NCBI GenBank assembly: GCA_019356535.1 | Contig: CP037918.1 | Location: 1,706,315 to 1,770,314, forward strand | Reading direction: 5' to 3' | DNA: 64,000 bases | From: Chromatiaceae bacterium | GTDB lineage: Bacteria > Pseudomonadota > Gammaproteobacteria > Chromatiales > Chromatiaceae | In this document: in pieces, positions 1 to 64,000 of the stretch | Numbering within the stretch: the stretch's first letter is position 1 | Layout: each line of letters opens with the position of its first letter | Program-made: the position numbers and the translations under genes | The notes under the pieces: generated by a model | Seen by the model: the letters and a program-made list of their open reading frames with translations, nothing else | Database searches by the model: none | What the model was told of the DNA's origin: nothing

Positions 1-236
1 GCTTCACCCTGACGGCGGTGCCCGATGCCCACCTCTGCTGCGGATCGGCAGGGACCTATTCGATCCTCCAGCCCGGGCTGTCACAGCAGCTACTGGAGAA
101 CAAGCTGCGGCACCTGCAATCGCAGGGGCCGGACGTGATCGCCACCGCCAACGTGGGGTGCCAGCTGCACCTGCAGAGCGGCACGTCGGTGCCGGTAAAG
201 CACTGGATCGAACTGCTGGACGAGAGGCTTCGATGA
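1..236 (+). CDS. glcF: Glycolate oxidase iron-sulfur subunit GlcF, C-terminal end (5' truncated by window)
   Basis: The gene is already open at base 3, so only about the last 78 codons are present and the true start lies outside the window. The visible part carries the CCGSAGTY segment and a second Cys in NVGCQLH, which match the last Cys-rich CCG repeat of GlcF. In the family this subunit carries Fe-S clusters and passes electrons from glycolate oxidation in the cytoplasm, usually with GlcD and GlcE. It converges on soxB, with a 9-bp inverted repeat between the two. Other two-CCG-domain Fe-S oxidoreductases (LutA, HdrB type) look similar, but the spacing and C-terminus fit GlcF best. Confidence 0.8.
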   Translation, partial: FTLTAVPDAHLCCGSAGTYSILQPGLSQQLLENKLRHLQSQGPDVIATANVGCQLHLQSGTSVPVKHWIELLDERLR

Positions 237-241
237 GCCAG

Positions 242-276
242 GCCTCCCTGCCCGGGACAGGACCGGACAGGGAGGC
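242..276. terminator. Inverted repeat between convergent glcF and soxB
   Basis: GCCTCCCTG (242-250) pairs perfectly with CAGGGAGGC (268-276) around a 17-nt loop. It sits between two gene ends that face each other, so it could terminate both. There is no T-tract, so strong intrinsic termination is not certain. Confidence 0.5.
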
Positions 277-282
277 ACCGGA

Positions 283-2193
283 TCAGATCACCTTGCCGGC
301 ATAGTCGGCGATGCCCGGGTTGTCGGCCACGCCCTTGAGCGTCGGCACGTTGATCTTGGGCAGGCGCAGCACATTGTCCTCGCCCTTGTTGGCCAGGATG
401 TAGTCACGCACCACATCCCACATCAGGCGGCCTTCCGGGGTACGGTTGACGGTGGCCCAGCCGGCCACGGTGTAGGTCTCGTTGGGATCCAGCTTGCGGC
501 CGTCGTCCAGCACCATGTTGGTGATGCGCTTGCCCAGCTTCTGGGCCGGCTCGATGGTGTAGTCCATGCCGCCGACGCGCACCATGTCGCCGCCGGACTG
601 CAGGTAGGGATCGGGGTCGAACAGGTTGTCAGCCACGCCTTCCAGCATGTCGTGGATCTGCTGGCCGGTCATCTCGGTGACATAGGTCTCGCCGTAGGTC
701 ATGGCACACTGGGTCATCAGATCTTCCATGGTGATCCACTCCCCTGCCAGGGTGGTGGTGCCCCAGCGCACGCCGGCCGACAGCGCGATGTCCGCCTTGA
801 ACTCCCAGCGCAAGGCGTTGCACAACACCTGGTCCCAGGTGCCCATGAAGTTGCCGCGGCGGTAGAGGGTGCGGTCGGCGATCGCCAGCTTCTCGGAGAG
901 GATCTCGTCGAAGGTCTTGCCCACCCGGTCCTTGTTGTAGAACAGGTCGCTGCGGCGCGATTCCACGATGTTCTCGTCGTAGACCTTCTGGCGCAGCTGC
1001 TTGAGGTAGGCGGTCATCTCCGGGTCGGGCTCCAGCCAGTCGGTGATCACCGGCAGCTGCTTGTAGTGCATGCCGCGCAGCTTGCCGTCGGCGATATCCA
1101 GGTCCAGCACGCCCACAAACTTGCCGTTGGAGCCGGCGTTGGTCACCCAGCACTCGTGGCCCTCGACGTTCCTGACCTTGATGGGCTTGGGCATGCCGTC
1201 GTGGGTGTGGCCGCCCAGCACCGCGTTCAGCCCCGGCACCCGCTGCGCCATCTTGATGTCCACGTCCATGCCGTTGTGGGACAGCAGGATGATGGCATCA
1301 GGCTTCTCCTCCTCGCGGATCGCCTTGACCATCTCGATCATGTCGTCCTCGCGCAGGCCGAAGGACCAGTCGGGGAAGAACTCCTGCGGGTTGGCGTTGG
1401 CGGTGCGCGGGAAGGCCTGGCCCACGATACAGACCCTGGCGCCGTCGATCTCCTTGATGACATAGGGCTGGAAGGCGTAGCCCGCCTCCTCGTCGTACAG
1501 GCCGCGGCCATCATACTTCTCCACCAGGGTCATGTACTCGTCGCTCATCAACGCGTCCGGCTTGACCCGCACGTTCTGGCCGATGAAGTCGCCCTTGAAC
1601 AGGGCCACGTTGTTGAGCACCTCGTCTTCCTTGTAAGTGAACTCCCAGTGGCCGACCATCACGTCCAGGCCGAGGATGTTGGAGGCCTCCACCATGTCCA
1701 CGCCGCGGGTCCACAGGGCAGTGGCCGAGCCCTGCCACAGGTCGCCCGAATCGAGGGTGATGGTCTTCTCACGGCCGCCGGCCTGCTCACGCAGGCGGTC
1801 CAGCAAAGTCTTGATCTGAGGGAAGCCGCCGGTGCGTCCATACTTGTGGGCGGCCTCGGTGAAGTTCAGATAGGTATAGGCATAGGCCTCGGGAGTATTC
1901 GGTTTCATGTCCATGGCAGCGAGCAGCTTCTTGCCGACCAGGTGCGGCGGCCGGCCGAAGGCCTCACCCACGCCCAGATTGACATTGGGCTCGCGAAAAT
2001 AGACCGGCTGCAACTGACCGTGCACATCGGTGATGTGCAGCAGGCGCACCGTGCCTTTCATCGGCACATCGTAGAAACCTTTGGGAGGTTTCGGCCCGGC
2101 CAACGCGCGGCTGGCGGCCCAGGGAGCCGCGCCCACAGCAGCACCCACTCCCATCAGTTTCATGAAATCACGGCGATCTATTTTGCTGGACAT
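283..2193 (-). CDS. soxB: Thiosulfohydrolase SoxB
   Basis: SoxB is the periplasmic dimanganese hydrolase that releases sulfate from the thiosulfate-derived sulfonate bound to SoxYZ. The predicted 636-residue protein starts MSSKIDRRDFMK, giving a Tat signal (RRDFMK) followed by a hydrophobic stretch to about residue 32. Metal-site motifs of the 5'-nucleotidase superfamily follow: DVHGQ at 56-60, then LDSGDLWQG, VGHWEFTY and GGHTHDG. I chose the ATG at 2193 because it begins the Tat peptide and has GGGAGAAAG upstream; the longer reading frame adds 34 implausible residues. No other sox gene is adjacent, an arrangement common where SoxB works in a truncated Sox system together with reverse Dsr. 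Confidence 0.95.
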   Translation of the reverse strand: MSSKIDRRDFMKLMGVGAAVGAAPWAASRALAGPKPPKGFYDVPMKGTVRLLHITDVHGQLQPVYFREPNVNLGVGEAFGRPPHLVGKKLLAAMDMKPNTPEAYAYTYLNFTEAAHKYGRTGGFPQIKTLLDRLREQAGGREKTITLDSGDLWQGSATALWTRGVDMVEASNILGLDVMVGHWEFTYKEDEVLNNVALFKGDFIGQNVRVKPDALMSDEYMTLVEKYDGRGLYDEEAGYAFQPYVIKEIDGARVCIVGQAFPRTANANPQEFFPDWSFGLREDDMIEMVKAIREEEKPDAIILLSHNGMDVDIKMAQRVPGLNAVLGGHTHDGMPKPIKVRNVEGHECWVTNAGSNGKFVGVLDLDIADGKLRGMHYKQLPVITDWLEPDPEMTAYLKQLRQKVYDENIVESRRSDLFYNKDRVGKTFDEILSEKLAIADRTLYRRGNFMGTWDQVLCNALRWEFKADIALSAGVRWGTTTLAGEWITMEDLMTQCAMTYGETYVTEMTGQQIHDMLEGVADNLFDPDPYLQSGGDMVRVGGMDYTIEPAQKLGKRITNMVLDDGRKLDPNETYTVAGWATVNRTPEGRLMWDVVRDYILANKGEDNVLRLPKINVPTLKGVADNPGIADYAGKVI

Positions 2194-2377
2194 AATTCTT
2201 GCTTTCTCCCGTCGTATTGTTGAACGGCCCGACCATGGGCATACTGGATTGAGTGTACCAAGCTCGCCGACGGTCTGTTGCAAACCGCCCGGCACCCCGG
2301 ACGCAGGCCCTGCTATCTGGAATGCTGGGCAGACGCGCCCGACCCGGTTTTATTCCCGCAATCGAGAGAACGCGCCG

Positions 2378-3535
2378 TTGTCACGCCTGCTGTTGCTGCT
2401 CTGTACTTTGCTGTTGCCACTGTCGTGCGGGGCCGACGTCGTGAAGCCGGCACTGGTCGAGATCAGCGTGTTTGCCGACGGACACTACGAAGTGGAACTG
2501 CGCGCCAGCATCGAAGCCCTGCTCACCGGCATCAATGCCCGCTACAAGAACACCCAGGACGCACCCAACGCTGCCGAGTACGACGCCCTGCGCAAGCTGC
2601 CACCCGACGAGTTGATGCGTGCCTTCGAGCCCTTCCGCCCCCGTCTTCTGGAGAAGATCGCCATCCGCTTCGACGGCAAGCGCAGCATGCCGCATATCCG
2701 CCAGGTCACCATCCCTGAACGGGGTTACACCAAGATCCCACGTATCAGTGTCATCCTGCTCGAGGGCGAGGTGCCGAAGTCGGCCCGCACCCTGACCTGG
2801 TACTATCCGGCGGCCTTCGGCGACAACGCGGTGCGAGTACGCCAGGTCAATCGCCAGACCCAGGAATACCACTGGTCGGACTGGCAGTGGATCCGTGACG
2901 ACAGTGTGAGCCAGGCCTTCTCCATCACCGAGATAGCCAACCGCCGCGGCTGGACCGACATCGTCCGCGAATACGTCATCGCCGGCTACAATCACATCCT
3001 GCCGCGTGGCATGGACCACATCCTGTTCATCCTCGGGCTCTACCTGTTCAGTGCACGCATTCGTCCGCTGCTTTGGCAGGTGACCATGTTCACCCTGGCG
3101 CACACCCTCACCCTGGGCCTGGCCATCTACGGCTGGCTCACCCTGCCCGCGGCCATCGTGCAGCCGCTGATCGCCCTGTCCATCGTGTACGTAGGGATCG
3201 AGAACCTTTGGCACCGCCGCCTGGCGCGCAGCCGCCTGGCCCTGGTGTTCGGCTTCGGCCTGCTGCACGGCATCGGTTTTGCCGGCATGCTCAGCGAGTT
3301 CGGCATGCCCAGAGAGGCCTTCGCCACCGCACTGATCAGTTTCAACATCGGGGTCGAACTGGGGCAGATCAGCATCATCCTCGGCGCCTGGCTGCTCACC
3401 GGCCTGTGGTTCGGTCGCCGCCCCTGGTACCGGGCGCTGGTGGTAACACCCCTGTCGCTGCTGATCAGTCTAGTGGCGCTGTACTGGTTCTGGGATCGCC
3501 TGGAGTGGGAGTCGATCCGGGCTCTGCAGGCCTGA
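2378..3535 (+). CDS. HupE/UreJ-type membrane protein with N-terminal extracytoplasmic domain
   Basis: The start is taken as TTG at 2378, giving about 385 residues with a Leu-rich signal peptide; no ATG fits, so the start is uncertain. Residues of about 25-205 form a soluble, probably periplasmic domain. After that come six or so membrane segments starting near HILPRGMDHILFILGLYL, with the LLHGIGFAG segment typical of the HupE/UreJ_2 group. HupE and UreJ relatives are thought to help nickel or cobalt supply for hydrogenase or urease, but many members sit in organisms without either enzyme. The 3' end overlaps the opposite-strand gene by 71 bp. It is divergent from soxB across a 184-bp spacer. 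The substrate is unknown. Confidence 0.75.
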   Translation: MSRLLLLLCTLLLPLSCGADVVKPALVEISVFADGHYEVELRASIEALLTGINARYKNTQDAPNAAEYDALRKLPPDELMRAFEPFRPRLLEKIAIRFDGKRSMPHIRQVTIPERGYTKIPRISVILLEGEVPKSARTLTWYYPAAFGDNAVRVRQVNRQTQEYHWSDWQWIRDDSVSQAFSITEIANRRGWTDIVREYVIAGYNHILPRGMDHILFILGLYLFSARIRPLLWQVTMFTLAHTLTLGLAIYGWLTLPAAIVQPLIALSIVYVGIENLWHRRLARSRLALVFGFGLLHGIGFAGMLSEFGMPREAFATALISFNIGVELGQISIILGAWLLTGLWFGRRPWYRALVVTPLSLLISLVALYWFWDRLEWESIRALQA

Positions 3536-4127
3536 GCGGCGAGAGGGCCAGCGCCAGCACCAGCAGAGCGCTGGCGGTTATCCAGGACCCCAGCACCCGG
3601 GTGCCGATGCGCGTCCAGGCATACCCCTGGAAGCGCTCGGCCAGGGCCATCGGATAGAGCATCAGCAGGTACAGGGCAATGCCACTGCCGAACAGCGCCA
3701 CGGCACGCGCGCCCCCGGCCAGGTCCGATTGCAGAGAATCGAACCCCAGCAACAGACCGGCAAGCGCCGCCAGCACCGTCAGCAAGACCCGCGGCAAGGC
3801 GCGCGCCAGCACCACCAGCAGGGCCAGCACCACCGCCGCGCCCAGAATCGCCAGCTCGAGCCGCTCCGGCGCCAGTAGCTGCGGGTACTGACCGACCAGC
3901 GTCAGACCGGCCACCACGCCCAGCGCATACCCGGCCACTGCCGACAGATGCCGCTGTACCCCCTGCTGGCCTATCAACAGTCCCAGGGCGACCACCAGCA
4001 GCAGCTGTGCGGGTACGAACAGCGGGTGCAGGATACCGTTGTAGAAATCCCCCAGGCCCTTGATCGGGCTGTGCGCCAGGGCAGCGCCGGGCAGCGCCAG
4101 CGCCAGCCAGAGCCAGCGCACGCTCAC
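3465..4127 (-). CDS. HupE/UreJ-associated integral membrane protein
   Basis: This 220-residue protein starts at GTG 4127, where the start overlaps the TGA of the upstream gene (GTGA), so the two are probably translationally coupled. A signal peptide (VSVRWLWLALALPGAALA) precedes HSPIKGLGDFYNGILHP, which mimics the His-containing mature start of HupE proteins, and about six hydrophobic segments follow. It is most likely a second subunit or paralogue in a metal permease pair with the gene at 4124-4699. Its 3' end overlaps the convergent HupE-like gene at 2378-3535 by 71 bp, which is long for a convergent overlap in such compact DNA. No enzymatic motif is seen. Confidence 0.7.
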   Translation of the reverse strand: MSVRWLWLALALPGAALAHSPIKGLGDFYNGILHPLFVPAQLLLVVALGLLIGQQGVQRHLSAVAGYALGVVAGLTLVGQYPQLLAPERLELAILGAAVVLALLVVLARALPRVLLTVLAALAGLLLGFDSLQSDLAGGARAVALFGSGIALYLLMLYPMALAERFQGYAWTRIGTRVLGSWITASALLVLALALSPLRPAEPGSTPTPGDPRTSTAPLD

Positions 4128-4699
4128 AGCCAACCCGCCAGGTAGGCCATGCCGATCAGCGCGATTACCCCGCCTCCGGCCTGCACCAGACGCCGACCGC
4201 CCTGCCATTGGGTGAGCAGGCCCAGCGCCACCCCTGAGAGGTGCAACAGTCCGGTGGAGACCACAAAGCCCAGGCTGAAGGCCAAGGGCCCGGCAGAAGA
4301 CGGCAGCTCGGCACCGTGCGCATAGCCGTGGAAGACCGCAAAGAAACCCACGATGAGCGCCGCCAGCCACAGCGGCGGACGCACTGCGAAGGCCACCATC
4401 AGGCCCAGCACGATGGCCGACAGGGCGATACCGGTCTCCACCGCGGGCAGGGGCACGCCCAGAATGCCCAGTGCCCCACCGACGGTCATCACCAACGGAA
4501 ACACCACCGGCAACAGCCAGATCGCCGGCTGTCCCAGAAAGGCGCCCCACAGGCCGACCGCGACCATGGCCACTACGTGATCCAGTCCCAGCACCGGGTG
4601 CAACAGGCCGGCCGTGAAGCCCCCGGCCAGGCCACCGGCGACATGGGCATGCGCGGGCAGGACCAGCAGCCCCAGCAGAAGAATGGACAGTCGTTTCAT
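4124..4699 (-). CDS. hupE: HupE/UreJ family metal permease-like protein
   Basis: The protein has 191 residues. A signal peptide (MKRLSILLLGLLVLPAHA) is followed by HVAGG, then six membrane helices carrying the family hallmarks HPVLGLDHVVAM and FHGYAHGAELP. These His-rich motifs are the proposed nickel-binding sites of HupE. The ATG at 4699 is preferred over a TTG ten codons upstream because it begins the signal peptide. No hydrogenase or urease gene is in the window, so the transported metal and the client enzyme are open. It forms an overlapping two-gene unit with the downstream gene. Confidence 0.82.
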   Translation of the reverse strand: MKRLSILLLGLLVLPAHAHVAGGLAGGFTAGLLHPVLGLDHVVAMVAVGLWGAFLGQPAIWLLPVVFPLVMTVGGALGILGVPLPAVETGIALSAIVLGLMVAFAVRPPLWLAALIVGFFAVFHGYAHGAELPSSAGPLAFSLGFVVSTGLLHLSGVALGLLTQWQGGRRLVQAGGGVIALIGMAYLAGWL

Positions 4700-4885
4700 G
4701 GCATGTGCAAAGACTAATGAGCAAGACAAGAAAGGCCTGCCATTCTAGCAACTCCACCAATCCGCCCGGACGCTGACCCGGGGATTCGTTTCCCCCGGCC
4801 TTGCACACGCGGTGAGGAGAGGCAGCCCTTGTCGCCCCCGGCTTTAATGGGGGGCTCGTTGTCGTCGCCCCCCTGCGATGCGCGC

Positions 4886-4905
4886 CTCTCCCGCTTGCGG
4901 GGGAG
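4886..4905. repeat. Short GC-rich palindromic repeat, family C copy 1
   Basis: CCTCTCCCGCTTGCGGGGGAGG is a near-perfect palindrome in the spacer between hupE and valS. Closely related palindromes lie at 16945-16964 and 47033-47058, always between genes. The rest of the 4700-4990 spacer holds other GC-rich inverted segments and no convincing small gene. Confidence 0.55.
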
Positions 4906-4949
4906 GCCGAAAGGGGGACAATTCCACTTCGTCCTCACCCGCCATCCCC

Positions 4950-4955
4950 TATAAT
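4950..4955 (+). promoter_or_regulatory. Candidate -10 box of valS
   Basis: TATAAT is a perfect -10 hexamer 35 bases before the valS ATG. No good TTGACA-like box lies 16-18 bases upstream, so the call rests on the -10 alone. Confidence 0.4.
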
Positions 4956-4990
4956 CGCGGCTTTTCGCACATCGGCCGGAATCCACGCCA

Positions 4991-7813
4991 ATGGACAAGA
5001 CTTACAACCCGCACGCCATCGAACAACGCTGGTACCAGACCTGGGAGAGCAAGGGCTGGTTTGCCCCTGACATGAATGCCCCAGGCGCACCCTACTGCAT
5101 CATGATCCCGCCGCCGAACGTCACCGGCAGCCTGCACATGGGACACGGCTTCAACAACACGGTGATGGACACCCTGATCCGCTATCACCGCATGAAAGGC
5201 GACAAGACCCTCTGGCAACCCGGCACCGACCACGCCGGTATCGCCACCCAGATGGTGGTCGAACGCCAGCTTGAAGCCGAGGGCCTGAGTCGCCACGACC
5301 TGGGCCGCGACAAGTTCATCGAGCGCATCTGGGAATGGAAGGAAGAATCCGGCGGCACCATCACCCGCCAGCTGCGCCGCCTGGGCTCCTCGCTGGACTG
5401 GGCGCACGAGCGCTTCACCATGGACGAGGGCCTGTCTGAGGCCGTGAAGGAAGTCTTCGTGCGCCTCTACGAAGAGGGCCTGATCTATCGCGGCAAACGC
5501 CTGGTCAACTGGGACCCGAAGCTGCACACCGCAGTCTCCGACCTGGAGGTGATCTCCGAGGAAGAGTCCGGCCACATGTGGCACATGCGCTACCCGCTGT
5601 CCAACGGCACCGGCCACCTGGTGGTGTCCACCACCCGCCCCGAGACCATGCTGGGTGACTGCGCGGTGGCAGTGAACCCCGAGGACGAGCGCTACAAGCA
5701 CCTGATCGGCGAACTGGTGGAACTGCCGCTGACCGGCCGCAAGATCCCCGTCATCGCCGACGAACATGCCGATCCCGAGTTCGGCACCGGCTGCGTGAAG
5801 ATCACCCCGGCGCACGATTTCAACGACTACGAGGTCTGGCAGCGCCACCGTGACGAGAAGGCCATTACCGAACAGATCCATGGCGGCCTGATCAACATCT
5901 TCACCGTGGACGCGGCGATCCGCGAGAACCTGCCCGAAGAGGGCGAACTGATTCCGGCAAAGTACATCGGCCTGGACCGCTATGAGGCGCGCAAGGCCAT
6001 CGTCGCCGATCTGGAGGCAGCCGGCCTCCTCGAGAAGGTTGTCGATCACAAGCTGATGGTGCCGCGCGGCGACCGCTCCGGCGTGGTCATCGAGCCCTTC
6101 CTCACCGACCAGTGGTACGTGCGCGTCGGCCCGCTGGCCGAGCCGGCCATCGAGGCGGTGGAAAAGGGCGATATCCGCTTCGTACCCGACAACTGGAAGA
6201 ACACCTACTTCGAGTGGATGCGCAACATCCAGGACTGGTGCATCAGCCGCCAGATCTGGTGGGGCCACCGCATCCCGGCCTGGTACGACACCGAGGGCAA
6301 TGTCTATGTCGGTCGCTCCGAGGCCGAGGTACGCGAGAAGCACGGGCTGGCCCCTGACTACCCGCTGACCCAGGACGAGGACGTGCTCGACACCTGGTTC
6401 AGCTCGGCGCTGTGGCCCTTCTCCACCCTCGGCTGGCCCGAGGACACCGAGCGCCTGCGCACCTTCTACCCCACCAGTGTGCTGGTCACCGGCTTCGACA
6501 TCATCTTCTTCTGGGTCGCGCGCATGATCATGATGGGGCTCAAGTTTATGGGCGACGTGCCCTTCCGCGAGGTCTATGTGCACGGCCTGGTGCGCGACTC
6601 GCAGGGTCAGAAGATGTCCAAGTCCAAGGGCAACGTGCTCGATCCCATCGACCTGATCGACGGCATCTCGCTCGAGGACCTGATCGCCAAGCGCACCCGC
6701 GGCATGATGCAGCCGCAACTGGCGAAAAAGATCGAGCAGCAGACACGCAAGGAGTTTCCCGAGGGTATCCCCAGTTTCGGCACCGACGCCCTGCGCTTCA
6801 CCTTCGCCGCACTGGCCGCCACCGGGCGCGACATCAAATTCGACCTGGGCCGCATCGAGGGTTACCGCAATTTCTGCAACAAGCTGTGGAACGCGGCGCG
6901 CTATGTGCTGATGAACACCGAGGGCAAGGATTGCGGCGTGGACGGCGGAGCCATCGAATATTCCGCCGCCGATCGCTGGATCCGCGCGCGCCTGCAGCAG
7001 GTCATCAGCGAGGTCACCACCGCCATCGAAAGCTACCGCTTCGACCAGATGGCCAACGCCCTGCACGACTTCATCTGGAACCAGTACTGTGACTGGTACC
7101 TGGAGCTGTCCAAGGCGGTGCTCAACGCCCCGGACAGCACAGAGGCACAACGCCGTGGCACCCGCCAGACCCTGGTGCAGGTGCTCGAGACCCTGCTGCG
7201 CCTGGCTCACCCGGTGATGCCCTTCATCACCGAGGAGATCTGGCAGCGCGTGCGCCCGCTGGCCGGTGTCGAGGGCGAAACCATCATGCACCAAGCCTGG
7301 CCACAGGTGGATGCCGCCTGGCAGGACAGTGACGCCGAGGCCGAGATGGACTGGGTCATGCAGTTCGTCCTGGGCGTACGCCGCATCAAGGGCGAGATGA
7401 ACATTGCCCCGGGCAAACCGGTGCCCATCCTGCTGGCCAATGCCAGCGAACGGGATCGTGAGCGCCTCGCCCGCCACCGCCTGTACCTCGACGCCCTGGC
7501 CCGGCCGGAGTCCATCGAGGTGCTGGAGCAAGGCAGCGGGGAACCCGAATCGGCCATCGCCCTGGTCGGCGAGATGAAGATTCTGATCCCGCTGGCCGGC
7601 CTGATCGACAAGGAGGCCGAGATCGCACGCCTCGAAAAGGAGATCGGCAAGCTCGAGGCCGACATCGCGCGGGTGCGCAAGAAGCTGGAGAACCCCAATT
7701 TCGTGGACAAGGCACCCGCCGCGGTGGTGCAGAAGGAACGCGACCGGCTTGACAAATCTCAAGGCGCGCTCGAGCAACTGACGACACAATTGGACAAGAT
7801 CAGGAGCCTGTAG
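4991..7813 (+). CDS. valS: Valyl-tRNA synthetase
   Basis: ValS charges tRNA-Val with valine in the cytoplasm and edits mischarged threonine. The 940-residue length is normal for bacterial ValS. Class I signatures are clear: HMGH at 49-52 and KMSKS at 541-545. The CP1 editing domain lies between them with [10 protein letters not shown], and the anticodon-binding domain follows. The last 70 or so residues ([19 protein letters not shown] onward) form the coiled-coil tail typical of ValS. The start ATG gives [15 protein letters not shown], the usual N-terminus. A candidate -10 box lies just upstream. The opposite strand also has a 946-codon open frame, which is a shadow of this gene. Confidence 0.98.
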
Positions 7814-7977
7814 AACACCTGAACGATGTGCCTCTCCCTACCCTGTAGCGGCAAGCCAGATCAACGGGGGCTGCTGTGGCAGCTTCCCGGTTTTCTCTGG
7901 TTCTCCCTGAGACTGCTAGCACTCGGCCTCCGGGAGCGCTTGCGCGGGAATGTCTGACTACCTTGGAGAACACCGTG

Positions 7978-8388
7978 ATGGCCTATGAATGGGATCCAAA
8001 GCTCGAGAAAGGTATCGCCACCATGGATGCGGTGCATCGTGAATTCGTCGAGCGGGTGGACCATGCGCTGCGCGCAGCCGATGAAGAACTGGCCAGTGCG
8101 TTGCAGGAGCTGGTTGCTCACACCCACGAGCACTTCGAACGCGAGAACCGCTGGATGGAAGAGTGCAGCTTTCCGCCGATCATGATCCACCGCGGCGAGC
8201 ACCAGCGGGTACTGGAGGCCATGGAAGAGACTTTACGCCGCGCGCGGGGCGGAGAATTCGCCCCTGCCCGACAACTGATCGAGCAGCTGCCGGCCTGGTT
8301 CGAGCAGCACGCCGCCACCATGGACAATGCCTTGGCGATGCATATGCGGCGCACCGGCCATCCGGAGACGACCAAGGCATCGGAATAG
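7978..8388 (+). CDS. Bacteriohemerythrin
   Basis: This 136-residue cytoplasmic protein is a single hemerythrin domain that binds O2 at a di-iron centre. All seven ligands are in register: H20, H52, E56 (HFERE), H71, H75 (HRGEH), H111 and D116 (HAATMD). The ATG at 7978 follows TTGGAGAACACC, giving a good GGAG ribosome site, so the longer 5' extension of the frame is not used. Proposed roles in the family are O2 storage, delivery or sensing in microaerophiles, which suits the cytochrome bd genes elsewhere in the window. No sensor domain is fused to it. Confidence 0.9.
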   Translation: MAYEWDPKLEKGIATMDAVHREFVERVDHALRAADEELASALQELVAHTHEHFERENRWMEECSFPPIMIHRGEHQRVLEAMEETLRRARGGEFAPARQLIEQLPAWFEQHAATMDNALAMHMRRTGHPETTKASE

Positions 8389-8515
8389 GCTTTTCCTGTT
8401 ACCAGGCCTTGCCTGGCCCACCGACTATCGATGCGGGCACAGCCTCCTCTGCCCTCGACATCCCCTCGAACGACACCATATTGGGCTATAGTCGGTAACA
8501 AGCAAGGAGAATGCC

Positions 8516-8839
8516 ATGACCTTTGTCGTCCTCGAAAACTGTATCAAATGCAAGTACACCGACTGTGTCGAAGTCTGCCCGGTGGACTGCTTTCGCGAGG
8601 GTCCGAACTTCCTGGTGATCGACCCCGACGAGTGCATCGACTGCGCCCTATGCGAACCTGAATGCCCGGCCGAGGCCATCGTCGCCGATGACGATCTGCC
8701 ACCGGACCAGGAGCACTTCCTGGCGCTGAACGCCGAGTTGGCTGCCGAGTGGCCGGTGATCAGCGAGAAGAAGGACGCACCGCCCGACGCCGATGAGTGG
8801 AACGGCAGGCCGAACAAGTTGCCATTACTGGAACGCTGA
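8516..8839 (+). CDS. fdxA: 7Fe-8S ferredoxin FdxA
   Basis: A 107-residue soluble electron carrier. Cysteines C9, C17 and C50 should hold the [3Fe-4S] cluster and C21, C40, C43 and C46 the [4Fe-4S] cluster. C12 and C25 are also present, as in Azotobacter-type ferredoxin I. The C-terminal extension ending [12 protein letters not shown] is typical of the family. AAGGAGAATGCC supplies a strong ribosome site, and a TATAGT-like -10 lies at 8487-8492. Its redox partner cannot be told from the neighbours. It converges on the PP2C phosphatase gene with a 25-bp gap. Confidence 0.93.
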
Positions 8840-8864
8840 CCCCCGCCTCCCGAGCCGCCGCTAT

Positions 8865-9617
8865 TCAGAGCCGTGGCCGCGCCAGGATGAGGCTGATGTT
8901 GTCCTGTCCGCCGGCAGCCAGCGCCACCTCCATCAGTTCACGCGCCATAGTCTCCAGGTCGGGGTGAGACAGCATCACATGGCGCAGCCTCTCGTCGCTG
9001 ACCCGGCCACACAGCCCGTCACTGCATGCCAGGTAGATGTCTCCCTGTTGCAGTGCAGCATCCCCTACGTCTACCTCCATGTCGGGGTCCAGCCCGATGC
9101 AGCGGGTCAGAATATTGTCGCGAATACCCGCGGCATGAACCTCGGCACGATTCGCGAACAGGCCGTTGTCCAGCACCTCCTGCACCAGAGAATGATCGCG
9201 GGTCAGGCAGCGCAGGTGTCCATCACGCAGCCGGTACAGGCGTGAATCACCGACGTGCGAGAAATAGACGTGCCGCTCGCGGAACATGGCCGCCACCAGA
9301 GTGGTACCCATGCCGCGCAGGTCCGGGTCGCGTTCCACCGCTGCAAATACCGCGCGATTGGCCACCTCGGCAGCACGGCCAATGCGCAGCAGGCTCTCAA
9401 GATCATCGGCAGCATCTTCCTCCTGCGCCGGCAACAGGGCCTCGGCAGCCGCCTCGACCGCAATGCGCGAGGCGATCTCGCCCGCCCGGTGCCCCCCCAT
9501 GCCGTCACCCAATACCAGAATGCCCAGCTCCGGGAAACAGACCAGGTAGTCCTCGTTGTGCTGCCGCACAAGCCCCACGTGCGTAAGGTACTCGCATTCT
9601 AGGGGGTGTACCGCCAT
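8865..9617 (-). CDS. PP2C-type serine/threonine protein phosphatase
   Basis: This 250-residue protein has the metal-binding motifs of soluble bacterial Stp/PrpC phosphatases: RQHNEDY (19-24), GDGMGGHRAGE (37-47), HVGDSRLYRL, and QDNISLI near the end. It should remove phosphate from Ser/Thr residues using Mn2+ or Mg2+. No transmembrane segment is present. It begins 9 bases after the dsbC stop and is therefore probably co-transcribed with xerD and dsbC. No Hanks-type kinase lies in the window, so its substrate is unknown. Confidence 0.9.
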   Translation of the reverse strand: MAVHPLECEYLTHVGLVRQHNEDYLVCFPELGILVLGDGMGGHRAGEIASRIAVEAAAEALLPAQEEDAADDLESLLRIGRAAEVANRAVFAAVERDPDLRGMGTTLVAAMFRERHVYFSHVGDSRLYRLRDGHLRCLTRDHSLVQEVLDNGLFANRAEVHAAGIRDNILTRCIGLDPDMEVDVGDAALQQGDIYLACSDGLCGRVSDERLRHVMLSHPDLETMARELMEVALAAGGQDNISLILARPRL

Positions 9618-9626
9618 CTCGAAGGT

Positions 9627-10376
9627 TCAGTTCTTTCCTTCCATTGCTGCCTTGCGCTTGTCCAAGGCCGCACGCAGCTGTTTCGGTGGCACATAACCCG
9701 GGATGATCTCCCCATTGTCCAGGATCAGCGCCGGCGTGCCCGTGATACCCAGGTCCTGCCCCAGGCGATACTGCTCACGCACCGGATTGTCGCACTTGCG
9801 ATACGGCACCTCGCCTCCCGACTTGGCCAGGGTCATTGCCTGCTTGCGGTCCTCTGCACACCATACGGCTTCGGCCTTCTTCTCGGAAGCGCTGCCGGGG
9901 CCAGCACGCGGATAGGCCAGGTAACGGATGCGAATCCCTTCCTGGTTGTACTGTTCCAGCTCGCTGTGCAACTTGCGGCAGTAGGGGCAGTCGATATCAG
10001 TGAAGACCGTGACCGTATACGGCAAGTCCTTGTCGCCGTAGACGATCATGTCCTTCTCGTCGAGACGATCCAGCAGGGCCTTCTTGAGCGCCTGCTCACG
10101 CTGCTCAGTGATCGGTTCACGCGTCTCCAGGTTGGTGATACGCCCTTGCACCAGGTACTTGCCGTCTTCGGTGACATAGACGATATGGTTACCGAAGGTC
10201 ACCTCGTACAAGCCGGCGATGGGGCTGGCGGTGACCGAATCCACCTTCAGGTGCGGGATCAGCACGGCCAACGAGGCGCGCACCTTCTCGGCACCATCGG
10301 TCGCGGCCATGCCATGGCCGACCAGCAGACTGGCGGTCAGCAAGGACCATACCAGCGTAGAAAACAATCTATTCAT
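9627..10376 (-). CDS. dsbC: Thiol:disulfide interchange protein DsbC
   Basis: DsbC is the periplasmic disulfide isomerase and chaperone, kept reduced by DsbD. The protein has 249 residues: a signal peptide (MNRLFSTLVWSLLTASLLVG...AMA-like end near residue 24), an N-terminal dimerisation domain, and a thioredoxin-like domain with the active site CPYC at 130-133. A second Cys pair (VWCAED and RKCDNP) and the cis-Pro loop GTPAL follow. The ATG at 10376 starts the signal peptide; a longer frame reads into the xerD region. It lies 103 bases downstream of xerD, the order seen in many Gammaproteobacteria. Confidence 0.93.
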   Translation of the reverse strand: MNRLFSTLVWSLLTASLLVGHGMAATDGAEKVRASLAVLIPHLKVDSVTASPIAGLYEVTFGNHIVYVTEDGKYLVQGRITNLETREPITEQREQALKKALLDRLDEKDMIVYGDKDLPYTVTVFTDIDCPYCRKLHSELEQYNQEGIRIRYLAYPRAGPGSASEKKAEAVWCAEDRKQAMTLAKSGGEVPYRKCDNPVREQYRLGQDLGITGTPALILDNGEIIPGYVPPKQLRAALDKRKAAMEGKN

Positions 10377-10479
10377 GTGTCGGATCTCTCGGGAAATGAA
10401 TGCGCCAAAACGGCCCAAGGCTACCAACAGATACGATCCCGGTCCATTTACCCTCGTGTCGGGACCGTCCGCCCTGTCG

Positions 10480-11388
10480 TCAGGCCCTGGGATGATGCTG
10501 CTCGTACAGACGTTGCAGCCGCTCACGCGCGACATGGGTGTAGATCTGGGTCGTCGAAAGCGAACTGTGTCCCAGCAGCAACTGTACGACACGCAGATCG
10601 GCCCCATGGTTCAGCAGGTGGGTGGCAAAGGCGTGACGCAAGGTATGGGGTGACAGGGGCGTAGTGATGCCGGCCCGCCGGGCATGTTGCTTGATGCGAT
10701 ACCAGAAGGCCTGGCGTGTCATCCCCGCCCCCCTGCGAGTCGGGAAAAAGGCTTCGCAGACCCGCTCACCCAACAGTTCGCGGCGAGCATCGGCAGCGAA
10801 ACGGCGCACCCACTCCGCAGCCTCGTCACCCATGGGCACCAGCCGCTCCTTGTTGCCCTTGCCCACCACCCGCACCACGCCTTGGGCCAGGCCGATCTGC
10901 TCGGCGCGAAGACCAACCAACTCGCTCACCCGCAGGCCCGTGGCATACAGCAGCTCCAGCATGCAGCGGTCACGCACTCCCTCTGGACTACCCAGATCGG
11001 GGGCCTGGAGCAAGGCCTCAACCTGGGATTCCGTGAGCGAATGCGGAAGGGAGCGCCCCTGCCGCGGCATCTCGATCAACGCCGTAGGGTCCTCGGCAGT
11101 CAATCCTTCGCGGGCAGCCCAGCGATAGAACTGGCGCAGGCAGGACAGGCGCCGCGCGCTGGTCCGCACCTTCAGTCCCCGCTGCACCAGCGAGGCCAGG
11201 TAGGCCTGCAGCTCCCCTCGCGACGCTCGCAGCAGATTACCCCCCTCCCCGGCCAACCAGGCAGCCAGATCCTGCAGGTCCGCACGATAGCCACCAAGGG
11301 TGTTGTCCGACAGGCCGCGCTCCATCCACAGGGCATCGGTAAAGCGTTCGATCAGGCGTTGTTCCGAGGGGGGTATGGCGGCACGCAT
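10480..11388 (-). CDS. xerD: Site-specific tyrosine recombinase XerD
   Basis: XerD acts with XerC at dif to resolve chromosome dimers under FtsK control. The 302-residue length is typical. All six catalytic residues are present: R153 (TGLRVSEL), K177 (VVGKGNK), H248 and R251 (SPHTLRHAF), H274 (LLGHSS) and the nucleophile Y283 (TQIYTH). The N-terminal SAM-like domain occupies about residues 1-110. The ATG at 11388 is chosen because the 36 upstream codons lack family similarity and run through a noncoding region with DnaA boxes. XerC is the closest alternative, but the dsbC neighbour favours XerD. Confidence 0.92.
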   Translation of the reverse strand: MRAAIPPSEQRLIERFTDALWMERGLSDNTLGGYRADLQDLAAWLAGEGGNLLRASRGELQAYLASLVQRGLKVRTSARRLSCLRQFYRWAAREGLTAEDPTALIEMPRQGRSLPHSLTESQVEALLQAPDLGSPEGVRDRCMLELLYATGLRVSELVGLRAEQIGLAQGVVRVVGKGNKERLVPMGDEAAEWVRRFAADARRELLGERVCEAFFPTRRGAGMTRQAFWYRIKQHARRAGITTPLSPHTLRHAFATHLLNHGADLRVVQLLLGHSSLSTTQIYTHVARERLQRLYEQHHPRA

Positions 11389-11730
11389 GTGATCATTGTG
11401 CCCGATCCGGCGAACTTGCACAGTGGCTACCCGCCCCCCCCTGAGCGCCGTTCGGACACCGCCTTTTCCACATTCGCTGTGGATAACTCTGTGCAAAAGC
11501 TGCTGATGTCACACCACGAGCCGCGTCCTTTCAGCCCCCCTGCCAGATTGGCAATTTTTTGACCAATGATGTTTTATCATTTACTTACAATGTGTTATTT
11601 GAACTTCATGAGAAAATGGATACAACATGACATGCAAACATTTCTTTGTTGGCCCGCTGAGAAGGCCTGTGTATAAATAATCGCTAATACAGCCAGCGCA
11701 CACCCTCCCAACCGCGTACAATGCCCCCCC
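11389..11730. other. 342-bp gene-free spacer between divergent xerD and ycgN-like genes
   Basis: The part next to xerD is GC-rich and holds the paired DnaA boxes at 11464-11486. From about 11550 to 11690 the sequence turns clearly AT-rich, unlike the rest of the window. It contains AATGAT (11565-11570) opposite ATCATT (11576-11581), a 6-bp inverted repeat with a 5-nt spacer. No open frame in it looks coding. Both flanking promoters should lie here. Confidence 0.6.
11464..11486. promoter_or_regulatory. Two facing DnaA-box-like sites
   Basis: TGTGGATAA at 11478-11486 is the exact reverse complement of the consensus DnaA box TTATCCACA. TTTTCCACA at 11464-11472 is a one-mismatch box in the opposite orientation, five bases away. 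They lie upstream of xerD and about 65 bp from an AT-rich stretch. Binding is inferred from sequence only. Confidence 0.5.
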
Positions 11731-12174
11731 ATGACGCTTCCCGACCCCAATTTCTGGCGCCACAAGACGCTGGCAGAGATGTCCCGCGAGGAGTGGGAGG
11801 CTCTGTGCGACGGCTGTGCCCGCTGCTGTCTCTACCGGCTGGAAGACGCAGATACCGGAGAGATCCACTTCACCAATGTCCACTGTCGCCTGCTGGATAC
11901 CGCGACCGGACGCTGCACCGACTATGCGAATCGCTCGACCCGGGTCCCCGACTGCATCACCATCACGCTCGACACCCTGCGCTCCCCCGGCTGGCTGCCC
12001 CGGTCCTGCGCCTACCGGCTGCTGGCCGAAGGCAAACCGCTACCCGGATGGCACCCGCTGGTGAGTGGTGACCCCGACTCGGTAGTGCGCGCCGGGCAGC
12101 GAGTATGCGACCGCACCGTCTGCGAAGACGAGGCCGATGCCCTGGAGAACCACCTGGTGGACTGGCTGGAATGA
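11731..12174 (+). CDS. YcgN/UPF0260 family cysteine-cluster protein
   Basis: A 147-residue soluble protein of the UPF0260 (YcgN, YkgJ-related) family. The N-terminal cluster CDGCARCC (C26, C29, C32, C33) and further cysteines at HCRLLD, GRCTDY, PDCI, RSCAYR and VCDRTVC suggest metal or Fe-S binding. N-terminal FWRHKTLAEMSREEWEALC is characteristic of the family. Its biochemical role is not established. The 3' end overlaps the next gene by the ATGA junction at 12171-12174, so the two are probably coupled. Confidence 0.88.
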   Translation: MTLPDPNFWRHKTLAEMSREEWEALCDGCARCCLYRLEDADTGEIHFTNVHCRLLDTATGRCTDYANRSTRVPDCITITLDTLRSPGWLPRSCAYRLLAEGKPLPGWHPLVSGDPDSVVRAGQRVCDRTVCEDEADALENHLVDWLE

Positions 12175-13178
12175 CGCTCACAGAATTTCTCGAGAATAGC
12201 GGCGCCACCCTGCGCTTCTACGATCTGGGGCGCCGGGTGACACCGGTCACCCGCGAAGACTTCCTGGCCTTCGAGCGGGCCGAGCACCCCTGGCCCACTC
12301 CCTTGCAGCAGAAGGCCTGGTTCGCTCTGGTGCTGACGCCTGGGGACAACCGGGAACCCCTGATCTGGTTCCTGTGTTTCGACCTCGACGAACAGGGATT
12401 GCTGGTGCAGGCTACCCGCGACTACCTGCTGGGGCGTTTCGCCGAGATAGCCAGCGAACGCCCCGATCCGCAGACGCTGGGCGAGGCCCTGCGCGAAAAC
12501 CCACTGGCCTTCGCCCCGCGCGAGGACAAGATGGCCAACCTCCATGCCCAGGTTCACCAGGCCCTGGGCCTGCCACCCTCGCAATACCATACCCATGCCT
12601 ACGACTACCTGTCGGGGCAACTGGGCTGGGATCAATGGAGCTTTGTCGGCTTTCAGGGGCTGGCGGACATCGCGGCACGTCAGCATCAAGACGACGACGG
12701 ACTGCTTGCCCGCGCCATTCCGCACCTGCCGCCCGAGCCGCTGATCGCCCTCTGCCAGTGTCTGGAACACCATGTGCCCGGCCCCAGGCTCGAGCAGGCC
12801 CTGCACACACGCCTGCGCCTGGCCCTGGACGCCCCATCCACCTCGCCTGCCCTGTTCGCCGCCCTGCTGCGCGGCCTCTCGCGTGGCGCACGAGAACCGC
12901 TGCGTATGGTGATCCGCGAGGTACTGGCCCGTCCGCAATCCTCCGACCCCGAGGTGCTGGCGGCCATAGGCGGTCGTGCCTGGGAGGCCCTGGGCGACCC
13001 GGACACCGCCCGGGCCTGGCTGGAGCGGCTGGCCGACGAGGCCGTGCCCAATGGCGTGTTCGGGCATTGTGTCGGCGACCTGCTGCGCCTGCCAGGCATG
13101 CGCCCCCCCCTGCTCAGCGTGTTGCGCTCACCCGACACCTCGGAGCAGCTGAAAAAGGCCTTCGGTGCACTGGGTTAG
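12171..13178 (+). CDS. DUF3549-like protein
   Basis: This 335-residue protein has no signal peptide or membrane segment and resembles the DUF3549 family of Gammaproteobacteria, whose function is unknown. The N-terminus TLTEFLENSGATLRFYDLGRRV fits that family. The C-terminal half is Leu/Ala-rich and helical, with stretches such as LFAALLRGLSRGAREPLRMVIREVL that look like HEAT-type repeats. Its ATG overlaps the stop of the YcgN-like gene. It is followed by a repeat-filled spacer. Confidence 0.75.
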   Translation: MTLTEFLENSGATLRFYDLGRRVTPVTREDFLAFERAEHPWPTPLQQKAWFALVLTPGDNREPLIWFLCFDLDEQGLLVQATRDYLLGRFAEIASERPDPQTLGEALRENPLAFAPREDKMANLHAQVHQALGLPPSQYHTHAYDYLSGQLGWDQWSFVGFQGLADIAARQHQDDDGLLARAIPHLPPEPLIALCQCLEHHVPGPRLEQALHTRLRLALDAPSTSPALFAALLRGLSRGAREPLRMVIREVLARPQSSDPEVLAAIGGRAWEALGDPDTARAWLERLADEAVPNGVFGHCVGDLLRLPGMRPPLLSVLRSPDTSEQLKKAFGALG

Positions 13179-13183
13179 GAGAA

Positions 13184-13557
13184 AACCACAAAGGGCACGA
13201 AGAACACGAAGGTTTTCATGGGGGGCAGGCAGGAACGGTGTCCTCGCCGCGCACGATCCACACAGTCTGTAGGATGGACAAAGCGCAGCGTGCCCATCCG
13301 GTTCCCCGGTCCGGCGGGCCTCGATGGGCACGGCCCTTCGGGCCTTTGCCCATCCTACGATGTTGGATATGTCGAACGATGGGTAGGATGGGCAAAGGCG
13401 CATCGCGCCGTGCCCATCATTGGCTCTTCCACATCAACTTTGTGTCCTTTGTGGTCTTTGTGGTGAATTTCCGCGCACGGCCGGGAAACATCCGCGCCTC
13501 AATAACCTTCGCGCCCTTTGCGGTTCCCCCCAAAAATCTTTGTGCCCTTCGTGGTCA
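13184..13557. repeat. Repeat-filled spacer: family A (CACAAAG/ACGAAG) and family B (GGATGGGCAAAGG) elements
   Basis: There is no gene between DUF3549 and trhP. A family A copy runs forward at 13184-13219, and three reverse-oriented copies lie at 13436-13471, 13503-13525 and 13533-13557. Between them are three family B copies at 13269-13300, 13323-13358 and 13380-13423. Each B copy is an imperfect palindrome with GGATGGGCAAAGG at one end and TGCCCATC at the other. The last A copy touches the 3' end of trhP. The whole could fold into a large hairpin and may end both converging transcripts. Confidence 0.75.
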
Positions 13558-14883
13558 ACCCGCCCCTTCCGCCGGGAACAGACGGGTGAGAAAGGCCATC
13601 TCGTCGGCCGCGACCGGCAGGGGGGCGCGCACCGTCCAGCCGCCGCCGGGAGCCTCCTCAAGGCGATCGCCCCGCTGGTCGTAGAGGGCCTCCAGGCGGA
13701 AGCGGTGGTTGCCCGCGGGCGTGACCAGCTCCATCTCGTCGCCCACCCGGAACTTGTTCTTCACCGCCAGCTCGGTCAGTCCCGAGGCCTCGTCACGGCC
13801 GGTGATCTCAGCGACGAACTGCGATTTGCGCGCGCGCGAGGCCCCCTCGCGGTATTCCTGCAGCTCGTGGGTCTCGTGACGCTGGAAAAAGCCGTCGGTG
13901 TAACCGCGGTTGGCCAGGTGTTCCAGCTCGGCGAGCAAGGTCGGATCGAAGGGCCGCCCGGCCAGGGCGTCATCGATGGCGCGGCGATAGACCTGGGTAG
14001 TGCGCGCAGTGTAGTAGTGCGACTTGGTACGGCCCTCTATCTTCAGGCAGTCGATACCGATCTCGACCAACCGCTGCACGTGCTCGACGGCGCGCAGGTC
14101 GCGCGAGTTCATGATGTAGGTGCCGTGCTCGTCCTCGAAGATGGGCATCAGCTCGCCGGGACGGCGGCTTTCTTCCAGGTAATAGACCGCGTCCGCCGCA
14201 GGGTGGCGCCGCACCTCGGACAGGGGCACCGAAGGTATCGCGGTATCCTGGCTGGCCTCGAAGGCCTCGCGGCCGATGCGGTAGTCCCAGCGGCAGGCGT
14301 TGGTGCAGGTGCCCTGGTTGGCGTCTCGGTGGTTGAAATACCCCGAGAGCAGGCAACGCCCCGAGTAGGCAATGCACAGGGCACCGTGCACGAAGACTTC
14401 CAGCTCGACGTCGGGGCAGGCATCGCGGATGGCGGCGATCTCGTCAAGCGACAGCTCGCGCGAGAGGATCACCCGGCTCACCCCAGCCTGCTGCCAGAAC
14501 CGCACCCCGGCGGAATTGACCGTGTTGGCCTGTACCGACAGGTGGATGGGTATCTCCGGCCAGCGCTCGCGCACCAGCAGGATCAGCCCCGGATCGGCCA
14601 TGATCAGCGCATCCGGCCCCATCGCGACCACCGGCGCCATGTCATCAAGAAAGGTCTGCAACTTGGCCCCGTGCGGCATCGCGTTGGCGGCGACGAAGAA
14701 CTGCCGGCCCTGCCGGTGCGCCTCTTCGATGCCAATCCGCAAGTTGGTCTCGTCGAAATCGTTGTTGCGCACCCGCAGGCTGTAACGGGGCATGCCGGCA
14801 TAAACCGCATCCGCCCCGTAAGCAAAGGCGTAGCGCATGTTGCGCAGGGTACCGGCGGGTGAAAGCAGTTCCGGTCTGGGCAT
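13555..14883 (-). CDS. trhP: U32-family tRNA hydroxylation protein TrhP (YegQ)
   Basis: This 442-residue protein belongs to the peptidase U32 family. In E. coli its relative YegQ/TrhP is needed for prephenate-dependent 5-hydroxyuridine formation at tRNA position 34, a step towards cmo5U or mo5U. It starts MPRPELLSPAGTLRNMRYAFAYGADAVY, the usual TIM-barrel N-terminus. A Cys cluster follows (ALCIAYSGRCLLSG and GTCTNACRW), as in Fe-S-containing members, and the C-terminal domain is beta-rich. The ATG at 14883 is chosen over an upstream codon because it matches the family start. RlhA (YdcP) is the nearest alternative, but it is longer. It lies downstream of soeC in the same direction. Confidence 0.85.
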   Translation of the reverse strand: MPRPELLSPAGTLRNMRYAFAYGADAVYAGMPRYSLRVRNNDFDETNLRIGIEEAHRQGRQFFVAANAMPHGAKLQTFLDDMAPVVAMGPDALIMADPGLILLVRERWPEIPIHLSVQANTVNSAGVRFWQQAGVSRVILSRELSLDEIAAIRDACPDVELEVFVHGALCIAYSGRCLLSGYFNHRDANQGTCTNACRWDYRIGREAFEASQDTAIPSVPLSEVRRHPAADAVYYLEESRRPGELMPIFEDEHGTYIMNSRDLRAVEHVQRLVEIGIDCLKIEGRTKSHYYTARTTQVYRRAIDDALAGRPFDPTLLAELEHLANRGYTDGFFQRHETHELQEYREGASRARKSQFVAEITGRDEASGLTELAVKNKFRVGDEMELVTPAGNHRFRLEALYDQRGDRLEEAPGGGWTVRAPLPVAADEMAFLTRLFPAEGAG

Positions 14884-14991
14884 GGATAGACCTCGGATCC
14901 GTGGTATGTGCTGGACCCTACCGGAAGGCATCGAGGTACGCTACCACATCGTTACCGCCACAATCGCGGCGGGCCGCAGCAACCATCCCGT

Positions 14992-15984
14992 TCAACCGAC
15001 CGTCTGGTAGTAGAGGTTCTGCGGATGCTTGGCCTCGGCGAAGAAGTACCAGCGCTCGGCCAGCAGACCGATGTACTGGGCAAGGAAGGCCAGCACCGGC
15101 AGATACCTGGACTCAAGCGCGTTGCCAGCCGCGAGCAGCGCCACCGGCACCGCGAACACCATCACCAGGAAGAACAGGCGCACCGCCTCGACGAAGGCAG
15201 CGCTCTTGCCGTGGAAGTATTCCTTGGTATTGAAGGAACCGCCCATGAAGCCCATCGAACGCTGGGTGATCTTGGTGTGACGGATGCCCAGAGCCGAGCG
15301 CATGTCGCTCTTGTGCTTGATGCGCTCGTTGCGCAGCATCGACCAGAAGCGGCTGACAAAGGCCATGATAGTGAACACCACCGCCCAGGTGCCGTAAAAG
15401 TCCACCAGGTCCACCCCGGTCCAGGCCGAGAAGGCCGCGGTGAGGGTGAAGCCCGAGGCCAGGCCGAAGAGGATGAAGTTCACCACCGTCAGCGGCGAGT
15501 GCCATTCCTGCAGGAAACGCAGGCTGGCATAGATCATGGCGGTGGAGATAAACAGCGTGATCGCCATCAGCACGCCCAGAGTACCGATGATGAGACTGAG
15601 ATCGACCGGGATCACCCCCTTGATGGTGAACAGGGCGTCGGTCCATCCCATGTAGTGCACCCCCCCGTAGAGAAACACCAGAAACATGAAGGCCGGTAGC
15701 GCGATCAGCTCACGCGACAGCCAGGAGGTGCGCCACTGGGTCACGCCGCGCCAGGCGCGGGTGATGAAATAGCTCGGCTTGCCCAGATGGAACACCGCGG
15801 CCACCAGGCCGCCGCCGAGCAACAGCAGGGCAATCAGGCTGCCGGCGGCATAGAAGCTCACCGAATCCTGCGGCTCGAGCAGGTTGGCCATCGAATACAC
15901 CTGGCCGGTAACCAGGGCCATGAACATACCCTGGGCCGCACCGATCAGGGTGGTCAGAAAGATCACGGAAAACGCGGGATGCAT
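14992..15984 (-). CDS. soeC: Sulfite dehydrogenase membrane anchor SoeC (NrfD/DmsC family)
   Basis: A 330-residue integral membrane protein with about eight helices, of the DmsC/NrfD type. It anchors the catalytic dimer and passes electrons to quinone. Its N-terminus MHPAFSVIFLTTLIGAAQG and the FHLGKPSYFITRAWRG segment match anchor subunits of cytoplasmic sulfite-oxidising SoeABC. GAGGAAAG precedes the ATG. It is the third gene of a soeA-soeB-soeC set on this strand, separated from soeB by a spacer holding a pair of family A repeats. A DMSO- or polysulfide-reductase anchor is possible from this gene alone; the SoeA partner decides the call. Confidence 0.85.
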   Translation of the reverse strand: MHPAFSVIFLTTLIGAAQGMFMALVTGQVYSMANLLEPQDSVSFYAAGSLIALLLLGGGLVAAVFHLGKPSYFITRAWRGVTQWRTSWLSRELIALPAFMFLVFLYGGVHYMGWTDALFTIKGVIPVDLSLIIGTLGVLMAITLFISTAMIYASLRFLQEWHSPLTVVNFILFGLASGFTLTAAFSAWTGVDLVDFYGTWAVVFTIMAFVSRFWSMLRNERIKHKSDMRSALGIRHTKITQRSMGFMGGSFNTKEYFHGKSAAFVEAVRLFFLVMVFAVPVALLAAGNALESRYLPVLAFLAQYIGLLAERWYFFAEAKHPQNLYYQTVG

Positions 15985-16010
15985 TGTCTTTCCTCGGAAT
16001 TTTCTGTTTG

Positions 16011-16153
16011 AACCACGAAGGACACAAAGAACACGGAGATTTCTGTTTCAGGTCCCTTCCGGGCTCATCGAATGGCTCGGAACACCAACGACCGCAACAT
16101 GCAGTGAAATCATTTCCTTTGTGACCTTCGCGCTCTTCGTGGTGAATAAAAAA
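16011..16153. repeat. Inverted pair of family A repeats between soeB and soeC
   Basis: A forward copy (ACCACGAAGGACACAAAG-like, 16011-16045) faces a reverse copy (CCTTTGTGACCTTCG-like, 16113-16153), with about 67 bases between them. The arrangement can form a long stem-loop within the soe transcript. The same family fills the spacer at 13184-13557. Confidence 0.7.
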
Positions 16154-16876
16154 TCAGAATGTCACATCGTCGAGCGTCTCGCCCGATGCCGCCGGCAGCG
16201 GGTGCTCCTTGTCGAGCGGGTTGTCGACGCGCTCCAGTTCGTCATCGAAGATCTGTATGCGGGTCTTGCGCCGCGGCAGGTAGTGGTTGGCCGGCTGGGT
16301 GCCCCACTCGGGCATCAGCTGATAGCCACCGCGCTCGCGGATCGCCACCGAGACCTCGGAGTCCGGGTCGTGCACGTCGCCGAACAGGCGCGCGCTGGTC
16401 GGACAGGCGAGCACACAAGCCGGCTTGCGCTCGGACTCGGGCTTGCTCTCGTCGGTGATGCGGTCGATGCACAGGGTGCATTTCTTCATCACCTTCTGCA
16501 TCTCGTCGAGTTCACGTACGCCATAGGGGCAGGCCCAGGAGCAGTACTTGCAGCCGATGCACTTGTCGTAGTCGACCAGCACCACGCCGTTGTCCTTGCG
16601 CTTGTATGACGCGCCAGTGGGGCACACCGGCACGCAGGGCGGCTCTTCGCAGTGCAGGCAGCTCTTGGGGAAGTGCACCGTTTCGGTATTGGGATACTCC
16701 CCCACCTCGAAGGTCTGAACCCGGTTGAAGAAGGTACCGGTGGGATCGGCGTCATAGGGACGCTGGTCCACCATCGGCCCCGCCCATCCGGAAGTGTTCC
16801 ACTCCTTACACGAGGTCACGCAGGCATGGCAACCCACGCAAACGTTCAGGTCGATGACCAAAGCCAGTTGTGTCAT
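16154..16876 (-). CDS. soeB: Sulfite dehydrogenase iron-sulfur subunit SoeB
   Basis: A 240-residue electron-transfer subunit with four [4Fe-4S] binding sites in the DmsB/NrfC pattern: CVGCHACVTSC near the start, CLHCEEPPCVPVCPTGA, CIGCKYCSWACPYGV, and CTLCIDR followed by CVLACPTSA. It should shuttle electrons from the SoeA molybdenum site to SoeC. The ATG at 16876 gives MTQLALVIDLNVC with no signal peptide, consistent with a cytoplasmic enzyme. The upstream 14 codons of the open frame are excluded for that reason and because GAGATCGAGAAC precedes this ATG. Confidence 0.88.
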   Translation of the reverse strand: MTQLALVIDLNVCVGCHACVTSCKEWNTSGWAGPMVDQRPYDADPTGTFFNRVQTFEVGEYPNTETVHFPKSCLHCEEPPCVPVCPTGASYKRKDNGVVLVDYDKCIGCKYCSWACPYGVRELDEMQKVMKKCTLCIDRITDESKPESERKPACVLACPTSARLFGDVHDPDSEVSVAIRERGGYQLMPEWGTQPANHYLPRRKTRIQIFDDELERVDNPLDKEHPLPAASGETLDDVTF

Positions 16877-16944
16877 GTTCTCGATCTCACTCTGTATTTC
16901 CCGTTTCGGGAAAACCAATTATTGTCCCCGCGAGCCCTCCCAGC

Positions 16945-16964
16945 CCTCCCCGCAAGCGGGGAGG
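16945..16964. repeat. Short GC-rich palindromic repeat, family C copy 2
   Basis: CCTCCCCGC (16945-16953) and GCGGGGAGG (16956-16964) form a perfect 9-bp inverted repeat with two bases between. It lies in the 163-bp spacer between soeA and soeB, where further related GC-rich segments run to 17040. Confidence 0.6.
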
Positions 16965-17039
16965 CAGCAGTCCCCGGCATCTTCCGCCAAGGCTCCCTTC
17001 CCCGCCCCGCCTGCAGGGGAGGCCGCCGGGAGGGGGCCC

Positions 17040-19946
17040 TCAGTCGATCCCCGCCTTCCTGCGGAACATGCCCGCAAAATAGGCTTGCCAGCGACCACGC
17101 TTGGGGTCCATGCCCGGTACCCGGCGCTGCGGCTTGAACTGCGGGAAGGTACGCTTGGGCTCGGACTCGGCGGCCTTGTAGACCTTAACCCGCACGTCGT
17201 ACCAGGCGGCTTGCCCGGTGACGGGGTCAGAGTTGGAAATGTGCTCCCCGTACTCGCAGGGCGGCAGTTCCTCGCTGATCACGTGGTTGAGCAGGAAGCC
17301 CTTCTGCGATTCGTTGGCCTTCGGCGAGAGCCCCCAGGCGCCAGCGGCCTTGCCGATGGCGTTCCAGGTCCAGACCGTGCCCGGCTCGACCGACTCGGAG
17401 AAGCGCACCATGCAGCGCACCTTGCCGTGCGGCGACTCCACCCACACCCAGTCGCCGTCGTCGAAGCCCTGGGCCTTGCCCAGCTTCGGGCTGACATACA
17501 GGTAGTTGTGGGTATGGATCTGCCGCAACCAGGCGTTCTGACTGTCCCAGGAGTGGTACATGGCCATCGGGCGCTGGGTCACCGCGTTGAGCGGAAACTC
17601 CTGGGTATCGACCAGGCTGGCCTCCAGGGTCTCGTAATAGAAGGGCAGCGGGTCCATGAAGGTAATGATGCGCTTGCGCAACCGCTCCGGCGGCTGCTTG
17701 CCCGGGCGCTTGCCCAGTGCCGCCAGGCGGAACTTCTGCAACACCTCGGAATAGATGTGCACGTTGATCGGCTCGGCGTAACGGGTCATGCCGTGCGCAC
17801 GCGCCCACTCGAGATAACCCTTGTTCCAGTTGCGCATGTACTGGTACGACTTGGGCAGCTCGTAGTGGAAGACACAGTTGTTCTTGGCGTACATCTCCCA
17901 CTGCCGTGGGTTGGGCTCGCCCTTGAGGAACTTCTCACCGCCCTTGCCGCGCCAGCCCGCGAGGAAGCCGATACCGGAACCGGGCGAGGTCTCGAAGTTG
18001 ACGATGAAATCCGGGTAGTCACGGAACTTGCGGCTGCCGTCCTCGTTGACGAAGGCCGGCAGCTTGAGCCGCGAACCCAGCTCCACCAGCACGTCCTGGA
18101 AGGGCTTGCACTCGCCCTTCGGCGGCACCACCGGGATACGCACCGAATCGACCGGTCCGTCGAACTCGGAGATCGGCCGGTCGAGCATGGACATGGCGTC
18201 GTGCCGCTCCAGGTAGGTGGTGTCCGGCAGCACCAGATCGGCGAAAGCGACCGTCTCGGAATGGAAGGCATCGCACACGATCAGGAAGGGGATCTTGTAC
18301 TCGCCGTTCTCATCCTTGTCGGTGAGCATCTCGCGCACATTCGCCGTGTTCATCGACGAGTTCCAGGCCATGTTGGCCATGAACAGCAACAGGGTGTCGA
18401 TCTTGTAGGGATCACCGCGCCAGGCATTGGTGATGACGTTGTGCATCAGGCCGTGCACCGACAGGGGGTACTCCCAGGAGAAGGCCTTGTCGATACGCAG
18501 GGGCTCGCCGTCCTCGTCCACGAAGAGATCGTTGGGGTCGGCCGGCCAGCCCAGCGGCATGCCGTTGAGCGGGGTGTTGGGCTGCACATCCTCGCGGCTC
18601 TTTGGCGGCTTGGGGCACGGCGGGATGGGCCGCGGGAAGGGGGCCTTGTGACGGAAGCCTCCCGGCGTGTCGATGGTGTTGAGCATGGTCATCAACACGC
18701 TCATGGCGCGGATGGTCTGGAAACCGTTGGAATGCGCCGCCAGCCCGCGCATGGCGTGGAAGGCCACAGGTCCCCCTTTCACGCTCTGGTGCTCCTTGCC
18801 CCAGACATCGGTCCATTGGATAGGCAGCTCGATCTTCTGGTCGCGCGCGGTCACGCCCATCTCGTGCGCCAGGCGGCGGATGGTATCGGCTGGGATACCG
18901 GTGATGCCCTCGGCCCACTCCGGGCTGTACTCGTCGACCCGCTCCTTGAGCAGCTGGAAAGCAGTCTTCACCGGCTTGCCGTCGATCTCGTACTCGCCCA
19001 GCAAGAAGGGGTCGGCGCCCTCGGTGCGCACATCCACCGGGCGGTTGGTGATGCGGTCCCACCACAGCTTGTTCTGGGGATCGAAACAACCGTCTTCCAC
19101 CGGACGGTCGGTGCGGACGAACATACCGTAGTCGTCCGAGGCCTCGTCCAGGTTGATCAGCTCGGCGGCATTGGTGTAGTTGATGAGGAATTCACGGTCA
19201 TAAAGGCCCTGGGCGATCAGCTCGTGGATGATGGCCAGGAACAGGGCGCCGTCGGTCCCCGGGCGAATGGGCACCCACTCGTCGGCGATCGCCGAATAAC
19301 CGGTGCGCACCGGGTTGATGGAAATGAAGCGCCCGCCGCGCCGCTTGAACTTGGAGATGGCGATCTTCAGCGGGTTGGAGTGATGATCCTCGGCAGTACC
19401 GATCATCACGAACAGCTTGGCACGGTCGAGGTCGGGACCACCAAACTCCCAGAAAGAACCGCCGATGCTATAGATCATGCCCGCGGCCATGTTGACCGAG
19501 CAGAAACCACCGTGCGCCGCGTAGTTGGGCGTGCCGAACTGCTTGGCGAACAGGCCGGTCAGCGCCTGCATCTGGTCGCGACCGGTGAAAATGGCAAACT
19601 TGCTCGGGTCGGTCTTGCGCAGGTGGGACAGACGCTCCTCCATGATCTCGAAGGCGCGATCCCAGGAAATGGGTTCGAAATCCGCCTCGCCCCGCTCGGC
19701 GCCCTTGCGCCGCAGCAACGGCCGGGTCAGACGCGCCGGCGAGTACTGCTTCATGATGCCCGAGGCGCCTTTGGCGCAGATCACCCCCTTGTTGAGCGGA
19801 TGCTCGGGGTTGCCCTCGATATGGCGCACTTCGCCGTCACGCAGGGTGACGCGGATACCGCAACGGCAGGCACACATGTAGCAGGTGGTGTGCTTGACCT
19901 CGATGCGACCAGTCTCACTCTCATTGTATTCTGTCGGATCCAGCAT
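17040..19946 (-). CDS. soeA: Sulfite dehydrogenase molybdopterin subunit SoeA
   Basis: This 968-residue molybdo-bis-PGD oxidoreductase should oxidise sulfite to sulfate. It starts MLDPTEYNESETGRIEVKHT. The N-terminal [4Fe-4S] cysteines are C22, C25, C29 and C57. There is no Tat signal, which separates the cytoplasmic Soe enzyme from periplasmic PsrA/PhsA relatives. The C-terminal molydopterin-dinucleotide domain (LYVSPKLGKAQGFDDGDWVWV onward) is present. The ATG at 19946 matches the expected family start; the open frame continues 42 codons upstream without similarity. SoeABC is known from purple sulfur bacteria such as Allochromatium vinosum. Direction of catalysis is inferred from the family and the sulfur-oxidation genes nearby. 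Confidence 0.88.
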   Translation of the reverse strand: MLDPTEYNESETGRIEVKHTTCYMCACRCGIRVTLRDGEVRHIEGNPEHPLNKGVICAKGASGIMKQYSPARLTRPLLRRKGAERGEADFEPISWDRAFEIMEERLSHLRKTDPSKFAIFTGRDQMQALTGLFAKQFGTPNYAAHGGFCSVNMAAGMIYSIGGSFWEFGGPDLDRAKLFVMIGTAEDHHSNPLKIAISKFKRRGGRFISINPVRTGYSAIADEWVPIRPGTDGALFLAIIHELIAQGLYDREFLINYTNAAELINLDEASDDYGMFVRTDRPVEDGCFDPQNKLWWDRITNRPVDVRTEGADPFLLGEYEIDGKPVKTAFQLLKERVDEYSPEWAEGITGIPADTIRRLAHEMGVTARDQKIELPIQWTDVWGKEHQSVKGGPVAFHAMRGLAAHSNGFQTIRAMSVLMTMLNTIDTPGGFRHKAPFPRPIPPCPKPPKSREDVQPNTPLNGMPLGWPADPNDLFVDEDGEPLRIDKAFSWEYPLSVHGLMHNVITNAWRGDPYKIDTLLLFMANMAWNSSMNTANVREMLTDKDENGEYKIPFLIVCDAFHSETVAFADLVLPDTTYLERHDAMSMLDRPISEFDGPVDSVRIPVVPPKGECKPFQDVLVELGSRLKLPAFVNEDGSRKFRDYPDFIVNFETSPGSGIGFLAGWRGKGGEKFLKGEPNPRQWEMYAKNNCVFHYELPKSYQYMRNWNKGYLEWARAHGMTRYAEPINVHIYSEVLQKFRLAALGKRPGKQPPERLRKRIITFMDPLPFYYETLEASLVDTQEFPLNAVTQRPMAMYHSWDSQNAWLRQIHTHNYLYVSPKLGKAQGFDDGDWVWVESPHGKVRCMVRFSESVEPGTVWTWNAIGKAAGAWGLSPKANESQKGFLLNHVISEELPPCEYGEHISNSDPVTGQAAWYDVRVKVYKAAESEPKRTFPQFKPQRRVPGMDPKRGRWQAYFAGMFRRKAGID

Positions 19947-20018
19947 TCGGGTATGCCCTGGTTGAAGGAATCTCGTAATGGTTTTGCCCGGGCGCAACAC
20001 ACGCCCAAAGCGAACATC

Positions 20019-20045
20019 ATAATATTCGCGTTCTCTAATGGGCAA
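20019..20045 (-). promoter_or_regulatory. Candidate soeA promoter
   Basis: On the minus strand TTGCCC (20045-20040) is followed after 15 bases by TATTAT (20024-20019). The site lies 73 bases upstream of the soeA ATG in a 197-bp spacer. The spacing is short for a sigma-70 promoter, so this is tentative. Confidence 0.3.
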
Positions 20046-20143
20046 ACCCCAACAGCACCGCCGGTGCCGCAAATGCGGTGCAACCCACTGAACGGAAAGC
20101 TATCACAGAATTTTCAGGGTTTTTTCAGCTCGCCCACTGTACC

Positions 20144-20599
20144 TCAGTAACGCAGCTTGCGGATCACCCGGAAGCCGTCACGATCAGGCTTCCAGCCCCA
20201 GAAGTGGGACTGGGCATCGCGCAGGGCATCCCACAGTGCGTCGTCCCAGGAGCGGGCGCTGAAGCCGCAGCCGACCACCGAGCGTTTCTTGCCTCGGCGA
20301 TCCTCGAAATCGCTGCGGATCACGATCACGTAGGCATGTTCAAGATTGGTGAGGTTCTGCGGATGGATGATGTCCAGGTGCTTGTAGTAATCGGCATACC
20401 CCTTCTTGCGCAGACGTTCGATGGCCTCATCCTGTGCCTCGGAGACATGGCCGCGGGTGATCACCAACTCGTAGTCGAAGGTCTGCCCCTGGAACTTGGC
20501 CATCACGCAGGCGGCACCGGCCGCCTGCACCGGGCGGGCTGCAGGCATCAGCCAGCCCAGGGCCAACAACAGCGGAAGAAAGCGGACGACGGCAGACAT
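20144..20599 (-). CDS. Exported protein of unknown function
   Basis: A 151-residue protein with a clear signal peptide (MSAVVRFLPLLLALGWLMPAA, cut near AQA-like PVQAAG). The mature part has two cysteines (GAACVMAK and VVGCGFSA) that could form a disulfide, and Trp-rich segments near the C-terminus (SWDDALWDALRD, HFWGWKPDRDG). I do not recognise the family. It is the last gene of a four-gene minus-strand group with two membrane coiled-coil proteins and a lipoprotein, and is followed by soeA. A role in the periplasm is inferred from the signal peptide only. Confidence 0.65.
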   Translation of the reverse strand: MSAVVRFLPLLLALGWLMPAARPVQAAGAACVMAKFQGQTFDYELVITRGHVSEAQDEAIERLRKKGYADYYKHLDIIHPQNLTNLEHAYVIVIRSDFEDRRGKKRSVVGCGFSARSWDDALWDALRDAQSHFWGWKPDRDGFRVIRKLRY

Positions 20600-20654
20600 G
20601 GGAGACCTCCAGGATTCTTCCCCGTCTATCGGCCGCAGCAGGCGTTTTCTGAAG

Positions 20655-21209
20655 TCAGGGCAATACCGGGTTGAAGGCGCCCATGGGGTCGGCGATGAGG
20701 CGCACGTCCTGGCGCATGCGCGCGATATTGCCGGTCATCTGCATCATGTTGGGTGTGATGGTGCCGACGGCCTGCCGCAGCAAGGACATGTCCTGGTTGA
20801 TCAGGCGCATGCTCTCGGCCATCAACGACATGTCCTCGCGCATGCTCGGCAAGCGACCTGTCATCTGCACCACATGCCCGGTGATCGGCGTCATCTGCTG
20901 CATGTGCGTCTCGAACGCCGCCACATACCCGACCACCAGGCCCATGTCGTGATCCACTCGGTTCAGCCGGGTCACCATGGACTCCATGTTGCCGACTATG
21001 CGGTCCAGATCCTTGTACAGCACCCGAACGTAGTAGAGGTTGAATACCGCGAGCACAACCAACAGGATGGAAATCACCACGATCACCGTGTCGGTGATGC
21101 GGAAATGATGCTCGCGCTCGTCGAGGGTGATCTGGGTTTCACGTCCGATGCGGGCCATCACCTCGACGATGGGACGGCGGGGATCGAGTTCCGGCGGAGG
21201 CATGTCCAT
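20655..21209 (-). CDS. Membrane-anchored Met-rich coiled-coil protein, paralogue 1
   Basis: This 184-residue protein has a short charged N-terminus, one membrane helix (about 40-63, TVIVVISILLVVLAVFNLYY) and a long helical outer part. That part is rich in Met and arranged in heptad-like runs (HMQQMTPITGHVVQMTGRLP, MREDMSLMAESMRLI). It ends RMRQDVRLIADPMGAFNPVLP. The same plan and a similar C-terminal end occur in the next gene upstream and in the gene at 60433-60930, so the three form one family. Topology suggests N-in, C-out, with the coiled coil in the periplasm. The function is unknown. The gap to paralogue 2 is 16 bases. Confidence 0.7.
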   Translation of the reverse strand: MDMPPPELDPRRPIVEVMARIGRETQITLDEREHHFRITDTVIVVISILLVVLAVFNLYYVRVLYKDLDRIVGNMESMVTRLNRVDHDMGLVVGYVAAFETHMQQMTPITGHVVQMTGRLPSMREDMSLMAESMRLINQDMSLLRQAVGTITPNMMQMTGNIARMRQDVRLIADPMGAFNPVLP

Positions 21210-21225
21210 GGGACCGACGACCTGT

Positions 21226-21807
21226 TCAGGGGAAGGGGAACATGCGGTTGAGCGTCCGCGCCGGTTTGGACAGGCGGTGCATCTCGCGTCCCATCATGCC
21301 CACCTCACCGTTCATGCTGAGGATGGTGCCGGCAATACCCGCCATCTCGTCCTTGACCGCCGACAATTCGCGCTGCACCCCGGTGACGTCCCCGCGCATA
21401 TGCTGCATGTAGTTCTGCATCGCGGCCATCTCCTCGTCCATCTTCGCCGTGGCCTCACCGACCTGGCGCATCAACGCCACCTGTTTCTCCATGGAGTCCA
21501 TGGCTCGGGTGATATTGTCCACGCGCGTGGTGACCGACTCGAAATGCGTATTCATGGCCACCACCATGTCGGACATGCGATTGATCTGCGAGGACAGGGT
21601 GAGCAGCAGCACCAGGATGGAAATGGCGATGCCGCCGAGCAGGATGAGCCCGGCACGGATGGTCCAGTTGAGCCGGTTGCTCAGCTGGGTCTTCATCTCG
21701 ATCTGCGCCAGCATGATGCCCTCGAAGGAACTGAGGGCTCGCAGGTACTGGGCCTGGAGCACGCTCTCGTCGGTACTGGCCTTGGGCTCGGGCAGTTCGG
21801 GGGCCAT
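21226..21807 (-). CDS. Membrane-anchored Met-rich coiled-coil protein, paralogue 2
   Basis: A 193-residue protein starting at ATG 21807 (MAPELPEPKAS); the longer frame adds 17 residues without support. One membrane helix lies at about 48-70 (IRAGLILLGGIAISILVLLL). A long amphipathic helical region follows, with frequent Met (MDSMEKQVALM, MDEEMAAMQNYMQHM). The end GREMHRLSKPARTLNRMFPFP matches the pattern of the other two paralogues: a basic helix, a Pro, then Asn and a terminal Pro. It is probably co-transcribed with its 184-residue neighbour. No catalytic motif is visible. Confidence 0.7.
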   Translation of the reverse strand: MAPELPEPKASTDESVLQAQYLRALSSFEGIMLAQIEMKTQLSNRLNWTIRAGLILLGGIAISILVLLLTLSSQINRMSDMVVAMNTHFESVTTRVDNITRAMDSMEKQVALMRQVGEATAKMDEEMAAMQNYMQHMRGDVTGVQRELSAVKDEMAGIAGTILSMNGEVGMMGREMHRLSKPARTLNRMFPFP

Positions 21808-21928
21808 GGACGGCTGATTCCTGGTTATCGTTGTACCGAGGCGCGCCCCACGGCACACCTGTCGTTACAAGGATATTCACCCAAGCATCAGCGAGGGTCA
21901 AATGGCCGGGGTGCAGTCCCCGCCCCCT

Positions 21929-22843
21929 TCAAGGCCAATCGCGCAGTGCCGAGAGATCCCAGCCGCAGCGTTTCTCCACCAGGTCGAAAAGGGCTTCGTC
22001 GGACTTGAGCTTCCAGATCAGACGGGGATCGGTATCGCCCGGCTTGGGCCGCTGCTCCCACAGCAGGGCGGGCGACAGGAGGCATCGCTCGCGATAGCGC
22101 GAGGGGTAACGAACCTCTGCCAGCTTCTGGCGCCCCCAGACCTTGGCACGTCGTGGCGCCTCGCCACGCTGCGCCACGGTGATGACCAGCCCCTTGCCAC
22201 GGTAGTGGATTCGCGGATTGTGACGTGCGTGTCGGTTGCGGTTGAAATCGATGGGCTGCTCCTCGAGCACGCCATCGACGATCTCCGCGGTCGCCGCATC
22301 GAACACCACCGATTCGCCGGTCGGCAGGTGCACACGCAGGCGATCGCCCTCGCGCACCAGCGACGGCAACTGGCGACGCGGGAAGAAATGCAGCTCGCGG
22401 AACATGTTGTCGTGACTGTAGCGCTTGCTGATGCGCACATCGTCCAGCACCGAGAGGAAGATCTCCTCGCGCGCTCGGTCGGGATACTGGAACAGGAACT
22501 CACGGCGCGCGCCGGTTCCCTTGAGGCCGCGCGGATTGACCCGTGGCGAGCCCTTGTTCACCAGCGCAAAGCCAACCACCTTCTCCTGCCGCTCCTGCAT
22601 GTAGGTGTAGAGCTTGACACCCGGCACCCGTCCCATGCTGATCGCGCGGTCGTAACGATAAGCCTCACGCACCAGATCACGTTCGGGCGGCAGGTCGCGC
22701 CCCAGCTGCTCGAGCACCGTGTCCAGTGGTGGCTTTGGCGGCAGTGGAGGCCGGGGTACCGGTTCGGGCGCCGGCGCCTTGGGCGGGGTGCCGCAGGAAG
22801 CGAGAAACAGGGTCAAGACGAGCCAGAGCAGCTTGCGTGGCAT
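21929..22843 (-). CDS. Lipoprotein of unknown function
   Basis: A 304-residue protein with a type II signal peptide ending LFLASC|G, followed by a Pro-rich linker (TPPKAPAPEPVPRPPLPPKP) of about 25 residues. The mature domain is basic and predicted mixed alpha/beta, with no motif I recognise. It is the first gene of the minus-strand group 22843-20144 and lies 121 bases before the coiled-coil paralogues. The Pro-rich linker is the kind that lets an outer-membrane lipoprotein reach across the periplasm, but the destination membrane is not proven by the sequence. Confidence 0.7.
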   Translation of the reverse strand: MPRKLLWLVLTLFLASCGTPPKAPAPEPVPRPPLPPKPPLDTVLEQLGRDLPPERDLVREAYRYDRAISMGRVPGVKLYTYMQERQEKVVGFALVNKGSPRVNPRGLKGTGARREFLFQYPDRAREEIFLSVLDDVRISKRYSHDNMFRELHFFPRRQLPSLVREGDRLRVHLPTGESVVFDAATAEIVDGVLEEQPIDFNRNRHARHNPRIHYRGKGLVITVAQRGEAPRRAKVWGRQKLAEVRYPSRYRERCLLSPALLWEQRPKPGDTDPRLIWKLKSDEALFDLVEKRCGWDLSALRDWP

Positions 22844-22975
22844 GCCATCGATTCTCTATATCGTAGTGCTGACTGGAATCCCGGCCCAGCCGGGTCCGCG
22901 TTGCGCCAGACTCTAACAGGCATCGCCTCCCAGACCTGTGACGCCGCCGACACTCCCGGTGTGCGCTGCCACCCC

Positions 22976-24862
22976 TTATTCGAGTTCCGCCCAGCGGGCA
23001 TAGGCCGACTCGAGTGCCTCTTCCAGCGCCTTCAGGCGCTCACCCAGCCCGGCGAGCCCGTCGGCGCCCAGTTGCGCATAGACTGTCGGGTCGGACAGCT
23101 GTTGCTGCACCTCGGCCAGTTCGGCCTCGAGCTGCTCGATTCTCTCCGGCAGGGCGTCGAGCTCACGTTGTTCCTTGTAGCTAAGCTTGCGCGGACGCAC
23201 AGCACGTTCGCGTTTCGGCGTCCGGGCAGGCGCAGCCCGCTCCTTTTCTCCCGCCGTCGGCGACGGCGCGGGCCGCGAACGCAGCCAGTCGCTGTATCCC
23301 CCCACGTATTCGCCAATCCGCCCCTCGCCCTCGAACACCAGGGTGCTGGTCACCACGTTGTCGAGAAAGTCCCGGTCGTGGCTGACCAGCAGCAGGGTGC
23401 CGTCGAAGTCCAGCAGGCGCTCCTCGAGCAGCTCCAGGGTCTCCAGGTCGAGGTCGTTGGTCGGCTCGTCCATCACCAGCAGGTTGAACGGGCGGGTGAA
23501 CAGGCGCGCCAGCAGCAGGCGGTTGCGCTCGCCGCCCGACAGCGCCCGCACCGGCTGGCGTGCCCGCGCCGGCGGGAACAGGAAATCAGCGAGATAGGAG
23601 ATCACGTGCTGCTCGCGTCCGTTGACCACCACCTTGTCGCTTCCGCCAGCGACGTTGTCCTGCACCGTGCGGTCCAGGTCGAGCTGCTCGCGCAGCTGGT
23701 CGAAATAGGCAACCTCCAGGCGGGTGCCCAGACGCACCTGGCCGTGGTCGGGTTGCAGACGACCGAGCATCAGCCTGAGCAGGGTGCTCTTGCCGCAACC
23801 GTTGGGACCGATGATGCCCACCCGATCACCACGCAGGATGGTGGTGCTGAAACCACGGATCACCGGTCGCCCGTCCCACGCGTAGTCCACGTCTTCCAGC
23901 TCGCACACCAGACGCCCGGAACGTTCAGCACTGTTGAGCGCGATCCGTGCCGTACCCTGGCGTTCGCGCCGCGCCCTCGCCTCCTCGCGCAGCGCCTGCA
24001 GGCGGCGCACCCTTCCCTCGTTGCGGGTACGGCGCGCCTTGATACCCTGGCGAATCCAGGCCTCCTCCTGCGCCAGCAGGCGCTCCTGGCGCGCGCGCTC
24101 CTTTGCCTCGGCGCGGTCCAGTGCCTCGCGACGACGCAGGTAGGTGTCGTAGTCGCCGGGAAAGTCGCGCAGGCTGCCCCGGTCCAGTTCCACGATGCGC
24201 GTCGCCAGCCGCCGCAGGAAACCCCGGTCATGGGTGATGAAGACCAGGGCGCCGCGCCAGCCGAGCAGGAACTCCTCCAGCCAGGCGATGGCCTCGATAT
24301 CGAGGTGGTTGGTCGGCTCATCAAGCAGCAACAGATCGGGATCACCCGCCAGCGCACGCGCCAGCAACACGCGCCGCTTCATGCCGCCAGACAGGGAGGT
24401 GAAATCCACCTCGCCATCCAGACCCATGCGCGAGAGGATGGTCTCGACCCGCTGCTGCACCTGCCAGCCCCCGGCCTGTTCCAGTGCCTGCTGGGCCTTC
24501 GCCAGGCGCGCCAGCGCGCGCTCGTCTGCCGCCTCGCCCAGGGCTGCGCCTGCCGCATGGTAGTCCTTGACCAGGGCAGCGATCTCGCCCAGGCCATCGG
24601 CCACCACCTCGAACACCGTGCCCACCAGGCCTTCGGGCACAGCCTGCTCGAGCCGCGCCACCCGCGCGTCCCGGCGCAGCACGCGCTCACCCTCGTCGGG
24701 CGCCAGCTCACCGGCAATGATGCGCAGCAGGGTCGACTTGCCCTCGCCGTTGCGGCCGATCAGGCAGATGCGCTCGCCGTCCTCGATCGATAACGAGACG
24801 CCATCAAGCAGGGGCGGGTGGGCGAAGGAGAGATGAATGTCACGCAGGGACAGCAGGGCCAT
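22976..24862 (-). CDS. uup: ABC-F family ATPase Uup
   Basis: A soluble tandem-ATPase protein of 628 residues. The first cassette has Walker A GRNGEGKST (36-44) and signature LSGGM; the second has GPNGCGKST and LSGGE. The interdomain linker is present, and the C-terminal 90 residues form the coiled-coil DNA- or ribosome-binding domain typical of Uup. The ATG at 24862 is favoured because MALLSLRDIHLSFAH is the normal start. ABC-F proteins act on ribosomes, and Uup also affects transposon precise excision in E. coli. The first signature reads LSGGM rather than LSGGQ, which is common in this family. It is divergent from cydA. Confidence 0.93.
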   Translation of the reverse strand: MALLSLRDIHLSFAHPPLLDGVSLSIEDGERICLIGRNGEGKSTLLRIIAGELAPDEGERVLRRDARVARLEQAVPEGLVGTVFEVVADGLGEIAALVKDYHAAGAALGEAADERALARLAKAQQALEQAGGWQVQQRVETILSRMGLDGEVDFTSLSGGMKRRVLLARALAGDPDLLLLDEPTNHLDIEAIAWLEEFLLGWRGALVFITHDRGFLRRLATRIVELDRGSLRDFPGDYDTYLRRREALDRAEAKERARQERLLAQEEAWIRQGIKARRTRNEGRVRRLQALREEARARRERQGTARIALNSAERSGRLVCELEDVDYAWDGRPVIRGFSTTILRGDRVGIIGPNGCGKSTLLRLMLGRLQPDHGQVRLGTRLEVAYFDQLREQLDLDRTVQDNVAGGSDKVVVNGREQHVISYLADFLFPPARARQPVRALSGGERNRLLLARLFTRPFNLLVMDEPTNDLDLETLELLEERLLDFDGTLLLVSHDRDFLDNVVTSTLVFEGEGRIGEYVGGYSDWLRSRPAPSPTAGEKERAAPARTPKRERAVRPRKLSYKEQRELDALPERIEQLEAELAEVQQQLSDPTVYAQLGADGLAGLGERLKALEEALESAYARWAELE

Positions 24863-25215
24863 GAAGGAAACGTCTTTCTCGGAACCGGGCACAATGTTCG
24901 CACATCCGTCCCCTGTCGGCAGCGCTCATGGCGCCACGCGACGACCACTCCACACGCAGGGGCCCGCTGCCCCTGAGCGACAGATTTTGGCGCAGCCATC
25001 GTGTCGGGATGCCGCCTCGATACGCTGAAAATGGCACCAAATAACCCTTCCAAACTTCGGCATTAAGGGTTTTCCCTAGATTTCCTGCTAGACTTCGGCC
25101 CGCTGGCATTAGGGTATGTCAATGCCACAATCGGCAAAGCGACATAAAGTATTGCCGCTCAATCACTGACTCGATACCCGTTTCCCCATCGTCATCAGCC
25201 CCGAGGACACCGACC
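24863..25215. other. 353-bp regulatory spacer between uup and cydA
   Basis: No coding frame here looks real. AACCCTT (25043-25049) and AAGGGTT (25065-25071) form a 7-bp inverted repeat with a 15-nt loop, about 145 bases before cydA. I looked for an FNR/ANR box (TTGAT-N4-ATCAA) and found only a poor partial match near 25154. The promoters for both divergent genes should lie in this stretch. Confidence 0.45.
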
Positions 25216-26811
25216 ATGATGGACCCGGAATTCGTTGAACTCTCGCGCTGGCAGTTCGCCATCACCGCGTTGTACCACTTCATCTTCGTACCGCTCACCC
25301 TGGGGTTGACCTGGATCCTGGTGATCATGGAGTCGGTCTACGTCATGACCGGCAAGCAGGTCTACAAGGACATGACTCGCTTCTGGGGCAAGCTGTTCGG
25401 GATCAACTTCGCGCTCGGCGTGACCACCGGACTGACCATGGAGTTCGAGTTCGGCACCAACTGGGCCTACTACTCGCATTACGTGGGCGACGTGTTCGGC
25501 GCACCGCTGGCGATCGAGGGCCTGATGGCCTTCTTCCTCGAATCCACCTTCGTAGGCATGTTCTTCCTGGGATGGGACCGCCTGAGCAAGCGCCAGCACC
25601 TGGCCGTGACCTTTCTCACCGCACTGGGCACCAACCTCTCGGCGCTGTGGATCCTGGTGGCCAACGGCTGGATGCAGAACCCGGTGGGCGCCGAGTTCAA
25701 CATCGACACCATGCGTATGGAGATGACCAGCTTCGCCGAGGTGTTCTTCAACCCGGTGGCGCAAGTGAAATTCATCCACACCGCCTCCGCGGGCTATGTC
25801 GCTGCCTCGATGTTCGTTGCCGGCATCTCCGCCTATTACCTGCTCAAGGGCCGCGACCTCGGCTTCGCGCGCCGCTCCATGGCGGTGGCCCTGGGCTTCG
25901 GCCTGGCTTCCATCTTCTCGGTGATCGTGCTCGGCGACGAGTCCGGCTATGAGGTCGGCGACGTACAGAAAGTGAAGCTGGCCGCCATCGAGGCCGAATG
26001 GCACACCGAGGAGCCGCCCGCCGCCTTCACCCTGTTCGGCTGGCCCAACGATGAGACCATGGAGACCGAGCACGCGATCAAGATCCCCTGGCTGATGGGC
26101 ATCATCGCCACCCGCTCCATCGACGAGGAAGTCCCCGGCATCCACGACCTGATCAAACAGGCGGAGCACCGCATTCGCACCGGCATCATCGCCTATCGCG
26201 CCATGACTGCGATCCGCAACGGCACCGCCGACGAGGAGGACCACGCCCTGTTCGACATGTACAAGAAAGACCTGGGCTACGCTCTGCTGCTCAAGCAGTA
26301 CACCGACAAGGTAGTGGATGCCACCGACGAACAGATCAAACTGGCCGCGCGCGGCACCGTCCCCGATGTGACCCTGCTGTTCTGGACCTTCCGCATCATG
26401 GTGTTCAGCGGCTTCACCATGCTGTTCCTGTTTGTCACCGGCTTCGTGCTGATGGCACAGCGCCGCCTGGAACGCCACCGCTGGCTGCTGCGCGCCTTCC
26501 TGTATGGCATCCCCCTGCCCTGGATCGCCATCGAAACCGGCTGGTTCGTTGCCGAGTACGGCCGCCAGCCCTGGGCCATCGGCGAGATCCTGCCTACCTT
26601 CCTGGCCACCTCCAGCCTCACCAAGGAAGACCTGATGATCAGCCTGGCTGGCTTCATCACCTTCTACACGGTGCTGGCGATCATCGAGTTCTACCTGATG
26701 TTCAAGTTCGCGAGGCTGGGCCCCAGCTCGCTGCATACCGGCCGTTATCACTTCGAGCGTAGCGGCGCGCCCGATCTGGCCAACGCCCCCGCCGCCCCTG
26801 TGAAAGACTGA
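25216..26811 (+). CDS. cydA: Cytochrome bd ubiquinol oxidase subunit I
   Basis: CydA carries hemes b558, b595 and d and reduces O2 to water with quinol as donor, without proton pumping. The 531-residue protein has the axial ligands H21, H188 and M395 (equivalent to E. coli H19, H186 and M393) and the GRQPW motif. The quinol-binding loop contains the extra segment seen in the long-Q-loop type (around [21 protein letters not shown]). The start [15 protein letters not shown] follows CCGAGGACACCGACC. It heads a five-gene run cydA-cydB-cydX-cydD-cydC. Cyanide-insensitive CioA has a shorter Q-loop and is less likely. Confidence 0.96.
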
Positions 26812-26822
26812 GGAGACCGATC

Positions 26823-27965
26823 ATGCTGCTCGACTACGAAACCCTGAAATTCGTCTGGTGGCTGCTCATCGGCGTGCTGCTGGTCGGCTTCGCCGTGATG
26901 GACGGCATGGATATGGGAGTGGGCGCCCTGCTGCCCTTTCTCGGCAAGACCGACGCCGAGCGCCGGGTGATCATCAACACCGTGGGGCCGCACTGGGACG
27001 GCAACCAGGTCTGGTTCATCACCGCCGGCGGCGCCCTGTTCGCGGCCTGGCCCGCGGTCTATGCCGCCTCCTTCTCGGGCTTCTACTTCGCCATGCTGCT
27101 GGTGCTGTTCGCGCTGTTCCTGCGCCCGGTGGGCTTCGACTATCGCTCCAAGCTCGACGCCAGCCAGTGGCGTAACAGCTGGGACTGGGCGCTGATGACA
27201 GGCAGCGTCGTGCCTCCCCTGGTGTTCGGCATCGCCTTCGGTAATCTGCTGCAGGGTGTGCCCTTCCACTACGACGACATCATGCGTCCCTGGTACGAGG
27301 GCAGCTTCTTCGGCCTGTTCAACCCCTTCGCCCTGCTCGCCGGCGTGGTGGCCCTGAGCATGTTCGTGCTGCACGGCGCCACCTTCCTGCAACTGCGCAC
27401 CGAAACAGTGATTGCCGAGCGCGCCGCGCGTGCGGTGCAGATCAGCGGCCTGGTGTTCATCGCCACCTTCGCGCTGGCCGGCATCTGGCTGGCGGTCGGC
27501 ATCGACGGCTACCGCATCGTCGAGGCCCCCGCCCCCGGCGCCATGCCCATGCCCACGGCCAAGACGGTGGAAGTGGCCGCCGGCGCCTGGCTGGAGAATT
27601 ACAGCCGCTACCCGCTGACCCTGCTCGCCCCCCTGCTCGGCTTCGGTGCTGCGATACTGGCCATGCTCGCCTCGCGCGCCGGCCGTGCCGGCTGGGCGTT
27701 CTTCGCCTCCGCGCTGGTACAGGCCGGGGTGATCTTCACCGCGGGGCTGGCCATGTTCCCCTTCGTGATGCCCTCGAGCAGTCAGCCCAACCACAGCCTG
27801 ACCCTGTGGGACGCCACCTCGAGCCAGCTCACGCTGAACGTGATGCTGATCGCAGCCGCCATCTTCGTGCCCATCATCATCGGCTACACCTTCTGGAACT
27901 TCCGCAAGATGTGGCGGGTCGTGACAGTCGAAGAGATCGAGGCACATTCCCATTCCGCCTACTGA
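26823..27965 (+). CDS. cydB: Cytochrome bd ubiquinol oxidase subunit II
   Basis: CydB is the second large membrane subunit, paired with CydA. The 380-residue length and about nine membrane segments fit. Family sequences are visible at LVGFAVMDGMDMGVGALLP, VGPHWDGNQVW and the C-terminal FWNFRKMWRVVT. GACTGAGGAGACCGATC gives a strong ribosome site 11 bases after cydA ends. It is followed at once by cydX. Confidence 0.96.
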   Translation: MLLDYETLKFVWWLLIGVLLVGFAVMDGMDMGVGALLPFLGKTDAERRVIINTVGPHWDGNQVWFITAGGALFAAWPAVYAASFSGFYFAMLLVLFALFLRPVGFDYRSKLDASQWRNSWDWALMTGSVVPPLVFGIAFGNLLQGVPFHYDDIMRPWYEGSFFGLFNPFALLAGVVALSMFVLHGATFLQLRTETVIAERAARAVQISGLVFIATFALAGIWLAVGIDGYRIVEAPAPGAMPMPTAKTVEVAAGAWLENYSRYPLTLLAPLLGFGAAILAMLASRAGRAGWAFFASALVQAGVIFTAGLAMFPFVMPSSSQPNHSLTLWDATSSQLTLNVMLIAAAIFVPIIIGYTFWNFRKMWRVVTVEEIEAHSHSAY

Positions 27966-27977
27966 GGAAACGACACC

Positions 27978-28100
27978 ATGTGGTATTTCACCTGGATACT
28001 GGGCGTGCTGCTGGCCATCTCCCTGGGCATCATCAACGTGATGTGGCTGGAGCACGAGACCTGCCTGGACGACGAAACCTGCGAGGGCCGCGACGACTGA
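27978..28100 (+). CDS. cydX: Cytochrome bd accessory subunit CydX
   Basis: A 40-residue single-helix protein too short for many gene finders. It reads MWYFTWILGVLLAISLGIIN followed by VMWLEHET and an acidic Cys-containing tail. The start MWYF.WILG and the LEHE segment are the CydX signature known from E. coli, where the peptide stabilises the bd complex. GAGGAAAC precedes the ATG. It sits 12 bases after cydB and 16 before cydD. The tail with CLDDETCEGRDD has two cysteines not typical of E. coli CydX. Confidence 0.92.
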   Translation: MWYFTWILGVLLAISLGIINVMWLEHETCLDDETCEGRDD

Positions 28101-28116
28101 GCCAGCGCCAGCGCGC

Positions 28117-29850
28117 ATGAAACCTGACGATCACCGCGCCGCCGAGGCTTGGCTGCGCGAGCGCCGGCACGATATCGCCCCGCTCGCGCGCCGCCAGCGC
28201 CTGATCGCAGCGCTGCTCGGCGTGCTGGTGGTGCTCCAGGCCTGGGTGCTGGCACGCATCATCGACCAGGCCGCCTTCGCCGGTGCCGGGCTGAACGCGC
28301 TGGCCCCGCTGCTCGTCGCCTGGGTCCCGCTGCTCCTGCTGCGCGGCGGGCTGGCCTGGACGGGTGACCGCCTCGCCTGGCGCGCCGCGCAGCAGGTCCG
28401 CTCGCAGCTCCGCCGCGAACTGTTCGACCACCTGCGGCGCAGCGGCCCCTACCCGCTGCGCGAGCGCCCGACCGGCGAGCTGGGCAACGTGCTGGTCGAT
28501 GCCGTGGAGGCGATCGGCCCCTACTTTGCGCACTACCTGCCTGCCCGCCTGCTGATGACCCTGGTGCCACCGCTAATCCTGCTCGCGGTGTGGCCCGCCG
28601 ACTGGCTCTCGGGGCTGATCCTGCTGCTTACCGCGCCGCTGGTGCCCCTGTTCATGGCGCTGATCGGCCAGGCCGCACAACGTGCCAGCCAGCGCCAGTG
28701 GCGACAGCTCAGCCGCATGGGCGGTCACTTCCTGGACGTGCTGCGCCACCTGCCGCTGCTCAAGGCCTTCAACGCCAGCCGACGCGAGACCGCCCGCATC
28801 GCACAGACTGCCGAGGCCTTCCGCCGCCGCACCATGCAGGTACTGCGCCTGGCCTTCCTGAGTTCGGCGGTACTGGAGTTCCTGGCCGCCATCAGCATTG
28901 CGCTGGTCGCCGTGCTGGTCGGTTTCCGCCTGCTCGACGGCGAGATGGCCTTTTTCCACGGCCTGTTCGTGTTGCTGCTCGCCCCCGAGTTCTACCTGCC
29001 GCTGCGCCGCTATGGGGCGCAGAACCACGCGCGCATGGAGGCGATAGCCGCCGCCGAACAGATCCTCGAGGTGCTGGCCCTGCCTGCCGCAGCGCCCGCG
29101 GCCACCTCGTCGCAAGTGGCGCTGCGCCACGGCGCGCTCGAGCTGCGCGACCTGCATTTCACCCACCCCGGGGGAGATACCGCCCTCGCCGGGCTCGACC
29201 TGCGTATCGAACCCGGCGAACACCTGGCCATCGTCGGTCCCAGCGGCGCCGGCAAGAGCACCCTGCTGCTGTTGTTGCTGGGCTTCATCCCTCCCGAAAG
29301 CGGCGAGATCCGGCTGGCTGGCGCCCCCCTGGAAGCAGCACACCTGGCCGCATGGCGGCGGCGCATCGGCTGGGTGCCGCAGCGCCCGCACCTGTTTCCC
29401 GGCACCCTGCGCGAGAACATCGCCCTCGGCTGCCCCGACGCCCCGACCGAGACGGTTCGCGAAGCGGCACAGGCCGCCGGTATTCTCGACTTCATCGAAG
29501 CCCTTCCCGAGGGCTTCGAGACCCCCATCGGCGAAGGCGGCCGCGGGCTCTCGGGCGGCCAGCGCCAGCGTATCGCCCTGGCCCGCGCGCTACTGCACAG
29601 ACCAGACTGGCTGCTGCTCGACGAGCCCACCGCCCACCTCGACCCGGACAGCGAGCGTGCCTTCGTCGCTGCCCTGCGCAACCTGCGCGGTCGCGTCGGC
29701 ATCGTCCATGTCGCGCATCGCCTGGAGACCCTGCACGAAGCCGACCGCATCGTGGTCATGCAGGGCGGACGCGTAACCGACAGCGGTGACTGGCAGACCC
29801 TGTGCAGCCGCCCCGGGCCCTTTCGCGATCTGCTGGAGGCCCCGGCATGA
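28117..29850 (+). CDS. cydD: Thiol exporter ABC subunit CydD
   Basis: CydDC exports cysteine and glutathione to the periplasm and is needed for bd oxidase maturation. This 577-residue half-transporter has an N-terminal six-helix domain and a C-terminal ATPase with Walker A GPSGAGKST, signature LSGGQRQR and Walker B LLLDEPTAHLD. The start near MKPDDHRAAEAWLRERR lacks an obvious ribosome site, so coupling to cydX is likely. Its stop overlaps the cydC start (ATGA). The order before cydC identifies it as CydD rather than CydC. Confidence 0.92.
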   Translation: MKPDDHRAAEAWLRERRHDIAPLARRQRLIAALLGVLVVLQAWVLARIIDQAAFAGAGLNALAPLLVAWVPLLLLRGGLAWTGDRLAWRAAQQVRSQLRRELFDHLRRSGPYPLRERPTGELGNVLVDAVEAIGPYFAHYLPARLLMTLVPPLILLAVWPADWLSGLILLLTAPLVPLFMALIGQAAQRASQRQWRQLSRMGGHFLDVLRHLPLLKAFNASRRETARIAQTAEAFRRRTMQVLRLAFLSSAVLEFLAAISIALVAVLVGFRLLDGEMAFFHGLFVLLLAPEFYLPLRRYGAQNHARMEAIAAAEQILEVLALPAAAPAATSSQVALRHGALELRDLHFTHPGGDTALAGLDLRIEPGEHLAIVGPSGAGKSTLLLLLLGFIPPESGEIRLAGAPLEAAHLAAWRRRIGWVPQRPHLFPGTLRENIALGCPDAPTETVREAAQAAGILDFIEALPEGFETPIGEGGRGLSGGQRQRIALARALLHRPDWLLLDEPTAHLDPDSERAFVAALRNLRGRVGIVHVAHRLETLHEADRIVVMQGGRVTDSGDWQTLCSRPGPFRDLLEAPA

Positions 29851-31526
29851 TCCGCCACCTCTGGCCACTGTATCGCCCCCACCTGGGCTGGCTGCTCGGC
29901 GGCGCCGCGCTCGGCCTGCTCACCCTGCTGGCCAACGTCGGCCTGCTAGCGCTCTCCGGCTGGTTCCTCACCGCCATGGCCGCTGCCGGGCTGGGCGGTG
30001 CGGCGATCAACTATTTCACCCCGGCGGCGATCATCCGTGGCCTGGCCATGCTGCGCACCGCCGGGCGCTATGGCGAACGAGTGATCACCCACGAAGCCAC
30101 CTTCCGCCTGATCGCCCAACTGCGCGTCTGGCTCTACGAGCGCCTCGAACCGCTGGCCCCGGCAGCACTCGAAGACCAGCACAGCGGCGAGCTGCTCAAC
30201 CGCCTGCAGAAGGACATCGACCGCCTCGACGCGATCTGGCTGCGCATCCTGATGCCGATGTTGATCGCCACAGTCGCAGTCACCCTGTTCACCCTGTTTG
30301 CCGCCCGCACAAGCGGCCTGCTGGCACTGGTGCTGCTGGCCTTGTTGCTCACCGGCGGCCTGCTGCTGCCTTTATGGGTCGCCCGGCGCAGCCGGCTCGC
30401 GGGCCCGGCCCTGGTCGCGCGCACCGGGCAGTTGCGCGCCCGGGTGATCGACGGTATCGAAGGGTTGGGCGAACTGCTGGTCTTCGGCGCCGACGCGCGC
30501 CAGGCCGAGACCATTGCGCACGTCGATCAGGCCCTGCGCGAGACCCAGAGCCGGCTGGAGGGCCCGCGCCTGCTGGTCGATGCCGTGCAGGGCATGCTGG
30601 CCCAGGCCGCGGTCCTTGCTGCCCTGCTGATCGCCATCCCGCTGCTGCGCGCGGGCGAGATTGCCCCGCCGGAACTGGCCATGCTGGTGCTGTTCGCGCT
30701 CGCCGTCTTCGAGGCAGTCACCCCGCTGCCGGCCGCCTTCGGGCAGATCGCCGAGACTGCCGAAGCGGCACGCCGGCTGTTCGCCCTGGCCGAACGTGAG
30801 CCGCCCATCCATGAACCCGCACAACCACGCCCTCTGCCGCCACCCGGCGCCATCCGCTTCGAGGGCGTGAGCCTGCACTATGCCCCCGAGCTGCCGCCGG
30901 CGCTGCATGAGATCGACCTCACCCTGCCCGTGGGCAGCCTGACCCTGGTACGCGGCGAAAGCGGTGCCGGCAAGAGTTCGCTGATCCACCTGCTGCTGCG
31001 CTTCCGCGAGCCGAGCGCCGGGCGCATCACCCATGCCGGCATCGACCTGCGTGAGCACGCGGCCGAGGACTGGCGTACCCGCATCGCCCTGGTTTCACAG
31101 CACACCGAGCTGATCGCCGGCACCCTGCGCGAAAACCTGCTGCTGGGCCGGCCCGACGCCGATACGCGACAGCTCGATGCCGCCTGCGAACAGGCACGCA
31201 TCCTCGACTTCGTGCGCAGCCTGCCCGACGGCTACGATACCTGGATCGGCGAGACCGGCATGCGCCTGTCCGGCGGCCAGGCGCGGCGCATCGCCATCGC
31301 CCGCGCCCTGCTGCGCGACGCCCCGATCCTGCTGCTCGACGAGCCCACCGAGGGACTGGACCTGGCCACCGAGCGCGAGGTGATCGCCGCCCTGCGCCCG
31401 TTGCTCGAAGGGCGTACCGTACTGCTGGTCAGCCACCGGGCGCTGGACCTCGGCACCCCGGACCAGGTACTGACCCTGACTGCCGGTCGCTTGCGCCAAA
31501 CGCCTCACCCGGGCAACACCCCTTGA
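29847..31526 (+). CDS. cydC: Thiol exporter ABC subunit CydC
   Basis: Partner half-transporter of CydD, 559 residues from ATG 29847, which overlaps the cydD TGA. N-terminal membrane helices start MIRHLWPLYRPHLGWLLGG, with GWFLTAMA as in CydC. The ATPase domain has Walker A GESGAGKSS, signature LSGGQARR and LLLDEPTEGLD. The complex is predicted in the inner membrane. It closes the cyd operon and converges on the alkyltransferase gene with a 75-bp gap. Confidence 0.92.
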   Translation: MIRHLWPLYRPHLGWLLGGAALGLLTLLANVGLLALSGWFLTAMAAAGLGGAAINYFTPAAIIRGLAMLRTAGRYGERVITHEATFRLIAQLRVWLYERLEPLAPAALEDQHSGELLNRLQKDIDRLDAIWLRILMPMLIATVAVTLFTLFAARTSGLLALVLLALLLTGGLLLPLWVARRSRLAGPALVARTGQLRARVIDGIEGLGELLVFGADARQAETIAHVDQALRETQSRLEGPRLLVDAVQGMLAQAAVLAALLIAIPLLRAGEIAPPELAMLVLFALAVFEAVTPLPAAFGQIAETAEAARRLFALAEREPPIHEPAQPRPLPPPGAIRFEGVSLHYAPELPPALHEIDLTLPVGSLTLVRGESGAGKSSLIHLLLRFREPSAGRITHAGIDLREHAAEDWRTRIALVSQHTELIAGTLRENLLLGRPDADTRQLDAACEQARILDFVRSLPDGYDTWIGETGMRLSGGQARRIAIARALLRDAPILLLDEPTEGLDLATEREVIAALRPLLEGRTVLLVSHRALDLGTPDQVLTLTAGRLRQTPHPGNTP

Positions 31527-31601
31527 GCTACAACGGCAGCCGGGAAGGCCACACCACCGATGCCAGGCGACATGCCGGCTGAGCCTGAGGCCGGGCCAGC
31601 C

Positions 31602-32354
31602 TTATCTCGCCGCCGATTGCTGCCCGGCGGCCACCTCCGGCCAGCCCGGCAGATCGAGCACGCCGGCCTCCCAGGCCAGCATCAGCGCCTTGCGCGCCCT
31701 GCCCGACTGGTAATGGCCAAGCTCACCGTCACCGCGGATCACCCGGTGACAGGGAATCAACCAGGCCACGGGGTTTCGCGCCATCGCGCTGCCCACCGCT
31801 CGTGCGGCGCCCGGCGCGCCAGCCAGACCGGCCAGTTGCGCATAGGTGCACAGCCTCCCCGACGGGATGCGCGAAAGGGCCTGCCAGGTACGAAACTGGA
31901 AGGGCGTGCCACTGAGCTGCAGCTGCAAGGGTGTCGTGCCCACGGCATCGAAGGCCTGGGCCGCCCAGCGCGCAGCCGCGGCGGGATCGGGGGCCGACGC
32001 GAAGACGGCCGCCGGCAGATGACGACGCAGCAGCACGCCGGGCTGCCGTCCCGGCGCAGTGAACGAGAGGTGCCACAGCGCGGTATCGTCGAAGGCGAAC
32101 ACGGCCTCGCCGAAGGGAGTGGGCGCACAGCCCCAACGCAGGTGCACCTGGCGCCGGGGGTCGGCCCTGTGCATCTGCAAAGGGCGCCAGGGAGCTTCTT
32201 CGGACGATATCTCGCCCGTCCGTCGCAGCAGTGCGGACGGTGCCAGTGCGTCCACCAGTGCCATGCTCGGCGGCGCCCCACCCTTGTCGAGCCAGGCGGC
32301 GAACGGAGCCTCCAGGCGCCGGTAAGCGGCCGCCGCTATCTCGAAGGGACTCAT
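31602..32354 (-). CDS. Methylated-DNA--protein-cysteine methyltransferase
   Basis: A 250-residue suicide repair protein that takes alkyl groups from O6-alkylguanine. The active-site motif PCHRVIR lies near residue 200 in the order expected (VAWLIPCHRV, then GHYQSG). The winged-helix domain with RTWQALSRIPSGR precedes it. About 150 residues at the N-terminus go beyond a minimal Ogt and resemble the middle part of Ada C-terminal domains, without the Ada Cys zinc box. The start ATG overlaps the stop of the upstream gene (ATGA). It belongs to a two-gene unit with the host-attachment-family gene. Confidence 0.85.
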   Translation of the reverse strand: MSPFEIAAAAYRRLEAPFAAWLDKGGAPPSMALVDALAPSALLRRTGEISSEEAPWRPLQMHRADPRRQVHLRWGCAPTPFGEAVFAFDDTALWHLSFTAPGRQPGVLLRRHLPAAVFASAPDPAAAARWAAQAFDAVGTTPLQLQLSGTPFQFRTWQALSRIPSGRLCTYAQLAGLAGAPGAARAVGSAMARNPVAWLIPCHRVIRGDGELGHYQSGRARKALMLAWEAGVLDLPGWPEVAAGQQSAAR

Positions 32355-32779
32355 AGGTGAGGCGGCAGTTGCTTGCGAACCTCCTCTGCCGAATGGGTCG
32401 TGAGATCCTTGGCAATCTCCCCACTGACCCGATCCAGCAGCTCCGTGGAGGCATATTTGCGCAGCATGCCCAGGACCTTGGGCGAGGCCACCACGTAGAT
32501 ACGCGAGAAGGCCCCTTCGGCCCGTGCCTTCTCCAGGTCCCGCACCAACTCGTGGGCGAAGCGCTCGGCCTCGGCCGGCTTGTGCACGGGTTCGGCAGCA
32601 ACCCCATGTCGTCCACTTGGCCCGCTGTTGCTGCCATCACCATCGGTGACCAGGTCGCCCTCGTGCAGGCGGGACTCGGGGTGTGTCCAGTCGCGCAACT
32701 CCTCCAACGGCCCGTTGCGCTTGAGGGCCTTGAACAGGCGTGCGCGGCTGGCGTCGGCTACCAATACCCAGATGCTCAT
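32351..32779 (-). CDS. Host attachment family protein
   Basis: A 142-residue soluble protein of the Host_attach family, named from plant-associated bacteria; the molecular activity is unknown. The N-terminus MSIWVLVADASRARLFKAL and the middle segment RFAHELVRDLEKARAEGAFSR followed by IYVVASPKVLGMLR are the hallmark features. AAGGGAG lies before the ATG at 32779. It has no signal peptide, so the family name should not be read as a surface adhesin. Its stop overlaps the alkyltransferase start. Confidence 0.83.
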   Translation of the reverse strand: MSIWVLVADASRARLFKALKRNGPLEELRDWTHPESRLHEGDLVTDGDGSNSGPSGRHGVAAEPVHKPAEAERFAHELVRDLEKARAEGAFSRIYVVASPKVLGMLRKYASTELLDRVSGEIAKDLTTHSAEEVRKQLPPHL

Positions 32780-32986
32780 GAAATGGCTCCCTTCTGTTCG
32801 TGGTTTTCGGGACGATCCCACCGACCCCGTTCTCATGTAATAGCAGAATCGGGGACCGGCGGGGATTGATTCGCAACAAACGAATCTGCCCTCGACAAAC
32901 ATGGGGGCTAATGCCCCCATACGAAACCCCAATCTACGCGCAGCGTGGCGCGTGCTAGAAATAACCTCCCGCCGGAGGACCAGGAT

Positions 32987-34081
32987 ATGAGTGACGAGAG
33001 CAACAAGGGCGTACGCGAGATCCGTATCAATCCCATCGTGCCCACCGAGTCCGTGCTGGTGGCCACCGCACGCGGCATGCGCCCCAAGAAGGCCGAGGAA
33101 CGCATCGAACGCGACACCCGGACCCATGTGGACACCTGCCCCTTCTGCCGCGGCAACGAGGACCGCACCCCGCCGGAGATCACCCGCTGGCCCGAGCAGG
33201 GCGACTGGGAGATGCGCATCGTGCCCAACCTCTACCCGGTGCTGGGCGACGACAGCCCGTCCAGCCACATCGCCTTCGGCCTGCAGCAGGTGATCGACGG
33301 CTACGGCCGCCACGAGGTGATCATCGACCATCCCGACCACGGCATCATCCTCCACGAGATGCGCGAAGACCACCTGAGCACCCTGTTCGCCCTGTTCCAG
33401 CGGCGCATGGCCGAGCTGTACGCCTCGGACCGGCGCCTGAAATACGTGCTGGTATTCAAGAACTTCGGTCCCGCCGCCGGCGCCAGCATCCCGCACACCC
33501 ACAGCCAGATCATCGCCATGCCGGTGGTGCCCGAGAACGTGCAAAACGAGGTCACCCACAGCCGCGAACACCACCGCAAGTTCGGCCAGTGCATCTTCTG
33601 CTCGCTGATCGACGAGGCACTCACCTTCGAGGCCACCATCTACGAGCGCGAGACCGGCCAGGTCCGGCGCAAGATCCACGTTGGCCAGTACGTCATCGAG
33701 CGTGGCGAACGCTTCGTCGCCATCAAGCCGTTTGCCAGCCGCTTCGAATGGGAGATCCACATCCTGCCGCTGGCACACGAGGCCGACTTCCTCCAGGCCA
33801 GCCAAGAAGACCTCGCCGATTTCGCACGCGTGCTGCGGCGCACCATGGCACGGCTCGACAAGGTCGTCGGCGGCGTGCAGTTCAACTTCTTCCTGCACTC
33901 GGTGCCCCACGGCGAAGACTACGAGAACTGCGGCGACAGCTACCACTGGCACCTCGAGATCTGCCCACGCACCAGCATCCCCACCGGCTTCGAGCTGGGA
34001 TCGGGCCTGTTCGTAAGCACCGTCAGCCCCGAAGACGCCGCCGAGGCCCTGCGCCAGGTCGAGATCGACGAGCTGCCATAG
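32987..34081 (+). CDS. GalT-family nucleotidyltransferase; possible adenylylsulfate:phosphate adenylyltransferase
   Basis: A 364-residue soluble protein of the GalT branch of the histidine-triad superfamily. The nucleophile motif is HTHSQ (H170, H172, Q174). Candidate zinc ligands are C51 and C54 (CPFC) with a second CIFC. GGAGGACCAGGAT gives a strong ribosome site before the ATG at 32987. GalT swaps UMP between UDP-glucose and galactose-1-phosphate, but no other Leloir gene is nearby. Some sulfur oxidisers, for example Thiobacillus denitrificans, use a GalT-related APAT that converts APS and phosphate to ADP and sulfate. The sulfur-oxidation context makes that a real alternative. The exact substrate cannot be settled from this sequence. 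Confidence 0.8.
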   Translation: MSDESNKGVREIRINPIVPTESVLVATARGMRPKKAEERIERDTRTHVDTCPFCRGNEDRTPPEITRWPEQGDWEMRIVPNLYPVLGDDSPSSHIAFGLQQVIDGYGRHEVIIDHPDHGIILHEMREDHLSTLFALFQRRMAELYASDRRLKYVLVFKNFGPAAGASIPHTHSQIIAMPVVPENVQNEVTHSREHHRKFGQCIFCSLIDEALTFEATIYERETGQVRRKIHVGQYVIERGERFVAIKPFASRFEWEIHILPLAHEADFLQASQEDLADFARVLRRTMARLDKVVGGVQFNFFLHSVPHGEDYENCGDSYHWHLEICPRTSIPTGFELGSGLFVSTVSPEDAAEALRQVEIDELP

Positions 34082-34203
34082 GTCATTGCGCGGTGGTATG
34101 GCCGCCCTCTCCACCCCTCCTGCCACTTGCTGGCCACGGTGATTGAGCGCACTGGCGAATGCGGTACACTGGTGGCCGTTCGATTCTTTGCACGGAACAC
34201 CGC

Positions 34204-34743
34204 ATGCCCAGCAGGAACAGCCATCTCGTCCTCTCCGCCCTCGGCAAGGACCGTCCCGGCATCGTCGATCGCCTGACGCGCGCCATCCTCGAGGCGGACT
34301 GCAACATCCTCGACACCCGCATGGCCGTGCTCAGCGGCGACTTCGCCATCCTGATGTCGGTGGAGGCCCCCTGGGACAAGCTGGCACGGCTCGAAAGCCA
34401 GATCCCCGAACTGCAACGCGAGCTGGGACTGACCATCATTGCCGACCGCGCCGAGCCGGATGCCCGCAAGGTAGACCTGCTGCCCTACGGCGTGGACGTG
34501 GTAGCGCTGGACCAGCCCGGCATCGTGCACAATCTGGCCGCCTTCTTCTCGCAGCGCGGCATCAACATCGAAGACATGACCACCAGCAGCTATGCCGCGG
34601 CACACACCGGCACGCCCATGTTCGCGGTGCGCATGACCGTAGGCATCCCGGCGACCATGCACATCGCCAGCCTGCGCGAGGAATTCATGGACTTCTGCGA
34701 CCAACTCAATCTCGATGCCGTGCTCGAGCCAGTCAAGGGATAA
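34204..34743 (+). CDS. gcvR: Glycine cleavage system transcriptional repressor-like ACT-domain protein
   Basis: A 179-residue protein with two ACT domains: the first starts LVLSALGKDRPGIVDRLTRA, the second VVALDQPGIVHNLAAFFS. In E. coli GcvR binds GcvA and blocks activation of the glycine cleavage genes. The ATG at 34204 (MPSRNSHLVLSALG) matches the family; the frame's earlier ATG adds 15 unrelated residues. It lies 12 bases before bcp, the same order as in E. coli gcvR-bcp. No gcvA is present here, so the regulatory partner is unknown. Confidence 0.87.
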   Translation: MPSRNSHLVLSALGKDRPGIVDRLTRAILEADCNILDTRMAVLSGDFAILMSVEAPWDKLARLESQIPELQRELGLTIIADRAEPDARKVDLLPYGVDVVALDQPGIVHNLAAFFSQRGINIEDMTTSSYAAAHTGTPMFAVRMTVGIPATMHIASLREEFMDFCDQLNLDAVLEPVKG

Positions 34744-34755
34744 GAGGATAACACC

Positions 34756-35229
34756 ATGCCTGTCGCCATCGATAAGCCCGTACCCGATGTGGAACTCCTG
34801 CTCACCGGCGGCCGCCAGGCGCGTCTGTCCGACTATCGCGGCCAACCGCTGGTGCTGTACTTCTACCCCAAGGCCAGCACCCCCGGCTGCACCCAGGAAG
34901 GCAAGGACTTCGCCGAATACATCCACAAGTTCCGCCGCCAGTCCTGCCGCATCCTCGGTGCCTCGCGCGACGGCCTGAAGGCGCAGGAGAACTTCAAGGC
35001 AAAGTACGGCTTCCCCTTCGACCTGATCGCCGACCCCGACGAGGTGCTGTGCGAGGCCTTCGGCGTGATCAAGCTGAAGAACATGTACGGCCGGCAGGTG
35101 CGCGGCATCGAGCGCAGCACCTTCCTGATCGACGCCGAGGGCATCCTGCGCCGCGAATGGCGTGGGGTGAAGGTCAAGGGCCATGTCGAGGAGGTGCTCG
35201 AAGCGGTCAAGGCCCTGAACCAGGCCTGA
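34756..35229 (+). CDS. bcp: Thioredoxin-dependent peroxiredoxin Bcp
   Basis: A 157-residue peroxiredoxin that reduces hydroperoxides. The peroxidatic Cys is C45 in ASTPGCTQEG. The resolving Cys that E. coli Bcp has five residues later is absent here (K50). Another Cys lies in RRQSCRILG and one in EVLCEAFG. It may therefore work as a 1-Cys enzyme or with a Cys elsewhere. AGAGGATAACACC precedes the ATG. It sits between gcvR and phoH on the same strand. Confidence 0.9.
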   Translation: MPVAIDKPVPDVELLLTGGRQARLSDYRGQPLVLYFYPKASTPGCTQEGKDFAEYIHKFRRQSCRILGASRDGLKAQENFKAKYGFPFDLIADPDEVLCEAFGVIKLKNMYGRQVRGIERSTFLIDAEGILRREWRGVKVKGHVEEVLEAVKALNQA

Positions 35230-35232
35230 TCC

Positions 35233-36648
35233 GTGGGCCTCAAGTCACGCACCGCCAAGAAGCTCTTCGTGCTCGACACCAACGTGTTGATGCACGACCC
35301 CACTGCCCTGTTCCGCTTCGCCGAGCACGACATCTTTCTGCCCATGGTGGTGCTCGAGGAGCTCGATCACGCCAAGAAGGGCACTTCGGAAGTCGCACGC
35401 AACGTGCGTCAGGCGAGCCGCTTCCTGGCCGAACTGATGGCCCATACCGGCCCCGAGCAGATCAGCGCCGGCCTGCCGCTGAGCGGTGCGCGCCTGGCCG
35501 AGAATGCGGATCAGCAGGCCGAGCTGGGTCACCTGTTCTTCCAGACCCACCTGCAACCGGCCGCCCTGCCCGAGTCGCTGCCCGGCAACGTGCCCGACAA
35601 CAACATCCTGGGCACCGCGCTGGCGCTCAAGGCCATGGCTACCGACCGTCAGGTGGTGCTGGTCTCCAAGGACATCAACCTGCGCATCAAGGCCGCGGTG
35701 GTGGGGCTTGTCGCCGAGGACTACCACAACGACCAGGCATTGGATGATCTCGACCTGTTGTTTTCGGGGCAGACCGAACTGCCGGCAGACTTCTGGGACC
35801 GCCACTCGCGCGACATGGCGTCCTGGCAGGAAGAGGGCCGTACCTTCTACCGTGTTTCCGGCCCGGACACCCGCGAGTGGTACATCAACCAGCTGGTCTA
35901 CCAGGAGGGCGACCCGCCTTTCGAGGCCATCGTGCGCCGTAAGGAAGGCGACGATGCCATCATCGAGTGGATACAGGACTTTCGCGCCAGCAAGCATTCG
36001 GTGTGGGGCATCAACGCACTGAACCGCGAGCAGAACTTCGCGCTCAACCTGCTGATGGACCCCGAGATCGACTTCGTCACCCTGCTGGGGACCGCCGGCA
36101 CCGGCAAGACCCTGCTGGCGCTGGCCGCAGGCCTGTCGCAGGTGATGGACACCAACCGCTACCGTGAGATCGTGATGACCCGGGTAACGGTGCCCGTGGG
36201 CGAGGACATCGGATTCCTCCCCGGCACCGAGGAAGAGAAGATGACGCCCTGGATGGGCGCGCTCACCGACAACCTCGAGGTACTCACCCAGACCAGCGGT
36301 GGCGACTGGGGGCGTGCCGCCACCGACGAGCTGTTGCGCTCGAAGATTCGCATCCATTCGCTCAACTTCATGCGCGGCCGCACCTTCCTGAACAAGTACA
36401 TCATCCTCGACGAGGCGCAGAACCTCACGCCCAAGCAGATGAAGACCCTGATCACCCGCGCCGGCCCCGGTACCAAGATCGTCTGCCTGGGCAACCTGGC
36501 GCAGATCGACACGCCCTATCTCACCGAGACCACCTCGGGGCTGACCTACGTGGTGGACCGCTTCAAGAGCTGGCCGCACAGCGGGCACATCACCCTGACG
36601 CGTGGTGAGCGTTCTCGGCTGGCCGATTACGCCTCAGAGATTCTTTGA
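35233..36648 (+). CDS. phoH: PIN-PhoH ATPase (PhoH2/YlaK type)
   Basis: A 471-residue two-domain protein. The N-terminal PIN ribonuclease-like domain has an early acidic residue (D15 in FVLDTNVLM). The C-terminal PhoH ATPase has Walker A GTAGTGKT at 286-293 and Walker B IILDEAQNL. Members of this fusion are toxin-like RNA helicase-nucleases in some bacteria. The start is GTG 35233, three bases after the bcp stop, with no clear ribosome site. Its 3' end overlaps the convergent kinase gene by 15 bases. The RNA target is unknown. Confidence 0.9.
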   Translation: MGLKSRTAKKLFVLDTNVLMHDPTALFRFAEHDIFLPMVVLEELDHAKKGTSEVARNVRQASRFLAELMAHTGPEQISAGLPLSGARLAENADQQAELGHLFFQTHLQPAALPESLPGNVPDNNILGTALALKAMATDRQVVLVSKDINLRIKAAVVGLVAEDYHNDQALDDLDLLFSGQTELPADFWDRHSRDMASWQEEGRTFYRVSGPDTREWYINQLVYQEGDPPFEAIVRRKEGDDAIIEWIQDFRASKHSVWGINALNREQNFALNLLMDPEIDFVTLLGTAGTGKTLLALAAGLSQVMDTNRYREIVMTRVTVPVGEDIGFLPGTEEEKMTPWMGALTDNLEVLTQTSGGDWGRAATDELLRSKIRIHSLNFMRGRTFLNKYIILDEAQNLTPKQMKTLITRAGPGTKIVCLGNLAQIDTPYLTETTSGLTYVVDRFKSWPHSGHITLTRGERSRLADYASEIL

Positions 36649-39351
36649 AAGCGCCCGGCGCGTCCCCTCGTAGACTGCCGGCATCTTGCGCCAGGCTGTC
36701 AGAGCGATCTCGATCTTGCCCTGGCGCGCGGCGTGTTCTACCGCCTTGGCCAAGGTGGAGAACTGCATGGCCCCGACATTGGCGCTACTTGACTTGAGCG
36801 AGTGCGCCGAGACAATCATGGCCTCGGCATCCTTGGCCTCGGCAGCCTGGCGCAGCTGCTGCATCAGCTCGGCCGAACTGTCCAGCCAGGTCTGCACCAG
36901 GTCGGCGAAATCGTCGCCCATAATCTCCTGCAACTCCTCGAGCACCGAACGGTCGAGAAGTGCTTGCCGCCCGCTTGTCGGCGCTACCTCTGCCACAGCC
37001 GTCGCCGCAGGTGTTGCGGAACGCTGTCGCCCGCTCTTCCTTCCCCAGCGGCACAGCATGGCGTCCAGCTCTTCCCGGGAGACCGGCTTGGCCAGGTAGT
37101 CGTCCATACCGACAGCTAGGCACTTCTCACGGTCACCGTGCATGGCATTGGCGGTCATGGCGATGATCGGCAGATGTCCACCTCCCTGCCGTTCATGCTC
37201 GCGCCAGGCCCGGGTAGCCTCGTAGCCATCCATTACCGGCATCTGGCAATCCATCAGCACCAGGTCGAACTCACCCCGCTTCAGCCGATCGAGCGCCAGG
37301 CGCCCGTTCTCGACCACCTCGCAGACCGCGCCCAAACGATCCAGCACCCGCTTGACCACACCGGAGTTGACCGGGTTGTCCTCAACCAGCAACACCCGCA
37401 GGCCGGATGCCCCCCCCCTCCCCTGGACGGAAGCCGGAATCTCGTCGAGAGCCGTCTCCTGTTCGATATTGAGATCACGGTAACCCAATAGATCATCGTG
37501 CTGAGTCTCGTAACTGGCACTGCCGACAACATCGAATATCCGGTGCAACAAGTGTTTGAGTACGGAAGTCTGCACCCCTCCCTGAATCACCTGCACACCG
37601 AACGACTCGCGCAGGCGTCGCGCCACCCCGCTCGCACGGACGACCACGATAACGGGCAAATCTGCCAGAACCGCGTCTTCCCTGATGCCGCGCAACAGGG
37701 CCGGCAACTGTGATTCGATGCCCCGACCATCGATCAGGACTCCCTCGAAGGCCCAGCTAGGGCCGAGACACGCCACATCGCGCAAGCGACCCAGCACTGC
37801 ACCAGGAGCGGCCTCCTCGACCTTGATCCCCCATTGACCCAAGGCCTGCTCGATCTCCCTGCGCACCTCGACATCCGGCAACACGGCAAGCAGGCGTATG
37901 CCGTCCAGATCCTTGCGCAAGGTGGGGACCTCGTGAATGGAACGCCGCAGGGAGACGGTGAACCAGAAGGTGGAACCCTGTCCCAGACGTGAACGCACGC
38001 CGATACGTCCCCCCATCAGCTCCACCAGGCGACGGCAGATAGCCAGTCCCAGTCCGGTACCCCCATGCTTGCGCGTTGTCGAGGCATCCGCCTGGGTGAA
38101 CGATTCAAACAGGCGCCCGGCCGCCTCGCGAGACAGGCCGATTCCCGTATCGGTAATGCTGAAACACAGCTCCACCTCGCGCTGGCCGGCACGTTGCATC
38201 TCGATGCGTACAGAGACACCACCCTTTTCGGTGAACTTGACCGCGTTGCTCACCAGATTGGCCAGGACCTGGCGTAGACGAATGGGATCACCACGCACCG
38301 AACGGGGTACGTCCTTGTCTATACGCAGCTCCAGGCGCAGACCCTTGCGCTCGGCGCTGGTGGCCATCAGATCGAGCACGCCACGCACCAGCTCTTCCAG
38401 GTTCAGCTCGATACTCTCGAGTTCCAGCTTGCCGGAGTCGGCCTTGGCGTAATCCAGGATGTCATTGATGATCCGCAGCAGGTGCCGGGACGAGTTCAAC
38501 GCCGTGCGCACATAGCGCCGTTGCTCGTCGTTCAGTTCCGTGCCCTGAAGAAGATCGAGGATCGGCAGAATACCGTTCAGCGGGGTACGGATCTCGTGGC
38601 TGATAGTGGCCAGAAACTCGGTCTTCGCACGACTGGCACTTTCGGCCAGACTGCGCACCTCGACCAGCTCCTGGCGACAACGCGCAACCTCTTTGCGGGC
38701 CTGGTCGGCACGATCATCGGCTTCGAGCAGCCGTTCTTCCAGCTCCTTGCCACGCTTTCGAGCCTCGTTGTCGCGGGAGCGTAACCGCCCCAGCTCATGC
38801 CCCAGCAGATGCCCGCCCAGCCCCATGATGGCAGCGGCAACCACTGCCATGGCAGGCCATGATTGGACACCGCCGTCGGACAATACTGCCACGATCAACA
38901 ACAGCAGCAGCAGCCAGAAACCCGGCAACCAGTGCAGCAGAGGAAGAAACACCAGCAATACGGCCCCCAGGCCGAGCAACTGCCAGGCCGGATGCGTGCT
39001 CGCGGTACTGATGGGCATCAGCAACAACCACGAAGCCAGCTGCAGCGCCAGCAAGGAGAACAAGGCCGCCTCCCATAACAGGAGCCGATGCCGGGACACC
39101 AGCACCCGTCGCGACCCCCATCCCAGCAGCGCCAGCAACCCCGCACTGCCCCCCAGCAGCTGCAAGGGTGCCCGTTCTGCCATGTCGAGCAGATACAGGC
39201 CAACCCCGGCAAACACCAGCAACGGCGCCCCCCAGGCAGCCCAGCGCAAAGCCCCCAGCAGGGCCTCTCGATCCGCCGACCAGGCCGCCGCCCCCCTCTG
39301 CCGGGAGCCTGGCTTGCGGGCATCCTCCCAATCTTTCTGCACCGTATTCAC
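36634..39351 (-). CDS. Hybrid sensor histidine kinase with degenerate and intact receiver domains and HPt
   Basis: A 905-residue inner-membrane protein. Residues of about 30-185 hold six or seven membrane helices and no large periplasmic domain. A coiled coil (about 190-235) follows, then HisKA with H252 in ATISHEIRTPLNG and a HATPase domain (NLVSNAVKF, GTGLGLAI). A receiver-like region near 480-600 has lost its acidic pocket. The intact receiver has D701 (LVLMDCQMPVMDG). The C-terminal HPt has H850 (HSLKSSS). The layout recalls BarA/RpfC-type phosphorelays, and the signal is unknown. It runs away from the GGDEF-EAL gene, with a MITE-like element between them. No response regulator with an output domain is adjacent. 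Confidence 0.88.
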   Translation of the reverse strand: MNTVQKDWEDARKPGSRQRGAAAWSADREALLGALRWAAWGAPLLVFAGVGLYLLDMAERAPLQLLGGSAGLLALLGWGSRRVLVSRHRLLLWEAALFSLLALQLASWLLLMPISTASTHPAWQLLGLGAVLLVFLPLLHWLPGFWLLLLLLIVAVLSDGGVQSWPAMAVVAAAIMGLGGHLLGHELGRLRSRDNEARKRGKELEERLLEADDRADQARKEVARCRQELVEVRSLAESASRAKTEFLATISHEIRTPLNGILPILDLLQGTELNDEQRRYVRTALNSSRHLLRIINDILDYAKADSGKLELESIELNLEELVRGVLDLMATSAERKGLRLELRIDKDVPRSVRGDPIRLRQVLANLVSNAVKFTEKGGVSVRIEMQRAGQREVELCFSITDTGIGLSREAAGRLFESFTQADASTTRKHGGTGLGLAICRRLVELMGGRIGVRSRLGQGSTFWFTVSLRRSIHEVPTLRKDLDGIRLLAVLPDVEVRREIEQALGQWGIKVEEAAPGAVLGRLRDVACLGPSWAFEGVLIDGRGIESQLPALLRGIREDAVLADLPVIVVVRASGVARRLRESFGVQVIQGGVQTSVLKHLLHRIFDVVGSASYETQHDDLLGYRDLNIEQETALDEIPASVQGRGGASGLRVLLVEDNPVNSGVVKRVLDRLGAVCEVVENGRLALDRLKRGEFDLVLMDCQMPVMDGYEATRAWREHERQGGGHLPIIAMTANAMHGDREKCLAVGMDDYLAKPVSREELDAMLCRWGRKSGRQRSATPAATAVAEVAPTSGRQALLDRSVLEELQEIMGDDFADLVQTWLDSSAELMQQLRQAAEAKDAEAMIVSAHSLKSSSANVGAMQFSTLAKAVEHAARQGKIEIALTAWRKMPAVYEGTRRALSKNL

Positions 39352-39760
39352 CTGTCGCCCAACCCATCCTGGCCCGAATATTTCACCGGCGAACAGCGCT
39401 TGAAGTCCAAGATGCCGAATGATCGAACAAAAATGGCAAAAAGGGACGCCAATCGTCGGTTACAGTTCGTACCCCGCATTGTTCTATCCCGATGCTGATG
39501 AAACATCCGGGTTAGTAGCCTGTCAGACTTGACCGTTTGAAGCGAAAATTCGTGGAAGCGAGTCAAATGGGCTTATCGTTCGAGGCGAATAGCCGAGCCA
39601 TATAACGCCCTCGATAAGTTCAGTTGATTGCGATCCACGGATTGGCAGCCAAACAGCGTTAAATCCTACAGGCTACCCGGCGTTCTCACCCAACTGTACC
39701 TGCGAAGAGAATCCCGGTTAAGGTAAGATGATCGGACCGTGATGGACCAAGACACCCCAG
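39352..39760. other. 409-bp spacer upstream of two divergent signalling genes
   Basis: This gene-free stretch separates the hybrid kinase and the GGDEF-EAL gene. Its main content is the MITE-like element at 39516-39675. Outside that element I see no convincing promoter box or small gene; both flanking promoters must lie in it or in the element. Confidence 0.5.
39516..39675. mobile_element. MITE-like element with TA-flanked terminal inverted repeats
   Basis: GCCTGT at 39518-39523 and ACAGGC at 39668-39673 are inverted ends, and both are flanked by TA, a possible TA target duplication. The similarity extends inward (CAGACTT against AGGATTT in reverse complement). The 156-bp interior has no open frame and lower GC than its surroundings. 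TA duplication points to an IS630/Tc1-mariner-type transposase, none of which is in the window. Confidence 0.5.
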
Positions 39761-42187
39761 ATGCCGGATAGATCGCCCGATTCGACGCCAAGGTCCGATG
39801 CCAGGGAAGCGGGTTCGAATGCCCTCCCAGGCTTGGCTGAACAGGTCCAGAGCATCCGCTCGCTGTGGGCCTTCCAGCGCGAACACTGGAAGCCCGAAAC
39901 CACCGGTGAGCTCCACGAACAACTGAGTCGGCTGGCGGAGCAGGCGGAACAGGCCGGAACGAGCGAGCTTGCCGAGACCGCCTTCTGTGCCGAGGTCTAT
40001 CTGAGTTCTTTCGTCGGCATGGAAGTGCCGATGACACCCGAACAACGGGAGCACTTCGATGGGCTGCTCGCCGCGCTGGATGTGCCGCTGCCTCCTCTGG
40101 AACAGCAACCCCACGACATCGAGCCGCCGACCTCGGCGCAACCCGAGTTCCCCTCGCCCAGCATCTGTGTCCTGCCCCCCCTGCCACAAGCCTTTGCTGC
40201 TGTCGTCAGCCAATTGGGCGAAAGCGGCCTCTCCATACGGCGAGTCGACGATCCGACCGAGGCCATCCATCTGCTGCATCGTCGCCAGGCAAGCGCGGTG
40301 CTGGTAGACGTGGCATCGATTCCGAGCATGGAACCCCTGATCGAAGAACTTGCCCGCATCCACAAGAACACTGGCCGCCGCATCCCCGTGATCTATGTAG
40401 CGGAAAACGGCGACCTCGAAACCCGGATACGTGCAACCCGTGCAGGCGGCAGTGCCTTCTTCTCCCCCCCCTTCGACATACGGGATATCCGAGAACGCAT
40501 CGCCGTATTGCTGGGGACTCAGGCACCTCGCGCCCCCTATCGCGTGGTGGTGGTCGAGGATGACCTGGCACAGGCCAAGTTTGCGGCTTCGGTATTGTCA
40601 AAGGCCGGTATAAAGGTCCGAATCGTGACCGATCCAATGCAGATACTCGACCAGCTGCACGGATTCCGGCCCGACCTCATCCTGATGGACATCTACATGC
40701 CAGGAGTCAACGGCATCGAACTCACCTCGGTGATCAGGGAATACAACGAGTTTGTGAACATCCCCATCGTCTTCCTCTCGGGCGAGCAGGATACCGACAA
40801 GCAAGTAGATGCCCTGAGTGTCGGAGGCGATGACTTCATCACCAAGCCCATCCGTCCCCGCCAACTCATCGCGGTGGTCGAGAACCGCATCCGCCGCTCA
40901 CAGATGCTCTTCGGAAACGGCCCAGGCCCACAGCACGGCCATTGCACACTCACCCAGACCCAGTTTCTGGACCGGATAGCTGCCCAACTGAGCATCGACC
41001 CCATGCGTAGCCAGACGCACGCGCTCCTGTTGCTGCAGCTCGACCAAATGCACAAACTGGAGGGGCAAGCCGATTTGATCACCGAGCTCGCAGAGGTGGT
41101 GGCCAGAGAACTGGGTAGCAACGATGCACTGGCTCGCCTGGACCACGAGACGCTTGGCATCCTGGTCCGACGCTCGAACACCAACCCCATCCACGACCTG
41201 TGTTCACGTCTCCACGAGGCGGTTGCCCAGCACACCTTCACCCTCTGCGACAAACAGACAACCCCGACCATTGCCATCGGCATGGCCTTGGCACAAAAGA
41301 GCGGAAACGAAGCCCTAGAAATGATCAGCCGTGCCAGGCTGGCACTGCAGCACGCACTCGCAAACGGCCCGGGAAAAACGGTGACCCACGATGAGTCACT
41401 GGAAGAGCAGCTCGCTGCCACCAATGAAAGCGCCGTGGCCGCACGCAACGAGATTACGCAGGTCCTGCGTGAGGGCCTGGCAAATGACGAAATCAGGCTC
41501 TTCTATCAGCCAATGCTGGACCTGGTCGACCCGGGAACCGAGGCCTGGGAGATACAGCCACACCTGCCGACGACCACGGGCGAGTTACTGCCACTGCGTG
41601 AGTTGCGCAAGGAAATCGAACGTACCGGTCTCGCCGACCAGGTCGATACCTGGTTGCTCGGCAAGGGCTTGGACATCCTGAAGCAACGCCGGAACGACGC
41701 CCACAAGATCCACCTGTTCATTCCCCAGTCGGCAATCTCCCTATACAACCCCGATTACCCGGACTGGGTGTCCGAAGAACTGCGCAATCGTCGAATGGTC
41801 GGGACCGGCCTGGTGCTGCAATTCCGGCTCTCTGCCCTGTCACACGACCTGAAGGCTGCCAAGCAGGCCATTAGCCAGCTGCGCGAAATGGATATCCGTG
41901 TCTGTCTTTCGCGCTTTGCCGAGAAACCTGCAGCCTTCAAGGTACTGCGCCATGTCCGCGGCAACTTCATCCGCATCGCACCACGCCTGCTCAGAGCCGA
42001 CAAGGAAACCATCACCACCGTGATCCGCGAGGCCCACCGCCTGAACGCACGGGTCGTGGTTTCCAACATTGATGATCCGCGCGCCATCGACCTGCACTGG
42101 TCCTCGGGCGCCGACCTGTTGCAAGGCGACTTCATCCAGCAAGCGATGGATACCATGGAATACGATTTCACCCAGGTCGTGATCTGA
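39761..42187 (+). CDS. Receiver-GGDEF-EAL protein with degenerate catalytic domains
   Basis: The 808-residue protein has an acidic, helical N-terminal region, then a weak receiver-like segment (about 130-250), then a receiver with D310 (LILMDIYMPG) and the KPIRP lysine loop. A GGDEF-like domain follows, but its signature is LARLDHETLGI instead of GGDEF. The last part resembles an EAL domain: it keeps IRLFYQPMLDLV, yet the EAL position reads GTEAWEIQPHL and the metal-binding residues seem lost. This suggests a c-di-GMP-binding or scaffolding role rather than synthesis or hydrolysis. The same degeneration is seen in the FimX homologue at 58300-60402. The start ATG lacks a strong ribosome site. 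A Crp/Fnr gene follows by four bases. Confidence 0.83.
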   Translation: MPDRSPDSTPRSDAREAGSNALPGLAEQVQSIRSLWAFQREHWKPETTGELHEQLSRLAEQAEQAGTSELAETAFCAEVYLSSFVGMEVPMTPEQREHFDGLLAALDVPLPPLEQQPHDIEPPTSAQPEFPSPSICVLPPLPQAFAAVVSQLGESGLSIRRVDDPTEAIHLLHRRQASAVLVDVASIPSMEPLIEELARIHKNTGRRIPVIYVAENGDLETRIRATRAGGSAFFSPPFDIRDIRERIAVLLGTQAPRAPYRVVVVEDDLAQAKFAASVLSKAGIKVRIVTDPMQILDQLHGFRPDLILMDIYMPGVNGIELTSVIREYNEFVNIPIVFLSGEQDTDKQVDALSVGGDDFITKPIRPRQLIAVVENRIRRSQMLFGNGPGPQHGHCTLTQTQFLDRIAAQLSIDPMRSQTHALLLLQLDQMHKLEGQADLITELAEVVARELGSNDALARLDHETLGILVRRSNTNPIHDLCSRLHEAVAQHTFTLCDKQTTPTIAIGMALAQKSGNEALEMISRARLALQHALANGPGKTVTHDESLEEQLAATNESAVAARNEITQVLREGLANDEIRLFYQPMLDLVDPGTEAWEIQPHLPTTTGELLPLRELRKEIERTGLADQVDTWLLGKGLDILKQRRNDAHKIHLFIPQSAISLYNPDYPDWVSEELRNRRMVGTGLVLQFRLSALSHDLKAAKQAISQLREMDIRVCLSRFAEKPAAFKVLRHVRGNFIRIAPRLLRADKETITTVIREAHRLNARVVVSNIDDPRAIDLHWSSGADLLQGDFIQQAMDTMEYDFTQVVI

Positions 42188-42191
42188 CACC

Positions 42192-42878
42192 ATGACCAAG
42201 CCACGCGGCAACGCGCGCCGGCTGCTGATACAGCAGCGCTACCCCATGCTGGACGATCCAGAACTGGTGACCGCCATCGATCAGGTGGGCCTGAATGCCA
42301 GGCTGCCTGCTGGCGCCGCGATCTGTGACCTAGGACAGGAGTGCACCCACCTGGCACTGATCCTCGAGGGGCGCGCCCGGGTCTACGAGCTGGCCGAATC
42401 GGGACGTGAGATCACCCTCTACCGTATCGAGGCCGGCGAATGCTGCATTCTCACCGCCTCCTGCATCCTCGGCGGCGAGCGTTTTCCTGCCATCGCCAGT
42501 TGCGAACGGGATCTGCAGGTCATCCTGATCCCCGCTGCCCACGTCGAAGACTTCATGCTGCGCTTCCCGGCCTGGCGGCGCTTCATCTGGCGCCTGCTCG
42601 CCACCCGGCTGTCCGGGGTACTGGCGCTGCTCGAGGAGGTGACCTTCCGCCGCCTGGACCAGCGGCTGCTGCGCTACCTGTTGCAGCGAGGCGTGGAAAG
42701 TGGCCGTGACGACCTGGCGATCACCCATCAGACTATCGCCGACGACCTGGGCACCTCGCGCGAGGTAGTCAGCCGCGTACTCAAGGATCTGGCGCACCGC
42801 GGCATGCTGGAGCTTGCACGTGGCCAGATACGCCTGCGCCGACAGGCGCTGGAACAGGCGCTGGCTCAATGTGACTAA
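42192..42878 (+). CDS. Crp/Fnr family transcriptional regulator
   Basis: A 228-residue protein with an N-terminal cyclic-nucleotide-binding-like domain (LALILEGRARVYELAESGREITL) and a C-terminal winged helix-turn-helix (ITHQTIADDLGTSREVVSRVLKDL). Cysteines in the sensor domain (GECCILTASCILGG) could hold a redox or metal site, but they are not in the FNR N-terminal spacing. The signal is therefore unclear. It is four bases downstream of the GGDEF-EAL gene and 69 bases upstream of the DUF2892 gene. I found no strong palindromic site in the 42879-42947 spacer. Confidence 0.88.
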   Translation: MTKPRGNARRLLIQQRYPMLDDPELVTAIDQVGLNARLPAGAAICDLGQECTHLALILEGRARVYELAESGREITLYRIEAGECCILTASCILGGERFPAIASCERDLQVILIPAAHVEDFMLRFPAWRRFIWRLLATRLSGVLALLEEVTFRRLDQRLLRYLLQRGVESGRDDLAITHQTIADDLGTSREVVSRVLKDLAHRGMLELARGQIRLRRQALEQALAQCD

Positions 42879-42947
42879 GTCACCGACGGCCTCTCGGCGA
42901 CTGTCTAGACTGGAGCCACATCAACCAGAAGCACAAAGGAGATCGTC

Positions 42948-43130
42948 ATGAAACGGAACATTGGGGGAATCGATCGTATCCTTCGCCTGGTCGTAGGCGT
43001 AGCACTGCTCGGCTGGGGCTACATGAACCAGAACTGGTGGGGCGCTCTCGGCATCATCCCGCTGTTCACCGGGGCGATGGGCTGGTGCCCGCTCTACCTG
43101 CCCCTTGGGCTCAGCACTAAGAAGGACTGA
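42948..43130 (+). CDS. DUF2892 inner-membrane protein
   Basis: A 60-residue protein with two membrane helices and the DUF2892 pattern: MKRNIGGIDRILRLVVGVAL, then WWGALGIIPLFTGAMGWCPLYLPLG. DUF2892 domains occur alone or fused to rhodanese, as in E. coli YgaP. A role in sulfur handling is possible from that link but unproven. AAAGGAGATCGTC gives an excellent ribosome site. An intrinsic terminator follows 23 bases after the stop. Confidence 0.88.
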   Translation: MKRNIGGIDRILRLVVGVALLGWGYMNQNWWGALGIIPLFTGAMGWCPLYLPLGLSTKKD

Positions 43131-43152
43131 GTCCCGGGTATTGCCCTGTGAC

Positions 43153-43176
43153 AAGCCCCCATAGGGGGCTTTTTTC
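43153..43176 (+). terminator. Intrinsic terminator after DUF2892 gene
   Basis: AAGCCCCC (43153-43160) pairs with GGGGGCTT (43164-43171) around ATA and runs into a T-tract. Its 8-bp GC-rich stem and T-tail are typical. It also faces the end of the convergent AI-2E-type gene. Confidence 0.85.
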
Positions 43177-43186
43177 ATGTATGGGC

Positions 43187-44245
43187 TCAGGCGCTGCGGG
43201 GATGATGATCGGGCCAGGCACGCAATATCGCGTTCACCAGGGTGGCCAGTGGGATGGCGAAGAATACTCCCCAGAACCCCCACAGGCCGCCGAACACCAG
43301 GATGGAGACGATGATCGCCACCGGGTGCAGATTGACCACCTCGCCGAACAGCAGGGGCACCAGGAGGTTGCCGTCGATGGCCTGGATGACCAGGTAGGCC
43401 ACGGTCACTCCGATGAAATCCGGCCCCCAGCCCCACTGGAACCAGGCCACCAGCAACACCGGCACCGTCACCACGGTGGCCCCGACATAGGGGACCACCA
43501 CCGACAGGCCCACCAGCACCGCCAACAGCATGGCATATTGCAGGCCGAACAACGAGAAGGTGACAAAGCTGGCGGCCCAGACGATGACGATCTCCCAGAA
43601 CTTGCCGCGCACGTAGTTGGCGATCTGCCTGTCCACCTCGATCCACACCCGGGTGGCCAGGCTGCGCTCGCCGGGCAGGAAGCGGCTGAACCAGCCGATG
43701 ATCAGCTCCTTGTCCTTGAGAAAGAAGAACACCAGCATCGGCATGAGCACCAGATAGACGACGAGGGTCAGCAATCCGACCACCGAGGCCAGCGACAACG
43801 ACAGCACCTTCTGGCCGAACACAGCGATCTCGCCACGCAAGGTGTCGAGAATCCGAGCCACCTGGTCGGCGGTGACGATCTCGGGATAACGCTCCGGCAG
43901 GGTCATCAGCACCCGCTGGCCTTCGCTGATCATGTTGGGCAATTGCTGAACCAGCTGGGTGACCTGACGCGACACCACCGGCAACAAGCCGAACAACACG
44001 GCCGAGAGAAACACCATGAAGGCGATGAACACCAACACCACGGCCAGCAGGCGCGGCATGCCGCGGTCCTCCAGCAACACCACCAGCCCCTCGAGCAAGT
44101 AGGCGATCACCGCGCTGGCGAGCACAGGCGCCAGCATGTCGCCCATGATGAGCACCACCGTGAAGCCCACCAGCAGCACCGCCACCAGAAACACGATCTG
44201 GGGATCGGAGAAGGTCCGGCGGAACCAGTCGGCAATCAGCTGCAT
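43187..44245 (-). CDS. AI-2E family transporter (PerM/YdiK type)
   Basis: A 352-residue inner-membrane protein with about eight helices, of the AI-2E exporter family. Characteristic segments are FFLKDKELIIGWFSRFLPG, the mid-protein WAASFVTFSLFGLQYAMLLAVL run and the VPYVGATV region, plus PLLFGEVVNLHPVAIIVSIL near the end. Proposed substrates range from autoinducer-2 to Na+/Li+, and none can be chosen here. GGGGGTG lies before the ATG. It is downstream of lysR and a hypothetical gene on the same strand. Confidence 0.87.
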   Translation of the reverse strand: MQLIADWFRRTFSDPQIVFLVAVLLVGFTVVLIMGDMLAPVLASAVIAYLLEGLVVLLEDRGMPRLLAVVLVFIAFMVFLSAVLFGLLPVVSRQVTQLVQQLPNMISEGQRVLMTLPERYPEIVTADQVARILDTLRGEIAVFGQKVLSLSLASVVGLLTLVVYLVLMPMLVFFFLKDKELIIGWFSRFLPGERSLATRVWIEVDRQIANYVRGKFWEIVIVWAASFVTFSLFGLQYAMLLAVLVGLSVVVPYVGATVVTVPVLLVAWFQWGWGPDFIGVTVAYLVIQAIDGNLLVPLLFGEVVNLHPVAIIVSILVFGGLWGFWGVFFAIPLATLVNAILRAWPDHHPRSA

Positions 44246-44257
44246 AACACCCCCTTG

Positions 44258-44632
44258 TCAGTCGTCGCGTCCAGCATAACGGCGCCACGCTGCTTCGAAC
44301 AGTGCCTCCAGCTCGTCGATCACCTCGGCAGCGGGTCGCCCCTGCATGACATGGGCGTTCATCAATGCCGCTGCCTGGTGCAGCAGCTCATCCTTGTTCA
44401 GCATGGGGTAGTTACGCGACAAGCGGCGCATGGCCGCCACCACCGTTTCTTCTTCGGGGCGCGGCAGGCCCAGCGGCTCTGCCGGGGGTGCGTCCTGCGC
44501 GGCATCGGGGGTCTCCCGCGCCGCCAGGTAACGGGCGAAATCCAGCAGGCTGTTCCGGGCACGCTCATCAAGGCGCCGAAACAGTCTCAACAGCTCCTGC
44601 TGCTGTGGGGACGGGGGCTGCGGAGAGAGCAT
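44258..44632 (-). CDS. Hypothetical protein
   Basis: A 124-residue soluble, mostly helical, acidic protein from ATG 44632 (MLSPQPPSPQQQELLRLFRRL). I do not recognise the family. It has no signal peptide, membrane segment or motif. It lies between the LysR gene and the AI-2E gene, with gaps of 13 and 12 bases, so it is very likely part of their operon. The longer open frame upstream overlaps lysR and is rejected. Confidence 0.62.
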   Translation of the reverse strand: MLSPQPPSPQQQELLRLFRRLDERARNSLLDFARYLAARETPDAAQDAPPAEPLGLPRPEEETVVAAMRRLSRNYPMLNKDELLHQAAALMNAHVMQGRPAAEVIDELEALFEAAWRRYAGRDD

Positions 44633-44645
44633 GTACGACCTCGTC

Positions 44646-45557
44646 TCAGACTTCGTCGTCCTGGTGCTCATGACAATAGGCACGGGCGAATTCCAGCAGC
44701 TCCTCCATCACGCGCACGCGAAACTTCTGTTTCTGGTGCACGAAGGAGAAAGGCCGCTCCAGCGGCGGATCGAGCTGGATGGCAACCAGAGTGCCCAGCC
44801 GCAGTTCCTTCTGGATGGTGGCATTGGAGACCACCGAGATGCCCATGCCGGCCTCTACGGCGCCCTTGACCGCCTCGGGACTGCCCAACTCCATGGCAAC
44901 CTGCAATGCCTGGCGACATTCGTCGGTCTTGCAGATGTAGTTGGTGATGACCTCGCGCGTACCCGACCCCTCCTCGCGACAGATAAAGGGGTACTTGAGC
45001 AACTCCTCCATACCCACTCGCTTGCGCGAGGCGAGCTCGTGATTGGGCGGCACAATGGCGACCAGACGATCGTCCCGGCACTTGTCCACAACCAGGTTCT
45101 TGTTACTCACCGGGGCCTCGACCACCCCCAGATCGATGGTGTTGTTCTCCACCATCGACACGATACCCTCGGTGTTCGATACCTTGAGGTGAATGGTCAC
45201 ATCCGGGTACTGGTTGCGGAAATCGCCCAGCAGGGCCGGCAACATGTACTCTGCGATGGTGGTGCTGGCGCCGATGGTCAGCGAGCCGCTGATCTCGCCA
45301 GTCATCTCACGTACCGCGTTTTCCATCTCGGCGTACAGCTCGAAGATGCGATCGGCAAAGCCATACACCACTTCGCCAGCCTCGGTCAGGCTGATGCGGT
45401 TGTGCGTGCGGTCGAACAGACGCGTATTGAAATACTCTTCCAACTGGCGCACCTGGAAGGTTACCGCTGGCTGGGTCATGTGCAACGTCTCGGCTGCCTT
45501 GGTGAAACTCAACAAGCGCGCCACGGTGTGGAATACCTGCAAACGGCGATCGGCCAT
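44646..45557 (-). CDS. LysR family transcriptional regulator
   Basis: A 303-residue regulator. The N-terminal helix-turn-helix covers about residues 3-60 (LQVFHTVARLLSFTKAAETL, HMTQPAVTFQVRQLEEYFN). The C-terminal effector domain follows, with QYPDVTIHLKVSNTEGIVSM and AGMGISVVSNATI. Similarity of general pattern suggests the CysL/CbbR side of the LysR family, but the effector cannot be named. A TTATAAT/ATTATAA inverted repeat lies 20-56 bases upstream of its start and may be its own operator. It heads a three-gene operon and is divergent from the FadL-like gene. Confidence 0.9.
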   Translation of the reverse strand: MADRRLQVFHTVARLLSFTKAAETLHMTQPAVTFQVRQLEEYFNTRLFDRTHNRISLTEAGEVVYGFADRIFELYAEMENAVREMTGEISGSLTIGASTTIAEYMLPALLGDFRNQYPDVTIHLKVSNTEGIVSMVENNTIDLGVVEAPVSNKNLVVDKCRDDRLVAIVPPNHELASRKRVGMEELLKYPFICREEGSGTREVITNYICKTDECRQALQVAMELGSPEAVKGAVEAGMGISVVSNATIQKELRLGTLVAIQLDPPLERPFSFVHQKQKFRVRVMEELLEFARAYCHEHQDDEV

Positions 45558-45577
45558 GCTCCCTAGCCCCCCGGTTT

Positions 45578-45613
45578 TTATAATTGGGCAGATAAGTATC
45601 CCTTATATTATAA
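45578..45613. promoter_or_regulatory. Inverted repeat, possible LysR-regulator operator
   Basis: TTATAAT (45578-45584) and ATTATAA (45607-45613) are perfect inverted halves 22 bases apart, in the lysR upstream spacer. LysR-family sites are often AT-rich, imperfect palindromes in the divergent promoter. The assignment to this regulator is inference. Confidence 0.4.
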
Positions 45614-45783
45614 CCACATGATGTTCTCGTCGTCGCCCCACACACTCTCGCCACCAGCCAACACGCTGTACCAGGGCAGGGACTGTTAATCCGGCGATTT
45701 CTCGATTAGCCTTGGCACCTCGGCAACCCGTTTGCCCACTACAAGCAACAATATCCACACCACATTTCGGAGAGGAACCATTC

Positions 45784-47019
45784 ATGGCATGCAAACTGCG
45801 GCGCGGCGTCCTGACCGGCGCCATCCTCGGGCTGCTGGGTACCACTGGCGCCCAGGCATCGGGCTTCAATATCCCGGAGATCTCCATCGGCGGCCTGGGG
45901 ACCGCCAACGCGGTGGTCGCCAACCCCCGAATGCTCGGGGCAGTACCCTACAACCCCTCCCTGGCAGCATTCCACTCGGGCACCACGCTCAGCGGTGGCC
46001 TGATGGTGGTCCACCCGGAATCCAAGGTTACCACCGCGGCCCGCAACACGCCGACCACCGCCAGCTTCCAGGGCAAGGACAACGTGTTCATCCCCAACCT
46101 GTCGGTAACCCATCAGGTGAACGACCAGATCACCCTGGCATTCAACACCAGCGTACCCCTTGGCCTGAGCACCCAATACCCGCCCGGGACCTTCTCTGTC
46201 CTGAGCACCGGTTCTCCAACCAAGAGCCAGGTTGAGGTCGTCGACATCTCCCCCAGCCTGGCCTTCCGTGTCTCGCCCTCCACCTCGGTGGCCATCGGCG
46301 TCGACTATTACTGGGTGCGCAAGATTGCCTTCGACGCCTCGGCCATCCAAAACAAGGGGGATGGTACCGCCTGGGGCTGGAACCTGAGTGCCACTCATGT
46401 GAATGGTCCCTGGAGCCTAGGCGCCAGCTTCCGCTCGCACGCGCAAGCCGACATCAGCGGCAGTACCACCGTCACAGGCTTGGGCACCTTTGGTGGTACC
46501 AAGGCCGAACTCGACATCCCTTGGCGCGCCCAGATCGGTGTGCGTTACCAAGTGAACCCCAAGCTCGCCGTCGAAGCCGATCTCAGCCGTACTGGATGGA
46601 GCAGCTTCGACACCTTGGTGATCAACACCACCGTACCTATACCCGCTCTACAAACCATCACCAGCGCCAACCACTGGAAGAACACCAACGCCTACCGCCT
46701 GGGCGCTACCTGGCAACTCGATGACGCCACCGAGCTGCGCTTCGGTTACACCCTCGACAAGACCGCCATGCCCACGGCCTACTTCAGCGCCCGTACCGCG
46801 GACGCCGACCGCAACCTGTTCAGCATTGGCATAGAACGCAAGCTCGGCAATGGCCTGGCGATCGAAGCGGGTTACATGTACGTGAAGTTCAAGGATCGCT
46901 CGCTGCGTTCCGCCACTGCGTACACCACCGGAAGTGATCCAAATGGCACCGATGCCTACAACGGCGACTACAAGACCACGGTACACCTGTTCGGCGTGGG
47001 CCTGAGCAAGCGCTTCTGA
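45784..47019 (+). CDS. OmpP1/FadL family outer-membrane transport protein
   Basis: A 411-residue predicted outer-membrane beta-barrel. The signal peptide runs MACKLRRGVLTGAILGLLGT up to about AQA|SGF, and SGFNIPEISIGGLGTANAVVA gives the FadL-like hatch region. The remaining sequence is a regular alternation of polar and aromatic strands ending LFGVGLSKRF, with a terminal Phe for BAM recognition. FadL relatives admit long-chain fatty acids or hydrophobic aromatics; the cargo here is unknown. CGGAGAGGAACC precedes the ATG at 45784. A GC-rich hairpin and a strong minus-strand terminator lie downstream. Confidence 0.85.
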   Translation: MACKLRRGVLTGAILGLLGTTGAQASGFNIPEISIGGLGTANAVVANPRMLGAVPYNPSLAAFHSGTTLSGGLMVVHPESKVTTAARNTPTTASFQGKDNVFIPNLSVTHQVNDQITLAFNTSVPLGLSTQYPPGTFSVLSTGSPTKSQVEVVDISPSLAFRVSPSTSVAIGVDYYWVRKIAFDASAIQNKGDGTAWGWNLSATHVNGPWSLGASFRSHAQADISGSTTVTGLGTFGGTKAELDIPWRAQIGVRYQVNPKLAVEADLSRTGWSSFDTLVINTTVPIPALQTITSANHWKNTNAYRLGATWQLDDATELRFGYTLDKTAMPTAYFSARTADADRNLFSIGIERKLGNGLAIEAGYMYVKFKDRSLRSATAYTTGSDPNGTDAYNGDYKTTVHLFGVGLSKRF

Positions 47020-47032
47020 TTCCTTCTCCTGA

Positions 47033-47058
47033 CCTCCCCTGCAAACAAGCGGGGGAGG
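47033..47058. repeat. GC-rich inverted repeat, family C copy 3
   Basis: CCTCCCC (47033-47039) pairs with GGGGAGG (47052-47058) around 12 nt. It is 14 bases after the FadL-like stop and may serve as its terminator, though it has no T-tract. It resembles the palindromes at 4886 and 16945. Confidence 0.5.
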
Positions 47059-47080
47059 CACTCTCGATCGGGGAGTCCAT

Positions 47081-47110
47081 AAAAAAAAACACCGCCTCAT
47101 GGGCGGTGTT
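47081..47110 (-). terminator. Intrinsic terminator of the dsrE2 operon
   Basis: AACACCGCC (47088-47096) pairs with GGCGGTGTT (47102-47110) around a 5-nt loop. On the minus strand the stem is followed by a run of eight or nine T, a strong signal for ending dsrE2. It may also stop leftover plus-strand transcripts. Confidence 0.85.
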
Positions 47111-47139
47111 CTCTTTTCCGTCTGTACGAAGAGGGTGAC

Positions 47140-47619
47140 TCAGATGTACAGGCAGATGTCCGATTCGCCGGCGAACTCGAAGAAGCGCGCGGCCCCGGCA
47201 TACTCGATGCCATCGATGAAGTCGTTGGTGTCCATGTCGAACAGGTCGACCGTCATCTGGCAGGCGATCAAGCGCACCTCGGCTTCCTGGCAGAGCTCGC
47301 GCAGCTCTTCCAGGCTGGCCACACCCTTGTCAGCCATCTTCTTCTTCATCATGGAGGTCATCACCGCCTCCATGCCCGGCAGTGCGGTCAGGATGGTGGG
47401 GAACCACTTGTCCATGCCCATGGGCATGGGCATGCCAGGGTTGCCCAGCGGCGAGACCTTGAGGTCCAGATCCTTTTTCAGCAGCTGCAAGCCGTAGAAG
47501 GTGAAGAAGATCTCCGTCTCGTAACCCAACGCGGCCGCAGTGGAAGCCAAGATGAAGGGCGGGTAAGCCCAGTCCAGCGTCCCTTTGGTTGCAATGATGG
47601 CAAGCTTTTTTTCTTCCAT
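47140..47619 (-). CDS. dsrE2: DsrE2 sulfur-relay protein
   Basis: A 159-residue protein of the DsrE/DsrF-like family, DsrE2 group. The start EEKKLAIIATKGTLDWAYPP and the LDLKVSPLGNPGMPMPMG segment are diagnostic. Conserved cysteines C110 and C120 (VRLIACQMTVDLF) are candidate sulfur carriers. In Allochromatium vinosum the neighbouring gene set rhd-tusA-dsrE2 passes sulfane sulfur towards DsrEFH and DsrC. Gene order here is the same. A hydrophobic central stretch suggests membrane contact. It is the last gene of its operon and is followed by a strong terminator. Confidence 0.9.
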   Translation of the reverse strand: MEEKKLAIIATKGTLDWAYPPFILASTAAALGYETEIFFTFYGLQLLKKDLDLKVSPLGNPGMPMPMGMDKWFPTILTALPGMEAVMTSMMKKKMADKGVASLEELRELCQEAEVRLIACQMTVDLFDMDTNDFIDGIEYAGAARFFEFAGESDICLYI

Positions 47620-47661
47620 CGTATTGCCCTCCTTATCAGGGGGTGGCAGTAAAGACCAGGC

Positions 47662-47892
47662 TCAGACCTTCTTGATCAGAAAGACGAACTTGCCGCCCTC
47701 TTCACCGGATTCCAGAAGTTCGTTGCCGGTCTGCTTGGCAAAGGCCTCGAAGTCTTTCACCGAACCCGGGTCGGTTGCAATGATGCGCAGCACCTTGCCG
47801 GATTCCATCCCCGCGAGCGCCTTCTTGGCACGCAGGATGGGGAGCGGGCAGTTCAGGCCGGATGCGTCCAGTTCTTCATCATAATTCGCCAT
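47662..47892 (-). CDS. tusA: Sulfur carrier protein TusA
   Basis: A 76-residue sulfur-transfer protein. The reactive Cys is C15 in the canonical CPLPILRAKKAL motif. The fold continues with ATDPGSVKDFEAF, typical of TusA/SirA. It accepts persulfide from a rhodanese and hands it on, here probably to DsrE2 and then the Dsr system rather than to tRNA thiolation, because of its operon neighbours. AGGTTGCAAC lies before the start. It sits between rhodanese and dsrE2 on the minus strand. Confidence 0.95.
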   Translation of the reverse strand: MANYDEELDASGLNCPLPILRAKKALAGMESGKVLRIIATDPGSVKDFEAFAKQTGNELLESGEEGGKFVFLIKKV

Positions 47893-47985
47893 GTTGCAAC
47901 CTCCAGGATGCTCAATGTGTTGTACGGGGGGTTAAATTCGGTGAATTCTTATATTCCAACCGTCTTGAAATTGCAAGAAACCAGC

Positions 47986-48330
47986 TCAAAACCCGCCGGC
48001 CTGAGCCTGGCGCGGAGCGGCGATCTCATAGCCCTGACGCGCCCAGCCGATGATGCCACCATGCAGGTTGATGACATTATCCAAACCCTGCTGCTGCAGG
48101 AAAGTGCAGGCATGGTAGGACCTCGCCCCGCTGCGACAGTAGAGCACGATGTCACGATCGCGCGGCAGATCCTGCAACTTCAGCGGGATCAGGTGCATGG
48201 CCAGATGCTCAGACCCCGGGATGACACCCTGGGCCACCTCGGCGTCACTGCGGATATCCAGCAGCACAACATCGTCTCCGGCCTGCAGGCGCGACGCCAA
48301 TTCCGTCGCATCAATCTCTTTGACAAGCAT
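47986..48330 (-). CDS. Single-domain rhodanese sulfurtransferase
   Basis: A 114-residue cytoplasmic rhodanese with the active-site Cys at C65 in YCRSGAR. It loads TusA with sulfur in the rhd-tusA-dsrE2 module of sulfur oxidisers. Other family features are VVLLDIRSDAEVAQGVIPGS and VINLHGGIIGW. It starts the operon. Its 158-bp upstream spacer to divergent cysG carries AT-rich inverted sequences. Confidence 0.92.
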   Translation of the reverse strand: MLVKEIDATELASRLQAGDDVVLLDIRSDAEVAQGVIPGSEHLAMHLIPLKLQDLPRDRDIVLYCRSGARSYHACTFLQQQGLDNVINLHGGIIGWARQGYEIAAPRQAQAGGF

Positions 48331-48381
48331 GACTGAACCTCTCGAATGCGTTTCTGGCGAAAAAGCCGATCAGAATAGTAT

Positions 48382-48402
48382 ATTATTATGTCCTCATATA
48401 AT
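48382..48402. promoter_or_regulatory. AT-rich inverted repeat between rhodanese and cysG
   Basis: ATTATTATG (48382-48390) and CATATAAT (48395-48402) are near-complementary across TCCT. The site lies in the shared promoter region of the rhodanese operon and cysG. It may include a -10 box for either direction or bind a regulator. Confidence 0.35.
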
Positions 48403-48488
48403 CAAATGACCGCACCTGCTGCGGTTTTGTTTCACCCCAGGTTTCGGCTACATTGCTCTAATCCGTCAATCCGACTGCGCCCGCCGCC

Positions 48489-49925
48489 ATGCAACATCTG
48501 CCCATATTTTTCGATGTAAATCAACAACCTTGCACCGTTATCGGCGGTGGCGAGATTGCCACCCGCAAGGTCGCCCTGCTGCGGCGCGCCGGCGCCCGGG
48601 TGCAAGTGGTGGCCCCCGAACTGTGCCCGGCCCTCACCCGCATGGCCGAGAATGGCGAAATCGAGCACCAGGCCCGCCCTTACCAGGAATCCGACCTGGA
48701 CGAGGCCGTGCTGGTGATCGCCGCGACAAATGACCTGGCACTCAATCGCGAGATCGCCCGAGCCGCGCGCGCACGCCGCATCCCTGTCAACGTGGTGGAC
48801 AACCCGACCGACGGCAACTTCATCATGCCTTCGATCATAGACCGCTCGCCGGTGGTCGCGGCGGTATCCACCGGCGGCGCCTCGCCGGTGCTGGCACGAC
48901 TGATCCGCGCCCGGCTCGAATCGCTGATCCCCGCCGGCTACGGCCGCCTGGCGGAGCTGGCCGCACGCTTCCGCGACCGGGTCAAGCAGGCGATCGCCGA
49001 TCCCGACGAACGCCGTCGCTTCTGGGACCGCATCCTCCAGGGCGGCGTGGCCGAGCGCGTCTTCTCCGGGCACATGGCAGAGGCCGAGGCGCTGATGGAA
49101 CGTGAACTGGACGACCACCAGCCCGAGAACGGTATGGGCGAGGTCTATCTGGTCGGCGGCGGCCCGGGCGACCCCGACCTACTCACCTTCCGCGCCCTGC
49201 GCCTGATGCAACAGGCCGACGTGGTAGTTTACGACCGTCTGGTAGCCAAGGCAGTGCTGAACATGACTCGGCACGATGCCCGCCGCATCTACGTGGGCAA
49301 GGAGCGGGACAACCACGCCATGCGCCAGGAAGAGATCAATCAGCTGCTGGCCGACCTGGCGAAACAGGGGCACCGCGTGCTGCGCCTGAAGGGCGGTGAT
49401 CCCTTCATCTTCGGCCGCGGCGGCGAGGAGATCGATACCCTGGCCGAGCAGGGGATACCCTTCCAGGTGGTGCCCGGCATTACCGCCGCCTCGGGTTGCG
49501 CCAGCTATGCGGGCATTCCGCTCACCCACCGCGACTATGCCCAGTCGGTTACCTTCGTCACCGGGCATCTGAAAGACAACACCATGAACCTCAATTGGGC
49601 GCAACTGGCCCAACCGGCGCAGACGGTGGTGTTCTACATGGGGCTCAAGGGCCTGCCGGTGATCAGCCGCGAACTCCAGGCCCACGGCCTGCCGGGCGAC
49701 ACCCCGGCAGCACTGGTGCAACAAGGCACCACCCATCAGCAGCGGGTGTTTACCAGCACGCTCGCCGAGCTGCCGGTGCTCGCCGAACGCGAGCAACCCA
49801 AGCCCCCCACGCTGATCATCGTCGGCGAGGTGGTGCAGCTGCACGAGAAGCTGTCGTGGTTCCGCGCCCCGGAACATTCCGAACAGGGCGCCACCACGCC
49901 GGTGGAACCAGGCACGGCGCTGTAA
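48489..49925 (+). CDS. cysG: Siroheme synthase CysG (multifunctional)
   Basis: A 478-residue fusion that makes siroheme from uroporphyrinogen III. The N-terminal dehydrogenase/ferrochelatase part has the NAD-binding motif [11 protein letters not shown]. The C-terminal methyltransferase has [31 protein letters not shown] and the VPGITAASG segment. Siroheme is the cofactor of assimilatory sulfite reductase and of reverse dissimilatory DsrAB, so its place beside rhd-tusA-dsrE2 fits sulfur oxidation. The start ATG is at 48489. A perfect hairpin follows the gene. Confidence 0.95.
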
Positions 49926-49963
49926 AAGCCGGGGTTCCTGCCGACGAGCGGGTGCACCGATAT

Positions 49964-49990
49964 CCTGACAGGACCAGCGCCCCTGTCAGG
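49964..49990. terminator. Hairpin between convergent cysG and ydbL
   Basis: CCTGACAGG (49964-49972) pairs perfectly with CCTGTCAGG (49982-49990) around a 9-nt loop. It sits between gene ends that face each other, without a T-tract, so it may act on both strands or depend on Rho. Confidence 0.5.
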
Positions 49991-50009
49991 GTGTATTCCC
50001 ATGCCGCTG

Positions 50010-50618
50010 TCAGCGCCGGCGCCAGTTGCCTTGGCTGTCCTGGAACCACCAGCCGGGCCGCGCCTCCTCGACCCACACCCGGGCAAAGATAGCGCGGATC
50101 TGCGGTTCCCACTCCGGGTGGCCGTTGGCGCGCGCGATCTCGCGGTACAGGGCATTGCGGTCGCGGTTATCGGCGGCCACCAGCTTCTTCAACCGTGTAC
50201 GCTCACGCAGCGATACCAGCTTGAGATCGCGGATGGCCACCAGACCATTGCGGTCGAAACCGATGGCCCCGGCCTGGTAGAAGGGCGCCAGTTGCCGCTG
50301 GCGTTGCGCCATACCCTGGCGCAGGCGCCTGATCGCCGGGCTGGAGATGTCGATGTCAGGCTGCGCCGCCGCCTGTGCTGGCGGCACCAGGGCGTCGAGC
50401 AGGCCCATCGCCAGGCGCGCCGGCCACTCCGGTGCAAGCTGCGACTGCGGCTTTTCGGCAGGAGCTGCCTCTTTCTTGTCGCCCTTGCCCAATACATCAC
50501 GCACGATGGTGCGCGCCGCCTCCTCGGCTGCAGCAGCGGGGAAATAGATATTGATGGTGACACAAGAGGCCAACAGCAGGGCCAGCACCGGCCAGGTCAG
50601 GATCGCTCGCTTGTTCAT
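50010..50618 (-). CDS. ydbL: YdbL/DUF1318 family lipoprotein
   Basis: A 202-residue protein that starts MNKRAILTWPVLALLLASC, giving a lipobox LASC|V. The mature start VTINIYFPAAAAEEAAR is characteristic and resembles the conserved part of YnbE as well as DUF1318. The C-terminal domain (IARANGHPEWEPQIRAIFA and the Trp-rich end) is the YdbL domain. In E. coli ydbH-ynbE-ydbL act together in phospholipid transport to the outer membrane; YnbE is a separate lipoprotein there. Here no ynbE lies between ydbH and this gene, so the N-terminal part might combine the roles. GAAGGAGAGGAG precedes the ATG at 50618. Confidence 0.82.
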   Translation of the reverse strand: MNKRAILTWPVLALLLASCVTINIYFPAAAAEEAARTIVRDVLGKGDKKEAAPAEKPQSQLAPEWPARLAMGLLDALVPPAQAAAQPDIDISSPAIRRLRQGMAQRQRQLAPFYQAGAIGFDRNGLVAIRDLKLVSLRERTRLKKLVAADNRDRNALYREIARANGHPEWEPQIRAIFARVWVEEARPGWWFQDSQGNWRRR

Positions 50619-50632
50619 CTCCTCTCCTTCTC

Positions 50633-52687
50633 TCATCGCATCTGCATGCCTTCGACACGAATCGAACGCAATCGTGTCACCAGGTCATTCCAGGCCACCT
50701 CGCGATTGCGGCCGATGACGTCGATGCGCGGGATGCCCGCGCCCTTGACCAGATAATACCCTCCCTTGCCGGCCGGGATACCATCGATCCAGGCCCGATC
50801 GCCGCGCTGGCGGATACGCAGCTCGATGCGGTCGTAGCCGAAGGTCTTGAACAGGCTCAGGAAGCCAGTGGAGAGCGCACCCGAAACCCCGTTGCCCAAC
50901 TCGGCCAGGTTCTCCACTGCGCGCTGGCTGATGCGGTGCGGACGGTCATCGTCGGGCGAGGTGAAAAACCGCGCCTCGAAGCGGTCCGGCTGCCAGGCAA
51001 CCAGGCGCAGGTCGTCGATCTCGCCGTCGAGCCGTCCCTGGATGTCGCCAAAGGAAAAGGTGCGGGTGAGCGCCAGCAAGTCGAGGCGGTGAAGGCGCAG
51101 CCGGCCGGTGAGTACCGGTGCGGCGCTGCCAATCTCAGCCAGTGCCAACTCGCCGATCGCGATGCGCCCGTCGAAGGCGTGGATGACGATGTCGCCGTCC
51201 ACCTTCAGGGTACCAGCCCGGTAGCGGGCGCGCGGGATCTCGGCGTTCACCCGGCCTTCCATGCGCGGCCAGTCCAGGGCCTCGGTGAGCGAGGCCAGCG
51301 AGACTTCATGCAGGCGCAGCGAGAAGCCGACCTCGGGGGCCTCGTCGGTCAACAGCCCGGTGGCCTCGGGGATGTGCAGCTTGCCCTCGTGGAAGGGGAT
51401 CACCAGCGGACGACGCAGGTAGGCCATCCGGCCGCTGGTGTTGAACGCCACCTCGGTGGTACCAAAGGCCAGGCGCCCCAGGCGGAAACCACGCAGGCGC
51501 AAGCGACTGTCCGGCGCCGCGCCCTCGGCGCGCCAGTGCAACTCGCCATCGAGACCGTCTATGCCAAACGGCGCCTCGCCTTCAATGCGCAGGCCGTTCA
51601 AAGTGAGATCCAGCGCCGTCGCCCGCCCCCGGCGCCAGTGTAGGCGGGCCTGGCCGCTACCGGCCGCGGTCAGTCCCTCGAAGGGGGTATCCAGCAGCCA
51701 GGGCTGCCCCCAACGTGCATGCAGGGAGGCCAGATCACCACTCTCGACAGCCAGGTCGGCCTGCAGCAAACCGAAAGGTGCCAGCGCCAGTGTCGCCTCG
51801 CCGCTCAGGCGCAACGCCTGACCATCGTCCAGTTGCAGGGTGTCCAGCGTCAATCGGCCCGGTTGCCACGCCCCCCGTGCATCCAGCGCCAGCGGGCGTT
51901 TCCTTAGGTCGAAGAACAGAGGATCGCTGTAGACCTCACCGCCATCCAGCGCGAGCGCCAGATTGCCACGCCAGCCCGGCGCGGCGCGGCGCAACGTCAG
52001 GCGGACCTCGCCCCGTACGCCCTCGGCTGCCTGCTCGCCGGCTGCATCGCTCCAGGCCAGTTCCTCGAAACGCCCAGTGAAGCCCAGCCGATCCACGCCC
52101 TCTGCCCCACCCTCGAGCCGCAGCCGGCCACCGATGTGCCCGCTCAGACCACCCACTCCCAGGTCGCCGAGAGCGGCCACCAGCGGCGGCAGGCGGCCCG
52201 GGTCAAGCCGACGCAGGCGCACCCGCAGTGACCATCGCCCGTCGGACAGCACCAGGCGGCCGCGCAGCTGGTCGTCGCCCAGCCGCAGGCCCGAGAACAC
52301 CAGATCGCCCCGACCATCACCTGCCCAATCGATGGTCAAGGTCAGCCGCTGTCTGCCCCAGGGGCTGTCGCTGATCTCGAGTGTCGCCCCCTCGCAACGC
52401 AGGCGCGGCCATGGACGCACTACCCGTGGGCAGTGCAGCTGCACATCGCGCAGCTCGCCCTCCTGCCCGGCCAGGTGCAGGCGCCCGATGTGCAGGGCGA
52501 GCGAACGCGTGTCGGACCCATCGAGCAGGCTCAGTCGCAGATCACTGGCCTCGAACGCCGGGTGGGCGATGTCCGCCACGCCGATCACCAGCGAGATCGG
52601 CGCACTGGCCAGCGCCACACCGAGTAGCATGGTGGCCAGCAGCACCGCCATCACGCGCCTCACGCCTTGTGGCGACCTTCTCTCCAT
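50633..52687 (-). CDS. ydbH: YdbH-type AsmA-like intermembrane transport protein
   Basis: A 684-residue protein with one N-terminal membrane helix (MAVLLATMLLGVALASAPIS) and a long beta-rich region like the AsmA/YdbH groove proteins that bridge the periplasm. The C-terminal part (TFSFGDIQGRLDGEIDDLRL onwards to the end) matches YdbH best. E. coli YdbH is longer, about 880 residues. Start codons at 52687 or 52699 are both possible. The gene is 14 bases upstream of ydbL and divergent from lpxH. Function is taken from the E. coli family: it backs up TamB and YhdP in glycerophospholipid transport. Confidence 0.8.
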   Translation of the reverse strand: MERRSPQGVRRVMAVLLATMLLGVALASAPISLVIGVADIAHPAFEASDLRLSLLDGSDTRSLALHIGRLHLAGQEGELRDVQLHCPRVVRPWPRLRCEGATLEISDSPWGRQRLTLTIDWAGDGRGDLVFSGLRLGDDQLRGRLVLSDGRWSLRVRLRRLDPGRLPPLVAALGDLGVGGLSGHIGGRLRLEGGAEGVDRLGFTGRFEELAWSDAAGEQAAEGVRGEVRLTLRRAAPGWRGNLALALDGGEVYSDPLFFDLRKRPLALDARGAWQPGRLTLDTLQLDDGQALRLSGEATLALAPFGLLQADLAVESGDLASLHARWGQPWLLDTPFEGLTAAGSGQARLHWRRGRATALDLTLNGLRIEGEAPFGIDGLDGELHWRAEGAAPDSRLRLRGFRLGRLAFGTTEVAFNTSGRMAYLRRPLVIPFHEGKLHIPEATGLLTDEAPEVGFSLRLHEVSLASLTEALDWPRMEGRVNAEIPRARYRAGTLKVDGDIVIHAFDGRIAIGELALAEIGSAAPVLTGRLRLHRLDLLALTRTFSFGDIQGRLDGEIDDLRLVAWQPDRFEARFFTSPDDDRPHRISQRAVENLAELGNGVSGALSTGFLSLFKTFGYDRIELRIRQRGDRAWIDGIPAGKGGYYLVKGAGIPRIDVIGRNREVAWNDLVTRLRSIRVEGMQMR

Positions 52688-52733
52688 GCCACAAAGCATA
52701 ACCGTCCGCCCGATTCCCCGTACAATGCCGGAC

Positions 52734-53462
52734 ATGGCCGAACAGATCTTCATCTCCGACCTGCATCTGGCCGAGGAGCGGCCCGAAACCCTGGCATTGT
52801 TCGAGCATTTTCTGCGCGAGCGCCCTCGCCCCGGGGACCGTCTGTACATCCTGGGCGACCTGTTCGATGCCTGGATCGGCGACGATGACGATGCCCGGCT
52901 GGCCCGTCGGGTGCGCGAGGCGCTGGCTGCAACTCGCGCACGCGGCGTGCAACTCTTTATACAGCGCGGCAACCGCGACTTCCTGATGGGCCAGCGCCTG
53001 ATGCGTGCCATCGGCGCCACCCTGCTGCCCGACCCCTTCCGCACCGAAGTGGCCGGCGAGCCGACCCTGCTGATGCACGGCGATCTGCTGTGTACCGACG
53101 ACATCGCCTACCAGAGGGCGCGGCGCCGCCTGCGCAACCCCCTGTTCCAGTGGCTGGCGCTGCGCCGTTCGCTGGACTGGCGACGCGCCCGCGCTGCCGA
53201 GTACCGGCGGCGCAGCGGCGAGGTTACGGCGATGACTCCAGCAGACATCATGGACGCCAATCCCGACACCGTGATCGACTATCTGCAACGCCACCAGGCC
53301 ACCCGGCTGATCCACGGCCATACCCACCGCCCGGCAGTGCATGAGCACCGCCTGGCCGACGGCCACATCGCCTACCGCTACGTGCTCGACGAATGGCACG
53401 CTGACCACGCCGCCGCCTGGGTGGCCAACGATCGGGACCTGTGGCGCGAGGAGATCCGCTGA
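52734..53462 (+). CDS. lpxH: UDP-2,3-diacylglucosamine diphosphatase LpxH
   Basis: A 242-residue peripheral enzyme of lipid A synthesis that cleaves UDP-2,3-diacylglucosamine to lipid X. The calcineurin-like metal motifs are in order: ISDLHL, GDLFDAW, GNRDFL, MHGDLLC and HGHTH. The Cys in DLLCTDD is part of the LpxH signature. The start is ATG 52734 (MAEQIFISDLHL); an ATG nine bases earlier in frame is possible. It is followed by a pair of family B repeats and then convergent epmA. Confidence 0.95.
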   Translation: MAEQIFISDLHLAEERPETLALFEHFLRERPRPGDRLYILGDLFDAWIGDDDDARLARRVREALAATRARGVQLFIQRGNRDFLMGQRLMRAIGATLLPDPFRTEVAGEPTLLMHGDLLCTDDIAYQRARRRLRNPLFQWLALRRSLDWRRARAAEYRRRSGEVTAMTPADIMDANPDTVIDYLQRHQATRLIHGHTHRPAVHEHRLADGHIAYRYVLDEWHADHAAAWVANDRDLWREEIR

Positions 53463-53471
53463 AGGAGGGAT

Positions 53472-53563
53472 GATGGGCACGCTGCGCCTTGCCCATCCTG
53501 CAAGGCAAGAGCGCCGAACCCTGCGCAGGATAGGCAAAGGCCCGCAGGGCCGCGCCCATCGAT
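53472..53563. repeat. Pair of family B palindromic repeats (REP-like)
   Basis: Two imperfect palindromes lie head to head: one begins GATGGGCACGCTGCG (53472-53501), the other has GGATAGGCAAAGGCCC (53525-53563). They share the GATGGGCA / TGCCCATC ends with the three copies at 13269-13423. They fill the spacer between convergent lpxH and epmA. Confidence 0.7.
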
Positions 53564-53573
53564 ACTCTGTGTT

Positions 53574-54560
53574 TCAGAGCCGAGCCAGGGAGAAGGCCAG
53601 CACCTGGTCGATGTCGTCCAGACCGAGCTGGCACATCAGCAGCCGGTCGATGCCCAGCGCCACGCCGGCACAGTCCGGCAGGCCGTGCTCCAGCGCCGCC
53701 AGCAGGGCGTCGTCCACCGGCATGGGGGCCTGACCCGCGCTGCGCCGCCGGCAGTTCTCCTGTTCGAAGCGCTGCGCCTGTTCGGTCGCATCGCTCAGTT
53801 CGTGGAAGCCGTTGGCCAGTTCCATGCCCTGCCAGTACAGCTCGAAGCGCGCCGCGGTGCGGCCGTCGGGTGCGAGGCGCGCCAGCGAGGCCTGGCTCGC
53901 CGGGTAGTCGGTGACAAAGGTCAGGCCATCACGTCCCAGCAAGGGCTCGATCAAGGTGCTCATCAGCAAGTCGAGCCAACCGTCACGGTCCAGCACCAGC
54001 CCCTCGGCGCCGAGCACATCGTGCGCCAGGGCGCAGTCGCGCAGGCCCTCCGCATCGGCCTCCAGGGGGTCGATACCGAGATGGGTACGGAACAGCGCGG
54101 CATAGGCGCAGTGTTCCACCGGCAGGTCCTGCTCCAGCGCCGCGCACACCAGCGCCGCCACCTCGTCCATCAGGGCGGCGTCATCGAACCCCGGCCGGTA
54201 CCATTCCAGCAGGGTGAACTCGGGGTTGTGCCGGGGACCGGCCTCGCCGTTGCGAAAGGCCTTGCCCAGCTGCCAGATCGGCCCACTGCCGGCGGCCAGC
54301 AGACGTTTCATGAAGAATTCGGGCGAGGATTGCAGGTAGAGATCCAGCCCGCGGGCATGTCCGGGACCGGTGAAGCGGGTACGCAGGGGCTCGATGGCCG
54401 GATCGGTACCGAAGGAGATGCCCGCCAGCGGGGTCTCGACCTCGAGCACCCCACGGGCGGCGAAGAAGGCTCGGATGCGCGCCAGCAGGCGGGCGCGGGC
54501 GCGCAGCGTCTCGAGCGAGGCGCCAGGACGCCAGTCGTCCAGATGGCGGCGCCGGTCCAT
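53574..54560 (-). CDS. epmA: Elongation factor P lysyl-lysine ligase EpmA (PoxA/GenX)
   Basis: EpmA is a truncated class II lysyl-tRNA synthetase relative that attaches beta-lysine to EF-P. The 328-residue size shows it lacks the N-terminal anticodon domain. Class II motifs are visible: LQSSPEFFMKRLL, GKAFRNGEAGPRHNPEFTLLEWYRPG and GVALGIDRLLM. The neighbouring efp and epmB confirm the call. It lies 8 bases downstream of efp on the same strand. Confidence 0.95.
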   Translation of the reverse strand: MDRRRHLDDWRPGASLETLRARARLLARIRAFFAARGVLEVETPLAGISFGTDPAIEPLRTRFTGPGHARGLDLYLQSSPEFFMKRLLAAGSGPIWQLGKAFRNGEAGPRHNPEFTLLEWYRPGFDDAALMDEVAALVCAALEQDLPVEHCAYAALFRTHLGIDPLEADAEGLRDCALAHDVLGAEGLVLDRDGWLDLLMSTLIEPLLGRDGLTFVTDYPASQASLARLAPDGRTAARFELYWQGMELANGFHELSDATEQAQRFEQENCRRRSAGQAPMPVDDALLAALEHGLPDCAGVALGIDRLLMCQLGLDDIDQVLAFSLARL

Positions 54561-54568
54561 GAAGCGGA

Positions 54569-55141
54569 TCAGTCGTCCTTGGCGCGGCTGACGTATTCGC
54601 CGGAGCGGGTATCGACCTTGATCTTCTCGCCGGTCTGCACGAATAGCGGCACCCGCACCACGGCACCGGTCTCCAGCGTGGCCGGCTTGCCGCCGCCACC
54701 CGAAGTGTCGCCCTTGAGACCGGGATCGGTCTCGGTGATCTCAAGCACCACGAAGTTGGGAGCCTCGACGACGATCGGCTGACCGTTCCACAGGGTGACG
54801 TTGCACACGTCCTGCTCCTTGATCCACTTGACCGCCTCGCCCATGGCGTTGGCATCGGCCTGGTACTGCTCGTAGGTCTCGTTGTCCATGAAGTACCAGA
54901 ACTCGCCATCGGTGTAGAGGTAGGCCAAGTCACGCTCCATGACATCGGCGGCCTCGACCGACTCACCCGACTTGAAGGTCTTCTCGAGCACCCGGCCGGT
55001 CTTGAGGTTGCGCAGCTTGACGCGGTTGAAGGCCTGGCCCTTGCCAGGCTTGACGAATTCGTTCTCGATGATGACGCAGGGGTCGCCATCAAGCATCAGC
55101 TTGAGACCACTGCGAAATTCGTTGGTATTGTAGCTAGCCAT
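54569..55141 (-). CDS. efp: Translation elongation factor P
   Basis: EF-P rescues ribosomes stalled at polyproline stretches. The 190-residue protein has the three-domain pattern and the modification site K34 in [13 protein letters not shown], the target of EpmA and EpmB. The start is ATG 55141 ([19 protein letters not shown]). The first base of this start overlaps the ATG at 55140 of the opposite frame through the palindrome CATG. Proteins with long proline runs, such as those at 62508-63977, are likely clients. Confidence 0.97.
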
Positions 55142-55175
55142 GACATCCTCGACACAAAGGCACGATAAACCCGTA

Positions 55176-56186
55176 ATGATAACCCCTGACCCCGCGCCAT
55201 CCCAGCCCGAGAACTGGCAGCGCGAGCTGGCGCGCGCCGTTTCCGATCCGGCCGAGCTGCTGCGTCTGCTCGAACTCCCTGATTCCCTGCTGGACGGTGC
55301 ACAACGGGCCGCTGGCAGCTTTCCGCTACGCGTCACCCGGCACTACCTGGGGCTGATCCAGCCGGGCGATCCGGACGACCCGTTGCTGCGCCAGGTACTG
55401 CCGCTCGACGAGGAAGGGCAAGCGGTACCGGGCTTCGTCGCTGACCCGGTGGGTGACAGTGCCGCCGCGCTGGGCGACGGCCTCATCCACAAGTACCACG
55501 GTCGCGCTCTGCTGGTGGTCACCGGTGCCTGCGCCATCCACTGCCGCTACTGCTTCCGTCGCCACTATCCCTATGCGGAAGACAGCGCACTGCGCAACCC
55601 GACAGCCGTACTGACACGCCTGCGAAGTATGCCGGAGATCCGCGAGGTCATCCTCAGCGGCGGCGACCCGCTGAGCCTGTCTGATGCTCGCCTGCAAGCC
55701 CTGCTCGACGGGCTCGAGGAACTGCCACAGCTGCGACGCCTGCGCATCCACAGCCGCCTGCCCCTGGTGCTCCCAGAGCGGCTCACCGGGGCCCTGATCT
55801 CGCGCCTGGCCGCCAGTCGTCTGGGGGTCAGCCTGGTGCTGCACGCCAATCATCCGCGCGAACTCGCCCCCACGTTGCGTCCCGGCCTGCAGGCGCTGCG
55901 CGAGGCCGGGGTGACCCTGCTCAACCAGTCGGTCCTGCTGCGCGGGGTCAACGACGACACGGCCATCCTGACCGAACTCAGCGAGGCCCTGTTCGACCAC
56001 GGCATCCTGCCCTATTACCTGCATCTGCTCGATCCGGTTGCTGGCAGTGCGCATTTCGCCGTTGCCAGCGAAAAGGCCCGTGCCCTGCATCGGCAGTTAC
56101 GCGCACAGCTGCCAGGTTACCTGTTGCCCCGACTGGTATGCGAGGTGCCCGGGGAGCCCAGCAAACGCCCCATGGAGGCCCCGTAG
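55176..56186 (+). CDS. epmB: EF-P beta-lysylation protein EpmB (lysine 2,3-aminomutase family)
   Basis: A radical-SAM enzyme that turns (S)-alpha-lysine into (R)-beta-lysine for EF-P. From ATG 55176 the protein has 336 residues and the CxxxCxxC cluster motif CAIHCRYC (C119, C123, C126) followed by FRRHYPY. Other family parts are [14 protein letters not shown] and [11 protein letters not shown] 55140 is an alternative start that would overlap the efp start on the other strand; 55176 gives the more usual N-terminus. It is divergent from efp, as in E. coli. Confidence 0.93.
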
Positions 56187-56268
56187 GCTGCTAGACTTGG
56201 GAGCAATCTCCTGAACTGGGAGCGGTGCCGTTGTGCCCACTCAGTAGGGCTGTCCTTCCAGGGAAGGG

Positions 56269-58245
56269 ATGCCACGCTTGGAGATACCGGCAGGCGACTC
56301 CAGCGACCGGAAGATGCGAAACACGATGGACAACGAAACACCGACCAGGACTGACAAACGCACTGGCACTGCCAGCACTCTGGGACTGGTCGTGCCGGAA
56401 CAGTCGCCGCCCCCCCAGGACAGCATGCTACTCGAGCCCAAGGACACGGCCGAATGGATTGCTTCTCTGCCTTTAGCCAACATCGGCGAGACCTCGCGCC
56501 AGGTCTATACCGCCCTCCTGGATTTCAATCGCTACGAAATCCCGGACATGGTGCGTGCCAAGGTGGTGGAGCTGTTCCGCCCGACGGTGGACTACGTCTG
56601 CCACAACCTGCGAAGACACTACATGGACGTGGGCTTTCCATTGTCCAAGAAGGCCTGGAAGACGGTGGTGTTGGCCCGCGAGCTGCACAACGAACTGGCC
56701 ACATCGTACAAGATCATCGTGGAGCGAATGCTCTCGGGAACAACCGAACGCTTCGACCGCAAACTGCTGGTGATCGCCCTACACCGCACTCTGCACTATC
56801 TGGGGCGGGCCTATCTCCAGGCCAGCCTGGCCTATACCCGGACGCCCGCACAGCTGTGGAAGCAGGTCAACGCAGTGTACGCCTTCTCCCGCCAGAACCA
56901 TATCCATCGCATCCCGGTGAAAATGAAGATGGAGAATTTCAAGGAGGTCTCCACCATAGAAGAGCGCTACAAGGCCTTGCTGCTGTTTGCCGCCACGGCG
57001 CCTTCGCGGCTGCGCCAGTCTCACCTGGAACTCACCTTCCACAAGACGCTCGAATGGTCTGGCCAGACGCATTTCCTGGGATTGGACGATAACATCCCGA
57101 CCAACGGCGCCTTGAACGTGAGCCTGACATCCGACGAGGGACCGATACACAACGCTCTACGTATGCCCATCGCCAGCCGCCATGTCGCCATACTTGACAT
57201 ACGCCCCTTGATCCAGCGACTGCAGGCGGAATACGAAGAAGCCCCGCTCGACGGATCGGGTGACATCCGTCCTGGAAAACCGCTCATCTCGCGAGCCCTG
57301 CTGCGACAACTGATCCATAGCTGGCACGCCCCGGCAGAGCGCCAGTTCGTGCGCACCCGGCTGCATTTTTCGCTCCACGTGCTGACCGGTTTCCGTTCGA
57401 TTCATGCCGCCCTCTCATCCAGCTGCCATCCCTGCCCCCCAAGTGAGGAACTGCCTTCGACCCTCGACAGCAGTCCGAACATCAACATCCCGGCCCTGAC
57501 CACCGCACACCAGATCAATCCATTGGGCGGCATTGACGAGAGTCAGCTCTCTCTGGCTCCAACCAGTCTCGACCTGCAATCGGGAAATTCTCTGATCAAC
57601 GAAAACAGCTCCTTGCTGCTCGACGGCAGCCCCCTGCCCGACAATCCCGGCACACCCATCGACTGGCAAGAAAGCCGCATGATCGATTCGGTGGACCTCA
57701 GGGGGGTGGAAGTAACCACGCTCAACGAAAGTGCTGGCGGCTACTGCATACAGTGGCTCGCCAAAGACCATCCACGCAAGGTCAAGGTCGGCCAGTTGCT
57801 GGGCGTAGGCAACAAGGACAATCCCTTGGACTACAGCCTGGCGGTCATTCGCTGGATGCGCAGCATCAGCCAGGAGCGACTGGAACTCGGCATGGAAGTG
57901 ATTTCCACCCACGTCCGGGCCACCCATGCGCGCCCGTTAAACCCTGGCAAAAGCAGCAGAAAGGTTCCGAAAAAGATCCCTTGCTTCATTCTGGATTTCC
58001 ATCACCCGCCGCGTGGGAACGAGAAGCCCAGCCTGGTATTCAACAGCACCTCCTACCCGGTAGGAAGCCAGTTCATCCTAGAGGACCTACCCAGCGACAG
58101 GCAGCCCATCCGCCTGACCCGCCTGATCGATTTCAGCAGCGCCTTCGCACGTCTCGGCTTCGAGTTGGCCGCCAATGGGGAAGATTCGGAGGGGGGATCC
58201 TCGGAACCGTATAATGAATTCGACAGTCTATGGAATTCGTTATAG
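56269..58245 (+). CDS. Uncharacterised protein with PilZ-like C-terminal region, next to FimX
   Basis: A 658-residue soluble protein. ATGs at 56269, 56314 and 56326 are all possible starts; an AGGGAAGGG stretch abuts the first. Residues of about 60-400 are alpha-helical and rich in Arg and aromatic residues, with no motif I know. A Ser/Asn-rich linker follows (about 400-470). The segment around 480-580 has NESAGGYCIQWL and then VGQLLGVGNKDN...YSLAVIRWMR, the N-x-S-x-x-G plus beta-strand pattern of PilZ c-di-GMP-binding domains. The N-terminal RxxxR half of that motif is not clearly seen. With FimX just downstream (54-bp gap), a role in c-di-GMP control of pili or surface behaviour is a reasonable inference. 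Confidence 0.7.
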   Translation: MPRLEIPAGDSSDRKMRNTMDNETPTRTDKRTGTASTLGLVVPEQSPPPQDSMLLEPKDTAEWIASLPLANIGETSRQVYTALLDFNRYEIPDMVRAKVVELFRPTVDYVCHNLRRHYMDVGFPLSKKAWKTVVLARELHNELATSYKIIVERMLSGTTERFDRKLLVIALHRTLHYLGRAYLQASLAYTRTPAQLWKQVNAVYAFSRQNHIHRIPVKMKMENFKEVSTIEERYKALLLFAATAPSRLRQSHLELTFHKTLEWSGQTHFLGLDDNIPTNGALNVSLTSDEGPIHNALRMPIASRHVAILDIRPLIQRLQAEYEEAPLDGSGDIRPGKPLISRALLRQLIHSWHAPAERQFVRTRLHFSLHVLTGFRSIHAALSSSCHPCPPSEELPSTLDSSPNINIPALTTAHQINPLGGIDESQLSLAPTSLDLQSGNSLINENSSLLLDGSPLPDNPGTPIDWQESRMIDSVDLRGVEVTTLNESAGGYCIQWLAKDHPRKVKVGQLLGVGNKDNPLDYSLAVIRWMRSISQERLELGMEVISTHVRATHARPLNPGKSSRKVPKKIPCFILDFHHPPRGNEKPSLVFNSTSYPVGSQFILEDLPSDRQPIRLTRLIDFSSAFARLGFELAANGEDSEGGSSEPYNEFDSLWNSL

Positions 58246-58299
58246 CGGACTCAGGCACCCGATGATTTTCCGCCGCGACTACAGAAACAAGCAACATTC

Positions 58300-60402
58300 A
58301 TGGTAGCCACCCCCGATTCGGTTTTCCAAATCCTGGACGATGGCGATTCGCCATTGGAGCTACTGATGGTCGGCAGCTCGGCCGAGGAAGCCAGCCGCTG
58401 TGCCACTGCCCTGCGCAACAGCGGCCAACCGGTGCGTATGGAAAGCACCGAGACACGCGAGGGCCTGCTGCGCTTGCTCGAGACGGAGCCCGCAGATCTG
58501 GTGACCATCAACGTCGACTCGGCAACCTTGCCGCCAGACATCGCCATCGAGATGATCCGCAAGGAAAACCCTGCGGCGTCCATCATCCTGCTGAGCGAAA
58601 ACCCGCCTGCCTGGGCAGAATATGCCCGCGAGAGCGGCGTGCGGGACCTGCTACACCCCACATCTATCGGCCGTCTTGTCTTCGCCATCCAGCGCGAATA
58701 CCGCACCCTGCTGCTGCGACAGGAGCTGGCACGCACGCGGCACCAGCTCGCCAATGCCGAACTGCGTTTCCAGAAACTGCTCAATAGCTCACAGGACGCC
58801 ATTGCCTACATCCACCAGGGTCTGCACATCCAGAGCAACGCGGTCTACCGGGAACTCTTTGGCCTGTCGGCAGAAGACATGGAAAGCATCACCATGATGG
58901 ATCTGATAGCTCCCGAAGACCGGAACACCTTCAAACGGCTACTCCGACAGGCCGGAGAGAAGGAGGTGTGCCAGAAGCTGCGCTGCCGCCACAGGGACGG
59001 CGGCGAGTTCGAAGCCGATATCGAGCTTCACCCCCTGGAGGTCAACGATGAACCCTGTGTCCAGGTGCTGATACGCACCGGCACGACCAACGGCGAACTG
59101 CAAGCGCGCATCCGCCAGCTCATCGACCGTGACCCGCATACCCAGTTGTTCAACCGTCATGCCTTCGTACGCGCCCTGGAGCGCATCCAGACAAAGGGCG
59201 GTTTCCGTGACAACGCCATGCTGATGAAGATCAGCATCGACAACTTTGCCGAACTGTGCGATCACGAAGGCATCGACAAGGGAGACCGGCTGCTGAAGAA
59301 GACCGCCGAGATATTGCAGTCCCATTTCCACGACGACCTGCTCTCGCGTTTCGGCGATCACGAATTTCTGGTTCTCACCCACTCCAGGAAGTCTCCCGAC
59401 GAGGTGGCCAAGCATTGCCTCGACACGCTTCACGAAGGTTCGATCCAGAGAACCTGCGAACTGTCGGAACCGCCTGAATTCAGCCTTGGGGTCGTCACCT
59501 CCAACCAGGCGAGGAATCTCAGCGCCCTTGAGCTCATCCGCCGTTGCCGACGCGCCGTGCGCCATACACGTACCGAACGAGAGCCAGCCCGCCAATCGGC
59601 CAGCACGTTCAACGATAACGGCCCGGAAGAACCGGCCGCCCCCGAGGTCGACGCCAAGATTGTCGACCTGATCGACAGCGCCCTGGAACACGATGGGTTC
59701 CGGCTGCTCTACCAACCCATCGTGAGCCTGGAAGGTGATACACGAGAGAACTACTCGGTCTTCGTGCGACTGCCGGACAACAATGGGGTCGAACGCGAAC
59801 CCGCCTGGTTTTATCAACACGCCAGTCGCAGCCAGCGCCTGAGCGAGATCGACCGCTGGGTCATCCGCCGTGCCATCAGCGAGCTCTCCCGCCACCGCAG
59901 CATCGGGCGCAAGATCAATTTCCACATCACCCTGTCTCACGACGGTGCGCTGGATGATTCCATGCTGCTCTGGGTGTGTGACTGCCTGCGCGAATTCAAG
60001 GCCAAGGGGGCCTGGCTGTATTTCCAGTTCGATCTGGAGTTGTTGCAGAAACGCCCGCCCAAGCTGATGCGCCTCATCCAGGGCCTGAAGAAAATCAACT
60101 GCCGAATCAGCTGCAATGGCATCAAGGACGATTTCACCCACCACGATCTGCTGCAGCACTATGCCGTGGAATTCGTCCGCCTCTCACCGGAATTGACCAG
60201 GGACCTGGCCTCTGATGCCAAGCGCCAGGAGCGCCTCGCCGAGCTCAACGCCGGACTTCAACAGGCAGGCATGAAAACCGCTGCCACCGGCATCGAGGAT
60301 GCCAATACCCTGGCCGCGCTCTGGAACATGAACGTCAACTACATCCAGGGATATTTTCTGCAGGAACCCGCCCCGCAGATCGACGTCATCGGCAACGAAT
60401 GA
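58300..60402 (+). CDS. fimX: FimX-like REC-PAS-GGDEF-EAL c-di-GMP receptor
   Basis: A 700-residue cytoplasmic signalling protein. A receiver-like domain (about 20-140) lacks a clear phospho-Asp, then a PAS domain (about 160-275, FQKLLNSSQDAIAYIHQGLH). The GGDEF domain is degenerate: FGDHEF at the active site. The EAL domain is also degenerate: LYQPIVSLEGDTRENYSVFVRL, with no EAL triplet. P. aeruginosa FimX has the same order and the same losses; it binds c-di-GMP with its EAL domain and directs type IV pilus assembly through PilB. No pil genes lie in the window. The ATG at 58300 starts MVATPDSVFQILDDG. Confidence 0.85.
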   Translation: MVATPDSVFQILDDGDSPLELLMVGSSAEEASRCATALRNSGQPVRMESTETREGLLRLLETEPADLVTINVDSATLPPDIAIEMIRKENPAASIILLSENPPAWAEYARESGVRDLLHPTSIGRLVFAIQREYRTLLLRQELARTRHQLANAELRFQKLLNSSQDAIAYIHQGLHIQSNAVYRELFGLSAEDMESITMMDLIAPEDRNTFKRLLRQAGEKEVCQKLRCRHRDGGEFEADIELHPLEVNDEPCVQVLIRTGTTNGELQARIRQLIDRDPHTQLFNRHAFVRALERIQTKGGFRDNAMLMKISIDNFAELCDHEGIDKGDRLLKKTAEILQSHFHDDLLSRFGDHEFLVLTHSRKSPDEVAKHCLDTLHEGSIQRTCELSEPPEFSLGVVTSNQARNLSALELIRRCRRAVRHTRTEREPARQSASTFNDNGPEEPAAPEVDAKIVDLIDSALEHDGFRLLYQPIVSLEGDTRENYSVFVRLPDNNGVEREPAWFYQHASRSQRLSEIDRWVIRRAISELSRHRSIGRKINFHITLSHDGALDDSMLLWVCDCLREFKAKGAWLYFQFDLELLQKRPPKLMRLIQGLKKINCRISCNGIKDDFTHHDLLQHYAVEFVRLSPELTRDLASDAKRQERLAELNAGLQQAGMKTAATGIEDANTLAALWNMNVNYIQGYFLQEPAPQIDVIGNE

Positions 60403-60432
60403 ACGCCAGAGGCAGGAAGCAATAGAAGCCTG

Positions 60433-60930
60433 TCACCAGGGCATGAAGGCATTCATGATCCGCATCGGCCGCCCCAAGTCCCGGTTCATGCGATACATGT
60501 GAAGATTCATCCCCTGTGCGGCAGCATTCAGTGCACCGGTGGTGCGGGTCATGTCACGCATCGACTGGTCCATGGAATGAATGTTGGCCAGCATGGGCTC
60601 GAGCGTGCCCACCTTGTGATCGATGGACGCCAGACTCACCGTCATGGCACGCACATTGGTTGTGAGCTGCCCCATGTTCTTGGCGACCACCTGCATGTTG
60701 CCCGCAAGGGTGGTCATATTGCGATCGACACTGATGGCCAGGTAATGCACATCACGTTGCAGGTTGTAGATCAGGTAGAAACCGTAGAGCGCCAAAACGA
60801 TGAAGGCAAACAGGGAAGGGTAGATGATCAACTCCCAGCGCCTTGCGCTGGACTCGAACACCTCGGAGAGGCGCGCATACTCATCTTCGTGTGAGACCGC
60901 CTTCGGGGCTTCGCTCTCCTGTTCACTCAT
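60433..60930 (-). CDS. Membrane-anchored Met-rich coiled-coil protein, paralogue 3
   Basis: A 165-residue protein with an acidic N-terminus, one membrane helix at about 35-56 (LIIYPSLFAFIVLALYGFYL) and a helical, Met-rich outer region (RNMTTLAGNMQVVAKNMGQL, IHSMDQSMRDM). It ends YRMNRDLGRPMRIMNAFMPW, clearly like paralogues 1 and 2 at 20655-21807. The function is unknown. It is downstream of the TPR and ParA genes on the same strand, 202 bases after the TPR gene, and converges on fimX. Confidence 0.7.
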   Translation of the reverse strand: MSEQESEAPKAVSHEDEYARLSEVFESSARRWELIIYPSLFAFIVLALYGFYLIYNLQRDVHYLAISVDRNMTTLAGNMQVVAKNMGQLTTNVRAMTVSLASIDHKVGTLEPMLANIHSMDQSMRDMTRTTGALNAAAQGMNLHMYRMNRDLGRPMRIMNAFMPW

Positions 60931-61132
60931 GGGTCGACATCCGGATGAAAATCAGCATGGAAAATAACACAGGAAGCCCTAAATCACACTAACATCAGTA
61001 AAGACAAGGCTCTCCTGAGCTCCCCCGGAAGCGGAGATTGACCAGAGATCACGGAAGGAGCTTCCGAGCAGAAGGCGTGAAGCACGCCCCCCACCGGGAT
61101 ACGCTGTTTCTGGCCGGTGCGGGAGCATGATC

Positions 61133-61849
61133 TCACTGAACGCTCAGTTCGCGTGCACGCGGGTCCCCCGCCTTCTCCAGCCACTCGACGATTTGCACCA
61201 GCTGCTTGCGATCACCCACGGCACGCAGGCGCACGCCAGCCTCGTAGTAGGCGTCCAGCGCATCACGGGTGCGCCCCATGGACTGGTACAGGTTGCCCAG
61301 CTCTCCAAAACCATTGGCATCATCGGGCCGCATTTGCAGGTACCGCAGGTACAGCACCTCAGCCTTCTGCGGCTGGCCGTTCCAGAAGGCGGCCCGGGCA
61401 CGCTTGAGCAAGGCATCTGCCGGCAGGCGGATCTCCTCCTCGCCAAGCGGACGCAGTCGCGGCAGCATCCGGGATGTCTCCGGGGAGTGAGCCCCTGCGG
61501 GACGCTGTGCAACGGCGCGCTCCTCCGCCATCAGTAGGCGGAACTGTCGGCGGGACATCGCGCCTGCACCAGTACCCCCCGTCGTTTCCGTCCCTTCCCC
61601 TGCCGGGGCTACGACACTATCCGACGGGTCCAACTCGTCTGCCAGGGACGGCTTGTCCACGCCCTTCACCGGCGTTGCCGTCGTTGTCTCGGTGCCTCCA
61701 GCGGCAGCAACGCCCTCTGTCACCGTCTGTTCGGACAGCCCGAACAAGGGCCCACGAAACAACACCGCCACGAACAGAAAGGCGAGAAACCCGATCGCGA
61801 CCAGGTGACAGGCCAGCCAGTTGAGCACTTGCCCAGACCAGCGCCACAT
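61133..61849 (-). CDS. Membrane-anchored TPR protein
   Basis: A 238-residue protein with an N-terminal membrane helix (about 15-33, LVAIGFLAFLFVAVLF), a low-complexity Thr/Gly-rich linker (about 40-95) and two or three TPR units near the C-terminus (AFWNGQPQKAEVLYLRYLQM, NGFGELGNLYQSMGRTRDAL). The C-terminal region likely faces the periplasm. TPRs bind partner proteins. It starts three bases after the ParA-like gene stops, so the two are tightly linked in translation. I do not know a characterised homologue. Confidence 0.72.
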   Translation of the reverse strand: MWRWSGQVLNWLACHLVAIGFLAFLFVAVLFRGPLFGLSEQTVTEGVAAAGGTETTTATPVKGVDKPSLADELDPSDSVVAPAGEGTETTGGTGAGAMSRRQFRLLMAEERAVAQRPAGAHSPETSRMLPRLRPLGEEEIRLPADALLKRARAAFWNGQPQKAEVLYLRYLQMRPDDANGFGELGNLYQSMGRTRDALDAYYEAGVRLRAVGDRKQLVQIVEWLEKAGDPRARELSVQ

Positions 61850-61852
61850 GGC

Positions 61853-62533
61853 TCAGCCCAGCAGATCCGGGTACAGGGCCGCGGCCAGGGCGTTCCACTC
61901 CGCCGCCCCCTTGCCGCGCGGTTGCTGCTCGAACACCGCCAGCCCCTCGCTGAACGAACGCCGATAGACGGTGCGCTGTGCCAGCCGCGGTTTCAGGTAA
62001 CGAATCCCCGGCAAGCTAATCAGCGCCGCGGCCGCCTCGTCAGACTCGCGAATGGCATGGTGGGTATCAGCGCGATTGATGAACCCCAGCACCTCGATGT
62101 CACGATCGCCTGCATTGGCAGCCACAAAACGCAGAAAACGCTGAGTAGACCAGATATCCGCCTGGCTGGGCGGCACCGGGACCAGGATACGGTCGGCCAC
62201 TGCGATGGCCTGCTTGAGATTGTCCATGGACGCGGTGCCGACATCGATCAACACCTGTTCATACTCGGCCAACGCCTCGGCAGACTTCAGGACATCAGCC
62301 TTCAGTCGGGGCACCGTCGGGTGATAGCCCTCCTCTGCCCGTACCATCAACACATCCGAAAGCGTCGCCTGAGGATCGGCATCGACCACCGCCACCTCGC
62401 TATCCGCCAGCTTCAACCAGATCGCCAGGTTGAACGTTACCGTGCTCTTGCCCGAACCGCCCTTCAGGCTGCCAATCATGGTGATCACCGACGGCTCCTC
62501 GATCGTTTCAGCTACCGCACCAGAAACAGTCAC
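61853..62533 (-). CDS. ParA/MinD-family ATPase
   Basis: A 226-residue ATPase with the deviant Walker A KGGSGKST (24-31), the Walker A' acidic region VVDADPQATLSD, and DVGTASMDNLKQAIAVADR. Such ATPases place plasmids, chromosomes, carboxysomes, pili or chemoreceptors in the cell. No ParB is present, and there are no plasmid functions nearby. The start is GTG 62533, which overlaps the 3' end of the upstream Pro-rich gene by 26 bases. The TPR protein three bases downstream is the best candidate partner. A C-terminal membrane-targeting helix like that of MinD is not evident. Confidence 0.82.
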   Translation of the reverse strand: MTVSGAVAETIEEPSVITMIGSLKGGSGKSTVTFNLAIWLKLADSEVAVVDADPQATLSDVLMVRAEEGYHPTVPRLKADVLKSAEALAEYEQVLIDVGTASMDNLKQAIAVADRILVPVPPSQADIWSTQRFLRFVAANAGDRDIEVLGFINRADTHHAIRESDEAAAALISLPGIRYLKPRLAQRTVYRRSFSEGLAVFEQQPRGKGAAEWNALAAALYPDLLG

Positions 62534-63353
62534 TGCCCCATGGCATGCCGGCCAGCGGCCTCCATCCCGGCAGAAAACCGCCCCAGGAGGACCGCCGGCT
62601 GCCGACCCCGTACCTGCGATAGGTGAGGCCCGGCCTGCGGCGGGTGAAGTACGGATCGGACCAGGCGTTGCCGGCTGGCATCACGCCCCAGGGCGTCAGT
62701 GTCAGGGCTGGCCCGGGCGGGGGATAAGGTCCCGACCACAAAGGCATGGGATACGGCTGTCCCAGCGCACCGCGGACCGGAACGCCCGGATAGGGCGGTG
62801 GATAGTAGCCCAGCGGCGGGTACGGATAAGGCCCGCGCGGCACCGGGCCAGTCACGGGGAAAACCGGGCGCGGCGGCGGCAAGTGACGATAACGCGGTGG
62901 CGGCGGAGGCGCGGGCCGATAACCTCGCGCCCAGGCGGCGGCCGGCGGCATCCAGGCATGGGCCGGACGCGGCAGACGATATTGCGGCACCGGCGGGACC
63001 GGCGGGCGGCGCGGCGCAACCAGCGGGAGACTCACTGGCCGCCAGGCATACTGACGTGCAAAGGCCGGTGCCGCCGGCGGTGGTGGTGCGGGCGGCATAC
63101 CCATGCTGACGAAAGGCTGCCCCGGATAAGGTGTCATCGGCCGGGAGGGTTGCCAGGCAGCGGCCGGAACCGGCCGGAACCGTGGCTGCACAGGCGGCGG
63201 TGGCGGCAGCGGGGCGACAGGCGCTTGCGGCAGTGCCCGTGGTTGTATGGCCTCGGGCCGCCACTGCATCGCCTCGGCGGCCAACGTCACTTGCACGGGG
63301 ACCAGGCTCACCAGGCAGGACAGAAACAGCTTCCTGATGCGTTCGACTTTCAT
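62508..63353 (-). CDS. Exported Pro/aromatic-rich protein
   Basis: A 281-residue protein with a signal peptide (MKVERIRKLFLSCLVSLVPV, ending near VTLAAEA). The mature part is extremely rich in Pro, Tyr, Trp and Arg (runs such as PVAPLPPPPPVQP, PYPYPPLGYYPPPYPG) and has no globular-domain motif. It ends DCFWCGS with a CxxC pair. Composition recalls low-complexity envelope proteins such as sulfur globule or coat proteins, though those are Gly-rich; this is analogy, not homology. AGGTGAG lies before the ATG at 63353. Its 3' end overlaps the parA start. Confidence 0.65.
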   Translation of the reverse strand: MKVERIRKLFLSCLVSLVPVQVTLAAEAMQWRPEAIQPRALPQAPVAPLPPPPPVQPRFRPVPAAAWQPSRPMTPYPGQPFVSMGMPPAPPPPAAPAFARQYAWRPVSLPLVAPRRPPVPPVPQYRLPRPAHAWMPPAAAWARGYRPAPPPPPRYRHLPPPRPVFPVTGPVPRGPYPYPPLGYYPPPYPGVPVRGALGQPYPMPLWSGPYPPPGPALTLTPWGVMPAGNAWSDPYFTRRRPGLTYRRYGVGSRRSSWGGFLPGWRPLAGMPWGSDCFWCGS

Positions 63354-63380
63354 TCTCACCTCTCGTTGCCACCCCCTAGC

Positions 63381-63977
63381 CTACCGGTAGGGCCAGTAGG
63401 GCGGGACATAGGGCCACGGCGTATAGGGTGCCAGTGGTGGGGGTACATTGGGCGTTACGGTACCATAAGATACCCCCCAAAAGGGCAAGGGAATTGGCGG
63501 GAAGGGCATCATGACCGGCCATCCCCAGCTTACTGGCGTATAGGGCGAGGCCGCATACAGGGGATAAGGGCCAAACCAGGCAGACTGCGTTCCTGACACC
63601 TCCCCCGAGTCACCGATGTGTGGGCGTGCAAACGGTCGGAACTGCGCATGCGCGTCGGCTTCCGCAGACCCTGTGCCCGAGCGGGGCTCGGCAGCGCCCG
63701 GCGCAGCCGGGATGTCCGGGCGAAAACGGGCCACGGGCTGATACCAGGCGCCAAGGGTCGAATCGGTCACGCGCCGGGGCCACACCGATTGACGCTGAGC
63801 CAGTACTCCGTTCACTGGCCGGAACGTGGTCCGCTGCACTTCGGGTGCCAACCAGCGCCCGGGGATGGCAGCCATAGCAGCGCTGGCGCTAAACGCCACC
63901 CACCATGTCAACACCAAAAGTGCCGATCGCCAGCAGAGCCACACCCCGAAATTCGCCGCTGTCACCCTGCGAGCCAT
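63381..63977 (-). CDS. Exported Pro/aromatic-rich protein, second
   Basis: A 198-residue protein from ATG 63977 (a GTG nine bases earlier is possible) with a long N-terminal hydrophobic segment (about residues 9-35, ending AMAAIPG). The C-terminal 80 residues are rich in Pro, Tyr, Trp and Phe (GPYPLYAASPYTPVSWGWPV, PPFPPIP-like runs, YVPPYWPYR) like its downstream neighbour, from which it is separated by 27 bases. No family is recognised. It is the first gene of the minus-strand group 63977-61133 that can be seen; more genes may lie beyond the window edge. Confidence 0.6.
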   Translation of the reverse strand: MARRVTAANFGVWLCWRSALLVLTWWVAFSASAAMAAIPGRWLAPEVQRTTFRPVNGVLAQRQSVWPRRVTDSTLGAWYQPVARFRPDIPAAPGAAEPRSGTGSAEADAHAQFRPFARPHIGDSGEVSGTQSAWFGPYPLYAASPYTPVSWGWPVMMPFPPIPLPFWGVSYGTVTPNVPPPLAPYTPWPYVPPYWPYR

Positions 63978-64000
63978 GCCCTTCACGAGACCCGAACGAA

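Follow-up and report, generated by a model that had tools for sequence, protein, structure and literature searches.

Purple sulfur bacteria, giant sulfur bacteria and vent symbionts rely on sulfur globules as a major storage body. In Allochromatium vinosum, sgpD forms its own transcription unit, is limited to Chromatiaceae and adjoins a gene for a hydrophobic/amphiphilic exporter; its product is the most abundant globule protein, with regularly spaced prolines, and a 2023 paper describes globules at seemingly random positions in many species (PMC10386293). The known cargoes of ParA/MinD ATPases are plasmids, chromosomes, carboxysomes, flagella and chemotaxis arrays, and these ATPases are activated by a positively charged disordered terminus of their partners (PMC10241942). 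Our literature searches for sulfur globules together with ParA, dynamin or RND turned up no such system, and we came across none for the placement or inheritance of globules. To our knowledge, neither a transporter tail as a ParA/MinD partner nor a periplasmic cargo has been reported. The locus analyzed here may combine these elements: we give a probability of roughly 0.6 to a ParA-type system that has the tail of an RND permease as its membrane partner and acts on periplasmic sulfur globules.

The window, a 64,000-nucleotide stretch of a Chromatiaceae genome, contains the following features of the locus.

56269 to 58245, plus strand: 658-amino acid protein without family, a convergent conserved neighbor (29 of 81 loci)
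58300 to 60402, plus strand: PAS-GGDEF-EAL protein (PF00563/PF00990), a convergent conserved neighbor (57 of 81 loci)
60433 to 60930, minus strand: Met-rich coiled-coil protein, supported by alignment, with a weak DUF948 match
61133 to 61849, minus strand: TPR protein with an N-terminal transmembrane anchor and PF00515 repeats (3.7e-8)
61853 to 62488, minus strand: ParA-type ATPase (PF01656), 211 amino acids from the likely GTG; a longer open reading frame begins at 62533
62508 to 63359, minus strand: ProB, an open reading frame for an exported protein with 27% Pro and the motifs RFRPV and AWRPV
63381 to 63977, minus strand: ProA, an open reading frame for an exported Pro/aromatic-rich protein with the FRP motifs TFRPV, RFRPD and QFRPF

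The initial annotation had described five same-strand genes for two exported Pro/aromatic-rich proteins, a ParA/MinD-type ATPase, a membrane-anchored TPR protein and a Met-rich coiled-coil protein. All five open reading frames lie where it placed them (minus strand, 60433 to 63977), and each description of a product holds. They are real and conserved, but the cluster is larger than the five genes. The window truncates it, and the five form its downstream part. An RND permease gene ends 65 nt beyond the window edge and is preceded by a gene for an MFP adaptor and a divergent gene for a dynamin-like GTPase; these three are members of the same cluster.

A search for the gene set in other sulfur oxidizers, which the initial annotation had proposed, recovered related neighbors in a conserved order across many families. 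More than 80 genomes share the arrangement MFP–RND–Pro-rich–ParA–TPR–coiled coil. In the loci compared, ParA is present in 81 and the coiled-coil gene in 73 of these 81, in conserved order, which excludes chance. RND and MFP genes lie upstream wherever the contigs extend far enough. We consider it fairly probable that the full module is chromosomal and sulfur-globule-associated, and reads dynamin-like GTPase / [SCP2-like] MFP–RND–Pro-rich FRP proteins–[SGP]–[DUF4412]–ParA–TPR or DUF302–coiled coil, where SGP denotes sulfur-globule protein genes defined by PF17228. The coiled-coil gene lies 202 nt behind the TPR gene and may therefore be a separate transcript. The PAS-GGDEF-EAL neighbor, though often retained beside the module, is probably outside the module proper.

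The ParA protein is a CbiA/ParA-type P-loop ATPase (PF01656, 2e-13) with a deviant Walker A motif, KGGSGKST, that includes the signature lysine, and a DxDPQ motif. Residues K24, G25, G26, G28, K29, S30, T31, D51, D53 and Q55 are invariant among 20 aligned orthologues, as are R183, R187, R191, R192 and K208, which are candidates for DNA contact on the basis of this alignment. The AF2 model (pTM 0.80) has the ParA fold, and the top Foldseek matches are TP228 ParA/ParF, MipZ, MinD, McdA and Soj. TP228 ParF/ParA is the closest solved relative (4dzz by sequence, 1.7e-15; 5u1g by fold, 2.3e-11), and the nearest structure is that of TP228 ParA together with its partner ParB. Orthologues start at the GTG at 62488, where a good Shine-Dalgarno sequence, GAGGAG, stands 6 nt ahead of the codon; in the long form (start 62533) the model has low confidence for the first 11 residues. 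The start at 62488 leaves a 19-nt gap to proB, which makes the 26-nt overlap previously put forward as an argument for coupling doubtful; it is probably a start-codon artefact of taking the most upstream GTG.

No ParB was found in the window neighborhood, as the initial annotation had noted, nor in the next 12.7 kb outside the window, where it had allowed for one. The flanks of parA hold the RND/MFP, Pro-rich, TPR and coiled-coil genes and no gene for a ParB-type partner. The best NCBIfam match is the ParA family partition ATPase model NF041546 (134 bits, under the 180-bit cut-off), which would suit an ordinary chromosome or plasmid ParA kept beside unrelated envelope genes by chance or common descent. 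We consider this very improbable: there is no ParB nearby, the order is conserved in >80 loci of many families, and the RND motif described below is tied to ParA even where the genes are apart. An ordinary ParABS system was rejected on the lack of ParB together with conserved, non-partition neighbors. The TP228 ParF/ParG plasmid partition system is closest in sequence and fold, has a small ParA without an N-terminal DNA-binding domain and, by hypothesis, resembles the cluster in working through a flexible terminus of the partner. The cluster differs in being chromosomal, with no ParG/ParB or parS nearby, and its putative partner is the tail of a membrane transporter.

The second NCBIfam match of ParA is the BcsQ-like TIGR03371 (5e-12). 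Instead of positioning a cargo, ParA could be pictured as controlling the assembly or gating of the membrane-bound RND complex, in the way BcsQ serves cellulose synthase, with the H1-like tail as a scaffold; the FRP proteins and the TPR protein do resemble envelope assembly. We regard this as improbable, as in both sequence and fold the protein stands nearest to plasmid ParF/ParA and McdA, and ParA stops at its core fold (about 5 residues past the last core helix, 208-220, in the alignment and AF2 model), with no obvious MinD-type membrane helix.

Occurrence of the cluster, which the initial annotation had suggested comparing with dsr and sulfur globule genes, follows SGP genes more tightly than dsrA. 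parA is present in 50 of 56 SGP-positive versus 15 of 313 SGP-negative Gammaproteobacteria genomes (Fisher p 2e-41), and ParA was found in 25 of 27 SGP-positive GTDB families. Among 35 relatives outside the family, ParA occurs in 4, exactly the SGP-positive genomes, whereas dsrA occurs in 9; a dsr-linked function was set aside on this weaker association. In many families an SGP gene is directly upstream of parA, and in 13 genomes one lies on the same strand within 3 kb upstream. SGP genes are found within the cluster at loci L177, L234-L236, L240, L241, L242 and others. The window genome has none in its own cluster and five elsewhere. Comparative genomics gives good support to an SGP association, with the cluster almost restricted to bacteria that have sulfur-globule coat proteins. 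In McdAB carboxysome positioning, too, the gene for a ParA-type ATPase lies beside genes for a storage or metabolic body, and McdA is among the structural neighbors of ParA. The cluster differs in that neither McdB nor carboxysome genes were seen among the neighbors in the loci examined, and since sulfur globules are periplasmic, the link to the cargo has to cross the inner membrane.

The RND permease (PF00873, 2e-136, best stretch residues 28-875; RND models cover 29-1090) has a normal HAE-1/AcrB-type core whose nearest solved structures are RND pumps, and the MFP adaptor carries HlyD domains. The cluster shares this permease and adaptor pair with HAE-1/AcrB-type RND–MFP efflux, and lacks an adjoining outer-membrane factor gene. 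Transport could be the main function of the RND module. In that case ParA might keep RND–MFP pumps evenly distributed over the inner membrane, where they would move material for the growth of globules (sulfur compounds, lipids or coat proteins), and globules would be placed only indirectly. The normal pump core fits, and the MFP, the SCP2-like protein and the LolA-like DUF4412 neighbor suggest traffic of hydrophobic molecules. We see this as possible but on the unlikely side, as it does not account for the SGP genes, the dynamin and the numerous Pro-rich FRP proteins that come with the system.

Every RND orthologue of the cluster type has a cytosolic tail of 100–380 amino acids, usually Lys/Ala-rich, with a very variable net charge (-14 to +48). 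The motif RRGI[R/Q/K][L/I][K/R] is present in 101 of 103 tail-bearing orthologues and absent from the 21 short-tailed homologues examined, including the window genome's own 58%-identical paralogue; RRGIRLK occurs once in the window genome. Absence of ParA usually goes with a decayed motif, as in G015, which lost ParA and has RKSVRIK, or with loss of the whole tail, as in G137 and G261, which keep MFP-RND-SGP-TPR-cc-Dyn and are missing both ParA and the RND tail. The motif is still kept in G072, G089, G026 and G339, in which RND and ParA are encoded at separate places. G007 has ParA and the variant WRGIRLN. One counter-example is the incomplete genome G054, in which the motif is kept, ParA was not found and the tail net charge is -2. 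G025 also has the motif without ParA, but the contig breaks off 26 nt past the usual upstream neighbor of parA; the case of G145 is similar, and neither genome speaks clearly for or against coupling. Comparative genomics supports well a co-evolution of the RND tail with ParA, which seems to grip the tail of this membrane transporter.

The ParA-type system with the RND tail as its membrane partner rests on the conserved order, SGP co-occurrence and ParA–RND tail co-evolution seen in the sequences, and from these we infer the positioning of globules. ATP-bound ParA dimers would sit on the nucleoid. The disordered, mostly basic tail of the RND permease would dock on ParA through RRGIRLK and stimulate its ATPase activity, in line with the charged disordered termini by which other partners act on ParA/MinD ATPases. 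For the known partners covered by PMC10241942 the ParA-binding stretch is N-terminal, whereas the putative stretch of the RND tail would be C-terminal. On the periplasmic side, a link to the globules or to the places where they assemble would run through the RND–MFP complex together with the FRP-motif, TPR and coiled-coil proteins. ParA would in this way space the RND/globule sites and share them out over the inner membrane, and remodeling of membrane around globules may fall to the dynamin-like protein. The initial annotation's idea of a role in positioning or assembling an unusual envelope structure agrees with the conserved order in sulfur oxidizers, the lack of ParB and the SGP co-occurrence; the core, an RND transporter whose tail is linked to ParA, lies beyond the window and so was out of its view.

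If true, this would be the first known machinery that places sulfur globules in the cell. At slightly under even odds, we propose a system without precedent in two ways: it would be the first to organize sulfur globules spatially, and the first of the ParA type to reach a periplasmic cargo through a membrane. Its partner, the RRGIRLK-bearing C-terminal tail of the RND transporter, would be joined to the globule coat through periplasmic proteins with FRP motifs, and globules would in this way be spaced and passed on to daughter cells. The tail motif is a seven-residue handle that makes the ParA–RND question directly testable. Allochromatium vinosum is genetically tractable, and its close relatives Allochromatium humboldtianum and A. 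palmeri have the cluster.

ProA and ProB, both Pro/aromatic-rich with an N-terminal hydrophobic stretch, have no family match in Pfam or NCBIfam, and ProB homologues occupy the same position at loci L033, L034 and L036-L038. The FRP motif is enriched in the exported Pro-rich protein family (214 observed vs 12.5 expected) and also present in 15 of 19 homologues of the TPR protein, whose TPR domain is predicted to be periplasmic. SGP (PF17228) genes accompany the cluster, often inside it, as a point of likeness with SgpA–D of Allochromatium vinosum, but the Pro-rich FRP proteins match no SGP model. We did not equate SgpD with the coiled-coil or Pro-rich proteins; its description sets it apart, with sgpD a separate transcription unit of Chromatiaceae only. 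The coiled-coil protein has a short cytosolic N-terminus, one transmembrane segment and a periplasmic Met-rich helix with an F-x-P-W end. Its AF2 model is a single long helix of low confidence (pLDDT 66), and its homologues share the invariant pattern RLS..FE.SA+RWE.I.YPSLFAF..LA.YGF.

The gene cluster lies on a complete chromosome of 2.75 Mb, of which the window is G000:C1:1706315-1770314, and runs past the window end, with the window boundary falling inside it. An ORF check confirmed the five minus-strand genes of the initial annotation: two encoding exported Pro/aromatic-rich proteins (ProA and ProB), a ParA-type ATPase, a membrane-anchored TPR protein, and a Met-rich coiled-coil membrane protein (cc). 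The window genome's locus reaching past the window end (L002; here, L numbers denote loci and G numbers genomes) also encodes:

L002:6380-10468, RND permease, 1362 amino acids, stop codon 65 nt beyond the window end
L002:10529-11779, MFP adaptor of the permease, upstream of the RND gene
L002:11961-13442, plus strand, dynamin-like GTPase (PF00350, 1e-13), divergent, outside the window

The 26-nt overlap of parA with proB originally described is probably not real, because orthologues start at a GTG (62488), preceded six bases 5′ by GAGGAG, which gives a 19-nt gap. ParA has intact Walker motifs that do not vary among orthologues, the chain ends together with the core fold, and the nearest solved relatives are TP228 ParF/ParA and McdA.

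A genome scan gave 314 ParA relatives; among the 80 kept, the closest are mostly from Sedimenticola, Thiolapillus, Thiodiazotropha, Thiosymbion, vent tubeworm symbionts, and purple sulfur bacteria. The cc gene occurs in 73 of 81 loci and the RND gene in 68, and contig ends cut many of the remaining loci. The wider order is dynamin-like GTPase, an optional SCP2-like protein, MFP, RND, Pro-rich proteins, optional sulfur-globule protein (SGP, PF17228) and DUF4412 protein, ParA, TPR or DUF302 protein, and cc. Genes for a PAS-GGDEF-EAL protein, a 658-aa protein, and EpmB are convergent to the module in many loci. Many other GTDB families also have the module, there often with the dynamin-like gene behind cc. 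Pfam backs the DUF302, DUF4412, and dynamin assignments; the match to SCP2 is a weak one (16.7 bits versus a cut-off of 21.3 for the G015 copy).

We predict that the module serves sulfur globules (probability about 0.9). A PF17228 gene is inside the cluster in G091 and adjoins parA in G089 (a copy 0.5 bits below cut-off). Based on gene positions, several confirmed by viewing loci, an SGP gene is directly 5′ of parA on the same strand, with a gap under ~220 nt, in G089, G136, G155, G209, G243, G279, G289, G319, and G347, and within 3 kb in G091, G194, G346, and G401. Among 93 relatives, ParA is present in 52/58 genomes with SGP versus 0/35 without; outside the family the same four genomes have both, and nine have dsrA. 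Across 369 class-wide genomes the counts are 50/56 versus 15/313 (p 2e-41, which overstates the association because related genomes are not independent). The family count (ParA in 25 of 27 SGP-containing families) and the loss cases are safer evidence. The distribution of the dynamin-like GTPase follows these genomes, plus a few more.

In an RND permease the chain normally stops soon after the final TM helix. Every one of the 68 orthologues whose C-terminus is visible has a tail of 160–380 aa, in most cases Lys/Ala-rich; in the window genome it weakly matches the histone H1-like model HC2 (5e-6, below cut-off). At or near the tail end is RRGI[R/Q]LK or a close variant (e.g., RRGIRLR), the sole clear deviation being WRGIRLN (L033, genome G007). 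Over all loci, the motif is in 101 of 103 tail-bearing orthologues (86 exactly RRGIRLK), with G015, covered by two overlapping loci, entered once. The exceptions are G015 and G007, a small 1.9 Mb genome in which ProA is a fragment and a TPR gene was not found. The motif is absent from all 21 short-tailed RND homologues, including the window genome's 58%-identical paralogue, and RRGIRLK has a single coding occurrence in the window genome.

In G015, which retains MFP, RND (82% core identity), and cc, both ParA and the Pro-rich genes have been lost, and the RND tail ends in STRKSVRIKQNPSDES. G137 (a complete genome) and G261 retain MFP, RND, Pro-rich proteins with a Phe-Arg-Pro (FRP) motif, SGP, DUF4412, TPR, cc, and the dynamin-like GTPase; neither has ParA, and their RND proteins have no such tail (C-terminal stretch of 27–32 aa). 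G398 has no ParA, and its single complete RND lacks the motif. G072, G089, G026, and G339 encode RND and ParA at separate sites and still keep the motif, so linkage does not account for it. G054 (76% complete) is a counter-case, with the motif and a contiguous cluster but no ParA; the G025 and G145 loci end at contig ends.

Known partners of ParA/MinD work via a charged, disordered N-terminus (PMC10241942). No other candidate in the cluster has this character, and no other is present or absent in step with ParA; the RND tail is therefore probably the ParA partner. The chances are about even that ParA positions or partitions the globules themselves, not merely the pump. In Allochromatium vinosum the globules sit in the periplasm; for many species their placement is described as random, and no positioning system is named (PMC10386293), which makes their positioning a testable question.

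FRP is present in 92 of 93 Pro-rich exported proteins encoded between RND and ParA (214 occurrences versus 12.5 expected from shuffles; FKP-type control motifs are not enriched in these proteins) and in 15 of 19 TPR proteins. Its pattern suggests a short motif for binding in the periplasm. In the cc alignment, the juxtamembrane/TM region is invariant and the C-terminus has F-x-P-W.

The short-tailed paralogue of the window genome is at G000:C1:813974-817213 (L136), and one in G057:C101 (L121) has an SGP gene ~2 kb away; this may be the kind of exporter that adjoins sgpD in A. vinosum. The dynamin-like GTPase (PF00350), a near-constant module neighbor in sulfur-globule bacteria (56/93 relatives), could shape membranes around globules. 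Remoter ParA homologues (34–39%) in L247 (G141) and L246 (G173) have different surroundings, without RND or MFP, and may be a sister subfamily with a different partner. A 131-aa SCP2-like protein is often 5′ of the MFP gene (L176, L177, L180, L235, L239, and L244). A membrane-anchored DUF302 protein, absent from the window genome's cluster, is encoded between ParA and cc in many genomes (L066, L077, L180, L236, and L244). The PAS-GGDEF-EAL protein (window 58300-60402; 57/81 loci) and the 658-aa protein of no known family (56269-58245; 29/81) are conserved convergent neighbors, hinting at c-di-GMP control. Often between cc and the former gene is a ~300-aa protein resembling 5′-nucleotidase in sequence (L046, L049, L091, L188, and L190).
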